64,000 nt of DNA from the IMG/VR virus record IMGVR_UViG_3300023179_000009, positions 372,001-436,000 of that record; one strand, 5' to 3'. The translations under genes and the position numbers were made by a program. A model generated the notes under the pieces. The model had not been told where the DNA came from. It worked only from the letters and a program-made list of their open reading frames with translations, and searched no databases. The DNA is from a virus. This document shows, piece after piece, positions 1-64,000 of this stretch; position 1 is the first letter of the stretch, and each line of letters opens with the position of its first letter.

Positions 1-1
1 A

Positions 2-46
2 AACAAAAAAGGAAAAGCTACCAAAAGATCTAAAAGATCTAAATGA
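2..46 (+). CDS. Possible C-terminal end of a gene cut by the window edge
   Basis: An open frame enters from the left edge and ends at TGA 44-46, giving a lysine-rich tail (KKGKATKRSKRSK). A second frame (starting at base 3) stays open to about 177, but that would overlap the leftward gene at 97-690 by some 80 bases, so the short basic tail is the simpler reading. With only 15 codons visible, no function can be assigned and the gene itself is uncertain. Confidence 0.25.
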   Translation, partial: NKKGKATKRSKRSK

Positions 47-96
47 GAATGGGAACAAGGGCAAATTCCCAAAAAGTGCAATAGATTTAAAAACAT

Positions 97-690
97 TTAT
101 GCCGCCGGATTTTGTATTTTTTCTTGGGAAAAAGTTTCTTTTAGATGGGATTCAATTTCTTTTAACCCTATCTTTTTAGATGCGTTTATTATCTCCAATC
201 GCATCTTATCTGATTGGTGTAAATTTTGCCAAACATCTCGTCTAATGGCCCAATTTTCAGAAACTACATCCTCTGAATAAGAGAAATCTTCTGTTTCTTT
301 GGGGATTGTGTATTTTTCCAAAAATAAACTGAGTGGGACTGCGTAAATCTTGTTTTTGTAAATAAAAACATCGATACCAGCGTCTACACAAGCGTAAGAA
401 TTTTTGTTTTGATTGGCACTGGATTTAATTAACTCTTCAATCATAAATTGTATTTGAATTTCTTTTTTGTTTTCTTTCAAAAAAGTTGTCAAATCTAATT
501 TTTTATTATTAATTCTTTCTTTTTGGTAGATTTTTATAGTCTCCATCGTTATGCTCTCATGAGATTGAGATTGCATAATACGATTTGCTATTGTGATTGC
601 TTGTTCGAAACAAAAAGATTTAAACGATGGCAAGAAAATTTTTTCAAAAGTGTCACAATTCATCCGGCAAGCTTTTGATAAGTAATTCAT
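97..690 (-). CDS. Hypothetical protein, 197 aa
   Basis: I do not recognise a family. The protein is mixed and charged, with no signal peptide or membrane segment; the N-terminal 35 residues contain three cysteines. A GTG lies one codon upstream (693), but ATG at 690 is preferred because GGGAG lies 7 bases ahead of it. It is the last leftward gene before the window edge. Its 217-base upstream gap is the longest gene-free stretch nearby and holds the folded RNA candidate at 766-907, so if that RNA is read leftward this gene is its natural target. Confidence 0.7.
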   Translation of the reverse strand: MNYLSKACRMNCDTFEKIFLPSFKSFCFEQAITIANRIMQSQSHESITMETIKIYQKERINNKKLDLTTFLKENKKEIQIQFMIEELIKSSANQNKNSYACVDAGIDVFIYKNKIYAVPLSLFLEKYTIPKETEDFSYSEDVVSENWAIRRDVWQNLHQSDKMRLEIINASKKIGLKEIESHLKETFSQEKIQNPAA

Positions 691-765
691 CACAGACTCC
701 CTTCTGGTGTTTAAAAAACTAACTAAAAAATTCTACAAAAAATTTTTTGCTTGTCTAGTAAAAAA

Positions 766-907
766 TCTTTGATCTCAGGTCGCTCGGCTAACAAATGCAC
801 CCCGGAATCCTCGGGACCGATTTGCACCATCTAAATAGTGGGTTAGGGAGTAAGCCTAATGCTTTTGTTCACGTTTTAGTGACGCACCGCCCTCAATGAA
901 TCAAAGA
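766..907. ncRNA. Candidate structured RNA, multibranch fold with three hairpins
   Basis: This gene-free stretch is visibly more G+C-rich than its surroundings and can fold into one closed unit. An 8-base closing stem pairs 766-773 (TCTTTGAT) with 900-907 (ATCAAAGA). Inside are three hairpins: 792-796 with 820-824 enclosing 801-804 with 812-815 (CCCG/CGGG); 843-847 with 855-859 (TTAGG/CCTAA); and 869-872 with 879-882 (TCAC/GTGA). GCACC occurs three times (797, 824, 884). Read leftward it would be the 5' leader of the gene at 97-690; read rightward it ends in AATTTTT. I could not match it to a known riboswitch or ribozyme; no covariation data are available. Confidence 0.35.
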
Positions 908-911
908 ATTT

Positions 912-1232
912 TTAAACAATTTGTACTTGGTTGCCGTTTATCTTTACTTTTTTAATCTCTACTTCATCGCCATTTTTGTTTTTCATTTGGCTTTTGGATA
1001 TTTCATCCAAGAGCCAAATGTTTTTTTCTTCATTTTTTTCAAAAACTATTAAATAATCTTCAAATATTGCGGCATAAGAATTGCAGTAAGCAAGTTGTCT
1101 TCCTTTTTTGTGTTCTAAATCTACAAGATTTTGAAATCTGTTTTCTCCAATCAAGTAATCTGGTCCGTTTTTTTCAAAAAAAGAATCTATTTGATTGGCA
1201 ATCAAACCCACTGCTTCTTTTTTATCGTTCAT
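912..1232 (-). CDS. Hypothetical protein, 106 aa
   Basis: No family recognised. A small soluble protein with a lysine-rich C-terminus that reads as short beta-strands (VEIKKVKINGNQVQIV). Its ATG overlaps the stop of the zinc-ribbon gene by four bases (ATGA), so it is the third gene of a leftward operon that starts with the HU-like gene. No signal peptide or membrane segment. Confidence 0.75.
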   Translation of the reverse strand: MNDKKEAVGLIANQIDSFFEKNGPDYLIGENRFQNLVDLEHKKGRQLAYCNSYAAIFEDYLIVFEKNEEKNIWLLDEISKSQMKNKNGDEVEIKKVKINGNQVQIV

Positions 1233-1441
1233 CTTTGCTTCGCCAAACTTTTAAAAATTTTATGCCAAAAATTTTCATCTTGAGCATTTCTTTGATTGCT
1301 CAGAAATAAATTCGATTTCTTCGAAGGAACGATTCCTAGCCCACGACATTTTGCACACTTTATGTTGGCACCGGATACGCTACTCCGATGCCAACCACAA
1401 CCCCTACAATTTTTGCAAACTCTGTCTTCGAAATCGTTCAT
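1229..1441 (-). CDS. Small zinc-ribbon protein with DnaJ-type CxxCxGxG motifs, 70 aa
   Basis: Two cysteine pairs, CKNCRGCGW near residue 9 and CAKCRGLG near residue 29, match the CxxCxGxG pattern of the DnaJ zinc-finger module and would bind one zinc ion. No J domain is present, so this is a stand-alone zinc ribbon whose partner is unknown. The start overlaps the HU-like stop (ATGA) and the stop overlaps the next start, showing translational coupling in a three-gene leftward operon. The C-terminal half is basic and amphipathic. A role with nucleic acid or protein folding is inference only. Confidence 0.75.
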   Translation of the reverse strand: MNDFEDRVCKNCRGCGWHRSSVSGANIKCAKCRGLGIVPSKKSNLFLSNQRNAQDENFWHKIFKSLAKQR

Positions 1442-1755
1442 AAAACGACTGCTGAGTCTTTTAGTTGCTTCACTGGTTTAATTTTTAATCGGACAGAGGC
1501 TGGTTTTGCCTTAACTGTGATTTCTTGCTTTGTTAAAGGAGAAATCATTTTTCTTTCTGGTCTTGCTGGTTTAATTACCTTGGTGATTTTGCAAACGCCC
1601 GGAACAGTGACTGTTCCGTTTGAATTTACTTGCTCTACAACCAAATTTTGCAAAGCCTCTAGAGCTAATTTTGATTGTTGTAGAGTAAGACCAGCAAGAT
1701 CTGCAACTTTTTGTCTTATTTGACTGGCTGTCATGTTTTTGTTTTTTTGCGTCAT
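1438..1755 (-). CDS. HU/IHF-like DNA-binding protein, 105 aa
   Basis: The order of elements fits the bacterial histone-like HU/IHF family: an N-terminal two-helix part (TASQIRQKVADLAGLTLQQS), the turn NGTVTVPGVCKIT that matches the usual KVTIPGFGTF segment, a basic beta-arm with PARPERKMISPLTKQEI, and a C-terminal VRLKIKP that replaces the usual VPVFKAG. Length is close to the family norm of about 90-100. The start at 1755 is preferred over an in-frame ATG at 1803 because GGAG lies 9 bases upstream. Likely role: bending or compacting phage DNA. It heads the leftward three-gene operon. Confidence 0.8.
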   Translation of the reverse strand: MTQKNKNMTASQIRQKVADLAGLTLQQSKLALEALQNLVVEQVNSNGTVTVPGVCKITKVIKPARPERKMISPLTKQEITVKAKPASVRLKIKPVKQLKDSAVVL

Positions 1756-1928
1756 TTTTAAATTCTCCAAAAATTTTGGTTTCAAAAATTGAAACTTGTT
1801 CAACCATCTTACAACATTAAGAAATAAAAGTCCATAGTGTTTTTAAGAATTTTTTGACGAACAAGCATCTAGACGAAAAAAATTTTTTTTGTTAAGATTA
1901 AATAACAACTCTTAATTTAAGGAAAAAA

Positions 1929-2201
1929 ATGAAAAGAAAAGTTTGGGTTATAGAAGAAATCGAAGTTGATGGCCAAATCAACCACAGGCAAACAGAGATA
2001 TCTTATGATCTCAAAGAAGACGAATCTTGGTCTTGGAACACCCCCGACAGTTTAAATGATGATCAAAAAAATGAATGGAACAGAGTTTTAAATTTACTCA
2101 AAAATGTTAATGGGGAAGATTTGAGACACGTTGTGTGTGCGGCTGGGTTGATGACTCATTGTTATAGTGAAAATAAAACATCCGATTATTCTAATGATTA
2201 A
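1929..2201 (+). CDS. Hypothetical protein, 90 aa
   Basis: An acidic small protein with no recognised family. It starts with MKRKVWVIEEIEV and has a tryptophan/asparagine-rich middle. A purine-rich AAGGAAA lies just upstream of the ATG. It is the first rightward gene after the divergent gap at 1756-1928 and precedes the sugar-nucleotide cassette by six bases, so it is probably co-transcribed with it. The gap contains TTGACG at 1850-1855 but no convincing -10 box at the usual distance. Confidence 0.7.
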   Translation: MKRKVWVIEEIEVDGQINHRQTEISYDLKEDESWSWNTPDSLNDDQKNEWNRVLNLLKNVNGEDLRHVVCAAGLMTHCYSENKTSDYSND

Positions 2202-2207
2202 ATAAAA

Positions 2208-3266
2208 ATGATAAAAAGAGTTTTACTAACTGGTCACGGAGGATTTGTTGGCCATCATTGTCTAGAATATTTTCTTGAAAAAACTGATTGGGAGATTGTT
2301 TGTATTGATAGTTTTCGACACAAAGGAACCTGTCGAAGGGTTGTAGAGATATCGAACGACAATCCTAGAGTAAAAACTTACAAACATGATCTTTCAGTTC
2401 CTATAGATGCTCAATTAGAAAATTTAATTTTAGAGCGTAAAGCAATTTCCTATGGGGTAGAACACAAGCCAATCCATATTATTATAAACATGGCTTCTGA
2501 GAGTGCGGTTGAACGATCCACCCAAGATCCTGTCGCTTGTTTAAAAAATAATTATGATATTGCTATTAATATGCTTGAGTTTGCAAGAAAATGTAGTCAC
2601 TTAGAACAATTTATTCAAATTAGCACTGATGAGGTTTACGGCGAGGTTGCTCCAAACAAATCACACAAAGAGTGGGATCCGATCTTGCCATCAAATCCCT
2701 ATGCCTCTTCAAAAGCAGCACAAGAGTCTTTGGCAATCGGATATTGGAGAACTTATAATTTACCAATTGTGATTACCAACATTATGAATATTATTGGGGA
2801 AAGACAAGATCAAGAAAAGTTTTTGCCAAAAATAATTCGTAAAATTCTTTTACAAGAAGAAATGCCAATTTATGCAGATTCGGAGAGCGATATAGGTTCT
2901 AGAGTTTATTTATATGCGAAAAACGTAGCTGATGCTTTGATTTTTTTATCAAACAAAAAACCAGCCACGTATCAAAGTCTTTTAACAGAGAGGCAAAGTT
3001 ATGATATAAGACCTGATCGTTATAACATATGCGGTGATGTTGAAATAAATAATTTGGATATGGCAAAACTTGTTGCAAAGATTATGAAAAAAGAATTAAA
3101 ATACAAACTAATAAAAAGCGAGTCCGCTCGTCCAGGATATGATAGAAGATACATGTTGGACGGTTCTAAAATTAAACAATTAGGATGGATTGCTCCTTTT
3201 GGTTTTGAAGAATCTTTAGAAAAAATAATAAATTGGACTTTAAAAAATATTCATTGGGGAGTTTGA
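2208..3266 (+). CDS. NAD-dependent sugar-nucleotide dehydratase, dTDP-glucose 4,6-dehydratase-like, 352 aa
   Basis: An extended short-chain dehydrogenase/reductase. The Rossmann motif GxxGxxG is at residues 9-15 (TGHGGFVG), the active-site strand STDEVYG at 139-145, and the YxxxK pair at Y165/K169 (YASSK). STDEVYG with Asp-Glu is the signature of dTDP-glucose 4,6-dehydratase (RmlB) and close relatives. Those enzymes form the 4-keto-6-deoxy sugar nucleotide that feeds rhamnose and other deoxysugars. Length matches the family (about 350). It is followed without a gap by two glycosyltransferases, so it likely supplies or alters their donor. The exact substrate cannot be read from sequence. Confidence 0.85.
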   Translation: MIKRVLLTGHGGFVGHHCLEYFLEKTDWEIVCIDSFRHKGTCRRVVEISNDNPRVKTYKHDLSVPIDAQLENLILERKAISYGVEHKPIHIIINMASESAVERSTQDPVACLKNNYDIAINMLEFARKCSHLEQFIQISTDEVYGEVAPNKSHKEWDPILPSNPYASSKAAQESLAIGYWRTYNLPIVITNIMNIIGERQDQEKFLPKIIRKILLQEEMPIYADSESDIGSRVYLYAKNVADALIFLSNKKPATYQSLLTERQSYDIRPDRYNICGDVEINNLDMAKLVAKIMKKELKYKLIKSESARPGYDRRYMLDGSKIKQLGWIAPFGFEESLEKIINWTLKNIHWGV

Positions 3267-4031
3267 GTGGATGTCTTTTTATACATTAGAAGGACCGAGG
3301 ACTGGTGTAACGTAACTTCAGATTTTTTAAAGAGTAACTTTTTTAAAGATTTTGGTAAAGGATATAATTGGAAAGAAGATATATTTGATAGAATACTTTG
3401 GTGGGATGAGTTATTTAATTTATCTTATACTGGCTACAGGTGTGGTGTAAAAGAAATTGCAAAATCTCAACATTATTTAAAGACTATTTCTTGGAAAAAT
3501 TTTTATAATTTAAGTAATGACGATATAGTTATTCCCGTTGATGATGATGATTGGTTTCACCCTAATTTAGCAAATCTTATATTGGATAAGTATGCGGATT
3601 GCGACGTAGGTTTTTGGGATCCTTTAGTTTTTTGTTCAACTTTTACATTTAAATTAAATGATTGGAATGTAAAAAAGAAAAAATATTTTGCTTCTAATGG
3701 CTATTTTATAAAGTCTTCTTTATTGTATGAAAAAGGATATGACTTTTTTTTAAGTTTGTTACTTAATCATTGCGGGGCTTTAGAAACTTCTTTAAAAAAT
3801 AATTTGAAAATCAAAGAAATAAAAAATAAGTATTTATCGATTTATAATTCTCACCCCGGTTCTTTAACATCCCTGAATAGTATAAATAAAAAAATAGAGC
3901 TTTTACATTATTTTCCAAAAAACAATATTATAAGTTATAGAAAAGATCAACTATGGTGCAAACACAGTGTTGAAAAACTTATTGATCTTATAAAAAGTTT
4001 GGAACTAAAAAGTCCTTTGAAATTATTATGA
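3267..4031 (+). CDS. Glycosyltransferase-like protein with DDDDW motif, 254 aa
   Basis: The core motif VIPVDDDDWFHP (about residues 87-98) places a run of four aspartates where GT-A glycosyltransferases carry their metal-binding DxD. The protein is a paralogue of the next gene: both start with an RRTEDW motif near residue 10 and share SNGYF and HPGS segments. The start is GTG at 3267, directly after the upstream stop, supported by GGGGAG at about 3256-3261. No membrane segment, so it probably acts in the cytoplasm on a sugar nucleotide. Acceptor unknown; virion or host-surface glycan modification is inferred from the cassette. Confidence 0.7.
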   Translation: MDVFLYIRRTEDWCNVTSDFLKSNFFKDFGKGYNWKEDIFDRILWWDELFNLSYTGYRCGVKEIAKSQHYLKTISWKNFYNLSNDDIVIPVDDDDWFHPNLANLILDKYADCDVGFWDPLVFCSTFTFKLNDWNVKKKKYFASNGYFIKSSLLYEKGYDFFLSLLLNHCGALETSLKNNLKIKEIKNKYLSIYNSHPGSLTSLNSINKKIELLHYFPKNNIISYRKDQLWCKHSVEKLIDLIKSLELKSPLKLL

Positions 4032-4828
4032 AAGTTTATTTTTATTTAAGACGAACCGAGGATTGGGCAAACGCAACAAATGAAGATCTTTTGAGATCTA
4101 ATGGTTTTTGCGAAAATTGGATAAAGTTAAATCTACAAGAATCTTTGGCTTATTCCTCGCAGTCAGAAATTTGGAAAATGCCTCCGTTTTGGTGGAATAA
4201 AATCTGCTCTATTTCTTGGCAAGAATATCGACACAGGGTGAAGACGGTGGCCACAAGTTTTTGGAATACGGAACAGGTCACCGGAGATAATTTTCTTGAT
4301 CTTGATGATGAAGATATAGTGATTCCCGTTGATGATGATGATTGGTTTCATCCCGACTTGGTAAATTTTTTAGCAAAACACGGTTCGGATTATGATTATG
4401 GTTGTTGGGATGTAGTTGTAAACAATACGGCTTTTAATTTTAATTTTGAATTATGGACTAAATACCACAAGAACATTTGTTCTAATGGATATTTTTTTAA
4501 AGCAAATGTTTTAAAAAAGATAGATTACAAAAAAGCAATGAATATTTTGCACAACCATAGCAAAACTTTAGAGATAGCCAAGTATATGGGTTTAAAAATT
4601 ATGGATAGAAGAGATCAAGTTTTTGCTTTGTATAACTGGCATCCGGGATCAATTAGCGCTATGTTTCAAATAAAGTCTATTCGTGATTTTAAAATGTTGT
4701 TTCCGAAAGGAAAAATGAAAACAATTCCTAATTATTGTACATGGATAAAAGATGGTGTAGAAAAAATTGAAGCAATAATTAAGGATATAACCTTTAATAA
4801 AATACCATGCGAGATCACAGTTTTTTAG
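4028..4828 (+). CDS. Glycosyltransferase-like protein with DDDDW motif, second tandem copy, 266 aa
   Basis: A paralogue of the preceding gene, which it overlaps by four bases (ATGA). It has the same layout: N-terminal YLRRTEDWANAT, central VIPVDDDDWFHP, then SNGYFFKANVL and NWHPGSISA. The DNA coding the DDDDW stretch (about 4313-4350) is nearly identical to 3522-3559, while the flanks have diverged, which suggests tandem duplication with strong constraint or gene conversion at the catalytic core. It is expected to be a GT-A-type transferase; donor and acceptor are unknown. Confidence 0.7.
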   Translation: MKVYFYLRRTEDWANATNEDLLRSNGFCENWIKLNLQESLAYSSQSEIWKMPPFWWNKICSISWQEYRHRVKTVATSFWNTEQVTGDNFLDLDDEDIVIPVDDDDWFHPDLVNFLAKHGSDYDYGCWDVVVNNTAFNFNFELWTKYHKNICSNGYFFKANVLKKIDYKKAMNILHNHSKTLEIAKYMGLKIMDRRDQVFALYNWHPGSISAMFQIKSIRDFKMLFPKGKMKTIPNYCTWIKDGVEKIEAIIKDITFNKIPCEITVF

Positions 4829-4835
4829 GAGTAGT

Positions 4836-5918
4836 ATGAAAAATAAAATTTTGATATTTTTTTCTTTTGTTTTATTATCTCTTCAATTATTTTTATATTT
4901 TGTTGAGATCAAGAACCCCGCTCCAAAGCCAGATGTAAAACCAATTCCTCAAGAACAAAAGTCTCTTCCTCAAATAGAAACAAACATTTCTAACCCATTC
5001 CCAGGATACCTGGATTATGACAAAATAGTTTTATTGTTAAAAGAATGGAATTCACAATCCGAAGACATCACAGAGTTTGGGGTTTATGGAAAAAGCACTA
5101 AAAATCAAGATTTAGTATATTTGAGATTGAGAAATAAAAGAATCAGTCAATCAGCGCAGTTGCCGGTGCTTGTTACAGCATGTATTCACGGAAATGAACC
5201 ATTATCAACTGCAACTATGATGTGGTATTTTGGAAATATTTTAAAAAATTATAAAAATAATTATGAAAAATTATTAGAAACAAGAGATATTTATTTTGTT
5301 CCTGTGGTGTCTCCTGATAGTTATCCTCATAGCCGATATGTCGATGGGGTTGATCCCAATAGAAATTTCCCCGGATTAAACAACTCTGATAAGCAATCTG
5401 TTAAGCCAATTGCCTCCATTCAAGACTTGTTTTTAAAAATTAAACCAAGAGCAGTACTGTCAGGGCATACTTGGGGTAGGGTTTTTTTAATACCTTACGG
5501 CGATCAAATGCAAAAATGTCCTGATCATGATCAATTTATGGGTATAGTATCGGAGATGGGTAGGTTGTCAAACTATAGATACATAAGAGCTTGTGATTTG
5601 TATATGGCAAGTGGGCGATTAAACAATCCCCCCATAAGAACTTATGGAGAACCTAAAGGAGAATACAAAACTTTAATGCCAATTTATGGAACAGAGGTGG
5701 ATTGGTACTATCGCAATGATTCTTTTGCTGTCGTGATGGAATTTGGCACACATCAAAGAAAACCAACCTTAGAAGAAATAAAATTTGAATACAATAGAAC
5801 TAATGATGCTTTTTTGTATTTTTTAGAAAAAGCACCCACAACTAAACTTGATCCTAGTCGTCTACCAGTTCAAGCCTTGAAACCAAAAAATATCGATGAA
5901 ACATTTAGAGACGAATAA
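4836..5918 (+). CDS. Membrane-anchored M14-family zinc carboxypeptidase, 360 aa
   Basis: Residues 5-23 form one hydrophobic segment after a short basic start, followed by a proline/lysine-rich linker (about 27-56) and a catalytic domain. M14 landmarks are visible: H118 and E121 (HGNE) and H211 (SGHTWG) as zinc ligands, DPNRNFP at 173-179 with the Asn-Arg pair that binds the substrate carboxylate, and E302 (MEFGTH) as catalytic glutamate. The family removes C-terminal residues from peptides, and some members cut peptidoglycan stem peptides. The anchor predicts a periplasmic or external catalytic domain. It sits inside a glycosyltransferase cassette, starting 7 bases after one and overlapping the next. 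Confidence 0.85.
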   Translation: MKNKILIFFSFVLLSLQLFLYFVEIKNPAPKPDVKPIPQEQKSLPQIETNISNPFPGYLDYDKIVLLLKEWNSQSEDITEFGVYGKSTKNQDLVYLRLRNKRISQSAQLPVLVTACIHGNEPLSTATMMWYFGNILKNYKNNYEKLLETRDIYFVPVVSPDSYPHSRYVDGVDPNRNFPGLNNSDKQSVKPIASIQDLFLKIKPRAVLSGHTWGRVFLIPYGDQMQKCPDHDQFMGIVSEMGRLSNYRYIRACDLYMASGRLNNPPIRTYGEPKGEYKTLMPIYGTEVDWYYRNDSFAVVMEFGTHQRKPTLEEIKFEYNRTNDAFLYFLEKAPTTKLDPSRLPVQALKPKNIDETFRDE

Positions 5919-6769
5919 TGCAATTTTCTTTTAAAAAACCTTTTTTAAAAGTTATAATAACAGATTTGAAAGAAAGTGGTTTGTATTTTCAAAAAAGAAT
6001 TGATTTTCTTTTAAGTGTTTTAAAAGAAAAATATTTTATAAAAATACAGCATTCGAGCGAATATCAAGGCGTTCATTTGGCCCAATGTATTGTTTTTGAA
6101 CACGAAAGCAAGCGTTTTAAAGCAATAGATCTAAGTGACCCAGATGATGGAGATTATGCTGGTTTTTTTGAAATTATCAAAAATGAAAATTGTCAATTTG
6201 TTTTAAAGTCTCAATATAATCCAGATTTAAATATTCCAAAATTAAAACCTTTTTTTTATTTTGAAAAAAGCGATCCCGAGTTATTCAGTAGTAGATTATC
6301 TTTTTTAAGATCTATAAAAAAAAATAATAATCAACTTTATTGGCGTGGATCGTTGCGTGAAAACCGTAAGAATATAATATTCTCCATTAAAGATTTATTA
6401 AACACTAGTTTTCAAAAATCAATACATTCAAAACTTTATTTCGAAGAACTTGCCTCGCACAAAATCGCTCTATCTTTACCGGGAGGCGGCAATAGTTGCC
6501 ACAGGGAATTTGAGTGTTTTGGAATAGGAACGGTTGTGTTGAGTCCAAAATTTAAAAACATTTATCACATACCATTAATTCCCGATTATCATTATTTAAG
6601 TGTGGAAGGTGATGAAGAAAAAGATATAATAAAAAATATAAAATACCGATTTGAAAATTTAAAAGATGACGAAATTAATTTTATCAGAAAGAACGCTATG
6701 GAGTACTACGACAATTATATTGAATACAAAAAAAACGTTTATTGGATGAGGCACTGTCTGGAGTTGTAA
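5918..6769 (+). CDS. GT90/CAP10-like glycosyltransferase, 283 aa
   Basis: The C-terminal half has the layout of the CAP10/GT90 transferase domain: YWRGSLRENRKN at about residues 141-152, then LASHKIALSLPGGGNSC and REFECFGIGTVVLSP at about 196-210. Family members transfer xylose, glucose or related sugars from nucleotide donors. The start codon overlaps the M14 gene stop (TAATG), so the five genes from 2208 form one coupled cassette. No signal peptide. The N-terminal 110 residues match nothing I recognise. The following gene is convergent and no terminator hairpin is visible between them. Confidence 0.65.
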   Translation: MQFSFKKPFLKVIITDLKESGLYFQKRIDFLLSVLKEKYFIKIQHSSEYQGVHLAQCIVFEHESKRFKAIDLSDPDDGDYAGFFEIIKNENCQFVLKSQYNPDLNIPKLKPFFYFEKSDPELFSSRLSFLRSIKKNNNQLYWRGSLRENRKNIIFSIKDLLNTSFQKSIHSKLYFEELASHKIALSLPGGGNSCHREFECFGIGTVVLSPKFKNIYHIPLIPDYHYLSVEGDEEKDIIKNIKYRFENLKDDEINFIRKNAMEYYDNYIEYKKNVYWMRHCLEL

Positions 6770-6771
6770 AT

Positions 6772-8262
6772 TTACTTTTTTGACATAAAGCGAATTTGAT
6801 TTTGAAATGAATCAAGTTCTAATTGCTTTTTTCTTTCATCTGCTAGTGTTGAATCGACGTTATTTGTAAATGGATCATAAATGTCTAAGAAATCATCGGA
6901 AACTTCACTTTCTCCATCTTTATAAACAAATATTTTTATTCTTGGTTGTCTTGTGTAATTTAAAAAAGCATCCACCAGATCTGGCTCTACTTTACCTATT
7001 TTTACGACAAAATCTTTTAGTTTTCTTGGAGGTAATCCGGCTGTCACGAATCCGTTTGTTAAACTTGACAACTCATCTGCCTCAATTGAGCCACTTAAGC
7101 CCAAAGACTTAATCAAAAAGACTATCTTGTTAAGGTCTTTTTGATCTATTTCTAAATCCATCAATGATTTTGGATCGTTCATTCTCAAAAGATAAGCCAA
7201 AGCCATTTGCTTGTCGCCTAACTCGGATATTTCTTTGGGAAAATTTGCATCGAGTATTTTGTTCGGAAAAACATGGTTTAAAATTCCCAAGTCATTACAT
7301 GTGGAAAGATATTTTCTTGAGTCAACTTCTTCTTTGTCCATTCCTTTTTTAAATTCATCCATCATGTATTTTCTATCCAACCCTCTCAATTTTTCACTTA
7401 ATTTTTTAACTTTTTGTTTCTCTTCATCAGAGACCTTGGAGGCATCGCCATACAAAGTTAGCATCCTAGCGTATCTCAGTATCCTTGAAGGATCTTCTTC
7501 TAATTTTTTCTCTATGTCTCCAATAGAATTTATTTTTCCGGCTGCTAAGTGATGCATGCCGCCAAAAAAATCATACAAATCTTTATTGGGTCCATTGTCA
7601 TTATTCAAAAGAACATACATTCCGTTTATTGTAAAATCTCTCCCTGCTGCATCATCTTTTTGAGTGCCCAACTCAGGGTCTTTGTCGATGAGACCCTTGG
7701 GGGTTTTTGTGAAAACTTCTAAGGTGTATTCATCGTCATTTACTTTAATACCAAAGACAAAAGGACGACCATTCTTATTCTCCCTCTGTACCCAAAAGTA
7801 TTGGTTGTTTCCCTTTTTAATATTTGGGCTATCTTTTAAAGTTTTTAAATCTCCCAATTTATTAAAAAAACTAAAACCATTTTGTTTAAGTAGGTGGTAA
7901 ACCTCGTCAGGCGAAGCACTTGTTGCTAACTCTACATTTCTAGGTTTTTTATTAAGTAGATGATCACGCACAGATCCGCCGGTTAAAAATAATTTTTTAC
8001 TAGTTATCTTAACAGGTTTTTCTCCACCTGTGTTTTCGTCTCTAGACCAACCCCAATTTGCACCTTGCTTAAAAGCTCTAACGATGGGTGCTAAATTTTT
8101 GTTTTTACCATAGTTCTCTGACTTTGGATCGTCCGATATTACAAAAGGAGAAAATTCATTTCCATCTCCTAAAGAAACCTTTGACCCAACGGGTTTTGAA
8201 GACTCTATATTTTCTTGTTGTGATTCTTTTAAAATTTTAAATTCAACAAAAGATTTTTTCAT
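6772..8262 (-). CDS. CCA-adding enzyme / poly(A) polymerase-like protein with altered catalytic acids, 496 aa
   Basis: A class II nucleotidyltransferase-superfamily protein. FLTGGSVRDHLLNKKP (about 92-107) matches the GGxVRDxLLG motif, GRDFTINGM (207-215) matches RRDFTINAM, and DPSRILRYARM (257-267) matches the DPxRxLRAARF segment. In active enzymes the first motif is followed by a metal-binding DxD; here the same place reads N109-V-E111, so two catalytic acids are replaced. It may be inactive as a tRNA 3'-end enzyme, or may do a different job. About 90 N-terminal residues precede the domain. I noticed no tRNA gene in the window. Leftward, convergent with the GT90-like gene. Confidence 0.75.
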   Translation of the reverse strand: MKKSFVEFKILKESQQENIESSKPVGSKVSLGDGNEFSPFVISDDPKSENYGKNKNLAPIVRAFKQGANWGWSRDENTGGEKPVKITSKKLFLTGGSVRDHLLNKKPRNVELATSASPDEVYHLLKQNGFSFFNKLGDLKTLKDSPNIKKGNNQYFWVQRENKNGRPFVFGIKVNDDEYTLEVFTKTPKGLIDKDPELGTQKDDAAGRDFTINGMYVLLNNDNGPNKDLYDFFGGMHHLAAGKINSIGDIEKKLEEDPSRILRYARMLTLYGDASKVSDEEKQKVKKLSEKLRGLDRKYMMDEFKKGMDKEEVDSRKYLSTCNDLGILNHVFPNKILDANFPKEISELGDKQMALAYLLRMNDPKSLMDLEIDQKDLNKIVFLIKSLGLSGSIEADELSSLTNGFVTAGLPPRKLKDFVVKIGKVEPDLVDAFLNYTRQPRIKIFVYKDGESEVSDDFLDIYDPFTNNVDSTLADERKKQLELDSFQNQIRFMSKK

Positions 8263-8310
8263 TATTATGACCTATTTTTTACTAGATTATTTAGTGTATT
8301 TTTAGAATAT

Positions 8311-8691
8311 TTACAGCGGGGGTGCAAGATTTAATTTTGTCAATACATAAGCCGCCAAAATAACCCAAACTATTTGAATTAAAAAATTTGCAATATTTTT
8401 CCAATTTTCATTATGGACTCCTTGGTTCGCTTCGACTTTAGAAATTTGAGACTCTAATTCTTTTATTTTTTTTTCTAATAGATCATTTTGTTGAATGAAT
8501 GTTTCTAAATTATATATTTTATTAAAAATCTCAACAATCTTATGATTATGGTAATCTATTTTTTCTTCTAGCTTTTTTTGTTTATCATTGATTATTTTTT
8601 CACGTTCATCTATTCTGTTGGTTAAGTCAAAAAGTTTTTGAACACTTTCGCTTAATTGCGATATTAATTGGAAACTTGTATCTTCTGCCAT
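8311..8691 (-). CDS. Coiled-coil protein with C-terminal membrane anchor, 126 aa
   Basis: Residues about 10-90 are strongly heptad-like (many E, K, I, L; KKIKELESQISKVE), followed by one hydrophobic segment at about 101-118 (ANFLIQIVWVILAAYVL). This tail-anchored layout resembles XhlA-type holin-associated proteins, which are shorter (about 90 aa); the link is by layout only. It could also be another membrane-tethered phage protein. It is divergent from the likely small terminase with a 40-base gap, and no endolysin gene lies beside it. Confidence 0.65.
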   Translation of the reverse strand: MAEDTSFQLISQLSESVQKLFDLTNRIDEREKIINDKQKKLEEKIDYHNHKIVEIFNKIYNLETFIQQNDLLEKKIKELESQISKVEANQGVHNENWKNIANFLIQIVWVILAAYVLTKLNLAPPL

Positions 8692-8731
8692 TTGGTTCTC
8701 ATAATAAAAAAACTACTATATATATATTAAT

Positions 8732-9244
8732 ATGAATTCCAAAGAAACCATAATAATAGACGAAAATTCATTAAACAAAAACTTGCCATTAGAAGAAGAT
8801 TTTGACATGGATGTTGAAATGATTTTGCCAACCATGAATGTTAGCAAAGAATTGACATCCGGCCCTGAGGATAAGGAGTGCATTGTTAAAGATGAAAATC
8901 TTCTTGGTTTGTATGACGAAATTTTAACAAATTGTAGAGATGATAGAAGCAAAGTAGATGAAATATTATCTACTTTTTTAGAAATGGTTATTAATGATGG
9001 AGATGCAAGTTCGGCAAGCAAAGAAGCTATAGTTAATTTAATGAAAATAAAATCAGACACAGCAGATAAGATGTCGAAAGTTGCCGATCTGATGACACGG
9101 TTAAAATTAAAAGATAAAGATACATTTCCTAGATATCTTGCAGCACAGCAAAATAATAAAGTTGTTATAGAAGGAAGCAAAAGAGATTTGCTAAAATCCA
9201 TAAATAAAATTGCTAATAAAAAAGGTAAAAGTAATGAGTCATAA
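8732..9244 (+). CDS. Putative terminase small subunit, T4 gp16-like, 170 aa
   Basis: The layout is like T4 gp16: an acidic N-terminus, a central pair of long helices (about 65-130), then a short conserved strand-helix. NNKVVIEGSKRDLLKSINKI here aligns by eye with the C-terminal region of gp16 ([20 protein letters not shown]). Small terminase recognises DNA and stimulates the large terminase ATPase. The large subunit gene is about 50 kb away. The start overlaps no other gene and opens the rightward morphogenesis block. The call is a by-eye pattern match and could be wrong. Confidence 0.45.
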   Translation: MNSKETIIIDENSLNKNLPLEEDFDMDVEMILPTMNVSKELTSGPEDKECIVKDENLLGLYDEILTNCRDDRSKVDEILSTFLEMVINDGDASSASKEAIVNLMKIKSDTADKMSKVADLMTRLKLKDKDTFPRYLAAQQNNKVVIEGSKRDLLKSINKIANKKGKSNES

Positions 9245-10532
9245 ATTTAATAAATTAATCTGGTTGGCAGAGCAGAATCCCGGCGATTTTGGCGCAGCAG
9301 CAGATCCAACAGCCGGTGGAGTTCCTATGACTCAACCTGGAACTCCTGGTGATCCCATGGGGCAAAATCTCACCCCTGCAAACGCACCAAACGCTATGAG
9401 TGTTGATCAGCAACCGGGAGAAGAACAAGACCTGTCAAACGATCCTGATTATCCAGATATGCCCGAGGACCAGGAGCAGGATGAGTTTGAGGTGTGGAAA
9501 ATTAAATTTATTAAAGAATCCATCAAAGGGGATGCTAATTCTTTAATACAAAAAATACTCAGCGTTAGAAATCGTGAATTAGAGCCGGTTCAAAGAAAGT
9601 TTGTAGAAGACAATTTAGATATATGTTTTTTAAGACAAAATTCAAACGTATTGCAGGCATCTAACCAAATTAGAAAAAAAATAAAACAAGATTTTGATCG
9701 AACTAATCCGGCGACGACGTTGGTAAGACACATAACCGACACACTAGACGAAAGCCCTTTATTAAACGAAGTCTATGTTAAATTATTGGGGTTGGGCGGT
9801 GCCAAAGGTGACCAACACCGAAAATTTGTTGGATCGCTAACTGGCTCAGTTCAAGTCGGAAGCGGTGGACAAAACGAGGATCTTGTTTTTGAAGAACAAG
9901 ATTATTCAATAAGAGTAAGCACAAGATTTAATGCTCGTTGGGGCGATGTCAATCTTGGGAGATGGTATTTAAGAAAAGACGACCCTGAACGTCATTTGAA
10001 AAATGCCGAAATAGACAGGTTGGAGGGTGGTAGCCCCGAAGAAAAAGATGTTCTAAGAAGAAGAGTGGTGATAGAATCAATCGCTGAGTTTTATAAGGAG
10101 AGGGCTTTTATCATAAATGTTGTTGCCCAAGACGGCACAGTTTATCATCTTGGTTGGGATTTGGGAACTTCTTTAAAGTCTGCTTTTCTTGATGGAAAAC
10201 TCGTAGTTAGGACAAAAAGCAATGATGCTGAAGAATGTTTTATAGATGAAGAAGGATCTGTGATTAATGTTCCTAATATGAATATTTATTATGTAAAGGA
10301 GTCTGCCGAATTAAATTCAGATGGTTCCGCTGAAATAGAGGAGATAGAGTTTATATCTCATCGTGACGGGGTGCTGTACTTAACAGCACAACTGGATTTA
10401 ATAAAAGAAGCCTCCACAACGCTTCAAGGAATTTTATTTAGAGAAACTTTGTGGCAAGGAAACCCTACAGATATTCTTAAAATTATGCGTTGCGTTCCAA
10501 GTTCTCCAGAGATGCTTTTAAGACAATGCTAG
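9234..10532 (+). CDS. Probable virion or tail-assembly protein, 432 aa
   Basis: No family recognised. Residues about 15-90 are rich in P, G, Q, D and E and probably disordered. The rest is mixed alpha/beta, with a helical part (about 90-170) and strand-rich C-terminal part. The start at 9234 is preferred over an in-frame ATG at 9210 because AAGGT precedes it by about 9 bases; it then overlaps the previous gene by 11 bases. It lies between the small-terminase candidate and the tape measure, a place where connector or tail-completion proteins are common; that role is inference. Confidence 0.65.
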   Translation: MSHKFNKLIWLAEQNPGDFGAAADPTAGGVPMTQPGTPGDPMGQNLTPANAPNAMSVDQQPGEEQDLSNDPDYPDMPEDQEQDEFEVWKIKFIKESIKGDANSLIQKILSVRNRELEPVQRKFVEDNLDICFLRQNSNVLQASNQIRKKIKQDFDRTNPATTLVRHITDTLDESPLLNEVYVKLLGLGGAKGDQHRKFVGSLTGSVQVGSGGQNEDLVFEEQDYSIRVSTRFNARWGDVNLGRWYLRKDDPERHLKNAEIDRLEGGSPEEKDVLRRRVVIESIAEFYKERAFIINVVAQDGTVYHLGWDLGTSLKSAFLDGKLVVRTKSNDAEECFIDEEGSVINVPNMNIYYVKESAELNSDGSAEIEEIEFISHRDGVLYLTAQLDLIKEASTTLQGILFRETLWQGNPTDILKIMRCVPSSPEMLLRQC

Positions 10533-10541
10533 AAGGTAAAC

Positions 10542-10727
10542 ATGACTCACATAGAAATACAAGAAGAAAAAAAATCTTTAAAACTTCATTATGAAGCAAT
10601 TAAAAAATATTTGGGAGAATTATTGTTAGAACACAATGCAAAAGAGGACAATCCTGAGGATTTTGCATATTTTTCGAGAAAATTTGAAGAAACACGTAAT
10701 TTGTTGAGGAAACACGGTGGTAAATAA
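10542..10727 (+). CDS. Small helical protein, 61 aa
   Basis: A short charged, almost wholly helical protein (EEKKSLKLHYEAIKKYLGE). It starts 9 bases after the previous stop with AAGGT upstream and overlaps the next gene by 11 bases. No family recognised. Its position just ahead of the tail cluster would suit a tail assembly helper, but nothing in the sequence proves that. Confidence 0.6.
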   Translation: MTHIEIQEEKKSLKLHYEAIKKYLGELLLEHNAKEDNPEDFAYFSRKFEETRNLLRKHGGK

Positions 10728-11217
10728 ATCTTTTGGATCTTTTGTTGATAAGAAAAAAAGAGAGTCAATTCGTCAATTGGAATTGATGAAAAAAATTCTT
10801 GAACAAAATAATTTTAAAGTAAAAGACTTTTTAAATGAACAAGACTCAGATCCTTACATTTTTTGTTATAATCCTTTAAAAAACAGCAGTTTTGAGGGCA
10901 TTAGAGTTTATAAAATAGGCAATGAATTGGCCTTTAGAATTCAAAAAGAATCACAAACCCACCCGTATGGATCGGCATACCCTTTGCCAGTGGAGTCTAT
11001 GTTCAATGACTTTTTGACAGACAGTGATGGTGATGAGAATGAAGTTTCAAAACAATTAATTGAAGCTATTGGCAAGGAAATAAACAATTTTTTTGAAAAG
11101 AGTTCAAAAGCTGAAGAATCTTCTAGAAAACTTTCATATAACAAAGATAGTGTCGGCAGTGTTTTAGTTAGATCGACAGGTACTGATTATGCCTCTTTAA
11201 TATACAATAAAAATTAA
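10717..11217 (+). CDS. Hypothetical tail-region protein, 166 aa, GTG start
   Basis: The start is GTG at 10717, inside the end of the previous gene, with GAGGAAA about 5 bases upstream. Basic helical N-terminus (DKKKRESIRQLELMKKILEQ), then a mixed domain containing GIRVYKIGNELAFRI. No signal peptide or membrane segment and no family recognised. It belongs to the compact run 8732-11719 leading into the tape measure gene. Confidence 0.65.
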   Translation: MVNKSFGSFVDKKKRESIRQLELMKKILEQNNFKVKDFLNEQDSDPYIFCYNPLKNSSFEGIRVYKIGNELAFRIQKESQTHPYGSAYPLPVESMFNDFLTDSDGDENEVSKQLIEAIGKEINNFFEKSSKAEESSRKLSYNKDSVGSVLVRSTGTDYASLIYNKN

Positions 11218-11218
11218 A

Positions 11219-11719
11219 ATGGTCGGATTATTCAATGATTTTTCTAATATTAAAAATTTAGTTAATAATCAAAATCAATCGGTTGGTGTTTTTTCAAAAG
11301 GATCTTTAGTTTCCTTTGAATATCCTAGAAGTTATGCGGTTATTCCCAACGCTATACACGACCCAAGGCCGATGTTAATAGTGACCGATGTTTGGTCGCC
11401 AAACTATATAAGAGGAGTCAATTTACATTATTTAACCTTCCCTTATATTAAAAAAATATTAGAAACATGGGCTGGAAATCAAACTTTTAGTTACTCAAAT
11501 ATAAAGCAAGATAAATACGTTTCTTTGGCTTTTAGAATGTATGCCTTTCAGGGAATTATTAGACCAAAAAGACTAGATAGTGAGTGGTTAAAAGCAGTAT
11601 TGCAAAGCGTTAGAACATTTGATGCTGGAGAAGTTGAGAAAATCAGATCAAGCATAGAAAACCAAATTCAGCAGAGATTTCAAAAGAAAGCAAGCGAACT
11701 TTCTCAAAATCTTGAATAG
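11219..11719 (+). CDS. Conserved-looking tail/virion assembly protein, 166 aa
   Basis: The segment PRPMLIVTDVWSPNYIRGVN followed by LHYLTFPYIKKIL and, later, a YAFQGIIRPKRLD stretch has the look of a small beta-barrel domain found in phage structural proteins, but I cannot name the family. The C-terminal 40 residues are helical. It directly precedes the tape measure gene, where T4-like and other myophages carry tail or baseplate assembly proteins. Function not assigned. Confidence 0.65.
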   Translation: MVGLFNDFSNIKNLVNNQNQSVGVFSKGSLVSFEYPRSYAVIPNAIHDPRPMLIVTDVWSPNYIRGVNLHYLTFPYIKKILETWAGNQTFSYSNIKQDKYVSLAFRMYAFQGIIRPKRLDSEWLKAVLQSVRTFDAGEVEKIRSSIENQIQQRFQKKASELSQNLE

Positions 11720-11749
11720 TTCATGAAATGAAAAGTGAATGGAGATTAA

Positions 11750-14700
11750 GTGGCGACAGACCTGTATGGTCGGAGTATAGGAGACAACGTATCGGTTAAT
11801 CAAGTTAACCAGCAATTACTTTCACCGACCCAAGAAACAAAAAGACCAGACGCTCAAGAAGTTAATAACGATCCTGATAAAAAGGAATCGGCGTTAGAAA
11901 ATCTGTACGAAGCCATTAATCGTGTTGCTGAAAAAATAGACTCAAATGCATCAAAAGATTTAGAAGAATCAAAAAATTGGTCCAAAAATATAATTGATTT
12001 TCATAAAGATTTTAGAAACACAAGCAGATCCGACGAGTCTGGTCAAAAAACACAAACTGGGTTTTTGGATCTGGCTTCTAAAGCAATTCAAAATTTATGG
12101 GTGGCTTCTCAATCTCAAAATACAATCTGGGTTGGTATAAGCAAATTATCTAACAACGCCGTCCAAGAAATATCAAAATCTTTTAGTATGTCTGATTGTT
12201 GTGAAGCCTTGGGAGAAGCAACAGCCACTGTGCGAGGTTTGGATAATTTAAATTCAGGTGTGTCTGAAGCCTCAAAAACTGTTTTGTCTGAAGCTGGGGG
12301 CGGGGGGAGAGGAACAAATTGGGGAGGGGGTGATGACGACAGCGATGATGGTGGTGACGGTGGCTCAAGAAGAAGAGGCGATTCTTCTGACGCCTCTGAT
12401 TTTGAACTTCCTGATGCTGGGGACATGACTGGTGTGATAGCAAGAATGTCAACCATAACTGGCTTGATAAGTTTGGCGGCTAATAGTTTTGTTGATCTTC
12501 ACAGGAGTGTGATTAAAGCTCTTGATATAGACCCAATTCAAAAAATATTTGACGGCCAAATTCTTGAACATAATAATTTTCGTGAAAGTATTCGTGCTTT
12601 AATTCATGAGCAAGAAGGTTTTGGCGCAAGTAATAGACAGATAGAAAAAACATTTATAAATTTGGAATCATCAATAAACGCTGCCGGTGTTGGATCTGCT
12701 AAATTTAAAACAATGTATCTTAAAAATCTTGAACGTGGGTTAAGCTTGGCCACCGCTGAAGATAACAGGTACGTGGATGCTTTATCTGCACAAAAGAAAG
12801 GATTCACAATAGAACAAAAAGAAAGTGCATTGAGAGAAAGAAAAGTCAATAGATTAAAGAGCATACAAACCACTGCGTTGTCAACGGCTTCGTCGCTTCA
12901 CATGAGTTCAGATGCGATGAATGAACTTTTTATGAATTGGCACATGAATCTTGGTTTATCAGAGCAAAGTTTGGCTGAAATTGGCTCTCATATGAAAAAT
13001 GTTTCCAGATCAACAGGGGTTACTGGAAGTCAGTTGGAGAAAGCGATGATAAGTGCCGATGGTGTGATGAAAAATTTAAAGAAAGCTGGCATGGTGAGTA
13101 CTGATACTGCAAAAAGAGTAACCGAATTTATGGCCGCTGCTCAAAAACATGGGTTTGAAGGTGCGGCTGAATTGATGAATGTTTTAGGTGGAGGAGAAAC
13201 TTTTCATGATTCTAAATATAAACTTTTTTTGGGTAATGCGGCTAGATTTTCAGATAAACCAGAACAAGGTGTCCGAGATCTTGTACTTGGGAACACAATG
13301 AACCGATCTGGGGGTATGGAAAATCTTTTCGGGGGGGCTGAGCGGTTTGTTAGATCCCAGTTGTCTGGATTTGAAACAGCTTTAAATAGCGTTGGATTAA
13401 AATCTTCAACACTAGATGTTACAAATTTAAGTGAAGTTATGAATAAATTGCGAGCCGGTGGCAAACTTGAAGAAGCAGAAGCTTTAAAGAGAAGGTTCAA
13501 AGGTTTGGGAATAGAAATAGGAGAAGTTGAACGTGCTTTAAAAACAATGCAAGAAGAAACTTTGTCCTCATCAAAAAGGATTGACAAATATAGTAAAGAA
13601 TTAGAAAGTATGAAGGCTCAGGGCTTAGAAAAAACAGATGCTTATAAGCAGATTCAGAAAAAATTACTAGAGGCTCAAACAGGCCAGAGTCAGGATGTTT
13701 TTGGCAGAATAAAAAGCGTAATGGACAACAAAGAAGGTAAAACCGGGGGACAATTAGAGAAAGAATTAAAAGATTCACTAATACAAGTTTTGGGCGATGA
13801 AAAAGCAGCAGCAGAGTGGCAATCCAACCTTCCTGCAAAAGCCTCTGAGGCTGTGTCTCAAATGAGAGAAAGAGCAAAAGCTGAGGGTTTAAATTTTGAT
13901 GATATGCTAAAAGAAAAAGGAATCACAGGGGGAGAATCTCAGTTAACAAAAGGTTTACTAGAGGGTGATGCCTTATCTAATCAAGCCATGACTGAAATAA
14001 TGCAACGAATTAGTAAAAAAGAAAAACAAGGCGAGGATCCGATAACGGATATTAAAGGAATTTTAGAAGAAATACACACAACGCTTGCTCAAAAATTAGA
14101 CAATGTGGGCTTTGGATTGTCGGATATGATTGTTAAAATTTTATATGTAGCTGGTTATTTGGGCGGGATACTAATGACTGTGGCGAGTGGGATCTTAGCC
14201 TTAAGAATGCTACAAAATATTCCAGGGCTGCTCTCTGGTATTTCTGGTGTCTTCGGAGGTTTAAACAAGGCTTTAGGCAACCCTCTTGAAAAAATATTTG
14301 GAAAGGGTGGCAAAGGCCCACTTGGTGGATTGCTAGGAGACTGCTTGCCGGTTTGCCCGCCAAGCGGTGGTGGCGGTCAAATGATGCCAAGAAGACCAAC
14401 AGGAGGATCGCCAGTTGTACCGCCATCTCCAACAACGGGACCGATGACCACTGTGAGTCCATCTGGAAGACCAAAAAATACTACGGTTTTACCCGGAGGG
14501 CCTGATTATGGCGGCGGAGGTTGGGCTGGCGCTCAGGGGACACAATATCAATCGCCAACTGTTAGAGATGCGGCCACGGGCCAAGTTACAAGAAGAGACA
14601 TGAGTCGATCAGATCGTCGTGCCAATGCAGAGCGTTATCTAGATGCCAGAAGGGCCGCTGGCCAGTCGGGTCGAGGCTTTGGGCCAAGAGCAGGTAGTGG

Positions 14701-17700
14701 CATTCGAAGAGTTGCTCCGCAAGGAAAGGGCTGGATGGGCCTTGCTGGAAAAATTGCAAACTTCGCTATGGCACACCCAACACTAACTGGAACCGCAATA
14801 GGAGCAACAACAGGAGCAGTGCATGGCTACGCAACGTCTGATGAAAAAGGTTGGGGTGCTGTAGGAGACTCTCTTTTTGAGGGTGCGGTTGGAGGGGGCA
14901 TAGGAGCAGCCGCTGGTTACGGTGCTGGTCGTTTAGGAGGAGCAGGAAAAGGCTTACAGGCTGGTGGCCTACCGGGAATCGCTGACGGAGCAATGGATGT
15001 TGTTGCTTCTGGAGCAAACATGATGGGAATGCCAGGATTTGGATCCGATTGCATGCCTGTTTGGGTTTGTAACTTTGGAGAAATGGGCGGAATGGGAGGA
15101 TTGTTACCGGGAATGGGTGACGGAGGAATGGCACAAACTGCCTTGGACACATTAAATACAGTCGATATGGCTTCCGATGTTGCTGGCATGATGGGTAAAG
15201 GAAAAAATGTTGCTCAAGTTGTTGACAAGGCCGATGATGTTGCCAAGGGTGGAAGTTGGTTAAGTAAAATGTTTGGTGGAGGAAATAAAGCAGCAACCAC
15301 AGTCGCCGGTGGTGCCGATGATGTTGCCAAGGGTGGAAGTTGGTTAAGTAAAATGTTTGGTGGAGGAAATAAAGCAGTAACCGCAGTCGCCGGTGGTGCC
15401 GATGATGTTGCCAAGGGTGGAAGTTGGTTAAGTAAAATGTTTGGTGGAGGAAATAAAGCAGTAACCGCAGTCGCCGGTGGTGCCGATGATGTTGTCAAGG
15501 GTGCGGGGCTATTGTCGAAAATTCCAGGTGCTGGCTTAGCCAAAGGAGTAGGAAGTTTATTGGGAAAAGTCGCTGCTCCCTTGCAACTTTTTACGGGTGC
15601 AATCACAGGTGCCATGGACGCAGAGTCTGCTGGCAGAACAACCGCAGAAGGGGCTGCTTATGGCGCTCTAACAGGTGGCGCTCACAAAGGATCTTTTGCT
15701 AGCGAAGCTTTAGGGATTCAAAAGGGAAGTGTGGCCGACGAGTCTCTGGGAATTGCTGGTGGTGCTGCTTGGGGAGCAACGTTAGGCGCTGGTGTTGGCA
15801 CTATGTTGGCACCCTTCACTGCTGGCATTAGTATTCCTGTTGCTGCGGCTGTGGGTGGTGTGATTGGTGCAGGAGCAGAGTTAGTGAAAGTTTTTACCGC
15901 CGAAGAATCTTCGATGCGAGACGCTGTGACTGGATTTGCTTCCAGCATCGGTTCAACAATCATGGAGTTGCCAGGAACTATTGGTGGTGCATTCCAAACT
16001 GTTGGCTCTTATTTGGGAGAAGGCGCTCACAGCATTTATGCAAGCATCACTGGTTTTGCTTCTAGTTTAGGATCCACTTTTACTTCTGGAATTACAAGTG
16101 TTGCAAATGGAATAGGTGGTTTTGCTTCTAGTTTAGGAAACTCTGTTTCAGAGAGTTTTTCAAGCACTGCTAAAGAGAACTGGGATAGAATGTTACAGGG
16201 TGCTAGTTTTTCTGGCGCTTTGGGACAAGTAACTGGCGGCATCGTCGATGTTGTTAATGGAAACTTAACACAAGGATTAACAAAAGTAGGCTTGTCTGGC
16301 GTGGAGGCTTTTGGAGCATTAGGCCAGACAATTTTAGGTGCCGCATCTTCTTTAAACCCATTTAGTTGGTTTAAAAACAAAGAAAAAACATCAGCCAAAG
16401 AAACAGAATCTTCCCCAGAAAAAAAACTTGCAGAAACAGCAAATAAAGAAACACAAAAAACACAACAAGATGTCATGACCCAATCAGCAGAAAAACTACA
16501 AGAAGCAGCGGTTGGTTTAGACATTGGAAAAACTGAGCAGGATTTCAAGGCAATAAGCGAAGCATCTTCTAAAAAAGATATCGATCTTTCAAATGCTATG
16601 GTTGCTAGTTTTGGCAATGTTGGCGATTCAAAAGAAATTTCAAAAGCTTTATCAACTCAAAACTCAGCGGTTTTTAATTCTATTTTGGCCGAGCAAGAGT
16701 CTTTAATAAAATCTATATCTCAAAAACGTGACGCCAAAAGTTCAGGCGGTGTGACGAGCGACTTAGGTAGCAAGCAGGGCTTTTTTGATTCTAACGCAAA
16801 AGGATTTTTAGCAAATGCTGCTTTAAGATCTAGTGACCCTATAGCCTACAACAGTTTGCAAACAGGCACAACTTTGCAAACGCCCGACGGTGTGAAAGGC
16901 TTGATGTCTGGACAAGAAATACTTGTGAAAGAAATATTTAGTGGATTTGAAAGTTCTTTAAATAATGTTGGAGTTCAATCAGCCACAATAGATGTTGGTA
17001 ATTTAAGTGAAGTTATACAAAAATTACAAAAAGGGGGTCAGGCGGAGCAGCAAGCAGCAACATCTTTACAAAGACAGTTTGAAGCTTTGGGTACTAATGT
17101 TGGAGAGGTGGAAAATAATTTTAAAATTATGAGTCAATCTTCAAAAACACCACAGGATTTATTGGGTGATCTTAGCTTTAAGCTAAACGACATGAACAAA
17201 CAAGGATTGCAAAACACTGATGAGTATAAGTCAATTCAAAAACAAACATTAGATTTGCAATCTGATTTGCAAAATTCTTCTGATGTTGTTCAAAAACAAT
17301 CAACTCCAGTTGAGGCAACGACTTCATTACAAGGAGTTTTTGAAAAGACACAAGCGTCGGAGGCTTTGACCTCCAACATAGACACTGCTATCAAATGGCA
17401 AAAAATTGAGCCAAGCGAACAAACACTAGCAGGAGAATTGTCTGGGGATTCGAAAGATAAAAATAATTTTACCGTTTATGACCAATCTGTTGAGTCGATT
17501 TTGTTTAAAATATTTGATCAATTAAAATCTTTTAATTTAACTAATATTTTTGAAAAAGATTCAAGTTTGGCGATGATGAATCTTGATCATGTATCTGTTG
17601 TTGATTCTCAAAAAAAATCTATAGAAAATAAAAGACAATTTGAGGGTTTAGACACGCCGATTCGCACATTTGAGCAGATGCCTGAATCTCTTAAAGATTT

Positions 17701-19867
17701 AAGTTCTATGGAGTCTAGTCTGCAAAATTCTTCTAATATCATTCAAAAACAATCAGTACCAGTGGAGACAACAACCTCACTGCAAGGTGTTTTTGACAAA
17801 ACACAGGCGTCGGAGGCTTTGACCTCCAATATAGATACCGCCATCAAATGGCAGAAGATTGAGCCAAGTAGTTTGGGATCAGGTTTTGAAAAAAAATGGA
17901 ATACACTTAAAGATAATGAGTTCAATGATCTTGAATCTAAATCACCTATGAAAAGAATGTTTGGTTATGATAGATCTGAAAAACAAAATAAAATGTCTTA
18001 CCAAGGAACCGGGGCAGGTGCTGCTTTGGGTGCTGCTTTGGGTGGTCCCATTGGAATTCCCGCTGGGGCCGCTGCTGGTTTTGTCTATGATACCGTTTCT
18101 AGCAACTTAAACATACAAGATGCCTTAAGCCAAACAATATCGAATATTGGTGAAAACACCAAGGGAGTTTTGAATAGTTTAAGTTTGGGTTTATTCGATA
18201 ATGAAAAAGCAGCCGAAGCACAAGATTCTTCATTAGAATACAGTGTTAAGAATATAGCCCCAAGTTTAATTGCAGGATCACTTGCTGGGGTGACAGGTGG
18301 GATGAGTTCATTCGCACTACCAATGATCAACCAATTAATGCAAGGTCAACCCAACCAATTAATGCAAGGTCAACCCAACCAATTAATGCAAGGTCAACCA
18401 AGTGATATATTACAACAAGTTTTAACTTCTAAACAAATTAATAAACCCGAGGTTTCTAGCAATCAATTAGGTTTATTCGATAATGAAAAAGCAGCCGAAG
18501 CACAAGATTCTTCATTAGAATACAGTGTTAAGAATATAGCCCCAAGTTTAATTGCAGGATCACTTGCTGGGGTGACAGGTGGGATGAGTTCATTCGCACT
18601 ACCAATGATCAACCAATTAATGCAAGGTCAACCAAGTGATATATTACAACAAGTTTTAACTTCTAAACAAATTAATAAACCCGAGGTTTCTAGCAATCAA
18701 TTAGGTTTATTCGATAATGAAAAAGCAGCCGAAGCACAAGATTCTTCATTAGAATACAGTGTTAAGAATATAGCCCCAAGTTTAATTGCAGGATCACTTG
18801 CTGGGGTGACAGGTGGGATGAGTTCATTCGCACTACCAATGATCAACCAATTAATGCAAGGTCAACCCAACCAAAAAAATCTTGAAACAAGTGAATTATT
18901 AAAAGAAAAATTTAAAGAACCGGAAGGCTTTATCGAAGCCAACCCTCAGAGTTTGGGTGTTTTTGATTTTGAAAAAACTGGAGAGGCCGAAGAGGGTTAT
19001 TTCAAACAATTGGGTGCGAGCTATGTGGATCCAAAAGATTTTATGACCACTGCTCCAATACCAATTGTTGGTGACATTATCAATCTCTTGTCAAATGTTG
19101 GTTCTAAAATATTCGGATCAACAAAAGGATCTGTCGGGGTGTCTTCTTTGGGCATGTTTGACCCAAGCCAACCCAGCGAGGCCAATGATAGCGAATCTGA
19201 TTTGATGTTAAAAAAGATACAAGGAAGCCAAAACTTTGATTTAAATAGATACAATTTAAATGCCATAGAAAATAGTATAAAAAATAAATCAAATCTTGAA
19301 AAAAATGTTGTTTTGGAAACAAGTCGTGCTTTAGATTATGATCGTCAAGCCTCGGAGGCTGCTGATTCGGCTAAGATTAATGAATTAGATTATCGATCTG
19401 ATAAAAGGGGAGATATAGAATCTAACCCAATGGACTACACAGATGATATGGGCGATCAGTCTATTAATCCAACTTATATGGATTATCGTGATCAGATGAA
19501 AGGCGAAGTAGGCACCTTGGGAATAAGTCGATATGGCATGGAATCTGCTGTTATGCAATCGAAATACGGGGAACAACCTACAGGCAATTCATCTGTGTTG
19601 CCAAGCATGGATACTATCGCAAACTATTTAACAGGGATGCAATCTACTAAATTAGATATGATGATAAAACATTTGCAGGAAATTAGAGATCGTTTATCAA
19701 CGCAAACAACTTCCTACTCTAATGTAATTGGATCTGCCGCCTCTGGGGGCAAACCGCCAGATGCCACTGGAGTTAAATCTATAGCTCGTGATTTTGTAAG
19801 TGGCTCTTGGGATTTACCGTATGGAGACTATACATCTGGAACAGTAAACACAGAGGGGCGATTTTAG
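11750..19867 (+). CDS. Giant tail tape measure protein, 2705 aa
   Basis: The start is GTG at 11750 with GGAG about 8 bases upstream. The protein alternates long helical stretches (about 260-780) with glycine/alanine-rich segments that resemble membrane or glycine-zipper helices (about 1005-1070, 1250-1300, 1330-1385), as usual for tape measures, which set tail length and help DNA entry. At about 1.5 angstrom per residue, the full length would give a tail near 400 nm if it is extended throughout. Three internal repeat sets are present: an 84-base unit (15230-), a 234-base unit (18189-) and a 24-base unit (18329-). A DCxPVxxC-type motif occurs twice (about 14338 and 15047). It is followed by baseplate genes in the standard order. 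Confidence 0.9.
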   Translation: MATDLYGRSIGDNVSVNQVNQQLLSPTQETKRPDAQEVNNDPDKKESALENLYEAINRVAEKIDSNASKDLEESKNWSKNIIDFHKDFRNTSRSDESGQKTQTGFLDLASKAIQNLWVASQSQNTIWVGISKLSNNAVQEISKSFSMSDCCEALGEATATVRGLDNLNSGVSEASKTVLSEAGGGGRGTNWGGGDDDSDDGGDGGSRRRGDSSDASDFELPDAGDMTGVIARMSTITGLISLAANSFVDLHRSVIKALDIDPIQKIFDGQILEHNNFRESIRALIHEQEGFGASNRQIEKTFINLESSINAAGVGSAKFKTMYLKNLERGLSLATAEDNRYVDALSAQKKGFTIEQKESALRERKVNRLKSIQTTALSTASSLHMSSDAMNELFMNWHMNLGLSEQSLAEIGSHMKNVSRSTGVTGSQLEKAMISADGVMKNLKKAGMVSTDTAKRVTEFMAAAQKHGFEGAAELMNVLGGGETFHDSKYKLFLGNAARFSDKPEQGVRDLVLGNTMNRSGGMENLFGGAERFVRSQLSGFETALNSVGLKSSTLDVTNLSEVMNKLRAGGKLEEAEALKRRFKGLGIEIGEVERALKTMQEETLSSSKRIDKYSKELESMKAQGLEKTDAYKQIQKKLLEAQTGQSQDVFGRIKSVMDNKEGKTGGQLEKELKDSLIQVLGDEKAAAEWQSNLPAKASEAVSQMRERAKAEGLNFDDMLKEKGITGGESQLTKGLLEGDALSNQAMTEIMQRISKKEKQGEDPITDIKGILEEIHTTLAQKLDNVGFGLSDMIVKILYVAGYLGGILMTVASGILALRMLQNIPGLLSGISGVFGGLNKALGNPLEKIFGKGGKGPLGGLLGDCLPVCPPSGGGGQMMPRRPTGGSPVVPPSPTTGPMTTVSPSGRPKNTTVLPGGPDYGGGGWAGAQGTQYQSPTVRDAATGQVTRRDMSRSDRRANAERYLDARRAAGQSGRGFGPRAGSGIRRVAPQGKGWMGLAGKIANFAMAHPTLTGTAIGATTGAVHGYATSDEKGWGAVGDSLFEGAVGGGIGAAAGYGAGRLGGAGKGLQAGGLPGIADGAMDVVASGANMMGMPGFGSDCMPVWVCNFGEMGGMGGLLPGMGDGGMAQTALDTLNTVDMASDVAGMMGKGKNVAQVVDKADDVAKGGSWLSKMFGGGNKAATTVAGGADDVAKGGSWLSKMFGGGNKAVTAVAGGADDVAKGGSWLSKMFGGGNKAVTAVAGGADDVVKGAGLLSKIPGAGLAKGVGSLLGKVAAPLQLFTGAITGAMDAESAGRTTAEGAAYGALTGGAHKGSFASEALGIQKGSVADESLGIAGGAAWGATLGAGVGTMLAPFTAGISIPVAAAVGGVIGAGAELVKVFTAEESSMRDAVTGFASSIGSTIMELPGTIGGAFQTVGSYLGEGAHSIYASITGFASSLGSTFTSGITSVANGIGGFASSLGNSVSESFSSTAKENWDRMLQGASFSGALGQVTGGIVDVVNGNLTQGLTKVGLSGVEAFGALGQTILGAASSLNPFSWFKNKEKTSAKETESSPEKKLAETANKETQKTQQDVMTQSAEKLQEAAVGLDIGKTEQDFKAISEASSKKDIDLSNAMVASFGNVGDSKEISKALSTQNSAVFNSILAEQESLIKSISQKRDAKSSGGVTSDLGSKQGFFDSNAKGFLANAALRSSDPIAYNSLQTGTTLQTPDGVKGLMSGQEILVKEIFSGFESSLNNVGVQSATIDVGNLSEVIQKLQKGGQAEQQAATSLQRQFEALGTNVGEVENNFKIMSQSSKTPQDLLGDLSFKLNDMNKQGLQNTDEYKSIQKQTLDLQSDLQNSSDVVQKQSTPVEATTSLQGVFEKTQASEALTSNIDTAIKWQKIEPSEQTLAGELSGDSKDKNNFTVYDQSVESILFKIFDQLKSFNLTNIFEKDSSLAMMNLDHVSVVDSQKKSIENKRQFEGLDTPIRTFEQMPESLKDLSSMESSLQNSSNIIQKQSVPVETTTSLQGVFDKTQASEALTSNIDTAIKWQKIEPSSLGSGFEKKWNTLKDNEFNDLESKSPMKRMFGYDRSEKQNKMSYQGTGAGAALGAALGGPIGIPAGAAAGFVYDTVSSNLNIQDALSQTISNIGENTKGVLNSLSLGLFDNEKAAEAQDSSLEYSVKNIAPSLIAGSLAGVTGGMSSFALPMINQLMQGQPNQLMQGQPNQLMQGQPSDILQQVLTSKQINKPEVSSNQLGLFDNEKAAEAQDSSLEYSVKNIAPSLIAGSLAGVTGGMSSFALPMINQLMQGQPSDILQQVLTSKQINKPEVSSNQLGLFDNEKAAEAQDSSLEYSVKNIAPSLIAGSLAGVTGGMSSFALPMINQLMQGQPNQKNLETSELLKEKFKEPEGFIEANPQSLGVFDFEKTGEAEEGYFKQLGASYVDPKDFMTTAPIPIVGDIINLLSNVGSKIFGSTKGSVGVSSLGMFDPSQPSEANDSESDLMLKKIQGSQNFDLNRYNLNAIENSIKNKSNLEKNVVLETSRALDYDRQASEAADSAKINELDYRSDKRGDIESNPMDYTDDMGDQSINPTYMDYRDQMKGEVGTLGISRYGMESAVMQSKYGEQPTGNSSVLPSMDTIANYLTGMQSTKLDMMIKHLQEIRDRLSTQTTSYSNVIGSAASGGKPPDATGVKSIARDFVSGSWDLPYGDYTSGTVNTEGRF
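15230..15501 (+). repeat. 84-base tandem repeat in the tape measure gene
   Basis: Three full copies start at 15230, 15314 and 15398, with a diverging fourth start at 15482. Each unit codes 28 residues beginning ADDVAKGGSWLSKMFGGGNK. Copies two and three are nearly identical in DNA; the first differs at a few sites. The unit keeps the frame, so it changes protein length only in 28-residue steps. Confidence 0.9.
18189..18872 (+). repeat. 234-base tandem repeat in the tape measure gene
   Basis: Copies start at 18189, 18471 and 18705 and look identical in DNA over the shared part, which codes GLFDNEKAAEAQDSSLEYS and a following glycine-rich stretch. The second copy is 234 bases (78 residues). 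The first is 282 bases because it holds two extra 24-base units. The third is partial and ends near 18872. Lack of divergence points to very recent duplication or ongoing homogenisation. Confidence 0.9.
18329..18400 (+). repeat. Three 24-base units nested in the first 234-base repeat
   Basis: Units at 18329-18352, 18353-18376 and 18377-18400 code NQLMQGQP three times in frame. The other 234-base copies have a single unit, so copy number differs within one gene, a sign of replication slippage. Confidence 0.9.
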
Positions 19868-19880
19868 ACATAGGTGATCA

Positions 19881-20468
19881 ATGAAATCTACTATTAATGG
19901 ATCTTTAAACAAACTTCCCGATTGTTATATTGTGATACCGGGGGCCGGTCTTGTTAGCGGCAGTAAAGAAGGAATTATACCCATAGATAATTTGCCCGAC
20001 ATAGGGGACACCAAGAATGCTGTTTATAACGGTGAGCCAATACAAGGTAGAAGTTTTCCTTTATATACTTATTCCCATTCAGCGGATAGAACCATAAGTA
20101 TGACGGTTCACTTTTTTGTAGTAAATCCTGGGGATGGAGCAAAAAATTTATTATATTTAAGAATGATTCAAAGTGCGGTCTATCCAAGAAGCGGCAAAGA
20201 TTTAAATGATATTGCTCCTTATCAACCTCCACCTATTTGTAGGCTAAGGTGTGGTGATCTTCTTGATAGCAACGAGTTGTGTGTTATTTTGCAATCATAT
20301 AGTACTAAATTCCCTACAGAAGTGGCTTGGGAGGAAGAAACTTATTGCCCTTTTAGATTTAGCGTTGATTTAAGTTGGATGGTTGTTTACACATCAGAAG
20401 TTTTGCCTTTTCAAGAAGACATTATAAAAATGGCAAAAAATTCAAGAATATTCAATTCGACTAGATAG
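19881..20468 (+). CDS. Baseplate / tail-tube initiator-type protein, 195 aa
   Basis: Strand-rich protein with PPPICRLRCGDLLDSNELCV and YCPFRFSVDLSWMVV segments; this fold pattern and its place between tape measure and LysM-like gene fit the adaptor that joins tail tube to hub (T4 gp48/gp54 position). It starts 13 bases after the tape measure stop with AGGTGATCA upstream. The exact T4 counterpart cannot be fixed without a profile search. Confidence 0.55.
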   Translation: MKSTINGSLNKLPDCYIVIPGAGLVSGSKEGIIPIDNLPDIGDTKNAVYNGEPIQGRSFPLYTYSHSADRTISMTVHFFVVNPGDGAKNLLYLRMIQSAVYPRSGKDLNDIAPYQPPPICRLRCGDLLDSNELCVILQSYSTKFPTEVAWEEETYCPFRFSVDLSWMVVYTSEVLPFQEDIIKMAKNSRIFNSTR

Positions 20469-20479
20469 GATAACTTAAT

Positions 20480-20803
20480 ATGAGTCAAATAGTAGAGTCA
20501 ACTGGCGTGGAGTCAAAACAATTTATGGCTCCAGGTAGTCGCTATCTCAAAAGCACCCCTATTTATTATGGAGAAAAAAAAATAATTACTTTTGATCTCT
20601 ACAACAGGTCTAACTATAATAAAACTGGCAATGAACAGGTTATGTTGATCACAAAAGGTGTTGAATATAGGCCAGATTTGGTTTCTTATGATGTTTATGG
20701 GTTTGTGGATAATTGGTGGATGATACTTGAAGTTAATAATATGAAAGATATATGGGATTTTAAAGCAGGCACCACCATTATTCTGCCCAATAGAATTTAC
20801 TGA
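20480..20803 (+). CDS. gp53/LysM-like baseplate protein, 107 aa
   Basis: The stretch from about residue 62 (YRPDLVSYDVYGFVDNWWMI) to the end, ending in a GTTIILPN motif, has the beta-alpha-alpha-beta layout of the small LysM-like tail proteins and of the core of T4 gp53. In gpX/XkdP systems and in T4 this protein sits between tube and hub or wedge. Position after the tube-initiator-type gene and before the hub supports the call. Confidence 0.65.
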   Translation: MSQIVESTGVESKQFMAPGSRYLKSTPIYYGEKKIITFDLYNRSNYNKTGNEQVMLITKGVEYRPDLVSYDVYGFVDNWWMILEVNNMKDIWDFKAGTTIILPNRIY

Positions 20804-20810
20804 GGTTGCT

Positions 20811-22421
20811 ATGAGTTTAATTTTGTGCGGAGGTGGCGAAAATTTCACGGCTGGCTTAGTGCCAAGAACCGATTGTATAGAGAAATATAGATCTCCAGGA
20901 TCACCTTATAAGTTTCCAGAGACTGGTTTTTCTTTGGCCCCATGGGTCGCAATTGATTTTGTTGACCAATCTTATCAAGGAGGCGGAGCGGCAATTACAG
21001 TTAGTAACAGGTCTTCTGAGGTTACAAATCCAAAAAATTGCGCTGTTATTAAGAGTTTTACTTTGGGACACACAGACGGTACTGATTGTCGAGTTGTAAT
21101 TCACGATACACAAGGTGGTGTTTTTGAAGAATTTATGAAGCACCTTGTTAAGGACTGGTATTGTTTAAAAGACGCAAACCCAGCAGCTTTGTTGATGAAA
21201 GTGCAATTTGGTTGGGTTAAAAGTAATTGCCAAAATGAGATTCCCGTGTCGAGATCCCCTTGTTATTTTATAATGGTTTCAAATGTCGAAGCAAATTTTG
21301 CCGAGGGCAAAATCATGTTTGAACTAACCGGGCAGGATAGTTGCAATTATATGTTTAACGGCAGTGTTTCTGGGGAAAAAGGAGGGACGGGAGCGTCTTC
21401 GATGTATCTTCTAGACGCTTTACAAGAAACTCTATGTAAAGGAGACCCCCCAAATATCGGCTCTGTTAGCTTCAGAATACCCACAGGGCGTAATAATTAT
21501 GAAATATCGGGTAGAGATGATGTATTTAAAATTGACAATCCACAAGCAGAGTATCCCGATGAAAAAAAACGTGGTCCCGCTGGCAAATGGTTGCCTCAAG
21601 GAAGAAATAAATTAGATGTTGCTTGCGCTTGGGTCACAGAAAGTTTATCTAAGAATGGTAAAGCCTGGGTGCCAAGGTATGACAGTACATCTGAAAAAGG
21701 AGAATTAATTTTTTGGGAAGCATCAAAATCTGATTGCGAAAACCAATCTGATGACTATTGGGACAGATATAACTTGGGGTCTTATATTGTAAACGGCTCA
21801 AAATCAAGTCCTGTTTTAGAGTTTAATCCAAAAATAAAATGGGATTTTGGATTAATTACGGGAAATGGCGGAAATTCCGGTGATGATCGATTAAATTCAA
21901 TGGGAACAGAGGGTGCAAAAAATCCAGGTCTTGAATGCCCTTCTTTATCTGCTGATAAAGTAAAAGGATCTGGAAATTCTACAACCACTAATAAAACAGA
22001 GTCTCAACAAGACCGAGGCGATAATGATAAAAAAGTAGCTGAGACGGACGCAAAACATAAAAAAACTCTTGAAATCAGCCACGGTCCTTTTGATGCCGAT
22101 TTAATTGTTGTAGGAGATCCAACATTTTGCCCTGCATTTCAAGCTGTTGGTGTTATGTCTATATCTATAATATTAATTAATCCTTATCATATAGTCCCAG
22201 CAAATGCTAGTTGTGGCGAATGGTTGTCGCAACCAGTGTGTAATCCAATTCTTAGTAATAAAGCTTGGATAATAAAAGGTGTCGGACACACAATTGAAGC
22301 AGGGAAATACTCTACTAGAATAAGTGTAACGCTCCCCGTACCCGGCCTTAATCACAAAAAATCTAATGATGGGGGAAGATTGGGAGCTTGGACCGATGGC
22401 TGGAAGCCGCCTACTTGTTAA
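20811..22421 (+). CDS. Baseplate hub protein, gp27/gpD-like, 536 aa
   Basis: Strand-rich throughout. Features that fit hub proteins of the gp27/gpD type are AVIKSFTLGHTDGTDCRVVI near residue 85, a middle domain, and a C-terminal IIKGVGHTIEAGKYSTRISV segment, where hub proteins carry a beta-domain followed by TxLxL-type strands. A disordered linker rich in S, T, N, D and K lies at about 365-425. GAGG precedes the ATG. The following gene is the spike that would mount on it. Evidence is mostly position and strand pattern. Confidence 0.6.
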   Translation: MSLILCGGGENFTAGLVPRTDCIEKYRSPGSPYKFPETGFSLAPWVAIDFVDQSYQGGGAAITVSNRSSEVTNPKNCAVIKSFTLGHTDGTDCRVVIHDTQGGVFEEFMKHLVKDWYCLKDANPAALLMKVQFGWVKSNCQNEIPVSRSPCYFIMVSNVEANFAEGKIMFELTGQDSCNYMFNGSVSGEKGGTGASSMYLLDALQETLCKGDPPNIGSVSFRIPTGRNNYEISGRDDVFKIDNPQAEYPDEKKRGPAGKWLPQGRNKLDVACAWVTESLSKNGKAWVPRYDSTSEKGELIFWEASKSDCENQSDDYWDRYNLGSYIVNGSKSSPVLEFNPKIKWDFGLITGNGGNSGDDRLNSMGTEGAKNPGLECPSLSADKVKGSGNSTTTNKTESQQDRGDNDKKVAETDAKHKKTLEISHGPFDADLIVVGDPTFCPAFQAVGVMSISIILINPYHIVPANASCGEWLSQPVCNPILSNKAWIIKGVGHTIEAGKYSTRISVTLPVPGLNHKKSNDGGRLGAWTDGWKPPTC

Positions 22422-22456
22422 TATTATTTTTACAAACAAAAGAAAGATTTAATACT

Positions 22457-24709
22457 ATGTCTCTAAACCAGAATAGTCCATTCACGCCATCGCAATCCAA
22501 CTCGGCAGATTTTTCTAAATTAATGGATAGCGTTTTTAATAGATTGTTTTCTTTGGAACAAGCCGTAAATGCAATTGGCTATAGCAGCAAAGCCTCAAAA
22601 AAAAGAAGATTTCCCCAACGTAGACAAGCAAACATTGTGCAAAATTTAACCAGGGCCCTTTGTGTCGAGACTGTTGATCCTTGGAAAATTAATCGTGTGA
22701 GATACTTTCATCCTCTGCTTCATGACCCAAAATCAAATTTGTTTTCCCTACCTTTTGCTAAACCAATTTCTGCCATGGGTGGTTTTGATGATTGTGGTTT
22801 AAACTGGGTTCCACCTGCTGGTAGTACTATTATGATTTTGTTTGAATCTGGGAACGTTGACTCTGCATTTTATCTAGGAACAGCTTGGAGTAAAGATCGA
22901 AGGCCCGGTGGACAAGATATAATGGACATTTTTCCTTCTCGTGAATGGCAGCGTGTTTATCAAGGACACAGAAAGGGATATTTGGTTGGACCAGACGACG
23001 AGTCTCAAGTTTACCCTCCCTGGAACACAGAATCTTACAACGGAAGCGACATTTACGATATTAAAAAATTTGTTTTTGACCCCAATGAACAAAAAAGAAC
23101 AACTTATCCAAACATTTATGGATTCAAAACTCCCGAAAAACATATGTTAAAAATGGTTGACGGGAACGCAAAATGTAACAGGAGATGGAAAAGACTGGAG
23201 ATAATGTCGGGTTGTGGAAATTGGATGATCTTCAAGGATGATCACCTTCATTACGGTGGCCAGTGGGCACATCCAAGTTGCCCTCCGGACCCTGGTGGGG
23301 GTAATGTTGATGTCTGTTCTATACACCAAGATAGACTTCCTTATTTTAGTAATTTCCATGGAGAACCTATCGAGAAGGGTGCTGGTTGCGAACCAAATTG
23401 CGAAGGAAAAAGCAAAACTCAATGTTCTAGAATTTTGGGAGGACACACTTCTACTCCATGCGACCCAGAGACAAAATATTGCAAATCTCAAGGTGGTGCG
23501 AATCCTTTTTTTAAACATAAAAATGAATGTCGTCCATATAAGGGACCACAAACTCCACAAAACAACAAATGTGATTTGCCGCAATCAGGCATTCAATTTT
23601 TATCCATATCTGGTCACACTTGGGTAATGGACGACTCTGTGGAGGAACCCAAGGGTAAGCCTGAGTGGGAGCGAAGTATGCAACCTTTTGATTTTGGTTG
23701 TAGCGATTTATTTCAAGGAAGAACATATTGGAAAAGTGCAACTGGTCATTCGATAATGATGAGCGATGTTGAGAAAAAAGGCTTATGCACAGGAGGAAAG
23801 CCAGGAAGGCCAAATATAAATTATATTAAACTTCTCTCTGCTTCGGGAAATAGAATAGAGTTAAACGATCACACAATTCCGGTGTGTAGGGGCGGAGAAG
23901 ATCGTGGAATTCACATGCAAAGCACATCAAACCATGTGATTAAAATGATCGATCATTTAGTTAGTCAATGTTCTCCTTGTAGGCGTGAAGGCGGAAAACC
24001 AATTCCAAATGCAACAAGAGCATATATTCAAATAAGATCAGGGTACGGACTGGAAATGAGATATAATGACGACTTCAGTCAACAAACAACACAAAAACAA
24101 TGGATACAAATTTTGCACCCACAATGTGTTAGTCCTCAGTCCGACAAGGCTTGTAATTCTCTACCGAGTTGTGGATACAGGGGACCGCATATTTTAAGAT
24201 TTCAAGGTCGCCCCAAGGGTCAAGCTGGTTGCATTTATCTCCGGGCTGGAGGTCATTCGGTTCGTCAAACTTATGATTTTGACGTTGTTTTAGTTGGCGA
24301 CAAAGAATGTAATCCTTCCGATAAAATTACTTATGTTTCAAGAAAACATATTAGGGGTTGCGAAGATGTGGACTTTAGATATTCCGGGAAAAGACACGTT
24401 TTTTTTGCGGAGAAAAGAATTTTATTACTTGCTGGACGAGATTGCCCGCCCAAGCCTCCTAAAAAATGCAAAGGTCCATGTGTTTATAGTGTTATAATAG
24501 CACGATGTCCTGTTATATGTCCGTTAACTGGTATCGTTCATTGGACCCAAAAATCAATGAGCGAAAGAGTTTTTGCCTCTGGTTGGCATCCGTGTCCTGC
24601 TTGTTTGCCTTGTAGGATACCTGGATGTGAACACCCAGAGCCAGAGCCACCGAATGTAAAGATAGACACAGGTATAGGTATAATAGAAGTAAATAATAAC
24701 GTTGATTAA
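22457..24709 (+). CDS. Baseplate spike protein with gp5/gpV-type OB domain, cysteine-rich, 750 aa
   Basis: The N-terminal part (about 70-140) fits the gp5/gpV oligonucleotide-binding fold: KINRVRYFHPL, then VPPAGSTIMILFESGNVDSA. Downstream, repeating short segments such as ISGHTWVMDD, ATGHSIMMSD, ASGNRIELND and TSNHVIKMID suggest a repetitive beta-structure needle. No lysozyme domain is seen. The protein has 33 cysteines, far more than typical spikes, ending with HPCPACLPCRIPGCEHP (near the tip), which may bind metal. The start at 22457 is preferred over 22388 because the longer form overlaps the hub gene and AAAGAAAG precedes this ATG. Confidence 0.75.
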   Translation: MSLNQNSPFTPSQSNSADFSKLMDSVFNRLFSLEQAVNAIGYSSKASKKRRFPQRRQANIVQNLTRALCVETVDPWKINRVRYFHPLLHDPKSNLFSLPFAKPISAMGGFDDCGLNWVPPAGSTIMILFESGNVDSAFYLGTAWSKDRRPGGQDIMDIFPSREWQRVYQGHRKGYLVGPDDESQVYPPWNTESYNGSDIYDIKKFVFDPNEQKRTTYPNIYGFKTPEKHMLKMVDGNAKCNRRWKRLEIMSGCGNWMIFKDDHLHYGGQWAHPSCPPDPGGGNVDVCSIHQDRLPYFSNFHGEPIEKGAGCEPNCEGKSKTQCSRILGGHTSTPCDPETKYCKSQGGANPFFKHKNECRPYKGPQTPQNNKCDLPQSGIQFLSISGHTWVMDDSVEEPKGKPEWERSMQPFDFGCSDLFQGRTYWKSATGHSIMMSDVEKKGLCTGGKPGRPNINYIKLLSASGNRIELNDHTIPVCRGGEDRGIHMQSTSNHVIKMIDHLVSQCSPCRREGGKPIPNATRAYIQIRSGYGLEMRYNDDFSQQTTQKQWIQILHPQCVSPQSDKACNSLPSCGYRGPHILRFQGRPKGQAGCIYLRAGGHSVRQTYDFDVVLVGDKECNPSDKITYVSRKHIRGCEDVDFRYSGKRHVFFAEKRILLLAGRDCPPKPPKKCKGPCVYSVIIARCPVICPLTGIVHWTQKSMSERVFASGWHPCPACLPCRIPGCEHPEPEPPNVKIDTGIGIIEVNNNVD

Positions 24710-24712
24710 ATT

Positions 24713-25141
24713 ATGACAAATAGTAGTAAATTTTTAGGATTGCAATATCCACTTGTAAAAACGCCAAGAGGCATCATGGCCCAAAAAACTGGTGTTGATC
24801 AAATTAAAGCTGATTTATTGCAACTTTTGTTAACAAATCCCGGAGAAAGAGTTATGTTGCCAACATATGGAACTCCTTTAAGGGAATTGTTTTTTGAACC
24901 AAATGATAAAACTCTAGAATCAAAAGCAAGACAAATAATAGCCGAATCGATCATCACCTGGGAGCCTAGAATAGTTGTATCAGATATACAAGTGACTTCA
25001 AATGCTCCCAAATCTTCGTTAAATCAATATGATTCTTTTGATGAAAAAGATGCTATCTTATATATAAGCATAAAATTTATAGACCCGGAAAATATCCAAT
25101 CTGTTGAAGAATTAGTGTTAGAAAGGCCCGTTGGTGCTTAA
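24713..25141 (+). CDS. gp25-like baseplate wedge protein, 142 aa
   Basis: Matches the gp25/lysozyme-like baseplate family in length and layout. NPGERVMLPTYGTPLRELFF (42-61) and the EPR core at residues 84-86 (WEPRIVV) are the family's hallmarks; the EPR motif is known to hold the sheath-initiating wedge together in contractile systems. It shows that the tail is contractile, although sheath genes are not in the window. It lies 3 bases after the spike stop and 2 bases before the gp6-like gene. Confidence 0.85.
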   Translation: MTNSSKFLGLQYPLVKTPRGIMAQKTGVDQIKADLLQLLLTNPGERVMLPTYGTPLRELFFEPNDKTLESKARQIIAESIITWEPRIVVSDIQVTSNAPKSSLNQYDSFDEKDAILYISIKFIDPENIQSVEELVLERPVGA

Positions 25142-25143
25142 TT

Positions 25144-26700
25144 ATGGCTTATGAAAATTGTCCTTTTGATGTAACCCCTTATGATCAATCTAACTTGGTT
25201 AAAGTTCCCAATCTTGTAAACTTGAATTATACAAATCAAGATTTTTGGTCAATGAAATCCAGACTGGTTTCTTTCATAAAAGAAAAGTTTGCTGATTCTT
25301 TTAATGACTTTGTAGAGTCAGACTTGGCCATTATGCTCATTGAAAATTGGGCTTTTATTGCTGATACCCTGAGTTTTAAGATGGATCAAATAGCGAATGA
25401 AATATTTATAGACACGGTGAGCGAGGTTGATAACGCCTTTCGTTTAAGTTTGTTGGTGGGATTTAAACCTCAGCCGCCGATAGGATCAAGATCCTTATGG
25501 TCTGCAACAATAAATAATGTTCTAGAGACAGACCTGGACATACCAACCCCGTTGCAGATTCCTTTTAACTCAGAACAGGGTCAAAGATATATTGAGCTTT
25601 TTGCAGCAGATGAGAACAACCAACCTATTTTTGGCCAAAACATTTACATACAAGCAGGTTCTTTTTTGACAACAGCCATAGTAGGTGTCGAAGGTCAAAC
25701 TTTTGAGCAAAATGCAAGAGGAACCGGTGAGTCAAATCAATTTATTAGTTTGCCACAAGGCCCAGTTCTTTCAAATTCCATAAAGGTATCGGTGGATGGC
25801 AATGAGTGGACACAGGTCGAGTATTTTTCAGAGTCTCAACCCAAAAAAGAATTTAGAGTTGAGTATAACACAATTTACAACGCTTTTATAATTTTTGGAA
25901 ACAATCGTGCTGGACAAATACCTTCTTTGAACGCAGATATTCGTGTTTCGTATCGAGTGGGAGGTGGTGTAGTTGGAAATATAGTCACTGGGTCGGTTGA
26001 GGTTCAAAAAAATTATATTGTTCCAGGTTTTGATTTTAGAGTTCCTGTGACTTTTAGAAATTACACCAAAGGTGAATTTGGTTATGCTGGTGATGGAATC
26101 GATGATATAAAAAGAAAATTACCACACTGGCTTAGGACACAAAATAGGGTTGTGTCCGGTGACGATATTGAAGCTTTTGCAAATCAGTTTTCAACTGACT
26201 ATAATGGACAGATTGGAAAAGCCAAAGCAGTTTTGAGAAATTATGGGTGTGCCGCAAATGTGATTGATCTTTATATTTTAGCAAGACAAGATCAAGACAA
26301 TCTTGTGATCTCAGATAATGGTTTAAAAGTTGAATTGCTAGAATCTTTAGATAATAAAAAAATGATGACGGACCTTATTTGTATCAAAGATGGATCTATT
26401 ATAGAAGTTGATGTTGCGATTGACATAACTATGGATAAATTTTATAGAAAATTTGAAGAAGAATTTTTAGAAAAAATAAATCGTCGTGTTAATAATTTTT
26501 TTCTTTTAAATAATTGGGATTATGGAAAGACTCTAAACGCTGTTGATCTGATTAAAACCACCTCGGATGTTCCTGAAATAAGACAGGTTGAGGTAAATTT
26601 AAATACTTCAAATGAATCTAACTCAGGTCTTGTTGTTACAACAAAATTTTATGAAATTATAAGACCAGCCAATATAGAAATCAACTTTATTTACGAATAA
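25144..26700 (+). CDS. gp6/gpJ-like baseplate wedge protein, 518 aa
   Basis: The N-terminal 120 residues have the gpJ/gp6 layout: YTNQDFWSMKSRLVSFIKEK, then ENWAFIADTLSFKMDQIANE and a segment ending LSLLVGFKPQP. Later strands and the TKGEFGYAGDGIDDIKRKLP stretch and VVSGDDIEAFANQF also fit. gp6 dimers form the inner wedge ring and link gp25 and gp7. It follows gp25-like and precedes the gpI/gp7-like gene, the order seen in P2-, PBSX- and T4-type tails. Confidence 0.85.
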   Translation: MAYENCPFDVTPYDQSNLVKVPNLVNLNYTNQDFWSMKSRLVSFIKEKFADSFNDFVESDLAIMLIENWAFIADTLSFKMDQIANEIFIDTVSEVDNAFRLSLLVGFKPQPPIGSRSLWSATINNVLETDLDIPTPLQIPFNSEQGQRYIELFAADENNQPIFGQNIYIQAGSFLTTAIVGVEGQTFEQNARGTGESNQFISLPQGPVLSNSIKVSVDGNEWTQVEYFSESQPKKEFRVEYNTIYNAFIIFGNNRAGQIPSLNADIRVSYRVGGGVVGNIVTGSVEVQKNYIVPGFDFRVPVTFRNYTKGEFGYAGDGIDDIKRKLPHWLRTQNRVVSGDDIEAFANQFSTDYNGQIGKAKAVLRNYGCAANVIDLYILARQDQDNLVISDNGLKVELLESLDNKKMMTDLICIKDGSIIEVDVAIDITMDKFYRKFEEEFLEKINRRVNNFFLLNNWDYGKTLNAVDLIKTTSDVPEIRQVEVNLNTSNESNSGLVVTTKFYEIIRPANIEINFIYE

Positions 26701-26709
26701 CGGACCAAA

Positions 26710-29700
26710 ATGGCACTAAAAAAAATAAATGAAAATCCAAAAATAACCGACGTTATTCTAATTGAGATCGAAACACCTGGAGTTGACGGGTGTTTTACAA
26801 ATAACCCTTATAAAGTGGATAATTTGACAATTTATTATGTTGAACGTGATTTCATGGGAGATAATTTTGGGGAATACTCCTCAGAGGTTGTTGATGATAA
26901 TTTAAAAGTTAAGTTAAAAAAAGCCGAAGAGGAATTTTGCGGGAACCCTAATTTAGATAATCTAAATAAATTAGAAAAAATAAAAACGGAGATCTACTCC
27001 GCCACACAAAGAAATACTTTTTATTACAAAGACCGATCAATTGTAAAGCAAGTTGGTTCGCCATCTTTCCCAGCTTGGTTGTCAACTGACACCGATAATG
27101 CTTATTTGCAATTAAAAGAAAATCAATATGGAAGTTTTTATTACGAATGGGATCCAAAAGGTCACGCAAGAGAAGGCGACTATTTTATTTGTTGGACTTG
27201 GACCCCAATTCCAGATGGAGAAAAGTTATCTGCTCATTTGCATTTTTTTGTTGAAGGTGATGGAGCAGCCGTTTCCGCCACTCCTGCACACGTAACGCCA
27301 AAAGATAAATATGAAACTTTATTGGAACGCTATCTTCCAGAAGTCTACAAATACACTCTTTCAAATAACGATATAACCCCCCAAGTAACAGAAAGACTCA
27401 ATCAGTCTGTTGCTAAAGGTTTTACTTTTTTGGAGGATATGGCAAATCAATTAATAGATTTATTCGATGCCAATGCCCTGCACGAATCTTTATTAAATTA
27501 TCTTTCCAATCTTTTCGCAATCAAACTGAGGTCGAGTGATCCAACTTTGTGGAGAAGACAAATAAAAGAAGCAATCCCTTTATTCAAAAAAAAGGGAACT
27601 TTAGACGGTTTAAAACAAGCTTTTACACAATCCGGGATGGTTTTAAATTCGTATGTTCAATATTGGCAAATTACCTCTCCGTATACATGGATTCAAGTTT
27701 TTAAGGTAAAAGACAGTGTAAGTTTTATTTTAGAAAAAGATAATATCGTATCATTTAATAGTCAAAATTTTAAGTTATGGTTAAAAAGAGAAGGGCAAGA
27801 ATACACGGAAGTTTCCTTTGATAATGTATCGTTTAGTTCTGGAGAAGACGGTTTAATTCGAATGACATGGGTTGGGGATCAGTTGTCCACAAACAGGCTG
27901 GATTTATATGAAAATGATAAAATTAAATTGCAATATCAATATCATCCAATAAATTCTAATAATGAACAAAATATAGAAAATTATATACAAATGCTCCCTT
28001 TGATGGATCAAAGAAACGAAGACGATCAGGATTATCCTCCCAAAAATTGGAACGTTAAACTAATTGCCGAAGACGATCCGATGTTCTCGGTTTTAATTCC
28101 TGTTAGGCATCCATTTGCTGACCCTCTCCAATTCGGTTGGGTCAGAACTGAATTTGCTTACTCTGAAAATGTTTATAACGCAGAAGAGTATAATGGTTCC
28201 ACTAGACCTTCTTTTGATGCTTGTCGTATAGATAAAGAATTTATAGATCCATGCAGGGCTTGTTTAAGTAGTTCGTATAGTTTGGATGTCGGCATTGAAG
28301 AACTCTCCAATGACAGAATTTTAGAAGCACAAGATATACTTCGAGAATATGTTCCTTTTCACGCTCAACTATACTCAATTGGATTTACAGGAGAGGTAAA
28401 TGAATTTGTTCAATCGCCAGTTGAGAAGATAGAAACATTGGTTACATTAGATTATTCTCAATTTATTTTATCCGGGAACTCAAACCCATTTTTTACTAGA
28501 AATTTAGAAAAAGGATCAAGCAATTATTTTATTACAAGAGAAGACCTTACCGATCAAGTCACAGTTTTGTCTGGTAAGATTGGCGTGGCTTATAATGATC
28601 ATATAAAAATAATAATCCCCGATTACAATCTTAAAAGTTTAGGGTTAAATGTCCAAAATCATATTTTGGAAGTATTATCCCCATCCGTTAATGTTGGGAC
28701 ATATACTATTGATGAAATAGAGGGAAACACAGCAAAAGTTACATCTTATGTTAACGAACCCCTAGATAAAACAGCCTTTACTTTTAATTTGTCAAATATT
28801 ATTTACGGAAACACAAACTCTTCAATATTTCAAAGAGATTTAGTAAAATTAAATGATTTAAAGAATGATATAATAAAATATTCAATAAAGACTGTTTGGC
28901 ATAGGGAATTTGATGATTATGAAGGAGAAGTTTATAAAATTTTAATTCCTTCGTATTCAAACGTAGCTTTTGATATAGAACAAATTTTGGACGGAAACAT
29001 TATTATCAAAAATGATAGTTTTGTTTTCTCTAATGCAACAAACGTAAATTATTCTATAATTGATGATTCGGGAGAAGTGATACTCAATAGTAATTTTGGC
29101 AATTTATTTGTAGAAAAAAGAGGTCTAGTAAACTTTAACGATTCTGCAATTTTGAATATAAATGATTTTGTAAAAATTGGCGATTTTTTATATTACAATC
29201 AACAAGAGTTCATCATATCTGAAATATCCGACAACAGTTTTTATATTAAAAATTATTTAAGTGGCGATGCAGTAGGAGTTTCTGTACACAATAGAAGAAG
29301 GTTAATTGTTAACGGAGTTGGTTTTTTTGGCTATAAAGGACTTAATTTAAAAACTCAATTTGATCATGAATCAGAGTTTGAGATGATGAATGGCAAAAAC
29401 AGGCCGATTGACGAAAACGAAATCTTACAAGAAAATTCATTTATTCAAAATTTTATGTTTAAAATTGGAGAAGAATTTTATAAAATTACCTCTATTAATA
29501 AAACAGATGTGGTTTTAAATGGTCGAGAACAAGACTGGACTACTTTGAATTTTGGCGGAGAACCAGTGGATTATTCTATAATTAAGTTTCCTAAAAAACA
29601 AATAAACGTAGGATTTACTGTGTTTAGTGGCCTAGATAGAAGTGGATATGACCCTGTAATTCGTGAAATCGAATCTGAAATAGATCAGAACACGGCTACT

Positions 29701-29814
29701 GTTGCTTTGAGCATGCCAAAAAGTAGCGGTTTTCAAGAAAGTGTTTCAAACGGAGAAAATATTTTGGTTACAATTGAGTCTAAAAACGGCGAAAAAATAG
29801 AAGGTGAATTATGA
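26710..29814 (+). CDS. Baseplate wedge protein with gpI-like domain, 1034 aa
   Basis: Residues about 200-320 match the P2 gpI layout: LLERYLPEVYKYTL, LEDMANQLIDLFDANALHES and WRRQIKEAIPLFKKKGTLDG (281-300). The N-terminal 190 residues and the strand-rich remainder (about 330-1034) extend it to the size of T4 gp7 (1032 aa), the peripheral wedge protein that carries fibre attachment. The near-equal length to gp7 may be chance. The last bases overlap the next start (ATGA). Confidence 0.75.
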   Translation: MALKKINENPKITDVILIEIETPGVDGCFTNNPYKVDNLTIYYVERDFMGDNFGEYSSEVVDDNLKVKLKKAEEEFCGNPNLDNLNKLEKIKTEIYSATQRNTFYYKDRSIVKQVGSPSFPAWLSTDTDNAYLQLKENQYGSFYYEWDPKGHAREGDYFICWTWTPIPDGEKLSAHLHFFVEGDGAAVSATPAHVTPKDKYETLLERYLPEVYKYTLSNNDITPQVTERLNQSVAKGFTFLEDMANQLIDLFDANALHESLLNYLSNLFAIKLRSSDPTLWRRQIKEAIPLFKKKGTLDGLKQAFTQSGMVLNSYVQYWQITSPYTWIQVFKVKDSVSFILEKDNIVSFNSQNFKLWLKREGQEYTEVSFDNVSFSSGEDGLIRMTWVGDQLSTNRLDLYENDKIKLQYQYHPINSNNEQNIENYIQMLPLMDQRNEDDQDYPPKNWNVKLIAEDDPMFSVLIPVRHPFADPLQFGWVRTEFAYSENVYNAEEYNGSTRPSFDACRIDKEFIDPCRACLSSSYSLDVGIEELSNDRILEAQDILREYVPFHAQLYSIGFTGEVNEFVQSPVEKIETLVTLDYSQFILSGNSNPFFTRNLEKGSSNYFITREDLTDQVTVLSGKIGVAYNDHIKIIIPDYNLKSLGLNVQNHILEVLSPSVNVGTYTIDEIEGNTAKVTSYVNEPLDKTAFTFNLSNIIYGNTNSSIFQRDLVKLNDLKNDIIKYSIKTVWHREFDDYEGEVYKILIPSYSNVAFDIEQILDGNIIIKNDSFVFSNATNVNYSIIDDSGEVILNSNFGNLFVEKRGLVNFNDSAILNINDFVKIGDFLYYNQQEFIISEISDNSFYIKNYLSGDAVGVSVHNRRRLIVNGVGFFGYKGLNLKTQFDHESEFEMMNGKNRPIDENEILQENSFIQNFMFKIGEEFYKITSINKTDVVLNGREQDWTTLNFGGEPVDYSIIKFPKKQINVGFTVFSGLDRSGYDPVIREIESEIDQNTATVALSMPKSSGFQESVSNGENILVTIESKNGEKIEGEL

Positions 29815-30284
29815 TTTCTGACAGTATGCAACCAATTGGGGATGTTGAGATTATTTTAGAGTGTCGAAGCGGCACCTCTGAGATTAAAAATTTTAAAAAC
29901 ACCGTTTTACTGGGTGGGAGAAGGGCTTTAGCTAAATGTTTAGCGAATCAAATAGGTGATAAATTTCAATTTAATATAGTTAATATGGTTTTTGGAGATG
30001 GGGGAACAAATAACGGTGTTAAAAAATTTGTAAATGCTGGAAGAGAAGGTTTGTTTGGCATCACAAGATTATCAAAACCAGCGTTATCGAATTTAGATAA
30101 TTCTATACCCGCTCAAGTGATATTCACATCTGTAATAAAATTCGATGAAGTAGTTGGGGTTACTTTAAACGAAATGGCTTTACAAATGGCGAATGGTCAA
30201 TTATATAGTATGGTTACATTCCCTGATTTAAATAAAACAGAGGATATGCAGCTTACATTCAACTGGAGAATTAATTTTGTTTAA
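29811..30284 (+). CDS. Baseplate-associated structural protein, 157 aa
   Basis: Translationally coupled to the wedge gene (ATGA). The pattern of an early strand, KNFKNTVLLGGRRALAKCLA, then MVFGDGGTNNG and a strand-rich end (FTSVIKFDEVVGVTLNEMAL) resembles small proteins that sit on phage baseplates next to fibres. The protein at 52933-53454 has a similar general plan (an IKN segment followed by a helix, then strands) but little direct identity. Exact role unknown. Confidence 0.55.
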   Translation: MISDSMQPIGDVEIILECRSGTSEIKNFKNTVLLGGRRALAKCLANQIGDKFQFNIVNMVFGDGGTNNGVKKFVNAGREGLFGITRLSKPALSNLDNSIPAQVIFTSVIKFDEVVGVTLNEMALQMANGQLYSMVTFPDLNKTEDMQLTFNWRINFV

Positions 30285-30307
30285 ACAACAATAAAGAAGG
30301 TTTTGCA

Positions 30308-31090
30308 ATGCCAAGAATCGAACTTATACCCGAAGTTTTATACGGCCCAATGGATCCAATTCATTGGGAAATAGACAATTTGCCACTTAAAGCAATTCTA
30401 AGAAGGCAAAATTTAATCAATCTAGCTTTAGATAACGTCATTGCACAAATTCGTGACGCAATAGGAACACAAGGGAGTTTGTCGAATCGTTTAAATCAAT
30501 CAATAAATCCAGATGGTAGTTTAAAAACTGAATCTATTAATGAAACTCTCCACAGTATTGAAGATCACCAAGACACAGATCTTTATGTAAGGATGACTCG
30601 TGAAGAATCAGAGAAGTTGGCAAATATTGCCGATGAGGCAAAAAACGTTAGTTTTGAAATTTTTACTAACGAATCTTCTTTTGTTGGTTTTTCGGAAGGG
30701 GTTCTAAAAATAAAACCATCAAGCACCCTAATTCCTAGTTTTGAAGCCCCCGATGTAGTGAAATTCAATCTTAACTTCCCAGCATCCTCCGCTCATCAAC
30801 ATTATTATGGTTTAGTGCCTGTCCATGAGGATATTGTAAATCCAAATCACAAGAACTATAGAGTTGTTAGTGCGAATACTAATTTTATTGAGGGTTCGTT
30901 GCGTGTTTACATAAATGGAGTTAGAATTTTTGAAGATGATGAGGTCTATGTGCCGGGAGCGATGTTAGAAGACGCATGGACGTTACTATCGTTTACTTCA
31001 AATTCATCCGATGGTTCATTCGAACTGTCTTCTGCTATAACCGAAGATGATATTATAAGAATTGATTTTGATATATCTTTGGTTGAATAA
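30308..31090 (+). CDS. Tail fibre or baseplate-linked structural protein, 260 aa
   Basis: Begins MPRIELIPEVLYGPMDPIHW and contains IDNLPLKAILRRQNLINLAL, a segment typical of proteins anchoring fibres to a baseplate, then helices (50-125) and a C-terminal beta-sandwich-like part with FIEGSLRVYINGVRIFEDDE, a common fibre-domain motif. AAGAAGG precedes the ATG by about 9 bases. Receptor-related role inferred. Confidence 0.6.
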   Translation: MPRIELIPEVLYGPMDPIHWEIDNLPLKAILRRQNLINLALDNVIAQIRDAIGTQGSLSNRLNQSINPDGSLKTESINETLHSIEDHQDTDLYVRMTREESEKLANIADEAKNVSFEIFTNESSFVGFSEGVLKIKPSSTLIPSFEAPDVVKFNLNFPASSAHQHYYGLVPVHEDIVNPNHKNYRVVSANTNFIEGSLRVYINGVRIFEDDEVYVPGAMLEDAWTLLSFTSNSSDGSFELSSAITEDDIIRIDFDISLVE

Positions 31091-31114
31091 TTTTGAAAAT
31101 ATAGAAAGACCATA

Positions 31115-31648
31115 ATGGAAGTATGTTTCTTGATTCTGAATCCTGATGGGAATTACATCGGTTTAAAGAATACAATTGGATCAATTAAATTAAGAAGTTT
31201 TAATAGAGATTATATTTGTGCTGTTGGCCAAAACACGGGTTCTAAAGAATTAAAAGAAATGAAGGAATTGTGTCCAACATTTAAAGGCAAAAATACAATA
31301 ACAAGTTTAATAAATACTGGTTTTAAAAAAATTAAAAAAGGATGGGTTTGTATTGTTTTTAGCGGAAGTAGAATTCCGGCTGGCATAGAAAAAAAATGGA
31401 GTCTTTTTTGTAAGAATGAAAACGATGTCTTGTATCCAATAGTTGAAAAAAAGTATAATTTTGTAGAAGGCTCTTTTAATGGGGTTTTAATCAACACCGA
31501 TTTTTTTAATAAATGCGGAGACTTTCCTGATCATGTTATGCAAAAACAAGGTTTAAATGATTTTGAGTTTGCAAAACTTTTGTGGTCTTTTGATGCCTTG
31601 AAAAATGGCGCTTGTTTTAAAGGAATTATTGGTATGAAGGTGATATAA
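31115..31648 (+). CDS. Degenerate glycosyltransferase-like protein, 177 aa
   Basis: Looks like a shortened family-2 type GT-A fold: an initial strand VCFLILNPDGN, a helix, SLINTGFKKIKKGWVCIVFS where the DxD-bearing strand should be, and GSFNGVLINTDFFNKCGDFP, which resembles the acceptor-side segment of such enzymes. The metal-binding DxD is missing (FSGSRIP in its place), so it may be inactive or metal-independent. It is embedded among fibre genes, one of four such genes there. Confidence 0.45.
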   Translation: MEVCFLILNPDGNYIGLKNTIGSIKLRSFNRDYICAVGQNTGSKELKEMKELCPTFKGKNTITSLINTGFKKIKKGWVCIVFSGSRIPAGIEKKWSLFCKNENDVLYPIVEKKYNFVEGSFNGVLINTDFFNKCGDFPDHVMQKQGLNDFEFAKLLWSFDALKNGACFKGIIGMKVI

Positions 31649-31650
31649 AG

Positions 31651-32154
31651 ATGTTAGAACATAGCGGCTGGACAATAACATTAAGAAAAGAAAATGAGGA
31701 AGATACACTACTTCAGTCACCTGTTAGATCTTTTTCTTTGACTCGTGAAAACGATGATTATTCTCAAATCGCAAGCAATATAGAGGTTACGATTGATAAT
31801 TGTAACCTCTTGTTAAACGAAGGCACCTCTATGTTGGGTCAAAAATTTGACATAACCATGATTTGTGAGCCTTATGAAGGGTCTAAAAAAAATATTTTAG
31901 ACGCAACTCTTATTAGTTTGACTCACAAATTGGAAGGAACAAACATGCATGTTGTCGCAAATTGGAGTTATCTTGAAGATGAGTCTTTCCCACAAACTGT
32001 TAATGTTGATACAAGACAGATTTGGGAAGTAGCTGATTATTATACGTCTATTTCAAACTATAATATTGGTATTCAAGCGGTGTACAATGAGGGATTTATT
32101 AATTTAAACTTAGACCGGGATCAAAAAGTGAATTGGAGTCTGTTAGGGTTTTGA
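31651..32154 (+). CDS. Hypothetical structural-region protein, 167 aa
   Basis: Strand-rich; begins MLEHSGWTITLRKENEEDTL and continues with alternating polar/hydrophobic strands. No recognised family. Its position after the fibre-linked and glycosyltransferase-like genes suggests a virion part. The last 34 bases overlap the convergent gene that follows. Confidence 0.6.
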   Translation: MLEHSGWTITLRKENEEDTLLQSPVRSFSLTRENDDYSQIASNIEVTIDNCNLLLNEGTSMLGQKFDITMICEPYEGSKKNILDATLISLTHKLEGTNMHVVANWSYLEDESFPQTVNVDTRQIWEVADYYTSISNYNIGIQAVYNEGFINLNLDRDQKVNWSLLGF

Positions 32155-32744
32155 AGTCTAATATGTTCAAGGTATTTTCTAATCAAAACCCATTTATTTG
32201 ACATTTTAACTTCACCAGAGTCTATTTTTAACAACTCTTCAACAACTTCTTCCAGGCTTCCAAAAACATTGCAGCGAGTTTGTTTTTGAGAGTCTTCTAA
32301 ATCCACAACATCATAAAGCCATCTAGGTAATTTTGATAAACCCCCATCGCACACAAAAAAACAAGGCTTGTGTTGCTGCTCTGCAAGAAAAACTTCGTTA
32401 TAAGTTCCGCACAAATGAATGTTGGGGTCTATAACAACCACAAGAAAGTCGGAAAGGTCCACAAATCTTAGGTCAAATCTTCTATATTTTGAAACATAAT
32501 CTCTTAGTTCTAAATATTTCCCTTCTTTTTGAAGTTTAACTTGATATTCCTTGTCTTCTCCTAATTTTATATCTTCGCCACCGGGTTTATTTGTTGGATC
32601 TATAAAATCAATATTTAAACCTTTATCCCAAATCATTTTCATAAATTGCCTACGCCAAGAAACCCCACTATCAGCAGCGTATTCCATTGCTCCCGAAAGG
32701 TAACAACAAGCCTGATCGAGTTTTCCCCTAGAAAGTTCATTCAT
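32121..32744 (-). CDS. Nucleoside 2-deoxyribosyltransferase-like protein, 207 aa
   Basis: Motifs fit the nucleoside 2-deoxyribosyltransferase superfamily: CYLSGAMEYA (14-23, usual form YLAGP), LSDFLVVVIDPN (97-108) and GTYNEVFLAEQQHKP (113-127), with E117 in the place of the catalytic glutamate. These enzymes swap or hydrolyse nucleobases on deoxynucleosides, and some phage members act in base modification or nucleotide defence. Which applies cannot be seen. It is a single leftward gene inserted in a rightward structural block, with AAAGGAG upstream, consistent with a cargo gene. Confidence 0.6.
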   Translation of the reverse strand: MNELSRGKLDQACCYLSGAMEYAADSGVSWRRQFMKMIWDKGLNIDFIDPTNKPGGEDIKLGEDKEYQVKLQKEGKYLELRDYVSKYRRFDLRFVDLSDFLVVVIDPNIHLCGTYNEVFLAEQQHKPCFFVCDGGLSKLPRWLYDVVDLEDSQKQTRCNVFGSLEEVVEELLKIDSGEVKMSNKWVLIRKYLEHIRLQNPNRLQFTF

Positions 32745-32802
32745 TTTTCAAAAACTCCTTTACTAATTTAAAGTTGTAACAATCTCTCAAATCGGAGGAT
32801 AA

Positions 32803-33513
32803 ATGTCAATAGAATTATTAGAAAAAACAAATGATTTGTTGGAAAAAGTAAAAATACCGGACAGACACACGTATTTTCAGATAGAAAAATTTATAATTGG
32901 CAAAGAGCCAACGGCACAATCTCAATTATGGGCCATTCTAAAAGAGTTGCAGTCAAGGAAAGAAACCGTCGAACAATTTCACAAAGATCTTAAGGACGCC
33001 GAGGACAACCTGGAATTATTTGATATTAAAATAGAAAGATTAAATAGGTTGATAAAAAACGAATCTTCTTCTTCAAATGTGGAGGAATCAGGGCTAAATA
33101 TTAAAGAATACGAAATAAATATAAGAAAGTTATTAAGAGAAAAAGAAAGTTTAATAAAATCTGCACAAAAACTAAACAAAAAATTAAAAGGTGTTTTGGA
33201 GGAAATGAATTGTTTATTAATTGGATATGAAAAAATTACATCAAAATATGAAGAATTAAAGGATTTAGATGACGAACAATCGCAAAAAGAAATGTGGAAT
33301 GAAAAATTGTTAGAAGAATTTAATTTAAGGTTAATACTTCAAAGACCCCTAGACCCAGATTTTGTTAGAACAGTATTGTCTCTTCACGACGAATCTACTG
33401 CAAAAAAACAAGTCGTAACTTTAATTGAAAATATTCAAAAAAAAATGATTGCTGATAGGAGTCCAAACCAACAACCTCAAGTTGAAAGCAAGCCAAAGAT
33501 CATGGCTAATTAA
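32803..33513 (+). CDS. Coiled-coil protein, 236 aa
   Basis: Residues about 45-170 are long helices with heptads (KDLKDAEDNLELFDIKIERL and beyond). No signal peptide or membrane segment. A strong GGAGGA lies 4-5 bases before ATG, restarting the rightward block after the leftward insert. It comes directly before the three adhesin-like paralogues, so it could be an assembly chaperone or trimerising part for them, by position only. Confidence 0.65.
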   Translation: MSIELLEKTNDLLEKVKIPDRHTYFQIEKFIIGKEPTAQSQLWAILKELQSRKETVEQFHKDLKDAEDNLELFDIKIERLNRLIKNESSSSNVEESGLNIKEYEINIRKLLREKESLIKSAQKLNKKLKGVLEEMNCLLIGYEKITSKYEELKDLDDEQSQKEMWNEKLLEEFNLRLILQRPLDPDFVRTVLSLHDESTAKKQVVTLIENIQKKMIADRSPNQQPQVESKPKIMAN

Positions 33514-33517
33514 AATT

Positions 33518-34540
33518 ATGGCAAAAATATCAAGTTTAGATGCGGGTTACACCACAGGGATGCTGTCTGTTTTTCCTGAGGCTTTAGATGATTTTGAATC
33601 ACTATACAGGGCCACAAATAATACCAAGATTGCTTTAAAGCAAACTTTGAATTTTAACTCTCCAAGAATTATAGTAGAGGACACAAGTGCTTTTCCTCCA
33701 AATGGAATAGTTAGAGTAGGTCCGGATGTTGGGACTTATGGCGAATATGAAATGATTTTTTATGAATACAAAACGCCTTATACTTTCGAAAAATTAAGTC
33801 GAGGCTTTGCTGGTTCAAGACAAAGAAAATGGTCCACTCAAGGAAATTATGTCACCAACTCTGTCGTGGCCGAACACCACAATGCTATAAAAGACGCTTT
33901 AATTAATATGCAAGTTAATTGTGGTTTGAAAGAATTTCCAGAGCCTGAATCTTTGAATGGAATTTTGAAATATCAAGAAACTAGATTTCTTGCTCCCAAG
34001 CCTTTGTTTCGTGCGTTTCCCATTAAAGGCCCGCCTCCCTTGAAAGTAAGATTTCAAAATTTCTCCACTGGTTGGATCGCACGATATCTTTGGGATTTTG
34101 GCGACGGATCTAATTCGTTAGAGAAAAGCCCTGTTCACGTTTACTTGAACGAGGGTATTTATAATGTAAAACTAAATGTAATAACTTCTAGTGGCGCTCA
34201 AGGCGTTGCTTCAAAAATAGGATACATAGAAGTCAATGCAGACGAGTCCATCCCGTATTTTTATGTTGATTCTATCGATAATCCTTACTCTCAAAAATAC
34301 GCAACAGAGAGGGGTCTGCAACCAAAAGAATTTATTTTTGTGGATCAGTCAGACGGGGATATAGTTCAAAGGAATTGGATTTTTGGAGATGGAACAAATT
34401 TTGCCCAGCAAGACCCGAACATACACGAAGTAAAGCACATTTATGCAAATCCTGGAGAATATGTAGTCACACAGTTAATTCAGTTTGCTAACGGTAGGAT
34501 TAAGCGTGTTGAACTACCGGAAACTTTGATAGTTTTATAA
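33518..34540 (+). CDS. Adhesin/fibre protein with two PKD domains, 340 aa
   Basis: The N-terminal 150 residues form a domain shared with the next two genes, marked by VVAEHHNAIKDALINMQ. Two PKD-type Ig-like domains follow: RYLWDFGDGSNS (with YNVKLNV) at about 195-250 and RNWIFGDGTNFAQQD at about 285-330. The xxDFGDG turn is the PKD hallmark. PKD domains mediate surface attachment. The start at 33518 replaces an in-frame ATG at 33449 that lies inside the preceding gene. First of three tandem paralogues. Confidence 0.75.
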   Translation: MAKISSLDAGYTTGMLSVFPEALDDFESLYRATNNTKIALKQTLNFNSPRIIVEDTSAFPPNGIVRVGPDVGTYGEYEMIFYEYKTPYTFEKLSRGFAGSRQRKWSTQGNYVTNSVVAEHHNAIKDALINMQVNCGLKEFPEPESLNGILKYQETRFLAPKPLFRAFPIKGPPPLKVRFQNFSTGWIARYLWDFGDGSNSLEKSPVHVYLNEGIYNVKLNVITSSGAQGVASKIGYIEVNADESIPYFYVDSIDNPYSQKYATERGLQPKEFIFVDQSDGDIVQRNWIFGDGTNFAQQDPNIHEVKHIYANPGEYVVTQLIQFANGRIKRVELPETLIVL

Positions 34541-34552
34541 GAAAAGAGATTT

Positions 34553-36841
34553 ATGATTCCTTATAGTTCCCTATATCCAAATGAATTTGATTCAGACAGT
34601 AATTTATTTTTAGTTCATGATTCTTTAAGAGGAATTCTTATAAACGATTACAACCCAGGGGATAAATCAATACAAGTTGATATGATTCCAGATGTTGCCA
34701 ATAGCATTCCCCCGACAGGTTTGATCACCCTTACAGAACAATGCTCTGACGTTGATGAACGTGCTGTTTCTTTTTTTTACAACACATGGGATTTTGACAC
34801 ACAAACATTCTCAGATTTAGAAATACTACCAACATTTGTTGATGTGCTTAAGCCTAAAAAAATCACAAACGTAACAGTGAACGTTATGGCTATGCATCAC
34901 AATCATTTAAAAAACGCCTTAATAGAAATTCAAAAATTTTGTGGAGTAAAAGGCACCGAGGATTTGGAACCCTTTGGTCCAACTTTAGAAGGAAGAATAA
35001 ATTTTTTAAGAAGATTGGTGCTGCAACCCAAAGCTTGGTTCACATCAAACATAAGAACCGGAAACGTTCCGCTAGAAGTCGAATTTAAAAATATGAGTTT
35101 TAGGCTGGGAACAGATGGTACCGCTGATGAGGTGAAAATTACTTGGGATTTTGGCGACCAAACGACTTCAATAATATCGGACATTTCACTTATAAGTGCG
35201 GACAGCGTTACCCCAAATAGCAACGTCAATGTTATAGTTCGTGATACAGATGGCGGCGTTATTAAAAAAACTTATTACCAGCCGGGATTGTACGATGTCA
35301 AACTAACTGTGGAGAATAATTTTGGAAAAGATGTTTGTGTTTTTGAAGATTTTATCAATGCACGTGTTAAGGCACCAGATGTTGCTGTTTTAAGATTTGT
35401 TGAGGATTCTTCTACTCAAACATCTGAGGCTGGCGTTCCTCCGAATGGACCTTTTGAAACTTTTCCAAAGATAAGATCTCCTGTTAATACTTTGATCAAT
35501 ATTGAGATAGAAAATGGAGAAAACTTTTTAGGAAATCCTGGTTTTAGTTATGGTGGCGAAAAACTAAATGAATCCGGCGCAGCCATTGATCCTATAGTTT
35601 CTTGGAGTTGGCAATTAGGAGATGACTTAACTCATCCAAATTCCCCTGTTACTAAAGCCTCTTATAGTGTTGGCGGCATATATGATTGTAAATTACGTGT
35701 TGATACCAAATTTGGGGCATACAGAATATCAAATTATGAAAACGTAATAGATGTTGTAGAAAATACAAATTTGTGGCTTTGGACCGTCCAGGACAACTTA
35801 GCTCGTGCTTATGAATATGGATTAATAAGTGAAACTTATAAATTAACGAGCAATCCAACTCTAAGTGTTTTAAGAAATCATTCGTTTTTAGATCAACACG
35901 AAGAGAATATTAGACACAAAATGAAATTCGAATTTCTTAGAAATAATGGATTTGCTCCAAGAGGCACAACGAGATCGGGTCAAAAAGGAACCTGCCTGCT
36001 GTATTGGGCAGGGGGAAGAAATTTGTCTCAACCTTCCAGCGTTGAGGAAATTAAGGTCACAGAGTTTGAGGGATTTACTGGAATTTACATATCTCGAAAT
36101 TCGATAATGAGATCTTGGAATTGGGCAAACTTAAACTCTGCCAATAAGTCTTATTTCATTTTTGGGACAAATCCTAATAATCTACCTCAATCCTCCCCGA
36201 CAAATGAAACTAAAGTTGAATTTGATTTATTAAATTTAACTTCTGCCAATTCGACAATAGAGCCTTCGATGTATTTAAATGGCGCTCAAGAACTCGGGCA
36301 AAACGTATCAATCTATGATTCTTTGGGAGAATCTGTTTATGGCGACTATAGCGTTTATAAAACGACTTGGAAAGACAATACTGGTTACATAGCAAGAAAT
36401 GATGGTGTGGGGCCTTTCTTTAGAATAAAAAGTTTCTATAGAACAGAGGGTAGCCTAGGAGAGCCGGTTAGTTTCTTGAGAAAACTTCAAGATATACAAG
36501 GCCCAACAAAAACAGAGGGGCAATTAACAAATTTAAGTTCAGGCGTTTATTTTCTAAATAACTCTGGCTCAGTGTCTAAGTTTGATCCAAACACAAGTGC
36601 CTGGACAAGCGGTGGGCCTGGAGTCAATTCGTTATTGTATAGAAATTTACAAGACACATCAGTCGTCGGTTTTGATCAGGACGCAAACTCTTTGTTGCTT
36701 GCATCAGATAGCGATAAGCGTGCTTATTTAAGTTTTGATTACAGTCCGAATGCATTTATAAAATTTAGCGAAATAGATCTTACTTTCTCTAGTTTGGGCA
36801 GCAGACCGAGTGGGGAGCAGTGGATCATGGGAGTGTTTTAA
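34553..36841 (+). CDS. Adhesin/fibre protein with PKD-like domains, 762 aa
   Basis: Second paralogue. The shared N-domain has VMAMHHNHLKNALIEIQ and is followed by a helical spacer (LEGRINFLRRLVLQP). PKD-like units include ITWDFGDQTTS (near 201) and SWSWQLGDDLTHP (near 350), each ending in a YDVKLTV or YDCKLRV strand. The C-terminal 350 residues form a larger strand-rich domain with no recognised family, probably the receptor-facing part. Its stop overlaps the next start (TAATG). Confidence 0.7.
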   Translation: MIPYSSLYPNEFDSDSNLFLVHDSLRGILINDYNPGDKSIQVDMIPDVANSIPPTGLITLTEQCSDVDERAVSFFYNTWDFDTQTFSDLEILPTFVDVLKPKKITNVTVNVMAMHHNHLKNALIEIQKFCGVKGTEDLEPFGPTLEGRINFLRRLVLQPKAWFTSNIRTGNVPLEVEFKNMSFRLGTDGTADEVKITWDFGDQTTSIISDISLISADSVTPNSNVNVIVRDTDGGVIKKTYYQPGLYDVKLTVENNFGKDVCVFEDFINARVKAPDVAVLRFVEDSSTQTSEAGVPPNGPFETFPKIRSPVNTLINIEIENGENFLGNPGFSYGGEKLNESGAAIDPIVSWSWQLGDDLTHPNSPVTKASYSVGGIYDCKLRVDTKFGAYRISNYENVIDVVENTNLWLWTVQDNLARAYEYGLISETYKLTSNPTLSVLRNHSFLDQHEENIRHKMKFEFLRNNGFAPRGTTRSGQKGTCLLYWAGGRNLSQPSSVEEIKVTEFEGFTGIYISRNSIMRSWNWANLNSANKSYFIFGTNPNNLPQSSPTNETKVEFDLLNLTSANSTIEPSMYLNGAQELGQNVSIYDSLGESVYGDYSVYKTTWKDNTGYIARNDGVGPFFRIKSFYRTEGSLGEPVSFLRKLQDIQGPTKTEGQLTNLSSGVYFLNNSGSVSKFDPNTSAWTSGGPGVNSLLYRNLQDTSVVGFDQDANSLLLASDSDKRAYLSFDYSPNAFIKFSEIDLTFSSLGSRPSGEQWIMGVF

Positions 36842-38694
36842 TGGCTTTTCCTCCAGTACCTGTTTATCCGAAGGCAATAGACAGCGACTATACGTTGTAC
36901 CTTGTTTTTGACACAACCGAAACCAGACTGTCTGTGGATAATGTTGCTTGGTCTCAAGAAATTGAAATAGTTCCTGTAGAGCCAGAGAAACCAGAGATAT
37001 GGGCAGACAATGGCTTTGCCAACATAGATGGGGAGTTGCTTTATTATGACTCAGTTGAGCGAAACTCTTATGGAAAAATTAATAAATTAAAAAATTGTGA
37101 ACGCAATTTAGGTGGAGAAAAAACAAAATTTAATAAAAAAGGAATTTGGATTAGAAGTTATGTTGTTGCCGAGCATCATAATCAATTAGTTTCTTGTGTT
37201 TTAAAAACACAAAATTTTATAGGTTACAATTTTGACCCTCGAAGAGAAACCCTTGATTGGAGAATTAGAAATTTACAAGCCTTAGAGGTAATATTCGATG
37301 ACTTTAACTGTCCTGATATAAATTTTACTTGGAATATCATAGAAAACAACCCAGTGACAGGTATTTTGGCTGAGTATTTGATAGAAATATCTCCGCCGGG
37401 AACAGTAGGTGATTTTAGATTAGATTTTGGCGATGGGAATTTTACAACTACAGAATTGTCGGGGCAACACAGATATCCGGTGAACGCAAGAGTAGATCCT
37501 GTTATACGTGTTTCCAACGAAAAGTGTCAAATTATACAAACACCAATTGAGAGAGACAATCCAGCAGAGCCGCCACCGGATGACACTCCCACTTTTGAAG
37601 TTGAAATACCAGAATTTCCAGATATTCCAGATTTTACATTTGTTCCTTGTGATGTTCCAGAGGCCGACATCAATGTTCCGCCTCTTGTTGTTCCGTGTAT
37701 ATCTATCGAGGGACAAGTTGGGCCTTTACCCTCTGTGATTATAACTGAGGGCTTGAATGTTCCGAGTATAATCACGGCGACAGGATTAACAGGTGTGCCT
37801 AGCACAATTACTGTGACAGGAGTAACAATCCCCAGTGTTATAGTTGTGGATACTCCTCCTATTCCGCCCACAATTATAATTGAACCTCCTATTCCTCCAA
37901 CAATTGTTATAGTTCCTCCGCAATCTAATATCGCTATTGATGTTGACTTCACTGAGATGCCAAGACTAGCAGTTGATTGGGGAACGCCTCCAGAGATGGA
38001 AGTCGCCATGACTTTTGCTCGTGAAGTAAAAATACCTGAAAGGTTTGCGGCAGATGAGAAGTTAATGGCAGATTTTGGTGAAGAATTTGCTGATTTGTTT
38101 GAAACCAAACAGACAATGAAAATCGAATATGAACCTGTTGGCATACCATCAGAGATACGAGTTATTTTACCAGAGGACACTAGTTTAAAACTTGATACAA
38201 GTGATTTAGACAATAAAAAAATTCAAATAGATGCAACCTCAGTTGATTTGCCCGAAAGTATTCAAATTCATGGCCCCGATAGTCCTATACCCGATTCCAT
38301 AGTTTTCGATGCTTCTGACTTCGTTCAAGCTATAGAAAGACTGCAATCATCGCCTCCAATAAAGTTGGACGCATCAGGCATACCGAAATCAATTAAGATT
38401 GATTTGGAAAAAGAAATTCCAAAAACAATAGTGGTCGAAATGCCAAACCCAATACCTGAAAAGATTGTTGTTGAAAGCCAAATACCTGATAGAATTATAT
38501 TAGAAGGTCCAGAGGGCATACCCTTAATCTTGCCAGATGAATTTGTTTTACCAGTCAAATTTCCAGACAAGATGCCTGAAGTCGAACTGGTCTGGAAGGG
38601 TAGTCCGATTGAAGTTAAGGTTACTTTGGATGAAGTTTTAGATAAAGAAGCGGATGGAAGAAACTGTGTTATGATAGTTCCTTGCAAGAAGTAA
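36841..38694 (+). CDS. Fibre-like protein with IP-rich beta-repeat stalk, 617 aa
   Basis: Third paralogue: same N-domain (VVAEHHNQLVSCVLKTQ) and one degenerate PKD-like unit (FRLDFGDGNFTT near 198). The rest is unusual: two regions of short repeats of the form IPxxIxV. The first (about 295-365) has units such as VPSTITVTGV and IPPTIIIEPP; the second (about 465-570) has units such as IPKSIKIDLE and IPEKIVVESQ. This suggests a triple-stranded beta stalk or solenoid. The start at 36841 is preferred over 36820 because it gives the usual stop/start overlap. Likely a virion fibre; no tip domain recognised. Confidence 0.65.
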   Translation: MAFPPVPVYPKAIDSDYTLYLVFDTTETRLSVDNVAWSQEIEIVPVEPEKPEIWADNGFANIDGELLYYDSVERNSYGKINKLKNCERNLGGEKTKFNKKGIWIRSYVVAEHHNQLVSCVLKTQNFIGYNFDPRRETLDWRIRNLQALEVIFDDFNCPDINFTWNIIENNPVTGILAEYLIEISPPGTVGDFRLDFGDGNFTTTELSGQHRYPVNARVDPVIRVSNEKCQIIQTPIERDNPAEPPPDDTPTFEVEIPEFPDIPDFTFVPCDVPEADINVPPLVVPCISIEGQVGPLPSVIITEGLNVPSIITATGLTGVPSTITVTGVTIPSVIVVDTPPIPPTIIIEPPIPPTIVIVPPQSNIAIDVDFTEMPRLAVDWGTPPEMEVAMTFAREVKIPERFAADEKLMADFGEEFADLFETKQTMKIEYEPVGIPSEIRVILPEDTSLKLDTSDLDNKKIQIDATSVDLPESIQIHGPDSPIPDSIVFDASDFVQAIERLQSSPPIKLDASGIPKSIKIDLEKEIPKTIVVEMPNPIPEKIVVESQIPDRIILEGPEGIPLILPDEFVLPVKFPDKMPEVELVWKGSPIEVKVTLDEVLDKEADGRNCVMIVPCKK

Positions 38695-38698
38695 AATT

Positions 38699-39556
38699 AT
38701 GTATATTAAAAAACACGATAGTGGAAATGAGTATATCTACGCCGGGGATGTTTGGGTTAGAAATTTTACCAAAAAAAAAGTATCCCCATTACAGATAACT
38801 AGTTTGTTTTCTCAAAGTGACTTTAGAAGTGTAATAGAGAACCAACAATTAAATTTAAATTTTCCCAAAATATCCGATGAAGTGTTGCAATTTGATAAAG
38901 TGGTAATAGTGTCTGATGGTTTTAAATTTGAAGAAAAACAATCTATTTTATCCAATTTACCAAAAGATGTTTGTATTCTTGCAACAAATGGAGCATTGAA
39001 TAAGTGGAAACTATTCAAAAAAGATATTGATGATGATAAAAAAAGATCAATAAACGCTTATGTTGTAAACAATCCTTTCAAAGAATGTTTTAATTATCTA
39101 CCTCCTCAAAATTCAAAATATTACCCTGTGTGTGTTGCCTCTTTAAGAACAAATCATGAGTTTTTAAAAAAATATTTAGGTGACGTTTATACTTATTGTC
39201 CAACTTCCGAAGCTGGATTTGGAATCCATGCTGCTGAGCAGTATTTTATAGATGATTATAGAAATCCAATATGTGCTTGTATAAACTTAGCTTACCAGTT
39301 CGGTGTTAAAAAATTAATGTTGTTTTGTTGTGATGACTCTTTTGAAAAATCAAGAGAACAAGCGATCCAGTTGCCGAATAAACTTTGGACTTATTCTTCG
39401 CTTTTAAGATCTCAAGATATAATTGATGCAAATTTATATTGGTTAAAAAATCAAGAAAATGAAGAAATTCAAATCGTAGACCACTCTAGCGGTGCAGATT
39501 ATAAGTATGCAACATATATACATGAAAAGGATATAACATCCTTTTTCAATGACTAA
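38699..39556 (+). CDS. Possible DUF115/MptE-like or glycan-related enzyme, 285 aa
   Basis: A Rossmann-like pattern: KVVIVSDGFKFEE (about 67-79), CILATNGALNKW (about 94-105), ASLRTNHEFLKKYL, then NPICACINLAYQFGVKKLML and FCCDD. This order recalls the DUF115/MptE-like family and related sugar-modifying proteins, where the last part binds nucleotide. The match is weak. It sits between fibre-type genes, like the other glycosyltransferase-like genes nearby. Confidence 0.4.
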   Translation: MYIKKHDSGNEYIYAGDVWVRNFTKKKVSPLQITSLFSQSDFRSVIENQQLNLNFPKISDEVLQFDKVVIVSDGFKFEEKQSILSNLPKDVCILATNGALNKWKLFKKDIDDDKKRSINAYVVNNPFKECFNYLPPQNSKYYPVCVASLRTNHEFLKKYLGDVYTYCPTSEAGFGIHAAEQYFIDDYRNPICACINLAYQFGVKKLMLFCCDDSFEKSREQAIQLPNKLWTYSSLLRSQDIIDANLYWLKNQENEEIQIVDHSSGADYKYATYIHEKDITSFFND

Positions 39557-39570
39557 TCGGAGGGATTCTG

Positions 39571-39891
39571 ATGAAAAATAAACCAATATCTTTAAACGAG
39601 TTCAAGACTTGGTTTGAAAACCAAAAAGATTTAAAAAATATTTTTAGTTTAAATCGAGACAAAATTAAAGATAACGAAAATGAAAAATTTGTTGGGTATC
39701 ATTGCGAAAGTAAAGTAAGCGAGAAAAAATTAAAAGAAAAAATAAAAACCGACGAAGACGTAGAGGGTTTAATTCGTGAGTTTTTAGAGAGTGGTGGAGT
39801 TATTACCGCTGTAGATGAAAAAAGATTTTCCATAGAAACGGACAGCGGTAGTTTTACCCTTCCTATATTTTGTGTAAAAGTTAAAAAGTAA
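39571..39891 (+). CDS. Hypothetical protein, 106 aa
   Basis: Small, lysine/glutamate-rich; starts with MKNKPISLNEFKTWFENQ, a helix of the kind often found at the N-terminus of small phage proteins, and ends in strands (RFSIETDSGSFTLPIF). GGAGG lies 9 bases before the ATG. Last gene of the rightward fibre block before the terminator at 39917. Confidence 0.65.
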   Translation: MKNKPISLNEFKTWFENQKDLKNIFSLNRDKIKDNENEKFVGYHCESKVSEKKLKEKIKTDEDVEGLIREFLESGGVITAVDEKRFSIETDSGSFTLPIFCVKVKK

Positions 39892-39916
39892 AAAAATAAA
39901 ATTACTCTTAAAAAAT

Positions 39917-39952
39917 AACAAGCCTAGTTTAGAAACTGGGCTTGTTTTGTTT
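39917..39952. terminator. Bidirectional intrinsic terminator between convergent genes
   Basis: A 13-base stem pairs 39917-39929 with 39934-39946 (AACAAGCCTAGTT with AACTGGGCTTGTT, one G-T wobble), loop of four bases, followed by TTGTTTTTT. It separates the rightward gene ending at 39891 from the leftward gene ending at 39929, whose stop codon lies in the stem and loop. Confidence 0.8.
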
Positions 39953-40300
39953 TTTGATCATGGTTCTTAAAGTTTTAAAAGATTTTTTAAAACTTGTATT
40001 AAAATTGTTGTGTTCAAAAGACTCAACCAAAGGATTAAAAACAGCGGGGAGATCTGTGTATCCTCTTCCTCTTAGTCTTGTTTTTAACTCATCAAAATTG
40101 TTGCAAGTTTCAATCCATAAATCATAAAGTATTTTGTTTTCTTGAATAATTTGATTTATTTTTTTTTCCGCAAAAACAGGGAGATTTAAGTCTTTAATAT
40201 CGCTAATTTTTGAAGTAACAATTGACTCACTCAAAATTGTTGTTATGACCTTTATTCCCCTTTTGTTCCTGTTTGCCAAATATAAATAAAGCTTCTTCAT
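39929..40300 (-). CDS. Hypothetical protein, 123 aa
   Basis: Helical basic protein, no recognised family. Contains a middle helix (NQIIQENKILYDLWIETCNN) and a lysine-rich end. AAAGG lies about 9-12 bases upstream of the start. It begins inside the 3' end of the next leftward gene (74-base overlap in another frame), which is long for this genome. Confidence 0.6.
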   Translation of the reverse strand: MKKLYLYLANRNKRGIKVITTILSESIVTSKISDIKDLNLPVFAEKKINQIIQENKILYDLWIETCNNFDELKTRLRGRGYTDLPAVFNPLVESFEHNNFNTSFKKSFKTLRTMIKKQNKPSF

Positions 40301-40421
40301 TCATTAAACCTTTAAATAAAATTTCTAAAAAAATTTTTGCATGTTCATCTTTTCCCCATAGATCAAAAAAATCTACGAGTTCTCTATTAACATAGTCAAT
40401 TTTTTCTTTATCTTTACTCAT
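40227..40421 (-). CDS. Small hypothetical protein, 64 aa
   Basis: A short acidic helical protein (FFDLWGKDEHAKIFLEILFK). No family recognised. It overlaps the following leftward gene by 74 bases. TATAAAAA lies directly upstream of the ATG and no good ribosome-binding site is visible, so the gene call is moderate. Divergent from the gene at 40433, with an 11-base gap. Confidence 0.45.
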   Translation of the reverse strand: MSKDKEKIDYVNRELVDFFDLWGKDEHAKIFLEILFKGLMNEEALFIFGKQEQKGNKGHNNNFE

Positions 40422-40432
40422 TTTTTATAGTT

Positions 40433-41035
40433 ATGATTGGTTTAACTGAATATTCTGCGTTGAAGAACGATATTTGTTTGATTTATAATGGTTGGTGTGA
40501 CGAGTATCTTTTACAATTAGATATTTTAAAGCCATTTATTGAAAAACAAAAAAATATCTCAATATTTATATCATGCCGAAATGATAAAAAAATATTATTT
40601 CCCGACAAGGATTATTTTGTGCCATCATCCGATTTAGGCAATTATAAATTTGGTTTTACTTATGAAATTACTTTTGATGGACAAAATCACCCAATTGACA
40701 ATTTCTTAAAACTATTATCAATTGATAAAATAGAAAACAAAAAAATTGAAAAAGATTCAATTACAAATCTTTGTGTTTTATTAACAAAAGGAAACTATCC
40801 AACAAAAAACTTAAATAGTGACCAAATTAATTTTTTAAATAAAATAGCCAAACAAAAAGGATATGATGTCGTTGTCGATCAAAGTATTTTCAATGCTGGG
40901 TTGGTTATGGGTGTAGAAAGTTTTGATTTATTCAAGGCTGCTAGTCTTGGAATTGAGACTTGCTTATTCGATACAGGGCTGGGTTTGAATCTCTTTAAAA
41001 AAATGTTTCCTTATTTTGAAACAATTAGTTTATAA
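40433..41035 (+). CDS. Glycosyltransferase-like or sugar-related protein, 200 aa
   Basis: Alternating strands and helices (NDICLIYNGWCDEYLLQLDI; ISIFISCRND) end in VMGVESFDLFKAASLGIETC followed by LFDTG. That last stretch resembles the C-terminal donor-binding region of GT-B glycosyltransferases, in which a conserved Glu precedes a helix and a short strand. The N-terminal half is too short for a full GT-B enzyme. Weak call; neighbours include a clear GT9-like gene. Confidence 0.35.
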   Translation: MIGLTEYSALKNDICLIYNGWCDEYLLQLDILKPFIEKQKNISIFISCRNDKKILFPDKDYFVPSSDLGNYKFGFTYEITFDGQNHPIDNFLKLLSIDKIENKKIEKDSITNLCVLLTKGNYPTKNLNSDQINFLNKIAKQKGYDVVVDQSIFNAGLVMGVESFDLFKAASLGIETCLFDTGLGLNLFKKMFPYFETISL

Positions 41036-41039
41036 AATA
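41031..41039 (+). promoter_or_regulatory. Candidate late promoter TATAAAATA
   Basis: TATAAAATA lies 28 bases ahead of the start at 41068, overlapping the stop of the upstream gene. The same type of box occurs at a similar distance before several other genes here and resembles the T4 late -10 element TATAAATA. Not proven. Confidence 0.35.
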
Positions 41040-41067
41040 ATATATATTATATCACAAAAGAGGCACC

Positions 41068-41634
41068 ATGTCTGTATTTAAGGTAAAATTAAACAACGGA
41101 ACTCAAGGAAAATTAGATGTAAATCCCGATACAGGGACAGCTTTTGGCGTTTCCAAACAAAGACAAATTTATGTGGCTGGCCCCAATAGAAAAATAAGGA
41201 TATTGAGCGATGGCGATGTCTTCACCGATTGCAACTATTGGAAAAGATTCACAAAAGAGTTCATGGGCGAAGAAAATGCTTTTATAGAGATAGTCAGCGA
41301 TGACGGCTCTGTTTATAGCGAAAATTCAGCGGAAAACACCTACTCGGTTGGGAACACTTTAAGCGTAACAACGTCTTTTTCTGCAACTGCTATTGATTTT
41401 ATGGATCTTTATGGTTCTCCAGCAAGGTTCTTAATGGTTCAAAATATAGATAATTCAACACCCGTAACCGGCGAATTAAATGGAAATTCTGGAGTTACAT
41501 TTATTGTCGGCCCTGGCGAGACAATGATGTTCAATCAGGGTGACGTTGTTATTACTAAATTAAGATTAAAAAGTGACTCAGGAAATCCTAGTGTTACATA
41601 TATCGCATCGGTCAGGAGTGACTGCAAAACTTGA
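41068..41634 (+). CDS. Probable virion decoration or minor structural protein, 188 aa
   Basis: Strand-rich, acidic, with two domain-like halves: an N-terminal part with YVAGPNRKIRILSDGDVFTD, and a C-terminal jelly-roll-like part from about 90 (LSVTTSFSATAIDF) with VTFIVGPGETMMFNQGD. AGAGG is 5 bases before ATG. No enzyme motif. Head or tail decoration is inferred from composition and setting. Confidence 0.55.
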   Translation: MSVFKVKLNNGTQGKLDVNPDTGTAFGVSKQRQIYVAGPNRKIRILSDGDVFTDCNYWKRFTKEFMGEENAFIEIVSDDGSVYSENSAENTYSVGNTLSVTTSFSATAIDFMDLYGSPARFLMVQNIDNSTPVTGELNGNSGVTFIVGPGETMMFNQGDVVITKLRLKSDSGNPSVTYIASVRSDCKT

Positions 41635-41649
41635 TTTAGAAAGTTTTCA

Positions 41650-42627
41650 ATGGGGATTGTAAAAAAAAATATTAAAAATTTAAGACCAGAGAAGTTTAAG
41701 AAGAAATCTAATTTATTAAATTATTTAGAAAATAGAAATAAAATATTAATAATAAGAAGTGTTGGTGGATTGGGCGACATACTCATGCATCGAATGATGT
41801 TTGAAGATTTTAAAAATTTATCTCAAGATTTAGAAGTTCATTTTTGTTGCCCCAGTTATTATCACGACGCAATAAAAGATCACCCTTTTATTGATAAAAT
41901 TTTGGATTGTCAACAAGTTAACAAAAATGATTATGTAATTCATTATAACACATCAACTGTTTGCGGCAGAACAGAGATGGATAATTTGCCTAATAAATCG
42001 CCTCATAGAAGTGATATTTGGGCAAATTATTGTGGGGTTGAGTTAAAAAATCATGACATGCATATAAACTTGAGCGATTGGGAAAAAAACATTGCTTATG
42101 ATTTGCTAAAGTCAATCAATAAAAAATCAATCAAAAGCGTTGCAATATGCCCAATCTCAGCCATGGTGAACAAAAATTTATTGCCAAATCAAGTTTGTTT
42201 TTTAGTAGATTTCTTGAAAAAACAAAATTTGTTTCCTTTTTGTTTGCATCATAAAATTATAGATTATTGTGAAAAAAATAGAATTCCATCGATAATAGAA
42301 CCAAGAATTAGAATTTGGATGGCTATTTTGCAACAAGTTGATTATGTCATAAGTGTAGACACTGCTGCTTTTCATTGTGCTGGAGGGTTAAAAAAGCCCC
42401 TAACGGGGATTTTTAGTTTCATAGACGGAAAAGTATATGGAAAATATTTTGATTTTGTTCTGCTTCAAAAACACAAAGAAGATGACACAAATTGGACTTG
42501 CGGCCCTTGTTATGATTGGTGCAAGTGCCCAAAAACTTCTCTTAGTCCAAAGCCCTGCATAACAGATATTTCTGAAGAAATGTTAACTGGAGCAGTAAAT
42601 AGGATGCTAGAAAAATGGCCGTTATAA
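41650..42627 (+). CDS. GT9-like glycosyltransferase (heptosyltransferase type), 325 aa
   Basis: Layout of the ADP-heptose:LPS heptosyltransferase family (GT9, GT-B fold): ILIIRSVGGLGDILMHRMMF (about 32-51) with the GxGD loop, EVHFCCPSYYH, DHPFIDKILDC, and the donor-site stretch VISVDTAAFHCAGGLKKP (about 234-251). An unusual cysteine-rich stretch follows (CGPCYDWCKCP). Such enzymes add sugars, usually heptose or related, to acceptor glycans. No signal peptide. One of several glycosyltransferases in this phage. Confidence 0.7.
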   Translation: MGIVKKNIKNLRPEKFKKKSNLLNYLENRNKILIIRSVGGLGDILMHRMMFEDFKNLSQDLEVHFCCPSYYHDAIKDHPFIDKILDCQQVNKNDYVIHYNTSTVCGRTEMDNLPNKSPHRSDIWANYCGVELKNHDMHINLSDWEKNIAYDLLKSINKKSIKSVAICPISAMVNKNLLPNQVCFLVDFLKKQNLFPFCLHHKIIDYCEKNRIPSIIEPRIRIWMAILQQVDYVISVDTAAFHCAGGLKKPLTGIFSFIDGKVYGKYFDFVLLQKHKEDDTNWTCGPCYDWCKCPKTSLSPKPCITDISEEMLTGAVNRMLEKWPL

Positions 42628-42630
42628 ACT
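42623..42630 (+). promoter_or_regulatory. Candidate late promoter TATAAACT
   Basis: TATAAACT lies 19 bases before the start at 42650, immediately after the GT9-like stop. It resembles the other TATAAA-type boxes found upstream of genes in this window. Confidence 0.25.
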
Positions 42631-42649
42631 ATATTAAATAAGGGTTGTT

Positions 42650-42862
42650 ATGCCTCAACTCATAAAACCGAGCACAAAAGTAAAAATTATTCCTAAAGAT
42701 GGAGAGATTGAGATTACTCTTAATATAAACATAAATCTTGATGGAAAAGTTTCTGCTATTGCGGACAATGCTGATGTTTTGGTTGATGAAGAAGAAAAAG
42801 TTCCTCATATTATTCCGGATTTTTCTTCGGGTTTAAAATTAAATTTTGGGAAAAATGCATGA
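42650..42862 (+). CDS. Small acidic protein, 70 aa
   Basis: Short strand-rich protein (VKIIPKDGEIEITLNIN) with an acidic tail. AAGGG is about 9 bases upstream. No family recognised. Its end overlaps the endonuclease start (ATGA). Confidence 0.6.
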   Translation: MPQLIKPSTKVKIIPKDGEIEITLNININLDGKVSAIADNADVLVDEEEKVPHIIPDFSSGLKLNFGKNA

Positions 42863-43626
42863 TTGGAATTTACGCAATAAAAAATAAATTTAATAACAAA
42901 CTTTATATCGGACAGAGCGTGTCGATTAAATGTAGATGGATGAATCACAGATCAGATTTGGCCACGGGTAGGCATCCAAATAAACATTTGCTAAAATCTT
43001 ATAAGAAATATGGAGAAGATTGTTTTGAATTTTTGATTTTAGAAAATTGTTTAAAAAGAGATTTGGGGAAAAAAGAAGAAGAGTGGATAAAAAAATTTCC
43101 TAAAAAACAACTATACAATATAAACTATAACATTGTAGATTTAAATGGAGAAAAAAATCCTTTTTTTGGTAAAAAGCACAAAAAAGAATCCAAAAAGAAA
43201 ATGTCAATTTGGAAAAAACAAAATTATATAGGTGCTAAAAATCCTAATTTTGGCAAAAAATGGACAAAAGAACAAAAAACCAAAAATGTTTTAAAAAATT
43301 CAAACACCAAATTAAAAAAAACTGATGTTCTGGAAATTAAAAAATTATTAATAGATGGCAAATTAGAAGATAAAGAAATTGCTAAAAAATTTAAAATTGG
43401 AAGATCCGTGGTAACAAGAATTTCTAACGGAACAAGGTGGTCCCATGTAACAGGGGGAAGAGTAATAAAAAAAGAAAGGAGAGGTTTAAGGAACATAGGT
43501 GTTAAGAGGTCAGAGAAAACAAAACAAAAAATCAGAAATTCTATTTTGGGCATCAAAAGATCTGAAGAAACAAAACGCAAAATAAGTTTATCTAAACAAA
43601 AAAAGAAGGAGAAAAAATGTCAATAG
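42859..43626 (+). CDS. Free-standing GIY-YIG homing endonuclease with NUMOD3 repeats, 255 aa
   Basis: The N-terminal GIY-YIG nuclease domain has GIYAIKN at 3-9 and LYIGQS at 16-21, then the conserved Arg in a CRWMNHR segment and a Glu-rich helix. NUMOD3-type DNA-binding repeats follow (NPFFGKKHKKESKKKMS; NPNFGKKWTKEQ; GVKRSEKTKQKIR; GIKRSEETKRKIS). A helix-turn-helix lies between (about 155-193). This is a SegA-type mobile gene: it cuts a related genome lacking it and is copied in by repair. It overlaps both neighbours, so it sits between genes without an intron. Confidence 0.9.
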   Translation: MIGIYAIKNKFNNKLYIGQSVSIKCRWMNHRSDLATGRHPNKHLLKSYKKYGEDCFEFLILENCLKRDLGKKEEEWIKKFPKKQLYNINYNIVDLNGEKNPFFGKKHKKESKKKMSIWKKQNYIGAKNPNFGKKWTKEQKTKNVLKNSNTKLKKTDVLEIKKLLIDGKLEDKEIAKKFKIGRSVVTRISNGTRWSHVTGGRVIKKERRGLRNIGVKRSEKTKQKIRNSILGIKRSEETKRKISLSKQKKKEKKCQ

Positions 43627-44630
43627 GAGCGGATGTCGGGACTTACAATCTGGTTTGCTGTAAAAGAAATGACAATGGGGATTTTGTTTACAAACGTGAA
43701 GTGAATGCTTTTTTGTCAATGCCTCTTGATAATGATTTTGTTTTTAACATGATGAAGCAGGCTGGCGTTCCACTTATTCACAGGGAAGACGCAAACATAG
43801 CATACGCTCTTGGCGAAGCAGCCGTTAATATGGCCTACACAATGACTCAATTAGAATTAAAAAGACCAATGAAAGATGGTTGTGTTAATCCGAAAGAACA
43901 AGATGCTTTTCAAATTATGAATATTATGATCCACAATCTTTTGGATGAAATAAAGCACGATAAGGAAGTGCTAGTTTACTGTGTTCCCGCAAATGCTATA
44001 AACGAACAAACTGATGCTGATTATCATCAAAAGATTGTTGAAGCAATATTTAAAGCATACAAGTCAGAGAAAGGTTTTACCGTAGATGCGAGACCAATAA
44101 ATGAAGCAATGGCTCTTGTTTATGCCGAACTAAAGGACAAGATGTTCACTGGAATTGGGGTTTCATGCGGAGCAGGCTTAGTTAATGTTGCATTCAGTCT
44201 TTTTGGTGCTCCTGTTTTCAGTTTTGCTCTCGCCAATTCGGGGGATTGGATAGACAAACAAGCCGCTTTGGCAACAGGCGAGACGATAGCCTTTATTAAT
44301 AAAACAAAAACAAAAATAGACTTAGACAAAGAACCCGCCAATTTAGTGGAACGTGCAATAATCACTCAATATCAATTAATGATTGAAAAAACAGTGGGTG
44401 GTATCAAAAAAGGTCTGGAAAATAATAAAGAAAAAAATGCAAAGTTAGATGCACCTGTTGATTTTGTTCTTGCTGGGGGAACGTCTTCTCCTCCAGGTTT
44501 TGCGAAAATGTTTGAAAAACTTTTAAGACAAACAAAACTTCCGATAGAAATAGGCCGTGTTATTCATCCAAGCGACCCATTATTTAGTGTTGCTCGTGGT
44601 TGCTTGGTGGCCGCTGAAAATATAAAGTAA
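43617..44630 (+). CDS. Actin-like ATPase (ParM/MreB/Hsp70 superfamily), 337 aa
   Basis: The actin-fold nucleotide motifs are visible in order: phosphate-1 ADVGTYNLVCC (5-15), connect-1 RPINEAMALVYAELKD (159-174), phosphate-2 GIGVSCGAGLVNVAF (179-193), and adenosine loop VLAGGTSSPPGF (284-295). ANSGDWIDKQAA (206-217) matches the GGDxxD region of the superfamily. Length matches ParM and archaeal or phage actins. Such proteins form ATP-driven filaments that move or segregate DNA or position structures. The first bases overlap the homing endonuclease, and the next gene starts 7 bases after its stop, suggesting a two-gene unit. Confidence 0.85.
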   Translation: MSIGADVGTYNLVCCKRNDNGDFVYKREVNAFLSMPLDNDFVFNMMKQAGVPLIHREDANIAYALGEAAVNMAYTMTQLELKRPMKDGCVNPKEQDAFQIMNIMIHNLLDEIKHDKEVLVYCVPANAINEQTDADYHQKIVEAIFKAYKSEKGFTVDARPINEAMALVYAELKDKMFTGIGVSCGAGLVNVAFSLFGAPVFSFALANSGDWIDKQAALATGETIAFINKTKTKIDLDKEPANLVERAIITQYQLMIEKTVGGIKKGLENNKEKNAKLDAPVDFVLAGGTSSPPGFAKMFEKLLRQTKLPIEIGRVIHPSDPLFSVARGCLVAAENIK

Positions 44631-44637
44631 AGGTAAA

Positions 44638-45129
44638 ATGACTGTTCTAAAATTTGTAAATGATTTAGGTGTCGCCGCTTATGTGTTAATGCACGGCTAC
44701 ACTGTTGTTGGCAAAAAAGCAAAATCTATTTATTTTGAGTGTGAAAATATTGAATCATCTAAAGAATTTGATAAATTAGTTTTGGAATATCAACCACCAA
44801 ATGATTTTTACACATTTGACTCTTGTCTCATGTTTTTGAAAAAAATCAACGAAAGTGTTCCAGAGGTTATCGATGATAGAATACATAAGACTGTCGGTGA
44901 TCTTGGTGTGGCGGCTTATTTGTTGATGCATGAATATAGACCTAAAAGTATGGGCTTAAAGGTTATCGGCAAAAAAGGAAAATATGTATATTTCGAACAC
45001 CCCGAGGGTCGTGGCGACGACTTTGAAAGATTGAGCTACCAATATCTGCCTAGTCAATTCCAAGTTTATGATTCTAATTTGATGGCTTTGAAAAAAATTG
45101 GCGAACATATGCCGAAGAATAGACCTTAA
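44638..45129 (+). CDS. Two-repeat protein (DUF5659-like) beside the actin-like ATPase, 163 aa
   Basis: The protein consists of two copies of one domain of about 70 residues: LGVAAYVLMHGY near residue 10 and LGVAAYLLMHEY near 90, each followed by a GKK-KxxYFE strand (KSIYFE; KYVYFE), a YxF or Y-strand, a helix and an LxxLKKI end. This matches the pattern I know as DUF5659, a phage domain of unknown function. AAAGGT precedes the ATG. As the partner gene of the actin-like ATPase it could be an adaptor to DNA or to another protein, which is inference. Confidence 0.75.
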   Translation: MTVLKFVNDLGVAAYVLMHGYTVVGKKAKSIYFECENIESSKEFDKLVLEYQPPNDFYTFDSCLMFLKKINESVPEVIDDRIHKTVGDLGVAAYLLMHEYRPKSMGLKVIGKKGKYVYFEHPEGRGDDFERLSYQYLPSQFQVYDSNLMALKKIGEHMPKNRP

Positions 45130-45140
45130 GAAAAGTTTTC

Positions 45141-45170
45141 TTTCGATATATATATTTAGAAATATCGAAA
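45141..45170 (+). promoter_or_regulatory. Hairpin just before the ribosome-binding site of the 1197-aa gene
   Basis: TTTCGATAT (45141-45149) pairs perfectly with ATATCGAAA (45162-45170), loop of 12 bases containing TATAT and TTTAGA. AAGGTG follows directly and ATG is at 45179. It may be an operator, a translational control hairpin or an mRNA end. No U-run follows, so it is not a normal terminator. Confidence 0.45.
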
Positions 45171-45178
45171 AGGTGACC

Positions 45179-48100
45179 ATGAAAAGTTTTATAGAGTATA
45201 GAAAAAACAAATTGCTTAAAGGCAATAAATTAAATATTCAAGAATCTATTATTGAATGCTTTGATCTTTTAAAATTAGATCTATTAAAATCTATAAAATT
45301 ACCGGATATCCTCTCTGAGAACACTAGAGTCAAAGCAATCACTGAATCTGCTTATGAAGTTTGTAAAAAAGAAGATTATCAAGACAATAAACAAATAATA
45401 GAATTAATAATTTCCGAATTTAAAAATAATTTTTGGTCACAATTGATATCGGAGGCGACTGCAACCGCTGAAAAAGAACCTAAGGTTACTGTTGATGATT
45501 TAAAAAAACAAATGTCGGATGAAATAGACTCGATGGTTGGCGAATTAAAACAATTAGTTTCTCGCTCATTATCTGCCTCAAGAACAACAACCGGAAATGA
45601 CGTTGAGGATGCAACAACAAGTTCAACCGAACCCGGTGAAGAAAATTCACCAACACCCAAACTTACCGCAAATCAAGCAAAATACATAAGTGATTTGTAT
45701 CAAAAATTAGGAAGAAACCCTCCGTCTGATCTTGATAAACTAAATCCTTTACAAGCCAGTAGGCTTATAGATCAATTAAAAAAACAAATAGGAGCGAGAA
45801 CAGGATCGCCTGCTCCATCTTCGTCTCAATTCAACGCCAATCAAACGACTAGCGGGGATGCTGGTGGTGAAGATTTTTCATTAGACGAACCTACTTCTTC
45901 GCCAGCCAGTTCTTCTCCACTTCCTAGTCAACAGGTTATGAATGGAAGATATGTTTTGCCAAATGATTGGAAAAGCAAATACGGAACAAGATATGGCACT
46001 GAGAGACCGACATATCCTGACGGGTTTAAACCAGCACCATATGGACACATGAGACCGAGCGATGGTTGGCTAGGTGGTTTGAAAAGAACAATTTGGGATC
46101 CTGCTACCGGCTGGCTAAAAAATAAAACCAGGAACTTTAGAAGACGCTGGCACAGAGATGAGTTTAGAGAACATTTTATTAATTTAGAAAATATATTCTT
46201 GGAAAATGCTGTGGAGATCATGAGTGATATTGACACATGGACCACAAGATTGAAAGATATTGTTTTAAATAAATACTTTGATCAAATTAAAAACTTTTTA
46301 AGTGGAGATGTTCAATCTTTGCCAAAAACCAAAGATTCCGTCGCCGGGAAAACTGGCGATGTTAGTCCAAGACAACAATCGCCCGCTGTTGATGCTGGAT
46401 CTGGTAAAGTTGATGACGACGATGTTGAATACGAAGACGATAATAAGGCCGAAGGCCCCACAGGTGATGTTCAACCCAAGAAATCAAATGATGCTTCCGT
46501 CGATTCCAATATTCAAAAAACTGATTTTACAAAGAAGGAAAGCATATCTGAAGGTGCAAATTTATTGAAGCTGACTTATAGGGACGATAAATTTTACACT
46601 TCTAATTCTAATGAAGAATTAGAGGGAAGTGTTTTGAGAAATTTTTTAATCAGGCAACTTTTAAAGATTTTTCAAAAAGATCAAAAATTACAAGATGAAG
46701 TTTGGAAATCAAAAGATCTAAAAGAAAGAGATGAAGCCGAAGCAAGGTTGGATAAAATTATTGCTAGCTCAATCAAAAGACCCACGGATTTTGAACTACA
46801 AATAATAAATGAATGGCTTGGTAAATTTGAATCTATTGCATTAACCGGCTATAGCAATAAAAAAACAAATTTTCCTTTAATTTTGGCATATTTCAAATGG
46901 CATAAAAAAGAAAAGTATGGGTTAGATATTAAAACCAATAAAAGAGAACCTAGAAAAACCGAGGGCGATGACTCTGGTGAGGTTGCAGCAAAAAAACAAG
47001 ATTTAACACCTGAGCAAAAAAAAGATTTGGAAGAATTCAATAGATTTAAAAAAGAATTCCCTAAAGCTTATAAAAAGTTAATTGATAGTTTCGAAGGCGG
47101 AACCGAAGAGGAGCGGATTAAAGATACCGAAGTTTGGGTTTTAGAGGCGGGCTTAGGAGAAGAATCTGAATTAAAACAAATTATTGAATTTCTAAAAAAA
47201 CAATCAGGTGAAGAGTCACAAGAATCAGGTGAAGAGTCACAAGAATCAGGTGAAGAGTCACAAGAATCAGGTGAAGAGTCACAAGAATTAAAAAAAAAAT
47301 CCCTAACTGATGAGGAATTTATTTTTAGTTTGCAAAAAAAATGGTTTGAGAACAATAAGTCAACATTAGATTTAAGAGATGTTTTAACAAACAAATTCAT
47401 TGACAGCGGGAAAGGGCCGCTAACATTAGATGATCTCAAAAATATAGTTAGTGATTTTGATTTGGAAGACAAAGATCAAATTGAAGAAGCTAGGCAAAAA
47501 GTTATGGATGCTGTTAGAAAGCACCCTATAACTTTGGAAAGAAAAAAAGTAAATAGAGATCAATTAAAAAAAACTAAAGACTCAGATGTAGTTGACCCCG
47601 AAACTACGACAATAAAAATAAATTCAAACAAAGAAGAAGAGAACCAGATTAAAGATGAACTGGACGAGAATGAAGTTTATCAAAGAATTTATGAAAAATA
47701 TCAAAATTATCTAATTAGCAAAGGCTCAAAAGGAGATGATTTAAGAAATGGCCTAGATTTGTTTGACGAAAAAATTATACAAGATATTTTATTGAAAGGC
47801 AAAGATAAAATTGAAGACATTCTATCTACGCAAGAAAGTCTTTTAGACAATTTGATTGAAAAAATCAAAAAAGATCCCGTACCCGAAAATTCGGATGTGC
47901 CCGAGGAGTTAGAGTCTTCTTTTGAAAAATTAGAAAGAGACACGCAGTACAAAGATTTGACAAAGCAATATGTTGATTCGTTGAGAGGTCAAGGAAAAGA
48001 TGAAGAAACTATAAAAAAAGAATTGCATAAAAAAACATTAAAACATGCAAAAGAAATGTTTGATCAAGAAAAAACAATAAAACAAATTGTTCAAGATTAT

Positions 48101-48772
48101 GAAAAAGAATTGGGCATAATCCCCGAAGAAAGTCCAGATAAAACTAAATCTTCGCAAAAGTCAGATTCTCAAGAAGAAATCAATAGGATCGCAAGAGATT
48201 CAGGGGAAATTACTCGAACATCTTCGGGAGATAATGAGGGAACAACTAAATTAGGTGAAGAAAAAAATATAGAAAAAACTATAAAAGACATAACAAAACA
48301 TGTTAAGTTGCAGGGCGGCAGTTTGTCTCTAAGAGATGGGAAACTTTTAATTAAAAACAGAGATAAATTAGATAAAAAAACTCAAAATTTAATTAAAAAA
48401 CACAGGGAAGAAATAATAGATTTTTTAACCCCAAAAGAAACAAGATCTCAGAAGACATCGCCAGAAGAAGCAATTGAAAAAAAAGTTAAGCCCGATGATA
48501 AAAAACTTGAAGAAATCCCTGAGAGATTAAAAAATATAGATGGATACGATTCATTGAGACAAGAAATAATAAAAATAATTGAGGGCAGCAATAATCAAGT
48601 GATGCGTAATATTTTAATGAGAAAAGAGTCAGAGTGGCTGGATTCAGATTTGGATGACAATCAAATAATAAAAAATTTAAGAGAATTAAAAAATCGTTTT
48701 GAGTCTCAAACAAGAAAAACTGAGGGTTTTTTGGGGATATTAAAAAGATTTAAAGAGTTAGTTAATTCATAA
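45179..48772 (+). CDS. Very large charged, partly disordered protein, 1197 aa
   Basis: No family recognised. N-terminus MKSFIEYRKNKLLKGNKLNI is a helix like those of other small proteins here. Composition: S/T/P/D-rich linkers (about 120-200 and 230-270), a conserved-looking region near 255-340 with WKSKYGTRYGTERPTYPDG and an aromatic/glycine run, and then long K/E-rich helices to the end. Four copies of SGEESQE occur at about 676-703. No signal peptide or membrane segment. The start at 45179 is supported by AAGGTG and is preferred to the in-frame 45098. Possible roles are a scaffold, filament partner or internal protein; none is shown. Confidence 0.7.
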   Translation: MKSFIEYRKNKLLKGNKLNIQESIIECFDLLKLDLLKSIKLPDILSENTRVKAITESAYEVCKKEDYQDNKQIIELIISEFKNNFWSQLISEATATAEKEPKVTVDDLKKQMSDEIDSMVGELKQLVSRSLSASRTTTGNDVEDATTSSTEPGEENSPTPKLTANQAKYISDLYQKLGRNPPSDLDKLNPLQASRLIDQLKKQIGARTGSPAPSSSQFNANQTTSGDAGGEDFSLDEPTSSPASSSPLPSQQVMNGRYVLPNDWKSKYGTRYGTERPTYPDGFKPAPYGHMRPSDGWLGGLKRTIWDPATGWLKNKTRNFRRRWHRDEFREHFINLENIFLENAVEIMSDIDTWTTRLKDIVLNKYFDQIKNFLSGDVQSLPKTKDSVAGKTGDVSPRQQSPAVDAGSGKVDDDDVEYEDDNKAEGPTGDVQPKKSNDASVDSNIQKTDFTKKESISEGANLLKLTYRDDKFYTSNSNEELEGSVLRNFLIRQLLKIFQKDQKLQDEVWKSKDLKERDEAEARLDKIIASSIKRPTDFELQIINEWLGKFESIALTGYSNKKTNFPLILAYFKWHKKEKYGLDIKTNKREPRKTEGDDSGEVAAKKQDLTPEQKKDLEEFNRFKKEFPKAYKKLIDSFEGGTEEERIKDTEVWVLEAGLGEESELKQIIEFLKKQSGEESQESGEESQESGEESQESGEESQELKKKSLTDEEFIFSLQKKWFENNKSTLDLRDVLTNKFIDSGKGPLTLDDLKNIVSDFDLEDKDQIEEARQKVMDAVRKHPITLERKKVNRDQLKKTKDSDVVDPETTTIKINSNKEEENQIKDELDENEVYQRIYEKYQNYLISKGSKGDDLRNGLDLFDEKIIQDILLKGKDKIEDILSTQESLLDNLIEKIKKDPVPENSDVPEELESSFEKLERDTQYKDLTKQYVDSLRGQGKDEETIKKELHKKTLKHAKEMFDQEKTIKQIVQDYEKELGIIPEESPDKTKSSQKSDSQEEINRIARDSGEITRTSSGDNEGTTKLGEEKNIEKTIKDITKHVKLQGGSLSLRDGKLLIKNRDKLDKKTQNLIKKHREEIIDFLTPKETRSQKTSPEEAIEKKVKPDDKKLEEIPERLKNIDGYDSLRQEIIKIIEGSNNQVMRNILMRKESEWLDSDLDDNQIIKNLRELKNRFESQTRKTEGFLGILKRFKELVNS
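47204..47287 (+). repeat. Four 21-base tandem repeats coding SGEESQE
   Basis: Units begin at 47204, 47225, 47246 and 47267 and look identical in DNA, each coding SGEESQE in frame. An acidic, serine-rich spacer that can change length in steps of seven residues. Confidence 0.9.
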
Positions 48773-49255
48773 TTATTTTTTAAATATCTGATCCTGTGCT
48801 TCGAATGTTCTTCTAGATTGTTCAGCTAAACTTTCTAAACTTGCTATATCAACAAAAGAAGCATCTCCTTGCTGATCCTGCTCTGCTTCTTTTTTTTCAA
48901 TAATAGGAAGAGTTTCTTGTTGGGGTTTGTTTTTTACTTTTGCTTTTATATCGCTTTCTAACTTCTCTCCAGTTCTTTCTTCATATTCTTTTATCATTAA
49001 AGCGTGTTCGGGATTGCTTGAATCTAATTCAACTTCTTCATGAATTGAAATTATATGTTGCGTTGTGAAAAAACTCACAAGGTCATCGTTGTATGGGTGT
49101 GTTCCCCAAATTCCATCAGAATTTATAGTTTGAACTCTAATGACGAAGTGTTCACGAGAAATAGTTTCATCAAAACTTCTATTCATAGATGTGGTCACAA
49201 CACTACACACTTTTCCAACAAAATATTGAAGTTCTTTGATTGTGTTTGAAGTCAT
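48773..49255 (-). CDS. Hypothetical protein, 160 aa
   Basis: N-terminal half (about 1-75) is a small mixed domain starting TIKELQYFVGKVCSVVTTSM with a strand pattern like an Sm- or SH3-type barrel (HFVIRVQTINSDGIWG, SFFTTQHIISI), followed by an acidic, Q/K-rich tail predicted disordered. No family recognised. Convergent and directly adjacent to the 1197-aa gene, with no terminator visible between them. Confidence 0.65.
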   Translation of the reverse strand: MTSNTIKELQYFVGKVCSVVTTSMNRSFDETISREHFVIRVQTINSDGIWGTHPYNDDLVSFFTTQHIISIHEEVELDSSNPEHALMIKEYEERTGEKLESDIKAKVKNKPQQETLPIIEKKEAEQDQQGDASFVDIASLESLAEQSRRTFEAQDQIFKK

Positions 49256-49287
49256 AATTTTTTAAATAATAATGGTAAATAAATTAT

Positions 49288-49611
49288 ATGCCATCAAAAA
49301 GCAAAAGTCAACAAAGATTGTTTGGAATAATTCATTCTTGTCAAAAGAATGAAAAGAAAAAGATATGCTCAGAGCCTAGTATTAAAAAAATTATACAAAA
49401 TATTAGTAAAAAAGACGCAAAAGATTTTGCCAGCACAAAACATGAAGATTTGCCCGAGAGGTTGGAGAGTTTTAAAAATTGGCTTGAAAGCCAAAAAGGA
49501 GAAAAAATGGAAGAAAACAAATGTATGTGCGATTGCCCACCTTGCAAAAGTGGCGATTGCTCAAGCTGCACCTGCAAAAATTGTAAATGTGAAAACTGCA
49601 CTTGCAACTAA
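49288..49611 (+). CDS. PSKSKSQQRLFG-type phage protein fused to a cysteine-rich tail, 107 aa
   Basis: The N-terminus MPSKSKSQQRLFGIIHSCQK followed by KKDAKDFASTKHEDLPE is a small conserved phage protein type (DUF3008-like; I recall it only by pattern). The C-terminal 34 residues are a metallothionein-like tail with 11 cysteines (see nested entry). No ribosome-binding site is clear before this start. The end overlaps the convergent primase end by four bases. Confidence 0.7.
   Translation: MPSKSKSQQRLFGIIHSCQKNEKKKICSEPSIKKIIQNISKKDAKDFASTKHEDLPERLESFKNWLESQKGEKMEENKCMCDCPPCKSGDCSSCTCKNCKCENCTCN
49507..49611 (+). CDS. Nested metallothionein-like peptide with its own ribosome-binding site, 34 aa
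   Basis: Within the previous gene, in frame, AAGGAG stands 6 bases before an ATG at 49507 (residue 74 of the long form). Translation from here gives MEENKCMCDCPPC and on to a total of 11 cysteines in 34 residues, arranged as CxC and CxxC clusters with no aromatic residues. This is the composition of a metallothionein, a metal-thiolate cluster peptide that binds zinc, copper or cadmium. Whether it is made separately is not proven; the well-placed ribosome-binding site, better than that of the long form, is the evidence. Confidence 0.5.
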   Translation: MEENKCMCDCPPCKSGDCSSCTCKNCKCENCTCN

Positions 49612-50669
49612 ATTTTATTTGCCAAAAGTATAGGGCGAGTGTCTTTTGTAAACAATTTAATGTATTTGTTTACGTAAGATACTAGTGTTTCTAAATTTTT
49701 ATTTACTAAAAGACCATTCCAATCTTTGTAGATTTTAGGTGGTCTAACGAAGTATATTTCTTTAAATCCTTTTGAAAGCAAATTTTCGCCAATATTAAGC
49801 ATTGCCTCCAAGCCAGCCTCATCTGAGTCGAATGCTAAAACCGGCACAAAGTCTTTAATTAAATCTATTTGTGTTTCTGATAAGAATTTACCGCCACAAG
49901 CACAAGCATTTAATCCTGCTTGTTTAATTGTGAGTGCATCAAACTCTCCCTCCATTATAAACAATTTTTCTCCTAAACAATTCCAATTAGTCATAAATAA
50001 AACATTTTTTTGATCCACTACAGAGGTGGGGCATTTCATATATCGAAGTGTATTCCTCCGATCTGTTATGGATCTTGCGTTGTAATAAATTAAATTACTA
50101 GATTTATCATAATATGGAATAACTATTCTATTTTTGTATTCGCCCGAAACACAAACATATAAACCTTCACAATTTATTTTTCTGGCAGTTAGGTATTGTT
50201 CGGCTTTTTTCTTCATAAAATGATGAGGGTATTCCGCCGAGATCAAATAGGAATGGGGCGGCAACTGGAGATCGACTTTTTTTTCTTTGTCTTCGTGTCT
50301 GACAATATTGTTGCTTTGATTAAAGAAATCATGAACTTTTTCTTCGAGATCACGAAGAGAAGAACCCTCAGATATTCTGTATTCGGCTTCTTCCCAGTCA
50401 ACTTTATCTAGTTCTGAAACCAAGCCAACCAAGGATCCCATTTGGTCCGTCAACCAACATCTATATGATCCGAATTCAGGATGTTTAGACTTTCCCCCGC
50501 TTGGATTCATCCATAAGTGAAATTTGTTGTCTGTTTTGCCGAGTTTATCCTCTGACCAAGGAGAATTAGTACATATTTCTGTTCCGTGTGCTGTGTTTCT
50601 AAGTTTTATGTTATGCTCTCCAAACTTTTGTTTAGACCATTCATAAAACAAATCAAAATCAACTGACAT
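49608..50669 (-). CDS. DnaG-type DNA primase, 353 aa
   Basis: TOPRIM residues are present: E240 in KLFIMEGEFDALTIKQ and the DxD pair D281/D283 in VLAFDSDEAG. The DnaG core signature RIVIPYYDKSS is at 181-191. The N-terminal part, where DnaG has its zinc-binding domain, is altered (CTNSPWSEDK, then HLWMNPSGG and GSYRCW), so zinc ligands are not the usual CxxH/CxxC. The protein makes RNA primers for phage replication. At 353 aa it lacks the helicase-interacting C-terminal domain. No helicase or polymerase gene is in the window. Leftward, overlapping the upstream gene end by four bases. Confidence 0.85.
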   Translation of the reverse strand: MSVDFDLFYEWSKQKFGEHNIKLRNTAHGTEICTNSPWSEDKLGKTDNKFHLWMNPSGGKSKHPEFGSYRCWLTDQMGSLVGLVSELDKVDWEEAEYRISEGSSLRDLEEKVHDFFNQSNNIVRHEDKEKKVDLQLPPHSYLISAEYPHHFMKKKAEQYLTARKINCEGLYVCVSGEYKNRIVIPYYDKSSNLIYYNARSITDRRNTLRYMKCPTSVVDQKNVLFMTNWNCLGEKLFIMEGEFDALTIKQAGLNACACGGKFLSETQIDLIKDFVPVLAFDSDEAGLEAMLNIGENLLSKGFKEIYFVRPPKIYKDWNGLLVNKNLETLVSYVNKYIKLFTKDTRPILLANKI

Positions 50670-50687
50670 TTTGTTTTCCTCGCTGTT

Positions 50688-50695
50688 GATTTATA
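50688..50695 (-). promoter_or_regulatory. Candidate late promoter TATAAATC
   Basis: On the minus strand TATAAATC lies 18 bases before the primase start (50669). It is one base from the T4 late -10 consensus TATAAATA and at a similar distance to the other boxes. Confidence 0.35.
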
Positions 50696-50734
50696 TCAGA
50701 ATTTTTAGGATAATTCAACTTTGAGGAAATTTTT

Positions 50735-51571
50735 ATGGATATAAATCACCTGTCAGTTAGTAGAAAAAAGACATTCGATCAGTGTTCGCAGTTATACAAA
50801 TTCAAATATCATCTCAAAACACCTTCGCCGCAACCAGAGCCTTTTTACTTTGTGTATGGAAATTTGGTTCACAAAATAGCGGAGTTGTATGTTGCCGAAA
50901 AGGGGTCTAAAGCAATAGACAAAATAGCCTTAGATGTGCTGCATGGAAAAATCGAATTAAAAGAGGGCAAAAAATGTCCCAAATTGCCAAAAGAATATCA
51001 AAATAAAATAGGCAAAGACATAAAGGCAATTAAAAATTTAACAAAAAAAATAGGATTTGATGGTTATGTTGAATATGATTTTACTTACGATTTGGACCCG
51101 CCAAACAAAAAAAATGTTATAGGTTTTATAGACCGATTGATAATAAAGGAAGATTCAAAACAAAAAAAAGCTTTTATAATTGATTATAAGACAACCAAAA
51201 AAGGAAAACATCGACTTAACAACGAAACTGTTTTATATGACTTACAACTTAGATGTTACTGTAGAGTGGTTCAAAAAATATTTGACATACCAGCGTCGAA
51301 TATAAAGGCGGCACTTTTTTATTTAGATGGAGAAAATTTGATCGCTGCCCAATACAACCAAGACTCACTAGATAGGGTTGAAAAAGAATTAAAAAATGGA
51401 TATGTGACTATTGAAGAAACAAAATCAGAAACAGTTCGTGGTAGTGTTGGGTGGCACTGCAAAAACTGTGAGTATTCGAGCATTTGTCAATTTTATAAAT
51501 CCCAAAATCAATCAAATGAATCTTGGAATGGGGATTTGTTGGAATTGGGACACGATAATTCTTGGAATTAA
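50735..51571 (+). CDS. Cas4/RecB-like PD-(D/E)XK nuclease with iron-sulfur cysteines, 278 aa
   Basis: The PD-(D/E)XK nuclease core is visible: H46 (NLVHK), D133 (GFIDRL), D150/K152 (IIDYKTTKKGK) and Q171 (LYDLQLRCY), followed by an iron-sulfur cluster set: C17 (FDQCSQ), C242, C245 and C251 (HCKNCEYSSICQF). This four-cysteine arrangement is that of Cas4- and AddB-type nucleases, which resect DNA ends. A role in recombination or replication is likely. GAGG precedes the ATG. It is divergent from the primase gene and convergent with the protease gene, overlapping it by four bases. Confidence 0.85.
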   Translation: MDINHLSVSRKKTFDQCSQLYKFKYHLKTPSPQPEPFYFVYGNLVHKIAELYVAEKGSKAIDKIALDVLHGKIELKEGKKCPKLPKEYQNKIGKDIKAIKNLTKKIGFDGYVEYDFTYDLDPPNKKNVIGFIDRLIIKEDSKQKKAFIIDYKTTKKGKHRLNNETVLYDLQLRCYCRVVQKIFDIPASNIKAALFYLDGENLIAAQYNQDSLDRVEKELKNGYVTIEETKSETVRGSVGWHCKNCEYSSICQFYKSQNQSNESWNGDLLELGHDNSWN

Positions 51572-52461
51572 TTTTTGGGTAAAGGAATATAGTCTTCTGG
51601 GTAAATGCCCTGCGGATTATTTCTATCTATAATAGGTAATTTTCTTGCCCAACTAGATCCAATTTCGTTTAGCCACCCAAATCCTTGTTGTTCGTTGATT
51701 TCTCTTAACACTTTTAATGGTGTAAACAAACCATTCCCGTTTCCTTGTATGTCAGTTGTCCCCCAGCATATTCCAACAAAAAAATCTTCTGACATTAAAC
51801 CGCCACCGGATCTTCCTGGTCTTGGGCTATTCTCTGTTGTTACTATATCTGGCCCTCTTTCGCCTAGATAACGAACATCGTAGTGGGCAACTTCTCTACC
51901 ACCATCGCAACCAAGAGAATGCAATCTCACGTTTGTGTTAAAGTTAAAATCTGGTGGGGATATTGGAAAGTAGTTTGGAACCCAATCTGGTTTAAATTTT
52001 ACTAAACTACAATCTCTGCCTCTATCATTAAAATAAAAAAGAACTTCGGCTTTGTATGATTTTGGTTTATCTAATTTAGTTTCATTGTGATACCAAGTTA
52101 TTACGTCGCAATTTAATTTTTTTTTGGCACCATCTTCGGCATTCATGTTCCCAGACCACAGGTGACCGCAAGATTGAACATAAGCATAATTTTCCTTTGT
52201 GTCATAAAAAATTATAGTTCCAGAGCCGGATGCGTTTTTGACCGATATTTTTATACTTACACATAACCATTTTTTAAATTTTTCATCTCTTTGATCTATC
52301 GGAACTCCGCCAATTGCCAAATGTGCATATGGGTCATCCCCAACAATTGGCATTGGCTCCACTGGCTTGGTTATTTTATTTTTTTCTAAATATTTAGTGA
52401 AAAATAGAAAAACCAAAGAGCTAAAAATTAAAAATAAAAAAAATAAAATTTTTTTAGTCAT
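51568..52461 (-). CDS. Membrane-anchored trypsin-like serine protease, 297 aa
   Basis: One N-terminal hydrophobic segment (5-21) follows a short basic start, then a linker with KNKITKPVEPMPIVG. The catalytic triad can be read as H100 (VQSCGHLW), D150 (RGRDCSLVKF) and S218 (RPGRSGGGLM). GSGTIIFYD ahead of the His and the GxSGGxx segment are typical of chymotrypsin/DegP-type proteases. No PDZ domain. The anchor predicts a catalytic domain outside the cytoplasm. Same design as the M14 and M28 enzymes in this window. CATAAATT lies upstream on the coding strand. Confidence 0.8.
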   Translation of the reverse strand: MTKKILFFLFLIFSSLVFLFFTKYLEKNKITKPVEPMPIVGDDPYAHLAIGGVPIDQRDEKFKKWLCVSIKISVKNASGSGTIIFYDTKENYAYVQSCGHLWSGNMNAEDGAKKKLNCDVITWYHNETKLDKPKSYKAEVLFYFNDRGRDCSLVKFKPDWVPNYFPISPPDFNFNTNVRLHSLGCDGGREVAHYDVRYLGERGPDIVTTENSPRPGRSGGGLMSEDFFVGICWGTTDIQGNGNGLFTPLKVLREINEQQGFGWLNEIGSSWARKLPIIDRNNPQGIYPEDYIPLPKN

Positions 52462-52484
52462 TCGTTCCTTTACTATATTAATTT

Positions 52485-52907
52485 ATGCTTAAACTAACAA
52501 TTAATCACAATATTTATGTTTCGAGAGAACAATCTTATCTCCTTCATCAAGGAAAAGAAGTAACAACAATAGGTGCTAGTGTCCCTGTGTGGTTTTATAA
52601 TAAAGTTTCTTCTGAGCCTGCGATAGAAGTTTTTTGTAAATATTATATAAAAAACCCTAAAAAAGAAGTGCCCATAAAAATTTTAGAGGATGGTTACGAA
52701 ATAAACTTGCCTTTTCAAGAAAAGTCTATTGATGGTAAAGAAATTTCTTCAAAAAGTCTTCTGGATATATGCGACGGAGGATCTGAGTTTTTGAATTACA
52801 GAGAACTAAACAAAGTTTTAGTAAAAGATAAAACTTTGAGTATTATGCATTATATAACAATAAATAGACTAGAAAAAATAGAAGAAACTTTTAATCAAGG
52901 TTTTTAA
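52485..52907 (+). CDS. Hypothetical protein, 140 aa
   Basis: Small strand-rich protein beginning MLKLTINHNIYVSREQSYLL, no family recognised. No signal peptide. Divergent from the serine protease, with a gap of 23 bases. Nothing in the sequence shows a function. Confidence 0.6.
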   Translation: MLKLTINHNIYVSREQSYLLHQGKEVTTIGASVPVWFYNKVSSEPAIEVFCKYYIKNPKKEVPIKILEDGYEINLPFQEKSIDGKEISSKSLLDICDGGSEFLNYRELNKVLVKDKTLSIMHYITINRLEKIEETFNQGF

Positions 52908-52932
52908 CTAATTTCTTTTAAGGCTTAGCATT

Positions 52933-53454
52933 TCATGGGCAATCACGTATTTGCATGCCAATTCTCAAAGTAACCGAATCGCCCACATTAAGCGATATCA
53001 CATCAGACAATACAGCAGTTGATATGAGCCTGTAGGTGTTTTGAACCTCTGCCGCTAAAAATAAATTGGATACCGGTCCCCAAGATCCTGCCGTGGATCT
53101 AAAGGCAACTATTGGGCTTGTTGCAACATAATGATCTTGAATAAAATTAATTGCAAAATCTCCCGAAGAGGATAATTCTGCTCTTTGATAACCTCCACCA
53201 AAAGGCTCTCCTATTAAATCATTCATCACATCATCTACATTGACTTGCTGTCTTCTGTCTAGTCCCAAATAATAGAAATTTGGAATAATAGTACTGTTTT
53301 TTCCACCCACAAAAGCCGCCTGTAAGAGAAATTGCTCTCCTTCTTGGTGTAAAATGTTTTTAATATTTTTTTCTTCCCAAAGAATATTTCCAAGATAATC
53401 CCTGTGTTGGATTTCTTGTATCTTCATTATTCCAGGCCAATTTTTGTTTTTCAT
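52933..53454 (-). CDS. Probable virion or tail-associated protein, 173 aa
   Basis: Strand-rich, with KNIKNILHQEGEQFLLQAAF near residue 30 and a C-terminal part ending in VTLRIGMQI. This layout (short IKN motif, helix, then strands) is that of many small phage tail proteins and is like the baseplate-region protein at 29811. AAAAGGA lies 10 bases upstream. Role not assigned. Confidence 0.55.
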   Translation of the reverse strand: MKNKNWPGIMKIQEIQHRDYLGNILWEEKNIKNILHQEGEQFLLQAAFVGGKNSTIIPNFYYLGLDRRQQVNVDDVMNDLIGEPFGGGYQRAELSSSGDFAINFIQDHYVATSPIVAFRSTAGSWGPVSNLFLAAEVQNTYRLISTAVLSDVISLNVGDSVTLRIGMQIRDCP

Positions 53455-53504
53455 AAATTTTTATTATCCTTTTCTAGATATTATAGCAAATTTAAAAAAA
53501 TACT

Positions 53505-53705
53505 ATGAAATTTAAAAATTGGATCCAAAAAGAAAATCTTGCTGGTCCCGGTGGAGGGCCAAGTTTTTCTCCCGAAGATCAAGAGGCTTTAAACCTAAAC
53601 ATTTCAACAAGAGGGGCCGGAGCTTTTCCTAATTTTTCTCAAAAAATAAAGTTTATGTCGAAAAATAAAAACGAAAAGATACGACAAAAAAAGTTAATTT
53701 TTTAA
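53505..53705 (+). CDS. Small hypothetical protein, 66 aa
   Basis: Begins MKFKNWIQKENLAGPGGGPS, a short helix then a glycine-rich stretch, then basic end. The N-terminal MKxFKxWIxE-type helix recurs in several proteins of this phage (also 45179). No family recognised. Convergent with the poly-aspartate gene, 4 bases apart. Confidence 0.5.
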   Translation: MKFKNWIQKENLAGPGGGPSFSPEDQEALNLNISTRGAGAFPNFSQKIKFMSKNKNEKIRQKKLIF

Positions 53706-53709
53706 ATTT

Positions 53710-54216
<507 letters not shown>

Positions 54217-54364
54217 TTTCTACTCCGGGTTAAAGGGACAAATGTTATATTAGAAAAAATTTTAAAATTTTGCAAATTTTTTCTAACTTAAAATTCAAAG
54301 TCTCAAAGTTGTAATCAATTTGAGAAAAAATATTTTATATAAATAAACTTATATGTCCATAGTC

Positions 54365-54667
54365 TTAAAAATAAATTTTATGTCTTAAAAAACAATCTTT
54401 TTTAAGATTGTTTTTGTTGATGGGACATATCTTTTTCTCAACAACTTGCACTTGTTTTCCAAATTGATCTTGTTTAAAAGTAACTATTGTTTGCAATTTA
54501 CCATATTTTTTTTGCCACAAATCTAAAGGAGAATCACCTAAGGCCAAAGATGGACTATTGCAGTTTGATTTTTGCTGGCAACAGCCGCAACCGCTATTGT
54601 TCTCGGGCTTTTTTCTTCTTTGATATTCTAGGGAAGATTTGCCGGGACTATAGTCAAAACAAGACAT
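54365..54667 (-). CDS. Small cysteine-containing protein, 100 aa
   Basis: The N-terminal half contains MSCFDYSPGKSS and a NSGCGCCQQKSNC cluster (six cysteines in 30 residues), possibly a metal site. The C-terminal half is basic. ATG at 54667 is chosen over 54679 because GAGG lies 8 bases upstream. No family recognised. A terminator-like hairpin overlaps the last codons. Confidence 0.6.
   Translation of the reverse strand: MSCFDYSPGKSSLEYQRRKKPENNSGCGCCQQKSNCNSPSLALGDSPLDLWQKKYGKLQTIVTFKQDQFGKQVQVVEKKICPINKNNLKKDCFLRHKIYF
54388..54415 (-). terminator. Terminator-like hairpin overlapping the 3' end of the 100-aa gene
   Basis: AAAAACAATCTT (54388-54399) pairs perfectly with AAGATTGTTTTT (54404-54415), four-base loop, flanked by A/T runs on both sides, so a U-run follows in either direction. 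It lies inside the coding region, about 25 bases before the stop codon. Confidence 0.5.
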
Positions 54668-54675
54668 TTTTAACC

Positions 54676-56121
54676 TCAAGAAATAAATTTTCTTTGTAAT
54701 TTTCCATTTACAATTTCAAAGGGAGCGTTTGCATTTTGGGAAACTTGATTTGTTTCTTTTAAATAGTTTAAAGCATCCATTGCACCCACTATGTCCTCTT
54801 CTTCGGTTGTTGATAGGGAGTCGTAAATATTATTGTTTAGATCATAAAGATAAATTTTTTCGTTTGGAATTTCTACTTCAACATCGTAAAGAAAATTTTG
54901 TTCGGATTGTGAGGAAATTATATAATCTTTTAATTTTATACTCAGGAGATTCGATTTTTTAACAAAAAATTCGTTATTTTCACATTTTGGAGCCGAAAGC
55001 ATTTTCACTTGTGTTGTTAATAAATTTCTTTTCTTAAAAATTTCTTGTATTTTATCTTGATATTTTCCATCCCCCAAGATCATGTCAGCCCACAGTATTG
55101 TTTTTGCTACTGATTGGTAAAATTTAGAGTTTAAAGGAGCGTGTTGCATTGCTTTTAAAACATATTTTAAAGAAATGTCTCTTGATTGTTTTAAAGACTC
55201 CAAACAATCTAAGGAATTTCTTTTGTCTTCGTATATCAAAACTATTAAATCATAAAAAGCACCCAAAAAGATACGACCAAAACTGTGGCACTCAGCCGCA
55301 ATATTATCATCTGTGTTCTCTGCTGGTAAAGAATTTGGATTAACATACTTAAAGTCATTTATTGCAGATCTTAAACAATCTTTATTTCTTCCGGAGTTGG
55401 GCTTCGACAACTTATAAACCGCTTGTCCAAATTGTTCGGCCAAATTTGATATTATGTTTGGCTTTTTCATGTCGCCATTCGTTTGATTAATCGCATATTC
55501 TAATATTTCTTGATGACTCATTATGTTTACAATCGCTATAAAATCAGCGAATGCTTCGTGCATTGACATTATTTCTAAAGACATGGCACTCCAAGTCTCT
55601 GGTCTATAGGCGTCAAGTATTGCGTGTCCTAATTCATGTGCCACAATATCGCTTGAATCGCAAGCAAATAAGGATCCGCCTATTTGTGGATTATTAATAT
55701 AAAAAAATCTCAAGGATTTACGGTCATAGTAAGCATTTAAGTCAACGCCAGCTCTTGGAAAAACTTGTAAAGAAGAAGCCCCAGGCCAGTTTGGTATTTT
55801 TTTATTTGTTTGAGAATTTACAACGTTTAGAGTATTTGAAATTGTAATATAGCAATTTGCTGCTTGTCCTTCCGCCGATATTCTATTATACCCGCCACCT
55901 TTGTATCCTATAATGTTAAAAAATGGAGCATTAGTTTGTTGAGGAGGTATAATTTTTTTTGTTAAAAGTGGAGTAGATGGGTCACTAATCAGGTAGTCTA
56001 CTGGTTTACTATTCGAAACATTTTCTTTTTTAATTATTTTTGTCTCAACCCTGCTTCTTAATATAGAAGAAAAATGTTTTTTAAGGTTAAAATAATTAAT
56101 AAATTTTTCAAATAAATACAT
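54676..56121 (-). CDS. HEXXH zinc metallopeptidase, thermolysin-like (gluzincin), 481 aa
   Basis: The active site HELGH (H162-E163-x-x-H166; IVAHELGHAILDAY) is followed 23 residues later by E189 (MSMHEAFADF), the HExxH...E arrangement of gluzincins such as thermolysin (M4). The upstream strand FFYINNPQIGG is also typical. Unlike the other three proteases here it has no signal peptide or anchor (starts MYLFEKFINYFNLKKHF) and no obvious propeptide. So it may act in the cytoplasm, be released at lysis, or ride in the virion. AAAGGAG lies before the ATG. Confidence 0.75.
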   Translation of the reverse strand: MYLFEKFINYFNLKKHFSSILRSRVETKIIKKENVSNSKPVDYLISDPSTPLLTKKIIPPQQTNAPFFNIIGYKGGGYNRISAEGQAANCYITISNTLNVVNSQTNKKIPNWPGASSLQVFPRAGVDLNAYYDRKSLRFFYINNPQIGGSLFACDSSDIVAHELGHAILDAYRPETWSAMSLEIMSMHEAFADFIAIVNIMSHQEILEYAINQTNGDMKKPNIISNLAEQFGQAVYKLSKPNSGRNKDCLRSAINDFKYVNPNSLPAENTDDNIAAECHSFGRIFLGAFYDLIVLIYEDKRNSLDCLESLKQSRDISLKYVLKAMQHAPLNSKFYQSVAKTILWADMILGDGKYQDKIQEIFKKRNLLTTQVKMLSAPKCENNEFFVKKSNLLSIKLKDYIISSQSEQNFLYDVEVEIPNEKIYLYDLNNNIYDSLSTTEEEDIVGAMDALNYLKETNQVSQNANAPFEIVNGKLQRKFIS

Positions 56122-56141
56122 AATCTAATTCTCCTTTTTTA

Positions 56142-56149
56142 TATTTATA
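56142..56149 (-). promoter_or_regulatory. Candidate late promoter TATAAATA (exact T4 late consensus)
   Basis: On the minus strand TATAAATA lies 20 bases ahead of the metallopeptidase start (56121). It is the exact T4 late promoter -10 element. Transcription would begin a few bases downstream and give a very short leader with AAAGGAG. Confidence 0.45.
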
Positions 56150-56166
56150 ATTACTAATATCCAGTT

Positions 56167-56739
56167 ATGGCGAATCATAAAGAAAACATAATACGTGAAA
56201 AAAGAACGCTTGAAGCAACAAAAAAAAATTTTATGGGGCCATCGGGTAAATTTGGAGTTATCTTGCAAGTTTTTGGAACCCCTGTCGTGAGACAAGGCTC
56301 TGGCTTGTATGAATCAAATTTACTGGAAGATTGCAATAAAATAGATAATGACCATAGCTATGAGTCAACAGCAAGCGGACAGGCTGGGCCATTGATTGAC
56401 AAAGGCGAAATTGGAAATTTAGATTTTGATTTTATTCAAAATGAGGGAGTCTTATTTGATGGATTAAGTAAAGGCGTGCATTTAGAAATTATTTATTGGC
56501 AATCTAGCAATCAATTAAAAGTCTCTTATAAAGGTCGTCTAGTTTATCTAGAAATAGCTGGCGAACTGGAGGGATACGTTCCTTTTGATGAATGGGAAAA
56601 TATAATTAACCGTTTATTTGAAATTTCTAAAAATAAATTAAAAGATAAAAATCTAATTAAAGAAAAAGAACAAAAAGAAACTATAAATAAAAATAAACTT
56701 AAATTTCTGGAAAATATTAAAAATAGATGGGGTATCTAA
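56167..56739 (+). CDS. Hypothetical protein, 190 aa
   Basis: Acidic N-terminal/middle domain with strands (FGVILQVFGTPVVRQ; VHLEIIYW) and a C-terminal K/E-rich helix. No family recognised and no membrane segment. No clear ribosome-binding site. Divergent from the metallopeptidase gene. Confidence 0.6.
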   Translation: MANHKENIIREKRTLEATKKNFMGPSGKFGVILQVFGTPVVRQGSGLYESNLLEDCNKIDNDHSYESTASGQAGPLIDKGEIGNLDFDFIQNEGVLFDGLSKGVHLEIIYWQSSNQLKVSYKGRLVYLEIAGELEGYVPFDEWENIINRLFEISKNKLKDKNLIKEKEQKETINKNKLKFLENIKNRWGI

Positions 56740-56756
56740 ATATTTAAAATTAAAAT

Positions 56757-56764
56757 CATAAATA
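56757..56764 (+). promoter_or_regulatory. Candidate late promoter CATAAATA
   Basis: CATAAATA lies 26 bases before the start at 56791. One base different from TATAAATA, and at the same distance as other candidates. Confidence 0.3.
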
Positions 56765-56790
56765 AGTTAAACCAAAAGGTAAGGTGAAAA

Positions 56791-57216
56791 ATGTCCGACA
56801 ACAATTCAGAGGATGTAAAAATTGAAGAATTTCAACTAGAGGATGGAAGGCGTGCTGAGAAGCATGTTGTTATAGATGAAAAGGGCGTTGAAGTTGAAGA
56901 GGTTTTTGCAGAGCAAAAACCTGTTCTGAAAATTGAAAAAAGAATTATTCGTGAATCAAAAAATATAGTAGTCAAAGAAATTCATCAAACTTTAAAGGAT
57001 GGAAACGTTGTTGATGAAAATGTTTTTGAAATTAGTCCAGAAGCTTTCAGTTTGACTAAAAAAGAAAAAGTCACAAAAAGTGTTGTAAAGGCTGTTGATT
57101 TAATTGAAGAAAAAGTTGAAAACAAGAATAAAACCAATAATATTGTAAATATTGTATTAGTATCATTGATAGTTTTACAAATTGTATTTTTATTGGGCTA
57201 TTTGCTTTGGAACTAA
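56791..57216 (+). CDS. Tail-anchored membrane protein, 141 aa
   Basis: Charged soluble part (about 1-115) with repeats of the form of strands (VKIEEFQLEDGRRAEKHVVI), then one hydrophobic C-terminal segment (about 119-140: IVNIVLVSLIVLQIVFLLGY). No signal peptide. It would sit in the inner membrane with its bulk in the cytoplasm. Followed by a strong terminator. No family recognised. Confidence 0.65.
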   Translation: MSDNNSEDVKIEEFQLEDGRRAEKHVVIDEKGVEVEEVFAEQKPVLKIEKRIIRESKNIVVKEIHQTLKDGNVVDENVFEISPEAFSLTKKEKVTKSVVKAVDLIEEKVENKNKTNNIVNIVLVSLIVLQIVFLLGYLLWN

Positions 57217-57222
57217 AAACAA

Positions 57223-57258
57223 AAAAAGCAAGCCTTTTTAGGGGCTTGCTTTTTGTTT
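57223..57258. terminator. Bidirectional intrinsic terminator
   Basis: AAAAAGCAAGCC (57223-57234) pairs with GGCTTGCTTTTT (57243-57254), loop of eight bases, followed by TGTTTTC. It separates the rightward 141-aa gene from the leftward gene ending at 57278. Confidence 0.8.
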
Positions 57259-57277
57259 TCAACAACGAACAAGTTGT

Positions 57278-57604
57278 TCAGTCAACAAACATGGCTGCGA
57301 TTGGGAATCTTTCCAAAGTAGTTGAAGTAACATTCTTTCTCTTGGCTTTTGCAGCAACCTTAAGCCTGCTGTAATCGTTCCATCTTGCAATTCTGTCTTT
57401 TCGATAACTCTTGATCTTTTTCCCAACTTCAGAAATTGTTCTTGACACATTTCCTTCTCTTAGCTCGTAACCCCTGATTTGTTCCTTTGTTTCTTCAACA
57501 ACTAAAACAGTTCTTCTTACAGGGTGACTGTGGTTGCCTTGGTAATAAAACTTTGCAACTGGCAGTCTCGAAACCGGCTCGTAAACTTTATTAACAGTCT
57601 TCAT
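57278..57604 (-). CDS. Hypothetical basic protein, WYL-like pattern, 108 aa
   Basis: Contains HPVRRTVLVVEETKEQIRGY and KIKSYRKDRIARWNDYSRL, a pattern (strand, E/D-rich turn, GYE strand, then SxRxDRI) that resembles WYL-type ligand or nucleic-acid-binding domains in miniature. I do not know the family. Start at 57604 chosen over 57637 because AAGGGA lies 8 bases upstream. Strongly basic, so nucleic acid binding is possible. Confidence 0.55.
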   Translation of the reverse strand: MKTVNKVYEPVSRLPVAKFYYQGNHSHPVRRTVLVVEETKEQIRGYELREGNVSRTISEVGKKIKSYRKDRIARWNDYSRLKVAAKAKRKNVTSTTLERFPIAAMFVD

Positions 57605-57681
57605 TGAAATCCCTTTTGTTAGTGTTAATGTCCACACGCTTTTGGCGATAAATCATTTTATATTAAAAAATAAATTATTTG

Positions 57682-58134
57682 TCAAACGCATTTTTCTTTA
57701 AGATATGGAAGTATGAATTGGTTAAGTTCCAATGCTGTTTTTTGGCTATCCTGCAATTGATCTTCGTAGAATAAGTGAACGTAAGATTCGTGAGCGTTAC
57801 CCGAATCAGTTGACGTTTCTCGTAATCTCACAGCATACAAGTTTGATACTTCTTGCTCCATTTCTTGAGCATATTTTAAAATTTCAAAAGGACAGGTCAG
57901 GTCTATGGGGAACGGGTTTGCTTCTTGTTGTGGGATGCCGCCTAATTGCACTATAAGACGAGCAAATTCCTCCACGTGCTTGTGTTCTTCAAATGATTCT
58001 TTAATCAAAAACTCAGAGAGTTCCTCTCTGTGGAGACCTTGGATCATTGTGCCTGCTTGCAGGTAAAAAAGCATATGCTTTCTTTCATTTTTTAAATCAT
58101 TTTGAAGCATCAAGATTAAATCGTCATTTTTCAT
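57682..58134 (-). CDS. Ferritin-like / bacterioferritin-like protein, 150 aa
   Basis: Four-helix layout of the ferritin-like family. E17 (KNERKHMLFYLQA), E50-x-x-H53 (FEEHKHVEEFARL) and acidic residues near 94 and 124 (YEDQLQDSQ) fit the di-iron site, with the ExxH pair that is standard in bacterioferritin. The last site residues deviate from the usual ExxH. Length is close to bacterioferritin (about 155). Iron storage, oxidation, or binding of DNA/oxidant defence are possible roles. Its ATG overlaps the M28 peptidase stop (ATGA), so they form one operon. Confidence 0.7.
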   Translation of the reverse strand: MKNDDLILMLQNDLKNERKHMLFYLQAGTMIQGLHREELSEFLIKESFEEHKHVEEFARLIVQLGGIPQQEANPFPIDLTCPFEILKYAQEMEQEVSNLYAVRLRETSTDSGNAHESYVHLFYEDQLQDSQKTALELNQFILPYLKEKCV

Positions 58135-59267
58135 TTTTGTTCCTTGTGATAATGATGATTGAATGGCATCTCTGGGTTGCCGTGATCATGATTGTAATCC
58201 ATTTGTTTAAATTTAGCAAAATTAAATTCGGGGGCAGATTTTGAATTGATAATATTTAAGCCCAACTCAAAAGCATATTTTGTAATTTGTTCTAACCCCT
58301 CATAATTAATTTTATCTGGTGTGTCGTCGGGGGTGTGATAATTAGAGTGAAGACCTGTGTGTAAAAAAGCTATTGGTATTTTTTTGTTGTAAAAAGAAGC
58401 ATGATCTGATCCCCCCGAGGTTCTTCCTGTAATTTTTTTTGCAAATTTGTATTTTTGATTTAAATCATTAATTATTCTACTGACATCGAAGGAACTATCA
58501 CCTTCTGAAAATCCAGCAAAATAATGCCCTTTATCCAAATAACCAACCATGTCTAAATTGATCATAAAAACATGTTTTTTTATATCGGGTTTTTCTTCTG
58601 GGAATAAAGGATTTTCACAATAGTGACGACTGCCAATCAGACCCATCTCTTCTGCTGAGTAGGCTTGAAAAACAACCGTTCTTTTAAGATCTTCTTTTAT
58701 TAAAGAAAACGCTTTTGCCAATTCTATCAAAGCCACTGTTCCAGATGCGTTATCGTCGGCACCTGGATGAACTTCTCTTCTATTTGGGGTTCTACTCATT
58801 GATGGCCCATAACCTATATGGTCCATGTGAGCGCCGATCACTACAATTTCATCCTTAACATTTTTGTCATTTCCTTTTATTATTGCATAAATGTTTTGGG
58901 TAAAGTCATCGCCCGATTCATTTTTTGGTCCGAAATTTGTTTTTCTTATAGAAAATTTTTGATAAAAAGTTTTTAATCCAAAACTTTCAAATTTCTTTTT
59001 TATGAACTCTGCGGCCATTATATTGCCTTTTTTGCCGCTCATTCTTCCTTCTAGTTCATTACTAGATAAATAATCTAAGTCTTGTTTAAGATTTTTTGAT
59101 GAAATTCCAGATATCGCTTGTTCAATTGTGTTTTTTGGTGTGTTATCTATTTTTTCAACTTTTGGTTCATTTGGTTTTATTGGTTTTTCTTTTTTATATT
59201 CAATCAATAGTATTGATACAAAGATGATTGTTGTTACGCAAAATAATATTGGTATTAATTTTTTCAT
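58131..59267 (-). CDS. Membrane-anchored M28-family aminopeptidase, 378 aa
   Basis: Single N-terminal hydrophobic segment (4-22), then a proline/lysine linker (KKEKPIKPNEPKVEKIDN) and an M28 catalytic domain. Zinc and catalytic residues: H147 and D149 (GAHMDHIG), D171 (GADDNASG), E206-E207 (SAEEMGL), D239 (INLDMVGY) and H311 (SNYHTPDD). All match the M28 di-zinc aminopeptidase pattern. It would act outside the cytoplasm. Same design as the M14 and serine proteases here; operon with the ferritin-like gene. Confidence 0.85.
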   Translation of the reverse strand: MKKLIPILFCVTTIIFVSILLIEYKKEKPIKPNEPKVEKIDNTPKNTIEQAISGISSKNLKQDLDYLSSNELEGRMSGKKGNIMAAEFIKKKFESFGLKTFYQKFSIRKTNFGPKNESGDDFTQNIYAIIKGNDKNVKDEIVVIGAHMDHIGYGPSMSRTPNRREVHPGADDNASGTVALIELAKAFSLIKEDLKRTVVFQAYSAEEMGLIGSRHYCENPLFPEEKPDIKKHVFMINLDMVGYLDKGHYFAGFSEGDSSFDVSRIINDLNQKYKFAKKITGRTSGGSDHASFYNKKIPIAFLHTGLHSNYHTPDDTPDKINYEGLEQITKYAFELGLNIINSKSAPEFNFAKFKQMDYNHDHGNPEMPFNHHYHKEQK

Positions 59268-59316
59268 TGTTTGCCTCTAACTAAATTATAGTGTTAAACT
59301 TTTAAATAGAAATTTT

Positions 59317-61143
59317 ATGGGTATAGCTGGGGAAAATATAGATCCCAACTGGAAGATCAAATATAAATCTCTAAAAGAATTTTATAAAAGTGAATATGAT
59401 TCAAAATATTTTACTTTTAACAAATATGAGTTAGAAATTGATCCGTTGGAAAGTTTTGAAGAAGTTGAAGCATATGACTTCAATAAACAAAAAAAAGAAT
59501 TGATGAAGTGTGCTTTGTCATTTTCTTATTTTTGTCACAAATACGTAAAAATTGCACATCCCAAACGAGGATTATTGCCATTTGTTTTGTACAACTACCA
59601 AAGAAGGTGTGTGCAAGAATATGAAAATCATCGATTCAATATATTATCAAAATTCAGACAGGGGGGACTTACAACCGTTACAGTTTTATGGTGCATGTGG
59701 CGATGTATGTTCAAATTAGATGAAACAATAATGGTTTTATCAAAATCTGATCGTGAGGCTATTGCAGCAGGTGAGATAGTTAAACGTGGACTCATAGAGT
59801 TGCCATCTTGGATGAGACCAGATATGGATAAGAATAATGACCATCAAAAATTATTCAATGAAACAGGTTGTAAATTATTTTTCTACACACCAGAGGCTGC
59901 TCGTGGTCGCTCTATTACATATCTTGTTTTGGACGAAGCAGCGTTTATTCCTCAGATGGAGAAACACTGGAAAGCCATGTTTCCCACCATAAGCACTGGT
60001 GGACATTGTATCACAATATCCACGGTTAACGGCGTGGGAAATTGGTATTATGATATTTTTCAAGGAGCAAAGAAAAAAGAAAATGATTTTCATGTAATCG
60101 AATTAGATTATTGGGAACACCCCGAATACAACGACGCCAACTGGGTCAAGGCAACACGAGCGCAACTCGGAGAAAAAGGATGGCTTCAAGAAGTTATGCG
60201 TGACTTTCTTGGTGCTGGAGATTCGTACATCCCGACAGATGTGATTGTGGATTTAGATTTGGTTACCCAGCAAATAGAGCCGATAAGAATGTTGTTTCCT
60301 CAATGGAACAATTTGGAAGAAGCTCGTGAACAGCGAATTACCGATATGGACTCTTGGACCAGGGGGGCCTTTCATATTTGGCGTGAGCCAATTGAAGGAA
60401 GAGACTACATAATGGGGATAGATTGCTCGGCCGGTTTAGGAGAAGACAATGACAACTCTGTTATACAAGTTATAGACGCCGTTACTTGCGAGCAAGTTGC
60501 TGAATTTTATTCCAACTTATGCCCACCTTATAACTTTGCTCAAGTTGTTGCAATGGTGGGGAGACTTTATAACAACGCTCAAATTGTTGTTGAAGACAAT
60601 GGCGGATATGGAACGAGTGTTTTGGAAAAATTACAACATGAATTTTTTTATGAAAATCTTTTTGAATCTTCTCAGGGAACTAACAAAAACCCAAAACCAG
60701 GAATTAAAACAACACATAGTAACCGACCTAAGTTTTTAGAAATGATTCAAACACGATTAGTTAACAAAAGCATGGCGATTAGATCGAGAAGGCTCGTTAA
60801 AGAGCTAAAGGGATTTATTTGGAACACAGCAACGAAACGTGCAGAGGCAACCAAGGGCTTTCACGACGATGCCATTATGGCCTTGTGCTTGGCTCTATAC
60901 GCAAAAGAGTCAAAAAATAGGGGCGTTCCCATGGGGTCTGCTGAGACCGGTGAATCCTATACAGAAACTTATAAAGCTGAAATTTATGAAGAAATAAAAA
61001 AAGAACTATCCAAAGACAGCCCGGATGATTGGATGGAATCTGGGGACGACTATCTTATGGGCAAAATAAACGATTCTGATGCTTCTTTGTATTATAAGTC
61101 CAAACGACCACAAGATGATTTACTTAAAGAATTCGGATGGTAG
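59317..61143 (+). CDS. Terminase large subunit, 608 aa
   Basis: ATPase and nuclease halves are both present. The P-loop region reads SKFRQGGLTT (111-120), Walker B YLVLDEAAF (201-209), with coupling-type TISTVNG (232-238). Nuclease acids: D368 (GIDCSAG), E425/D426 (IVVEDNGGYG), D516/D517 (KGFHDDAIMALCLAL). This is the T4 gp17 type that packages DNA into procapsids. The P-loop lacks the usual GK(S/T). No clear ribosome-binding site precedes the ATG, while AT-rich TTATAGTG lies upstream. It is followed by small genes and then the portal. Confidence 0.95.
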   Translation: MGIAGENIDPNWKIKYKSLKEFYKSEYDSKYFTFNKYELEIDPLESFEEVEAYDFNKQKKELMKCALSFSYFCHKYVKIAHPKRGLLPFVLYNYQRRCVQEYENHRFNILSKFRQGGLTTVTVLWCMWRCMFKLDETIMVLSKSDREAIAAGEIVKRGLIELPSWMRPDMDKNNDHQKLFNETGCKLFFYTPEAARGRSITYLVLDEAAFIPQMEKHWKAMFPTISTGGHCITISTVNGVGNWYYDIFQGAKKKENDFHVIELDYWEHPEYNDANWVKATRAQLGEKGWLQEVMRDFLGAGDSYIPTDVIVDLDLVTQQIEPIRMLFPQWNNLEEAREQRITDMDSWTRGAFHIWREPIEGRDYIMGIDCSAGLGEDNDNSVIQVIDAVTCEQVAEFYSNLCPPYNFAQVVAMVGRLYNNAQIVVEDNGGYGTSVLEKLQHEFFYENLFESSQGTNKNPKPGIKTTHSNRPKFLEMIQTRLVNKSMAIRSRRLVKELKGFIWNTATKRAEATKGFHDDAIMALCLALYAKESKNRGVPMGSAETGESYTETYKAEIYEEIKKELSKDSPDDWMESGDDYLMGKINDSDASLYYKSKRPQDDLLKEFGW

Positions 61144-61484
61144 CAATGATTAAAAACAATATTGAAAAAACTAACAATCTTTTGAAACAAATTTTACAAT
61201 TATTGCCAAAAGATAAAAAAGATTTTAATGAAACTAGACTCCATGTAAAGAATGCTATTAAAAGTCTTGATAAGGTAAATCAAAAAATTTTTAAAAAAAA
61301 TAATCAAGCAGAGTCGTGGTGGGCAAATGTTTGTGATGGGGTTTTCAAAAATCAACTGTCTGATAATGCTGATTCTAATTTACAAAAATTAAAAATAATA
61401 GACTCGCTGATCCAGGACCAAAACAAAATTTTGGATAATTCTAAAAAACAAAATATTACAAAAAAAGAATTGCTAAGCGAATAA
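61137..61484 (+). CDS. Helical protein between terminase and portal, 115 aa
   Basis: Mostly helical and basic: EKTNNLLKQILQLLPKDKKD and later SLIQDQNKILDNSKK. Starts either at 61137, overlapping the terminase stop, or at the ATG three codons on (61146). Contains SWWANVCDG in the middle. No family recognised; small proteins in this position often act in packaging or head assembly. Confidence 0.6.
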   Translation: MVAMIKNNIEKTNNLLKQILQLLPKDKKDFNETRLHVKNAIKSLDKVNQKIFKKNNQAESWWANVCDGVFKNQLSDNADSNLQKLKIIDSLIQDQNKILDNSKKQNITKKELLSE

Positions 61485-61486
61485 TA

Positions 61487-61494
61487 TATAAAAT
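61487..61494 (+). promoter_or_regulatory. Candidate late promoter TATAAAAT
   Basis: TATAAAAT lies 26 bases before the start at 61521, just after the upstream stop. Same box and distance as the other candidates. Confidence 0.35.
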
Positions 61495-61520
61495 CGTATT
61501 ATTTTTTTGGAGTTTATTCT

Positions 61521-62348
61521 ATGGCACTAACATTTTCAGAGTATAAAAAGACAAGAGATCAAAGTAATTTTGATCACAAATTTAACAAACTTTGTGAAGG
61601 CATAGTTTTAAGTAATTTGAGTTTTGAACAATATTGGGAAAATTATGCCATACCAACGCTTTTAGAATCCACTTTTGTTTCGGACGAAGAACAACTGTTG
61701 AATGAATTTTTTGGTTTATTTGGAGGAAAAAAACAAAATAATAACACCAACTCACCAAATTTTGATTTTTTAAATGAGCCAAAACAAACTCCAAAACCTT
61801 ACGGCTCAGGTGTGTCGTCGGTAAATGCCCCAGGCACAGGCGTGTCTTCAACAAATGACCCTGATTTGATACAAAATTATCAAGCGATGCAAAAAGATGC
61901 TCAAGAAAGAAAAAAAGCAGAGCGTTTGGGTCAATTTCAAAAAAACATAGACGCACAAATAGAAACTGTAAAGCAGAGATTCTCAACTGCGATGAAAGAC
62001 TTTTTAAAGGCTATGACAAATGATGCGAAACAAAGCAATGATCCCCACATGTGGAAAATAGCACAAAATTTTTATAAAAAGATACTTTCTGTAGCGCAAC
62101 CTGTTGTGGATGAGTTTAAAATGCAAGCCAGGTACGGCAAGGCTTCGTACAAAGATAATTTTAATAGGCTGACTGATCGCCATCAACAAAAAGTTGGAGA
62201 TTTTTATGGCAATCTAGGCAAGTCTGTCGCTGGTAATACCGTTCCTTCGAATGTCGGTGGAAGTCAATCGCCATCGCCCGCTTCGAATATTGTTATCCCT
62301 GGGCAGCAACCCCAAAAACAACCTCAAAAAATTTGGACGCCCGGTTAA
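61521..62348 (+). CDS. Hypothetical protein with disordered linkers, 275 aa
   Basis: N-terminal helical part (1-65), an N/S/P/G-rich linker (about 70-115), a helical middle (about 120-225; DAQIETVKQRFSTAMKDFLK) and a P/Q/S-rich tail. GGAG precedes the ATG by 10 bases. Position between terminase and portal suggests a head-related or packaging function. No family recognised. Confidence 0.6.
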   Translation: MALTFSEYKKTRDQSNFDHKFNKLCEGIVLSNLSFEQYWENYAIPTLLESTFVSDEEQLLNEFFGLFGGKKQNNNTNSPNFDFLNEPKQTPKPYGSGVSSVNAPGTGVSSTNDPDLIQNYQAMQKDAQERKKAERLGQFQKNIDAQIETVKQRFSTAMKDFLKAMTNDAKQSNDPHMWKIAQNFYKKILSVAQPVVDEFKMQARYGKASYKDNFNRLTDRHQQKVGDFYGNLGKSVAGNTVPSNVGGSQSPSPASNIVIPGQQPQKQPQKIWTPG

Positions 62349-62386
62349 AGAAGTTAAATTTAACACTTTGATTCATTAATATTTCC

Positions 62387-62908
62387 ATGTTAAATGGGAA
62401 ATACGAATACTCATCGGTCCACATAGAAGTTCCTTGTGATTTATCAAAAAAAATCATCAACTGGGGGATAAAAAATATTCAAGATAAAGACCTTCATTAT
62501 TCTAAAAAAAAAGAAGTTAATTTTGGAAGAGAAGATGAAATTCACGTGACAATTTTATATGGGATACACTCTGACTGCCATAAAAAAACAACAAATATAA
62601 TAAAAGATTACGGACAGGTTGACTGTTGTTTGGGAGAAATTCAAATATTTAAAGACCCCGAAGGTTACGATGTGGTTGTTATAGATGTTTTAAGTGAAGA
62701 TTTATTTAAATTAAATGAGTTGATTGTTAAAAACATTAAACACACCAACAAATATAAAACATACAAACCACACGTTACAATAGCCTATGTTAAAAAAAAT
62801 AGAAATTGGGACAAACTAAACAAAGATTTTTTTAAAGATATTAAATTTACTTCAAATCACGCAGTTTTTTCATCTAAAAATGGATTGAAATATGGATTTT
62901 TCCTCTAA
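62387..62908 (+). CDS. 2H phosphoesterase, candidate anti-CBASS (Acb1-like), 173 aa
   Basis: The two HxT motifs of the 2H phosphoesterase superfamily are present: H53-V-T55 (EIHVTILYG) and H129-V-T131 (KPHVTIAYV), in the two-lobed spacing of the LigT/Acb1 fold. In T4, Acb1 (gene 57B) is a protein of similar size with the same two motifs that destroys cyclic oligonucleotide signals of CBASS defence. RNA ligase/cyclic phosphodiesterase relatives have the same motifs, so substrate cannot be read directly. The 3' end overlaps the convergent gene by 39 bases. Confidence 0.75.
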   Translation: MLNGKYEYSSVHIEVPCDLSKKIINWGIKNIQDKDLHYSKKKEVNFGREDEIHVTILYGIHSDCHKKTTNIIKDYGQVDCCLGEIQIFKDPEGYDVVVIDVLSEDLFKLNELIVKNIKHTNKYKTYKPHVTIAYVKKNRNWDKLNKDFFKDIKFTSNHAVFSSKNGLKYGFFL

Positions 62909-63304
62909 GGGTGGATTCCACAAAGAAAATGGAGATCTTTTTTTGTATTGTTTCAATCCTTGCACTCTATAGGACCAGTAGTCCTCGGCTTGTTTTTGGC
63001 TATAATTATATTTATTTTTTAATTCTTCTTCGCAATCTTTAAAATCACATGACCAAAATATAATTTTATAATAGTCACATAAATGTTTCATTGTAAAATC
63101 TTTATTATGAAAAATAACGTCCACCCAAATGCTCACAGAACTGTTGCGTCTGTGAATTTGAGATGTGAGCAATGAAACATCTGTTGGGTGTTTGTAGCTA
63201 TTGCCGGTTTGAAAGACTTGAATATAAGAATTTTTTTCTAATAATTTAGATAATTTTTCCCAACCAGAGCCTAGGTGCGTCATTATAAACAATGTGTTGT
63301 ACAT
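62870..63304 (-). CDS. Hypothetical protein, possible sulfotransferase-like N-terminus, 144 aa
   Basis: The beginning LFIMTHLGSGWEKLSKLLEK has the strand-loop-helix pattern of a sulfotransferase or other P-loop start, but the loop is not a true Walker A. The C-terminal part is rich in aromatic residues (EDYWSYRVQGLKQY). No family can be assigned. It overlaps the convergent 2H phosphoesterase gene by 39 bases. Ribosome-binding site weak. Confidence 0.5.
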   Translation of the reverse strand: MYNTLFIMTHLGSGWEKLSKLLEKNSYIQVFQTGNSYKHPTDVSLLTSQIHRRNSSVSIWVDVIFHNKDFTMKHLCDYYKIIFWSCDFKDCEEELKNKYNYSQKQAEDYWSYRVQGLKQYKKRSPFSLWNPPLEEKSIFQSIFR

Positions 63305-63387
63305 ACTCTAATACAATAATAGAAATTTAAATTTAAATTAATAACTACTTGAGTCAATTAATTTTTTGACAAGAACGGAGAGATCTA

Positions 63388-64000
63388 ATGTGGTGGGATT
63401 TTTTTAAAGTATTCACATATGCCTTTACTGAAGATCCTTTGTCTGAAAAGAACAAAAATGTGCTTACAGGTGCAGGTGTTTCTCAGCTTGATGCAATACC
63501 TGATTTGAGATCGGGAAATGAAGGATCGATAGGCGGTGGGACATCGATTAGACTAAGAGACACAAATGATTTCGTTGACCTCTCCACTGTAACAAATAGG
63601 ATTCATCGATACAAAGAGTACGAAAGACTCAGGAATATGCCAGAAATTGAGATGGCTATGACTGTGTTTGCAGATGAGACCTGTCTCTCCGGAGATACAA
63701 GAGTTTCTACTCCACAAGGCATGAGAACATTGAAAGATTTGGCAGAAAACGAGAAAGAGAGATTCCTTGTTTATTGTTATGATTTTAAAAAACAAGACTA
63801 CACATTAAGTTGGGCACACAGTGCCAGAAAAACAAAAACAGCCAAAACTATAAAAATCATATTTGATAATGGGGATCATGTCGTATGCACACCAGACCAC
63901 AGAATTCTAAATGCTGAGGCCGAATGGGTTTTGGCCGGAAGTTTAAAAACAGGCGATGAGTTGATGCCATTTTATAGAATTGAAGCAAATCCCGATTTGT
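63388..64000 (+). CDS. Portal protein, interrupted by an intein, cut by the window edge
   Basis: GGAG precedes the ATG at 63388. The first 98 residues (MWWDFFKVFTYAFTEDPLSE, then VDLSTVTNRIHRYKEYERLR and MPEIEMAMTVFADET) fit the N-terminus of T4 gp20-type portal proteins: a helical stretch before the conserved A-D-E-T/A-C turn. The portal ring is the DNA entry gate and terminase dock. After residue 98 the reading frame passes into an intein (C99 onwards). The C-extein and most of the portal lie beyond 64000. Placement directly after terminase supports the call. Confidence 0.8.
   Translation, partial: MWWDFFKVFTYAFTEDPLSEKNKNVLTGAGVSQLDAIPDLRSGNEGSIGGGTSIRLRDTNDFVDLSTVTNRIHRYKEYERLRNMPEIEMAMTVFADETCLSGDTRVSTPQGMRTLKDLAENEKERFLVYCYDFKKQDYTLSWAHSARKTKTAKTIKIIFDNGDHVVCTPDHRILNAEAEWVLAGSLKTGDELMPFYRIEANPDL
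63682..64000 (+). mobile_element. Intein N-terminal splicing domain inside the portal gene, truncated by the window edge
   Basis: Block A: C99 followed by LSGDTRVSTPQGMRTLKDLA fits the Cys1-x-x-GDT-x-V pattern. Block B: DNGDHVVCTPDHRILNAE carries the TxxH (TPDH) motif that activates the first splice bond, and is followed by WVLAGSLKTGDELM, the usual GD-containing strand. The insertion point ADET|C lies in a conserved portal turn. Homing endonuclease and C-terminal splicing blocks lie outside the window, so activity and type (large or mini) are unknown. Confidence 0.9.

Follow-up and report, generated by a model that had tools for sequence, protein, structure and literature searches.

A predicted volactin-family actin and its tandem-domain partner, a conserved gene pair and candidate cytoskeletal module of huge phages

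Phage-encoded cytoskeletons are known mainly as the PhuZ tubulin, which serves intracellular positioning in nucleus-forming jumbo phages, and as a few plasmid-like prophage actins. What might an actin-like gene do in a huge phage, coupled to a gene for a small duplicated-domain protein? We analysed a 64,000-nt stretch of DNA (the window) that corresponds to positions 372001-436000 of a 458,813-bp virus record; counts and scans of the phage's own genome cover 455.0 of its 458.8 kb (all but 455,001-458,813). In this record, matches to a T4 gp23-type capsid protein (E 9e-87) and to a prohead protease of the gp21 type (E 9e-26) identify the source as a T4-type jumbo phage, a giant bacterial virus. 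Baseplate-type genes lie upstream of the actin-like gene, at 24.7-26.7 kb of the window; PKD-domain proteins are encoded at 33.4-36.8 kb and the terminase large subunit at 59.3 kb. An earlier note had described an actin-like ATPase with a two-repeat partner, and both open reading frames were recovered at its positions: 43617-44630 encodes 337 aa and 44638-45129 encodes 163 aa (Table 1).

Table 1 Features of the volactin locus (window coordinates) and the evidence for each
Feature	Coordinates	Strand	Evidence
188-aa gene, probable first gene of the volactin transcription unit	41068..41634	+	TATATA at about 41041; synteny
Glycosyltransferase-9-like gene (weak), part of the conserved module	41650..42627	+	Pfam Glyco_transf_9 E 0.003, below cut-off; synteny
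70-aa gene, conserved, upstream in the volactin module	42650..42862	+	Synteny; TATATA upstream in 11/58 relatives
GIY-YIG/NUMOD3 homing endonuclease	42859..43626	+	Pfam NUMOD3 E 1.8e-11, GIY-YIG E 1.4e-9
Volactin-family actin-like ATPase (predicted), 337 aa	43617..44630	+	Pfam PF25216; AlphaFold2; Foldseek; conserved columns
Partner protein, 163 aa, two tandem DUF5659-like domains (about residues 1-78 and 79-160)	44638..45129	+	Self-similarity E 1e-18; AlphaFold2 pLDDT 94; 90/90 clade-A loci; DUF5659 link
Partner repeat 1	44638..44871	+	Self-comparison, AlphaFold2, alignment
Partner repeat 2, 7-residue insertion in beta-hairpin	44878..45117	+	Self-comparison, AlphaFold2, alignment
Gap between partner and acidic gene: TATATA promoter-like motif (45147-45154) inside an imperfect palindrome	45141..45170	.	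Repeat scan, cross-locus comparison
Acidic low-complexity protein, 1197 aa, pI 5.3	45179..48772	+	T4 capsid-targeting-like N-terminus MKSFIEYRK...IQE

The 337-aa protein passed the curated cut-off of the Pfam Volactin family (PF25216, 35 bits) over its full length, with residues 1-333 on model positions 1-321 (E 4.8e-69, 233.7 bits), and all seven members of sequence set A5 likewise matched at full length above the cut-off. MreB_Mbl was its second Pfam match (E 1e-6). The Pfam scan returned no ParM or AlpC family match, and a PHROGs search returned nothing for this protein, its partner or the acidic 1197-aa protein. By tblastn, proteins from haloarchaeal plasmids were 34.9% (Natrinema, E 8e-55) and 32.8% (Haloarcula, E 1e-50) identical to it at 99% coverage; identity to MreB was very low. 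The homologues on haloarchaeal megaplasmids (L100:6001-7035, L101:6001-7029) are annotated only as hypothetical proteins. AlphaFold2, run with 35 sequences of the same family, gave a model with pLDDT 89.8 and pTM 0.88, for which Foldseek ranked MamK, MreB and BeeR at the top (E 5e-15 to 2e-13, TM about 0.65-0.72). The modelled protein has an actin/MreB-type fold. The earlier note had named an Hsp70 or sugar kinase fold as the alternative; it was ruled out, the best Foldseek matches being MamK, MreB and actins.

That note had also reported all actin nucleotide motifs in order. The order stood: phosphate-1 GADVGTYN (residues 4-11), a connect-1 motif with NEAMA and a retained Glu163, phosphate-2 SCGAGLVN, a GDWID motif (residues 209-213) and adenosine motif AGGTSSPPGF (residues 286-295). 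The set was not intact, because the phosphate-2 Asp of MreB is replaced by Ser183 (MreB VVDIGGGTTE aligned with GVSCGAGLVN), so that ATP hydrolysis may be slow or altered. Ser occupies this position in every row of the phage and haloarchaeal alignments and is a hallmark of the volactin family, as seen here and not derived from the literature. At the same place, Ser183|Cys184, an in-frame insertion that starts CLCPGTKIYT, ends HN and contains Hint and LAGLIDADG domains interrupts volactin in L021-L023, L121, L122 and the metagenome-assembled genome (MAG) contig L030. These sequence features mark it as an intein, here placed within the phosphate-2 loop of an actin-fold protein; it is probably also present in the cut-off contigs L024-L026, and a group I intron in L021-L026 was accordingly dismissed.

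The partner gene starts after a gap of 7 nt. Its two halves, each a domain of about 75 aa, are identical at 36 of 79 positions (46%, BLASTP E 1e-18), which bears out the duplication of a small domain proposed earlier. In the AlphaFold2 model (pLDDT 94), both halves follow the order beta-alpha-beta-beta-alpha-alpha and not a ribbon-helix-helix, so the earlier remark that this is not the usual ParR was also right. The protein is neutral (pI 7), and its invariant residues include D9, G11, A13, M18, F33, D61 and K68. Searches of PDB and BFVD found no confident match to the fold (best E 0.02 and 1e-3; TM to query about 0.3 or less), no DNA-binding fold was recognisable in it, and neither Pfam nor PHROGs returned a ParR match. 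A neutral protein with these structural results may not bind DNA. LAGLIDADG endonucleases showed a faint likeness to it, which was dismissed (TM 0.2).

The partner's likeness to DUF5659 (PF18903, gathering score 23.6 bits), suggested in the earlier note, was borne out only in part. The window protein itself has no Pfam PF18903 match, but 4 of 14 orthologues matched it weakly (best E 0.0015), and hhalign aligned the partner profile with DUF5659 proteins of a second phage clade (clade B, below) at 70% and E 4e-5; one of the latter passes the Pfam cut-off at E 1.6e-12. These data lend modest support to a distantly DUF5659-like partner. The similarity to the family is weak and repeated, and the partner of clade A, to which the window belongs, differs in being tandem, below the Pfam cut-off and an obligate neighbour of volactin. 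The literature searched contained no paper on DUF5659, a domain without assigned function. In 8 of 80 clade-B loci (L213, L216, L222, L228, L231, L232, L239, L242), canonical DUF5659 genes also occur at a distance of about 5-8 kb from the volactin gene, possibly a second link between DUF5659 and volactin.

Phage volactins proved common in unannotated huge phages. IMG/VR held at least 207 loci matching a clade-A profile and at least 551 matching a broader profile, two sets that may overlap, and locus analyses used the best 80 of the 207 and the best 80 of the 551 matches. Clade A, clade B and the haloarchaeal sequences were separate in the tree, with clade B a single group (100/98) and clade A less firm (79/80); the haloarchaeal pair fell nearer clade B (93/79) in a tree with a very long MreB outgroup branch and an unsure root. 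A nucleotide search of phage records found no match. In the annotated phage collection, full-length matches to volactin came from two uncultured records, both unannotated, and from none of the cultured phages. GTDB contigs yielded only two volactin fragments, both in MAGs; of the MAG contigs, L030 looks like phage by its clade-A partner and intein. A PF00091 tubulin was found in none of ten volactin phage records (the window's own and nine others), a search that a divergent PhuZ could escape and that had no PhuZ-phage positive control.

In clade A, the pair was kept in every locus where its conservation, a check suggested by the earlier note, could be assessed. Among the 90 nonredundant loci with at least 700 nt beyond volactin, all 90 had the partner downstream on volactin's strand, tandem in 87 and single-copy in three (L020, L028, L082), and within 150 nt in 61. 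Conversely, among 73 loci retrieved by means of the partner, 72 had volactin upstream of it; in the remaining one, only 28 nt separate the contig edge from the partner. Where the spacer is wide it encodes other genes, including the terminase large subunit in L003, L006, L011, L022, L111, L114 and L120. The order 188-aa gene, GT9-like gene, 70-aa gene, volactin and partner is syntenic in most relatives. The GIY-YIG/NUMOD3 gene overlaps the volactin start by 10 nt and is a mobile passenger, present in L001 and L007-L012, absent from L002-L006 and missing from many relatives.

Clade B has a different setting. In the three clade-B records examined closely (L029, L182, L197), volactin is flanked by neck/tail-type genes on one side and a giant gene resembling a tail sheath on the other; the sheath assignment is our own reading, which Pfam did not confirm for L182. 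Upstream, a protein of about 200-240 aa that can be recognised as related in 60 of 75 loci ends at the volactin start or shortly before it; it is a candidate partner differing from that of clade A. It has a short conserved N-terminal domain, DLGI..G....S.DL..L...G.V (L175-L254, e.g. L182:7241-7963). Several different proteins of L222 (5359, 9051, 15427 and others) have the N-terminal peptide M(R/K)RxASEIIRxLExRIARLExQA in common, which in clade-B phages may be a shared signal for targeting or packaging. Gp23 was present in all seven clade-A records tested (the window's own and six others) and detected in none of the three clade-B records tested.

Promoter-like motifs suggest the limits of the module. 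Of 80 loci, 59 had TATATA in the 60 nt that follow the partner stop, against 1.8 expected; among the 20 loci above 42% GC the figure was 19, against 0.24 expected. The motif was also enriched upstream of the 188-aa gene (34/64 relatives, 2.0 expected) and of the 70-aa gene (11/58, 1.7 expected), and showed no enrichment before volactin (2/70, 2.2 expected) or the partner (0/66, 2.0 expected). Volactin and partner are therefore probably in one transcription unit; the simplest reading of these sequence signals is a unit running from the 188-aa (or 70-aa) gene through the partner, with a new one starting at the acidic protein. TATATA resembles TATAAATA, the late promoter of T4, which by analogy points to late timing. 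The motif stands upstream of 45 of 595 ORFs of the own genome, including genes without assigned timing, and is missing before the gp23 and terminase genes of that genome, so that its late-promoter role is not proven. It is almost missing from positions 265,395-358,794 of the record, though common elsewhere in the own genome. Only in those 93 kb, upstream of the window (loci L268-L272), is another motif found, TGATACCAACTAG / TAATACCAACTAG (core ATACCAACTA), with 98 copies, all on the + strand. Copies often overlap a small ORF's stop codon and often precede a G/C-rich hairpin that CTAG...CTAG closes, after which come a T-rich tail and the next small ORF.

The acidic protein does come next at 45179 (pI 5.3), as the earlier note had it, though it is probably a separate transcription unit with its own promoter. 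Together with several other proteins of this genome it starts MK(S/T)Fx(E/Q)(Y/F)..., and several of these have an (I/L)xE site within about 20 residues. The pattern resembles T4 capsid-targeting sequences, which gp21 cuts. Given this likeness and the gp21-type protease and gp23 of the genome, such proteins may be internal head proteins, and the 1197-aa protein is possibly an internal capsid protein. A 21-bp tandem repeat at 47199-47303 of the window encodes GEESQES units within it.

How do these findings compare with known systems? In Haloferax volcanii, where volactin was defined, it assembles into dynamic, ParM-like filaments spanning the cytoplasm, affects cell shape and is needed for timely disk formation (PMC10869688). 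VolA (HVO_2015) and its haloarchaeal homologues match PF25216 at full length and have the actin/MreB fold, and the haloarchaeal homologues compared show the same phosphate-2 variant, Ser-x-Gly-(Ala/Ser)-Gly, as phage volactin. They are archaeal, chromosomal or plasmid-borne, and linked to a cell-shape transition, whereas the phage proteins form two separate clades; no DUF5659-like partner was found in the two haloarchaeal plasmid neighbourhoods examined. The suggestion that the system is undescribed therefore fails for the actin family, named and studied in Haloferax (PMC10869688), and stands for its phage members, of which we found no description in the portion of the literature searched, subscription papers and preprints lying largely outside it.

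We propose, with about as much belief as doubt, that the locus encodes a phage actin cytoskeleton module, in which a late volactin filament and a filament-binding partner position phage DNA, capsids or the packaging/assembly site. Volactin would bind ATP and polymerise in the infected cell, as its fold and family suggest. Its co-transcribed tandem-domain partner would bind the filament as adaptor, crosslinker or regulator, as expected from the obligate genetic linkage and the duplication. The filament would then act in the late phase, with the positioning job that PhuZ performs: both would be phage-encoded positioning filaments, one of tubulin and the other of actin. Volactin keeps late-gene company, with TerL between the pair in relatives, baseplate genes upstream in the window and tail-type neighbours in clade B. 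Against this proposal count the Ser in place of the phosphate-2 Asp, the neutral partner with no recognisable DNA-binding fold, the ability of clade B to manage without the clade-A partner and the failure to find a centromere-like site.

The latter point bears on strict DNA segregation of the ParMRC/AlpAC type, the frame of the earlier note, in which volactin filaments would be coupled to a site on phage DNA through the partner bound there. An actin with an obligate, small, co-transcribed partner does recall ParM-ParR-parC, where an actin-like ATPase lies beside a small partner gene, and AlpC/AlpA of the Corynebacterium prophage CGP3, where a phage actin is co-transcribed with its adaptor. A duplicated domain could permit bivalent binding, and a palindrome, TTTCGATAT-12 nt-ATATCGAAA, lies directly 3' of the partner gene at 45141-45170. 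However, the palindrome is unique in the 455.0 kb of the own genome covered and is kept only in the near-identical L001 (volactin 99% identical); what is conserved across relatives is the TATATA motif. No direct-repeat or parC-like iteron array was found in 40.2-49.4 kb, including 45130-45178, where the earlier note had suggested looking for one; coding repeats and the one non-conserved palindrome were all that the scan returned. AlpA binds DNA repeats upstream of its own operon (PMC4446434), whereas no such repeats were found at the window locus, whose actin has no AlpC family match. Nor is that actin of the ParM family, belonging instead to Volactin. With a neutral partner that is not ribbon-helix-helix and can occur as a single domain (L020, L028, L082), the ParM frame did not hold, and we consider segregation of this kind improbable.

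Virion morphogenesis would need no long filaments, volactin and its partner serving as an ATP-driven neck, tail or packaging aid or as a particle component. The place of clade-B volactins between neck/tail-type genes and the giant sheath-like gene fits this, as do the position of TerL inside the pair in some phages of clade A and the T4 capsid-targeting-like N-terminus of the next gene's product in a phage with gp21 and gp23. Such a neighbourhood points to co-expression and not to incorporation, though, and volactin is related over its whole length to a filament-forming cytoskeletal family. As we also know of no actin-fold structural phage protein, this role seems unlikely. A tool directed at the host, with phage volactin co-assembling with or disturbing host MreB or division filaments and so remodelling the cell, is very improbable: the fold is MreB-like and Haloferax volactin influences cell shape (PMC10869688), but the conserved partner and the late-gene setting speak against it, as does sequence identity, which is 35% with cellular volactins and very low with MreB.

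More broadly, at least two lineages of huge phages, one gp23-type and one without detectable gp23, could use volactin-based intracellular organisation as a counterpart of the tubulin spindle, each with its own partner (the tandem DUF5659-like protein in clade A, the upstream coupled protein of about 200 aa in clade B), and the haloarchaeal and viral actins would share a common, possibly virus-related, ancestry; we put this forward tentatively, as a possibility that falls somewhat short of an even case. That hundreds of giant viruses encode volactin relatives suggests that many build their own actin skeleton in the infected cell. The absence of full-length volactin from the searched cultured phages may explain why it was overlooked earlier. 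An actin family previously characterised only in haloarchaea now extends to hundreds of contigs from the environment, among them records of huge phages as long as 619 kb, and in one phage lineage it has an obligate partner that provides the first suggested role for DUF5659-like domains. Phage volactins bear on the origin of archaeal volactin, and they are a candidate for how huge phages that lack tubulin arrange their DNA and virions.
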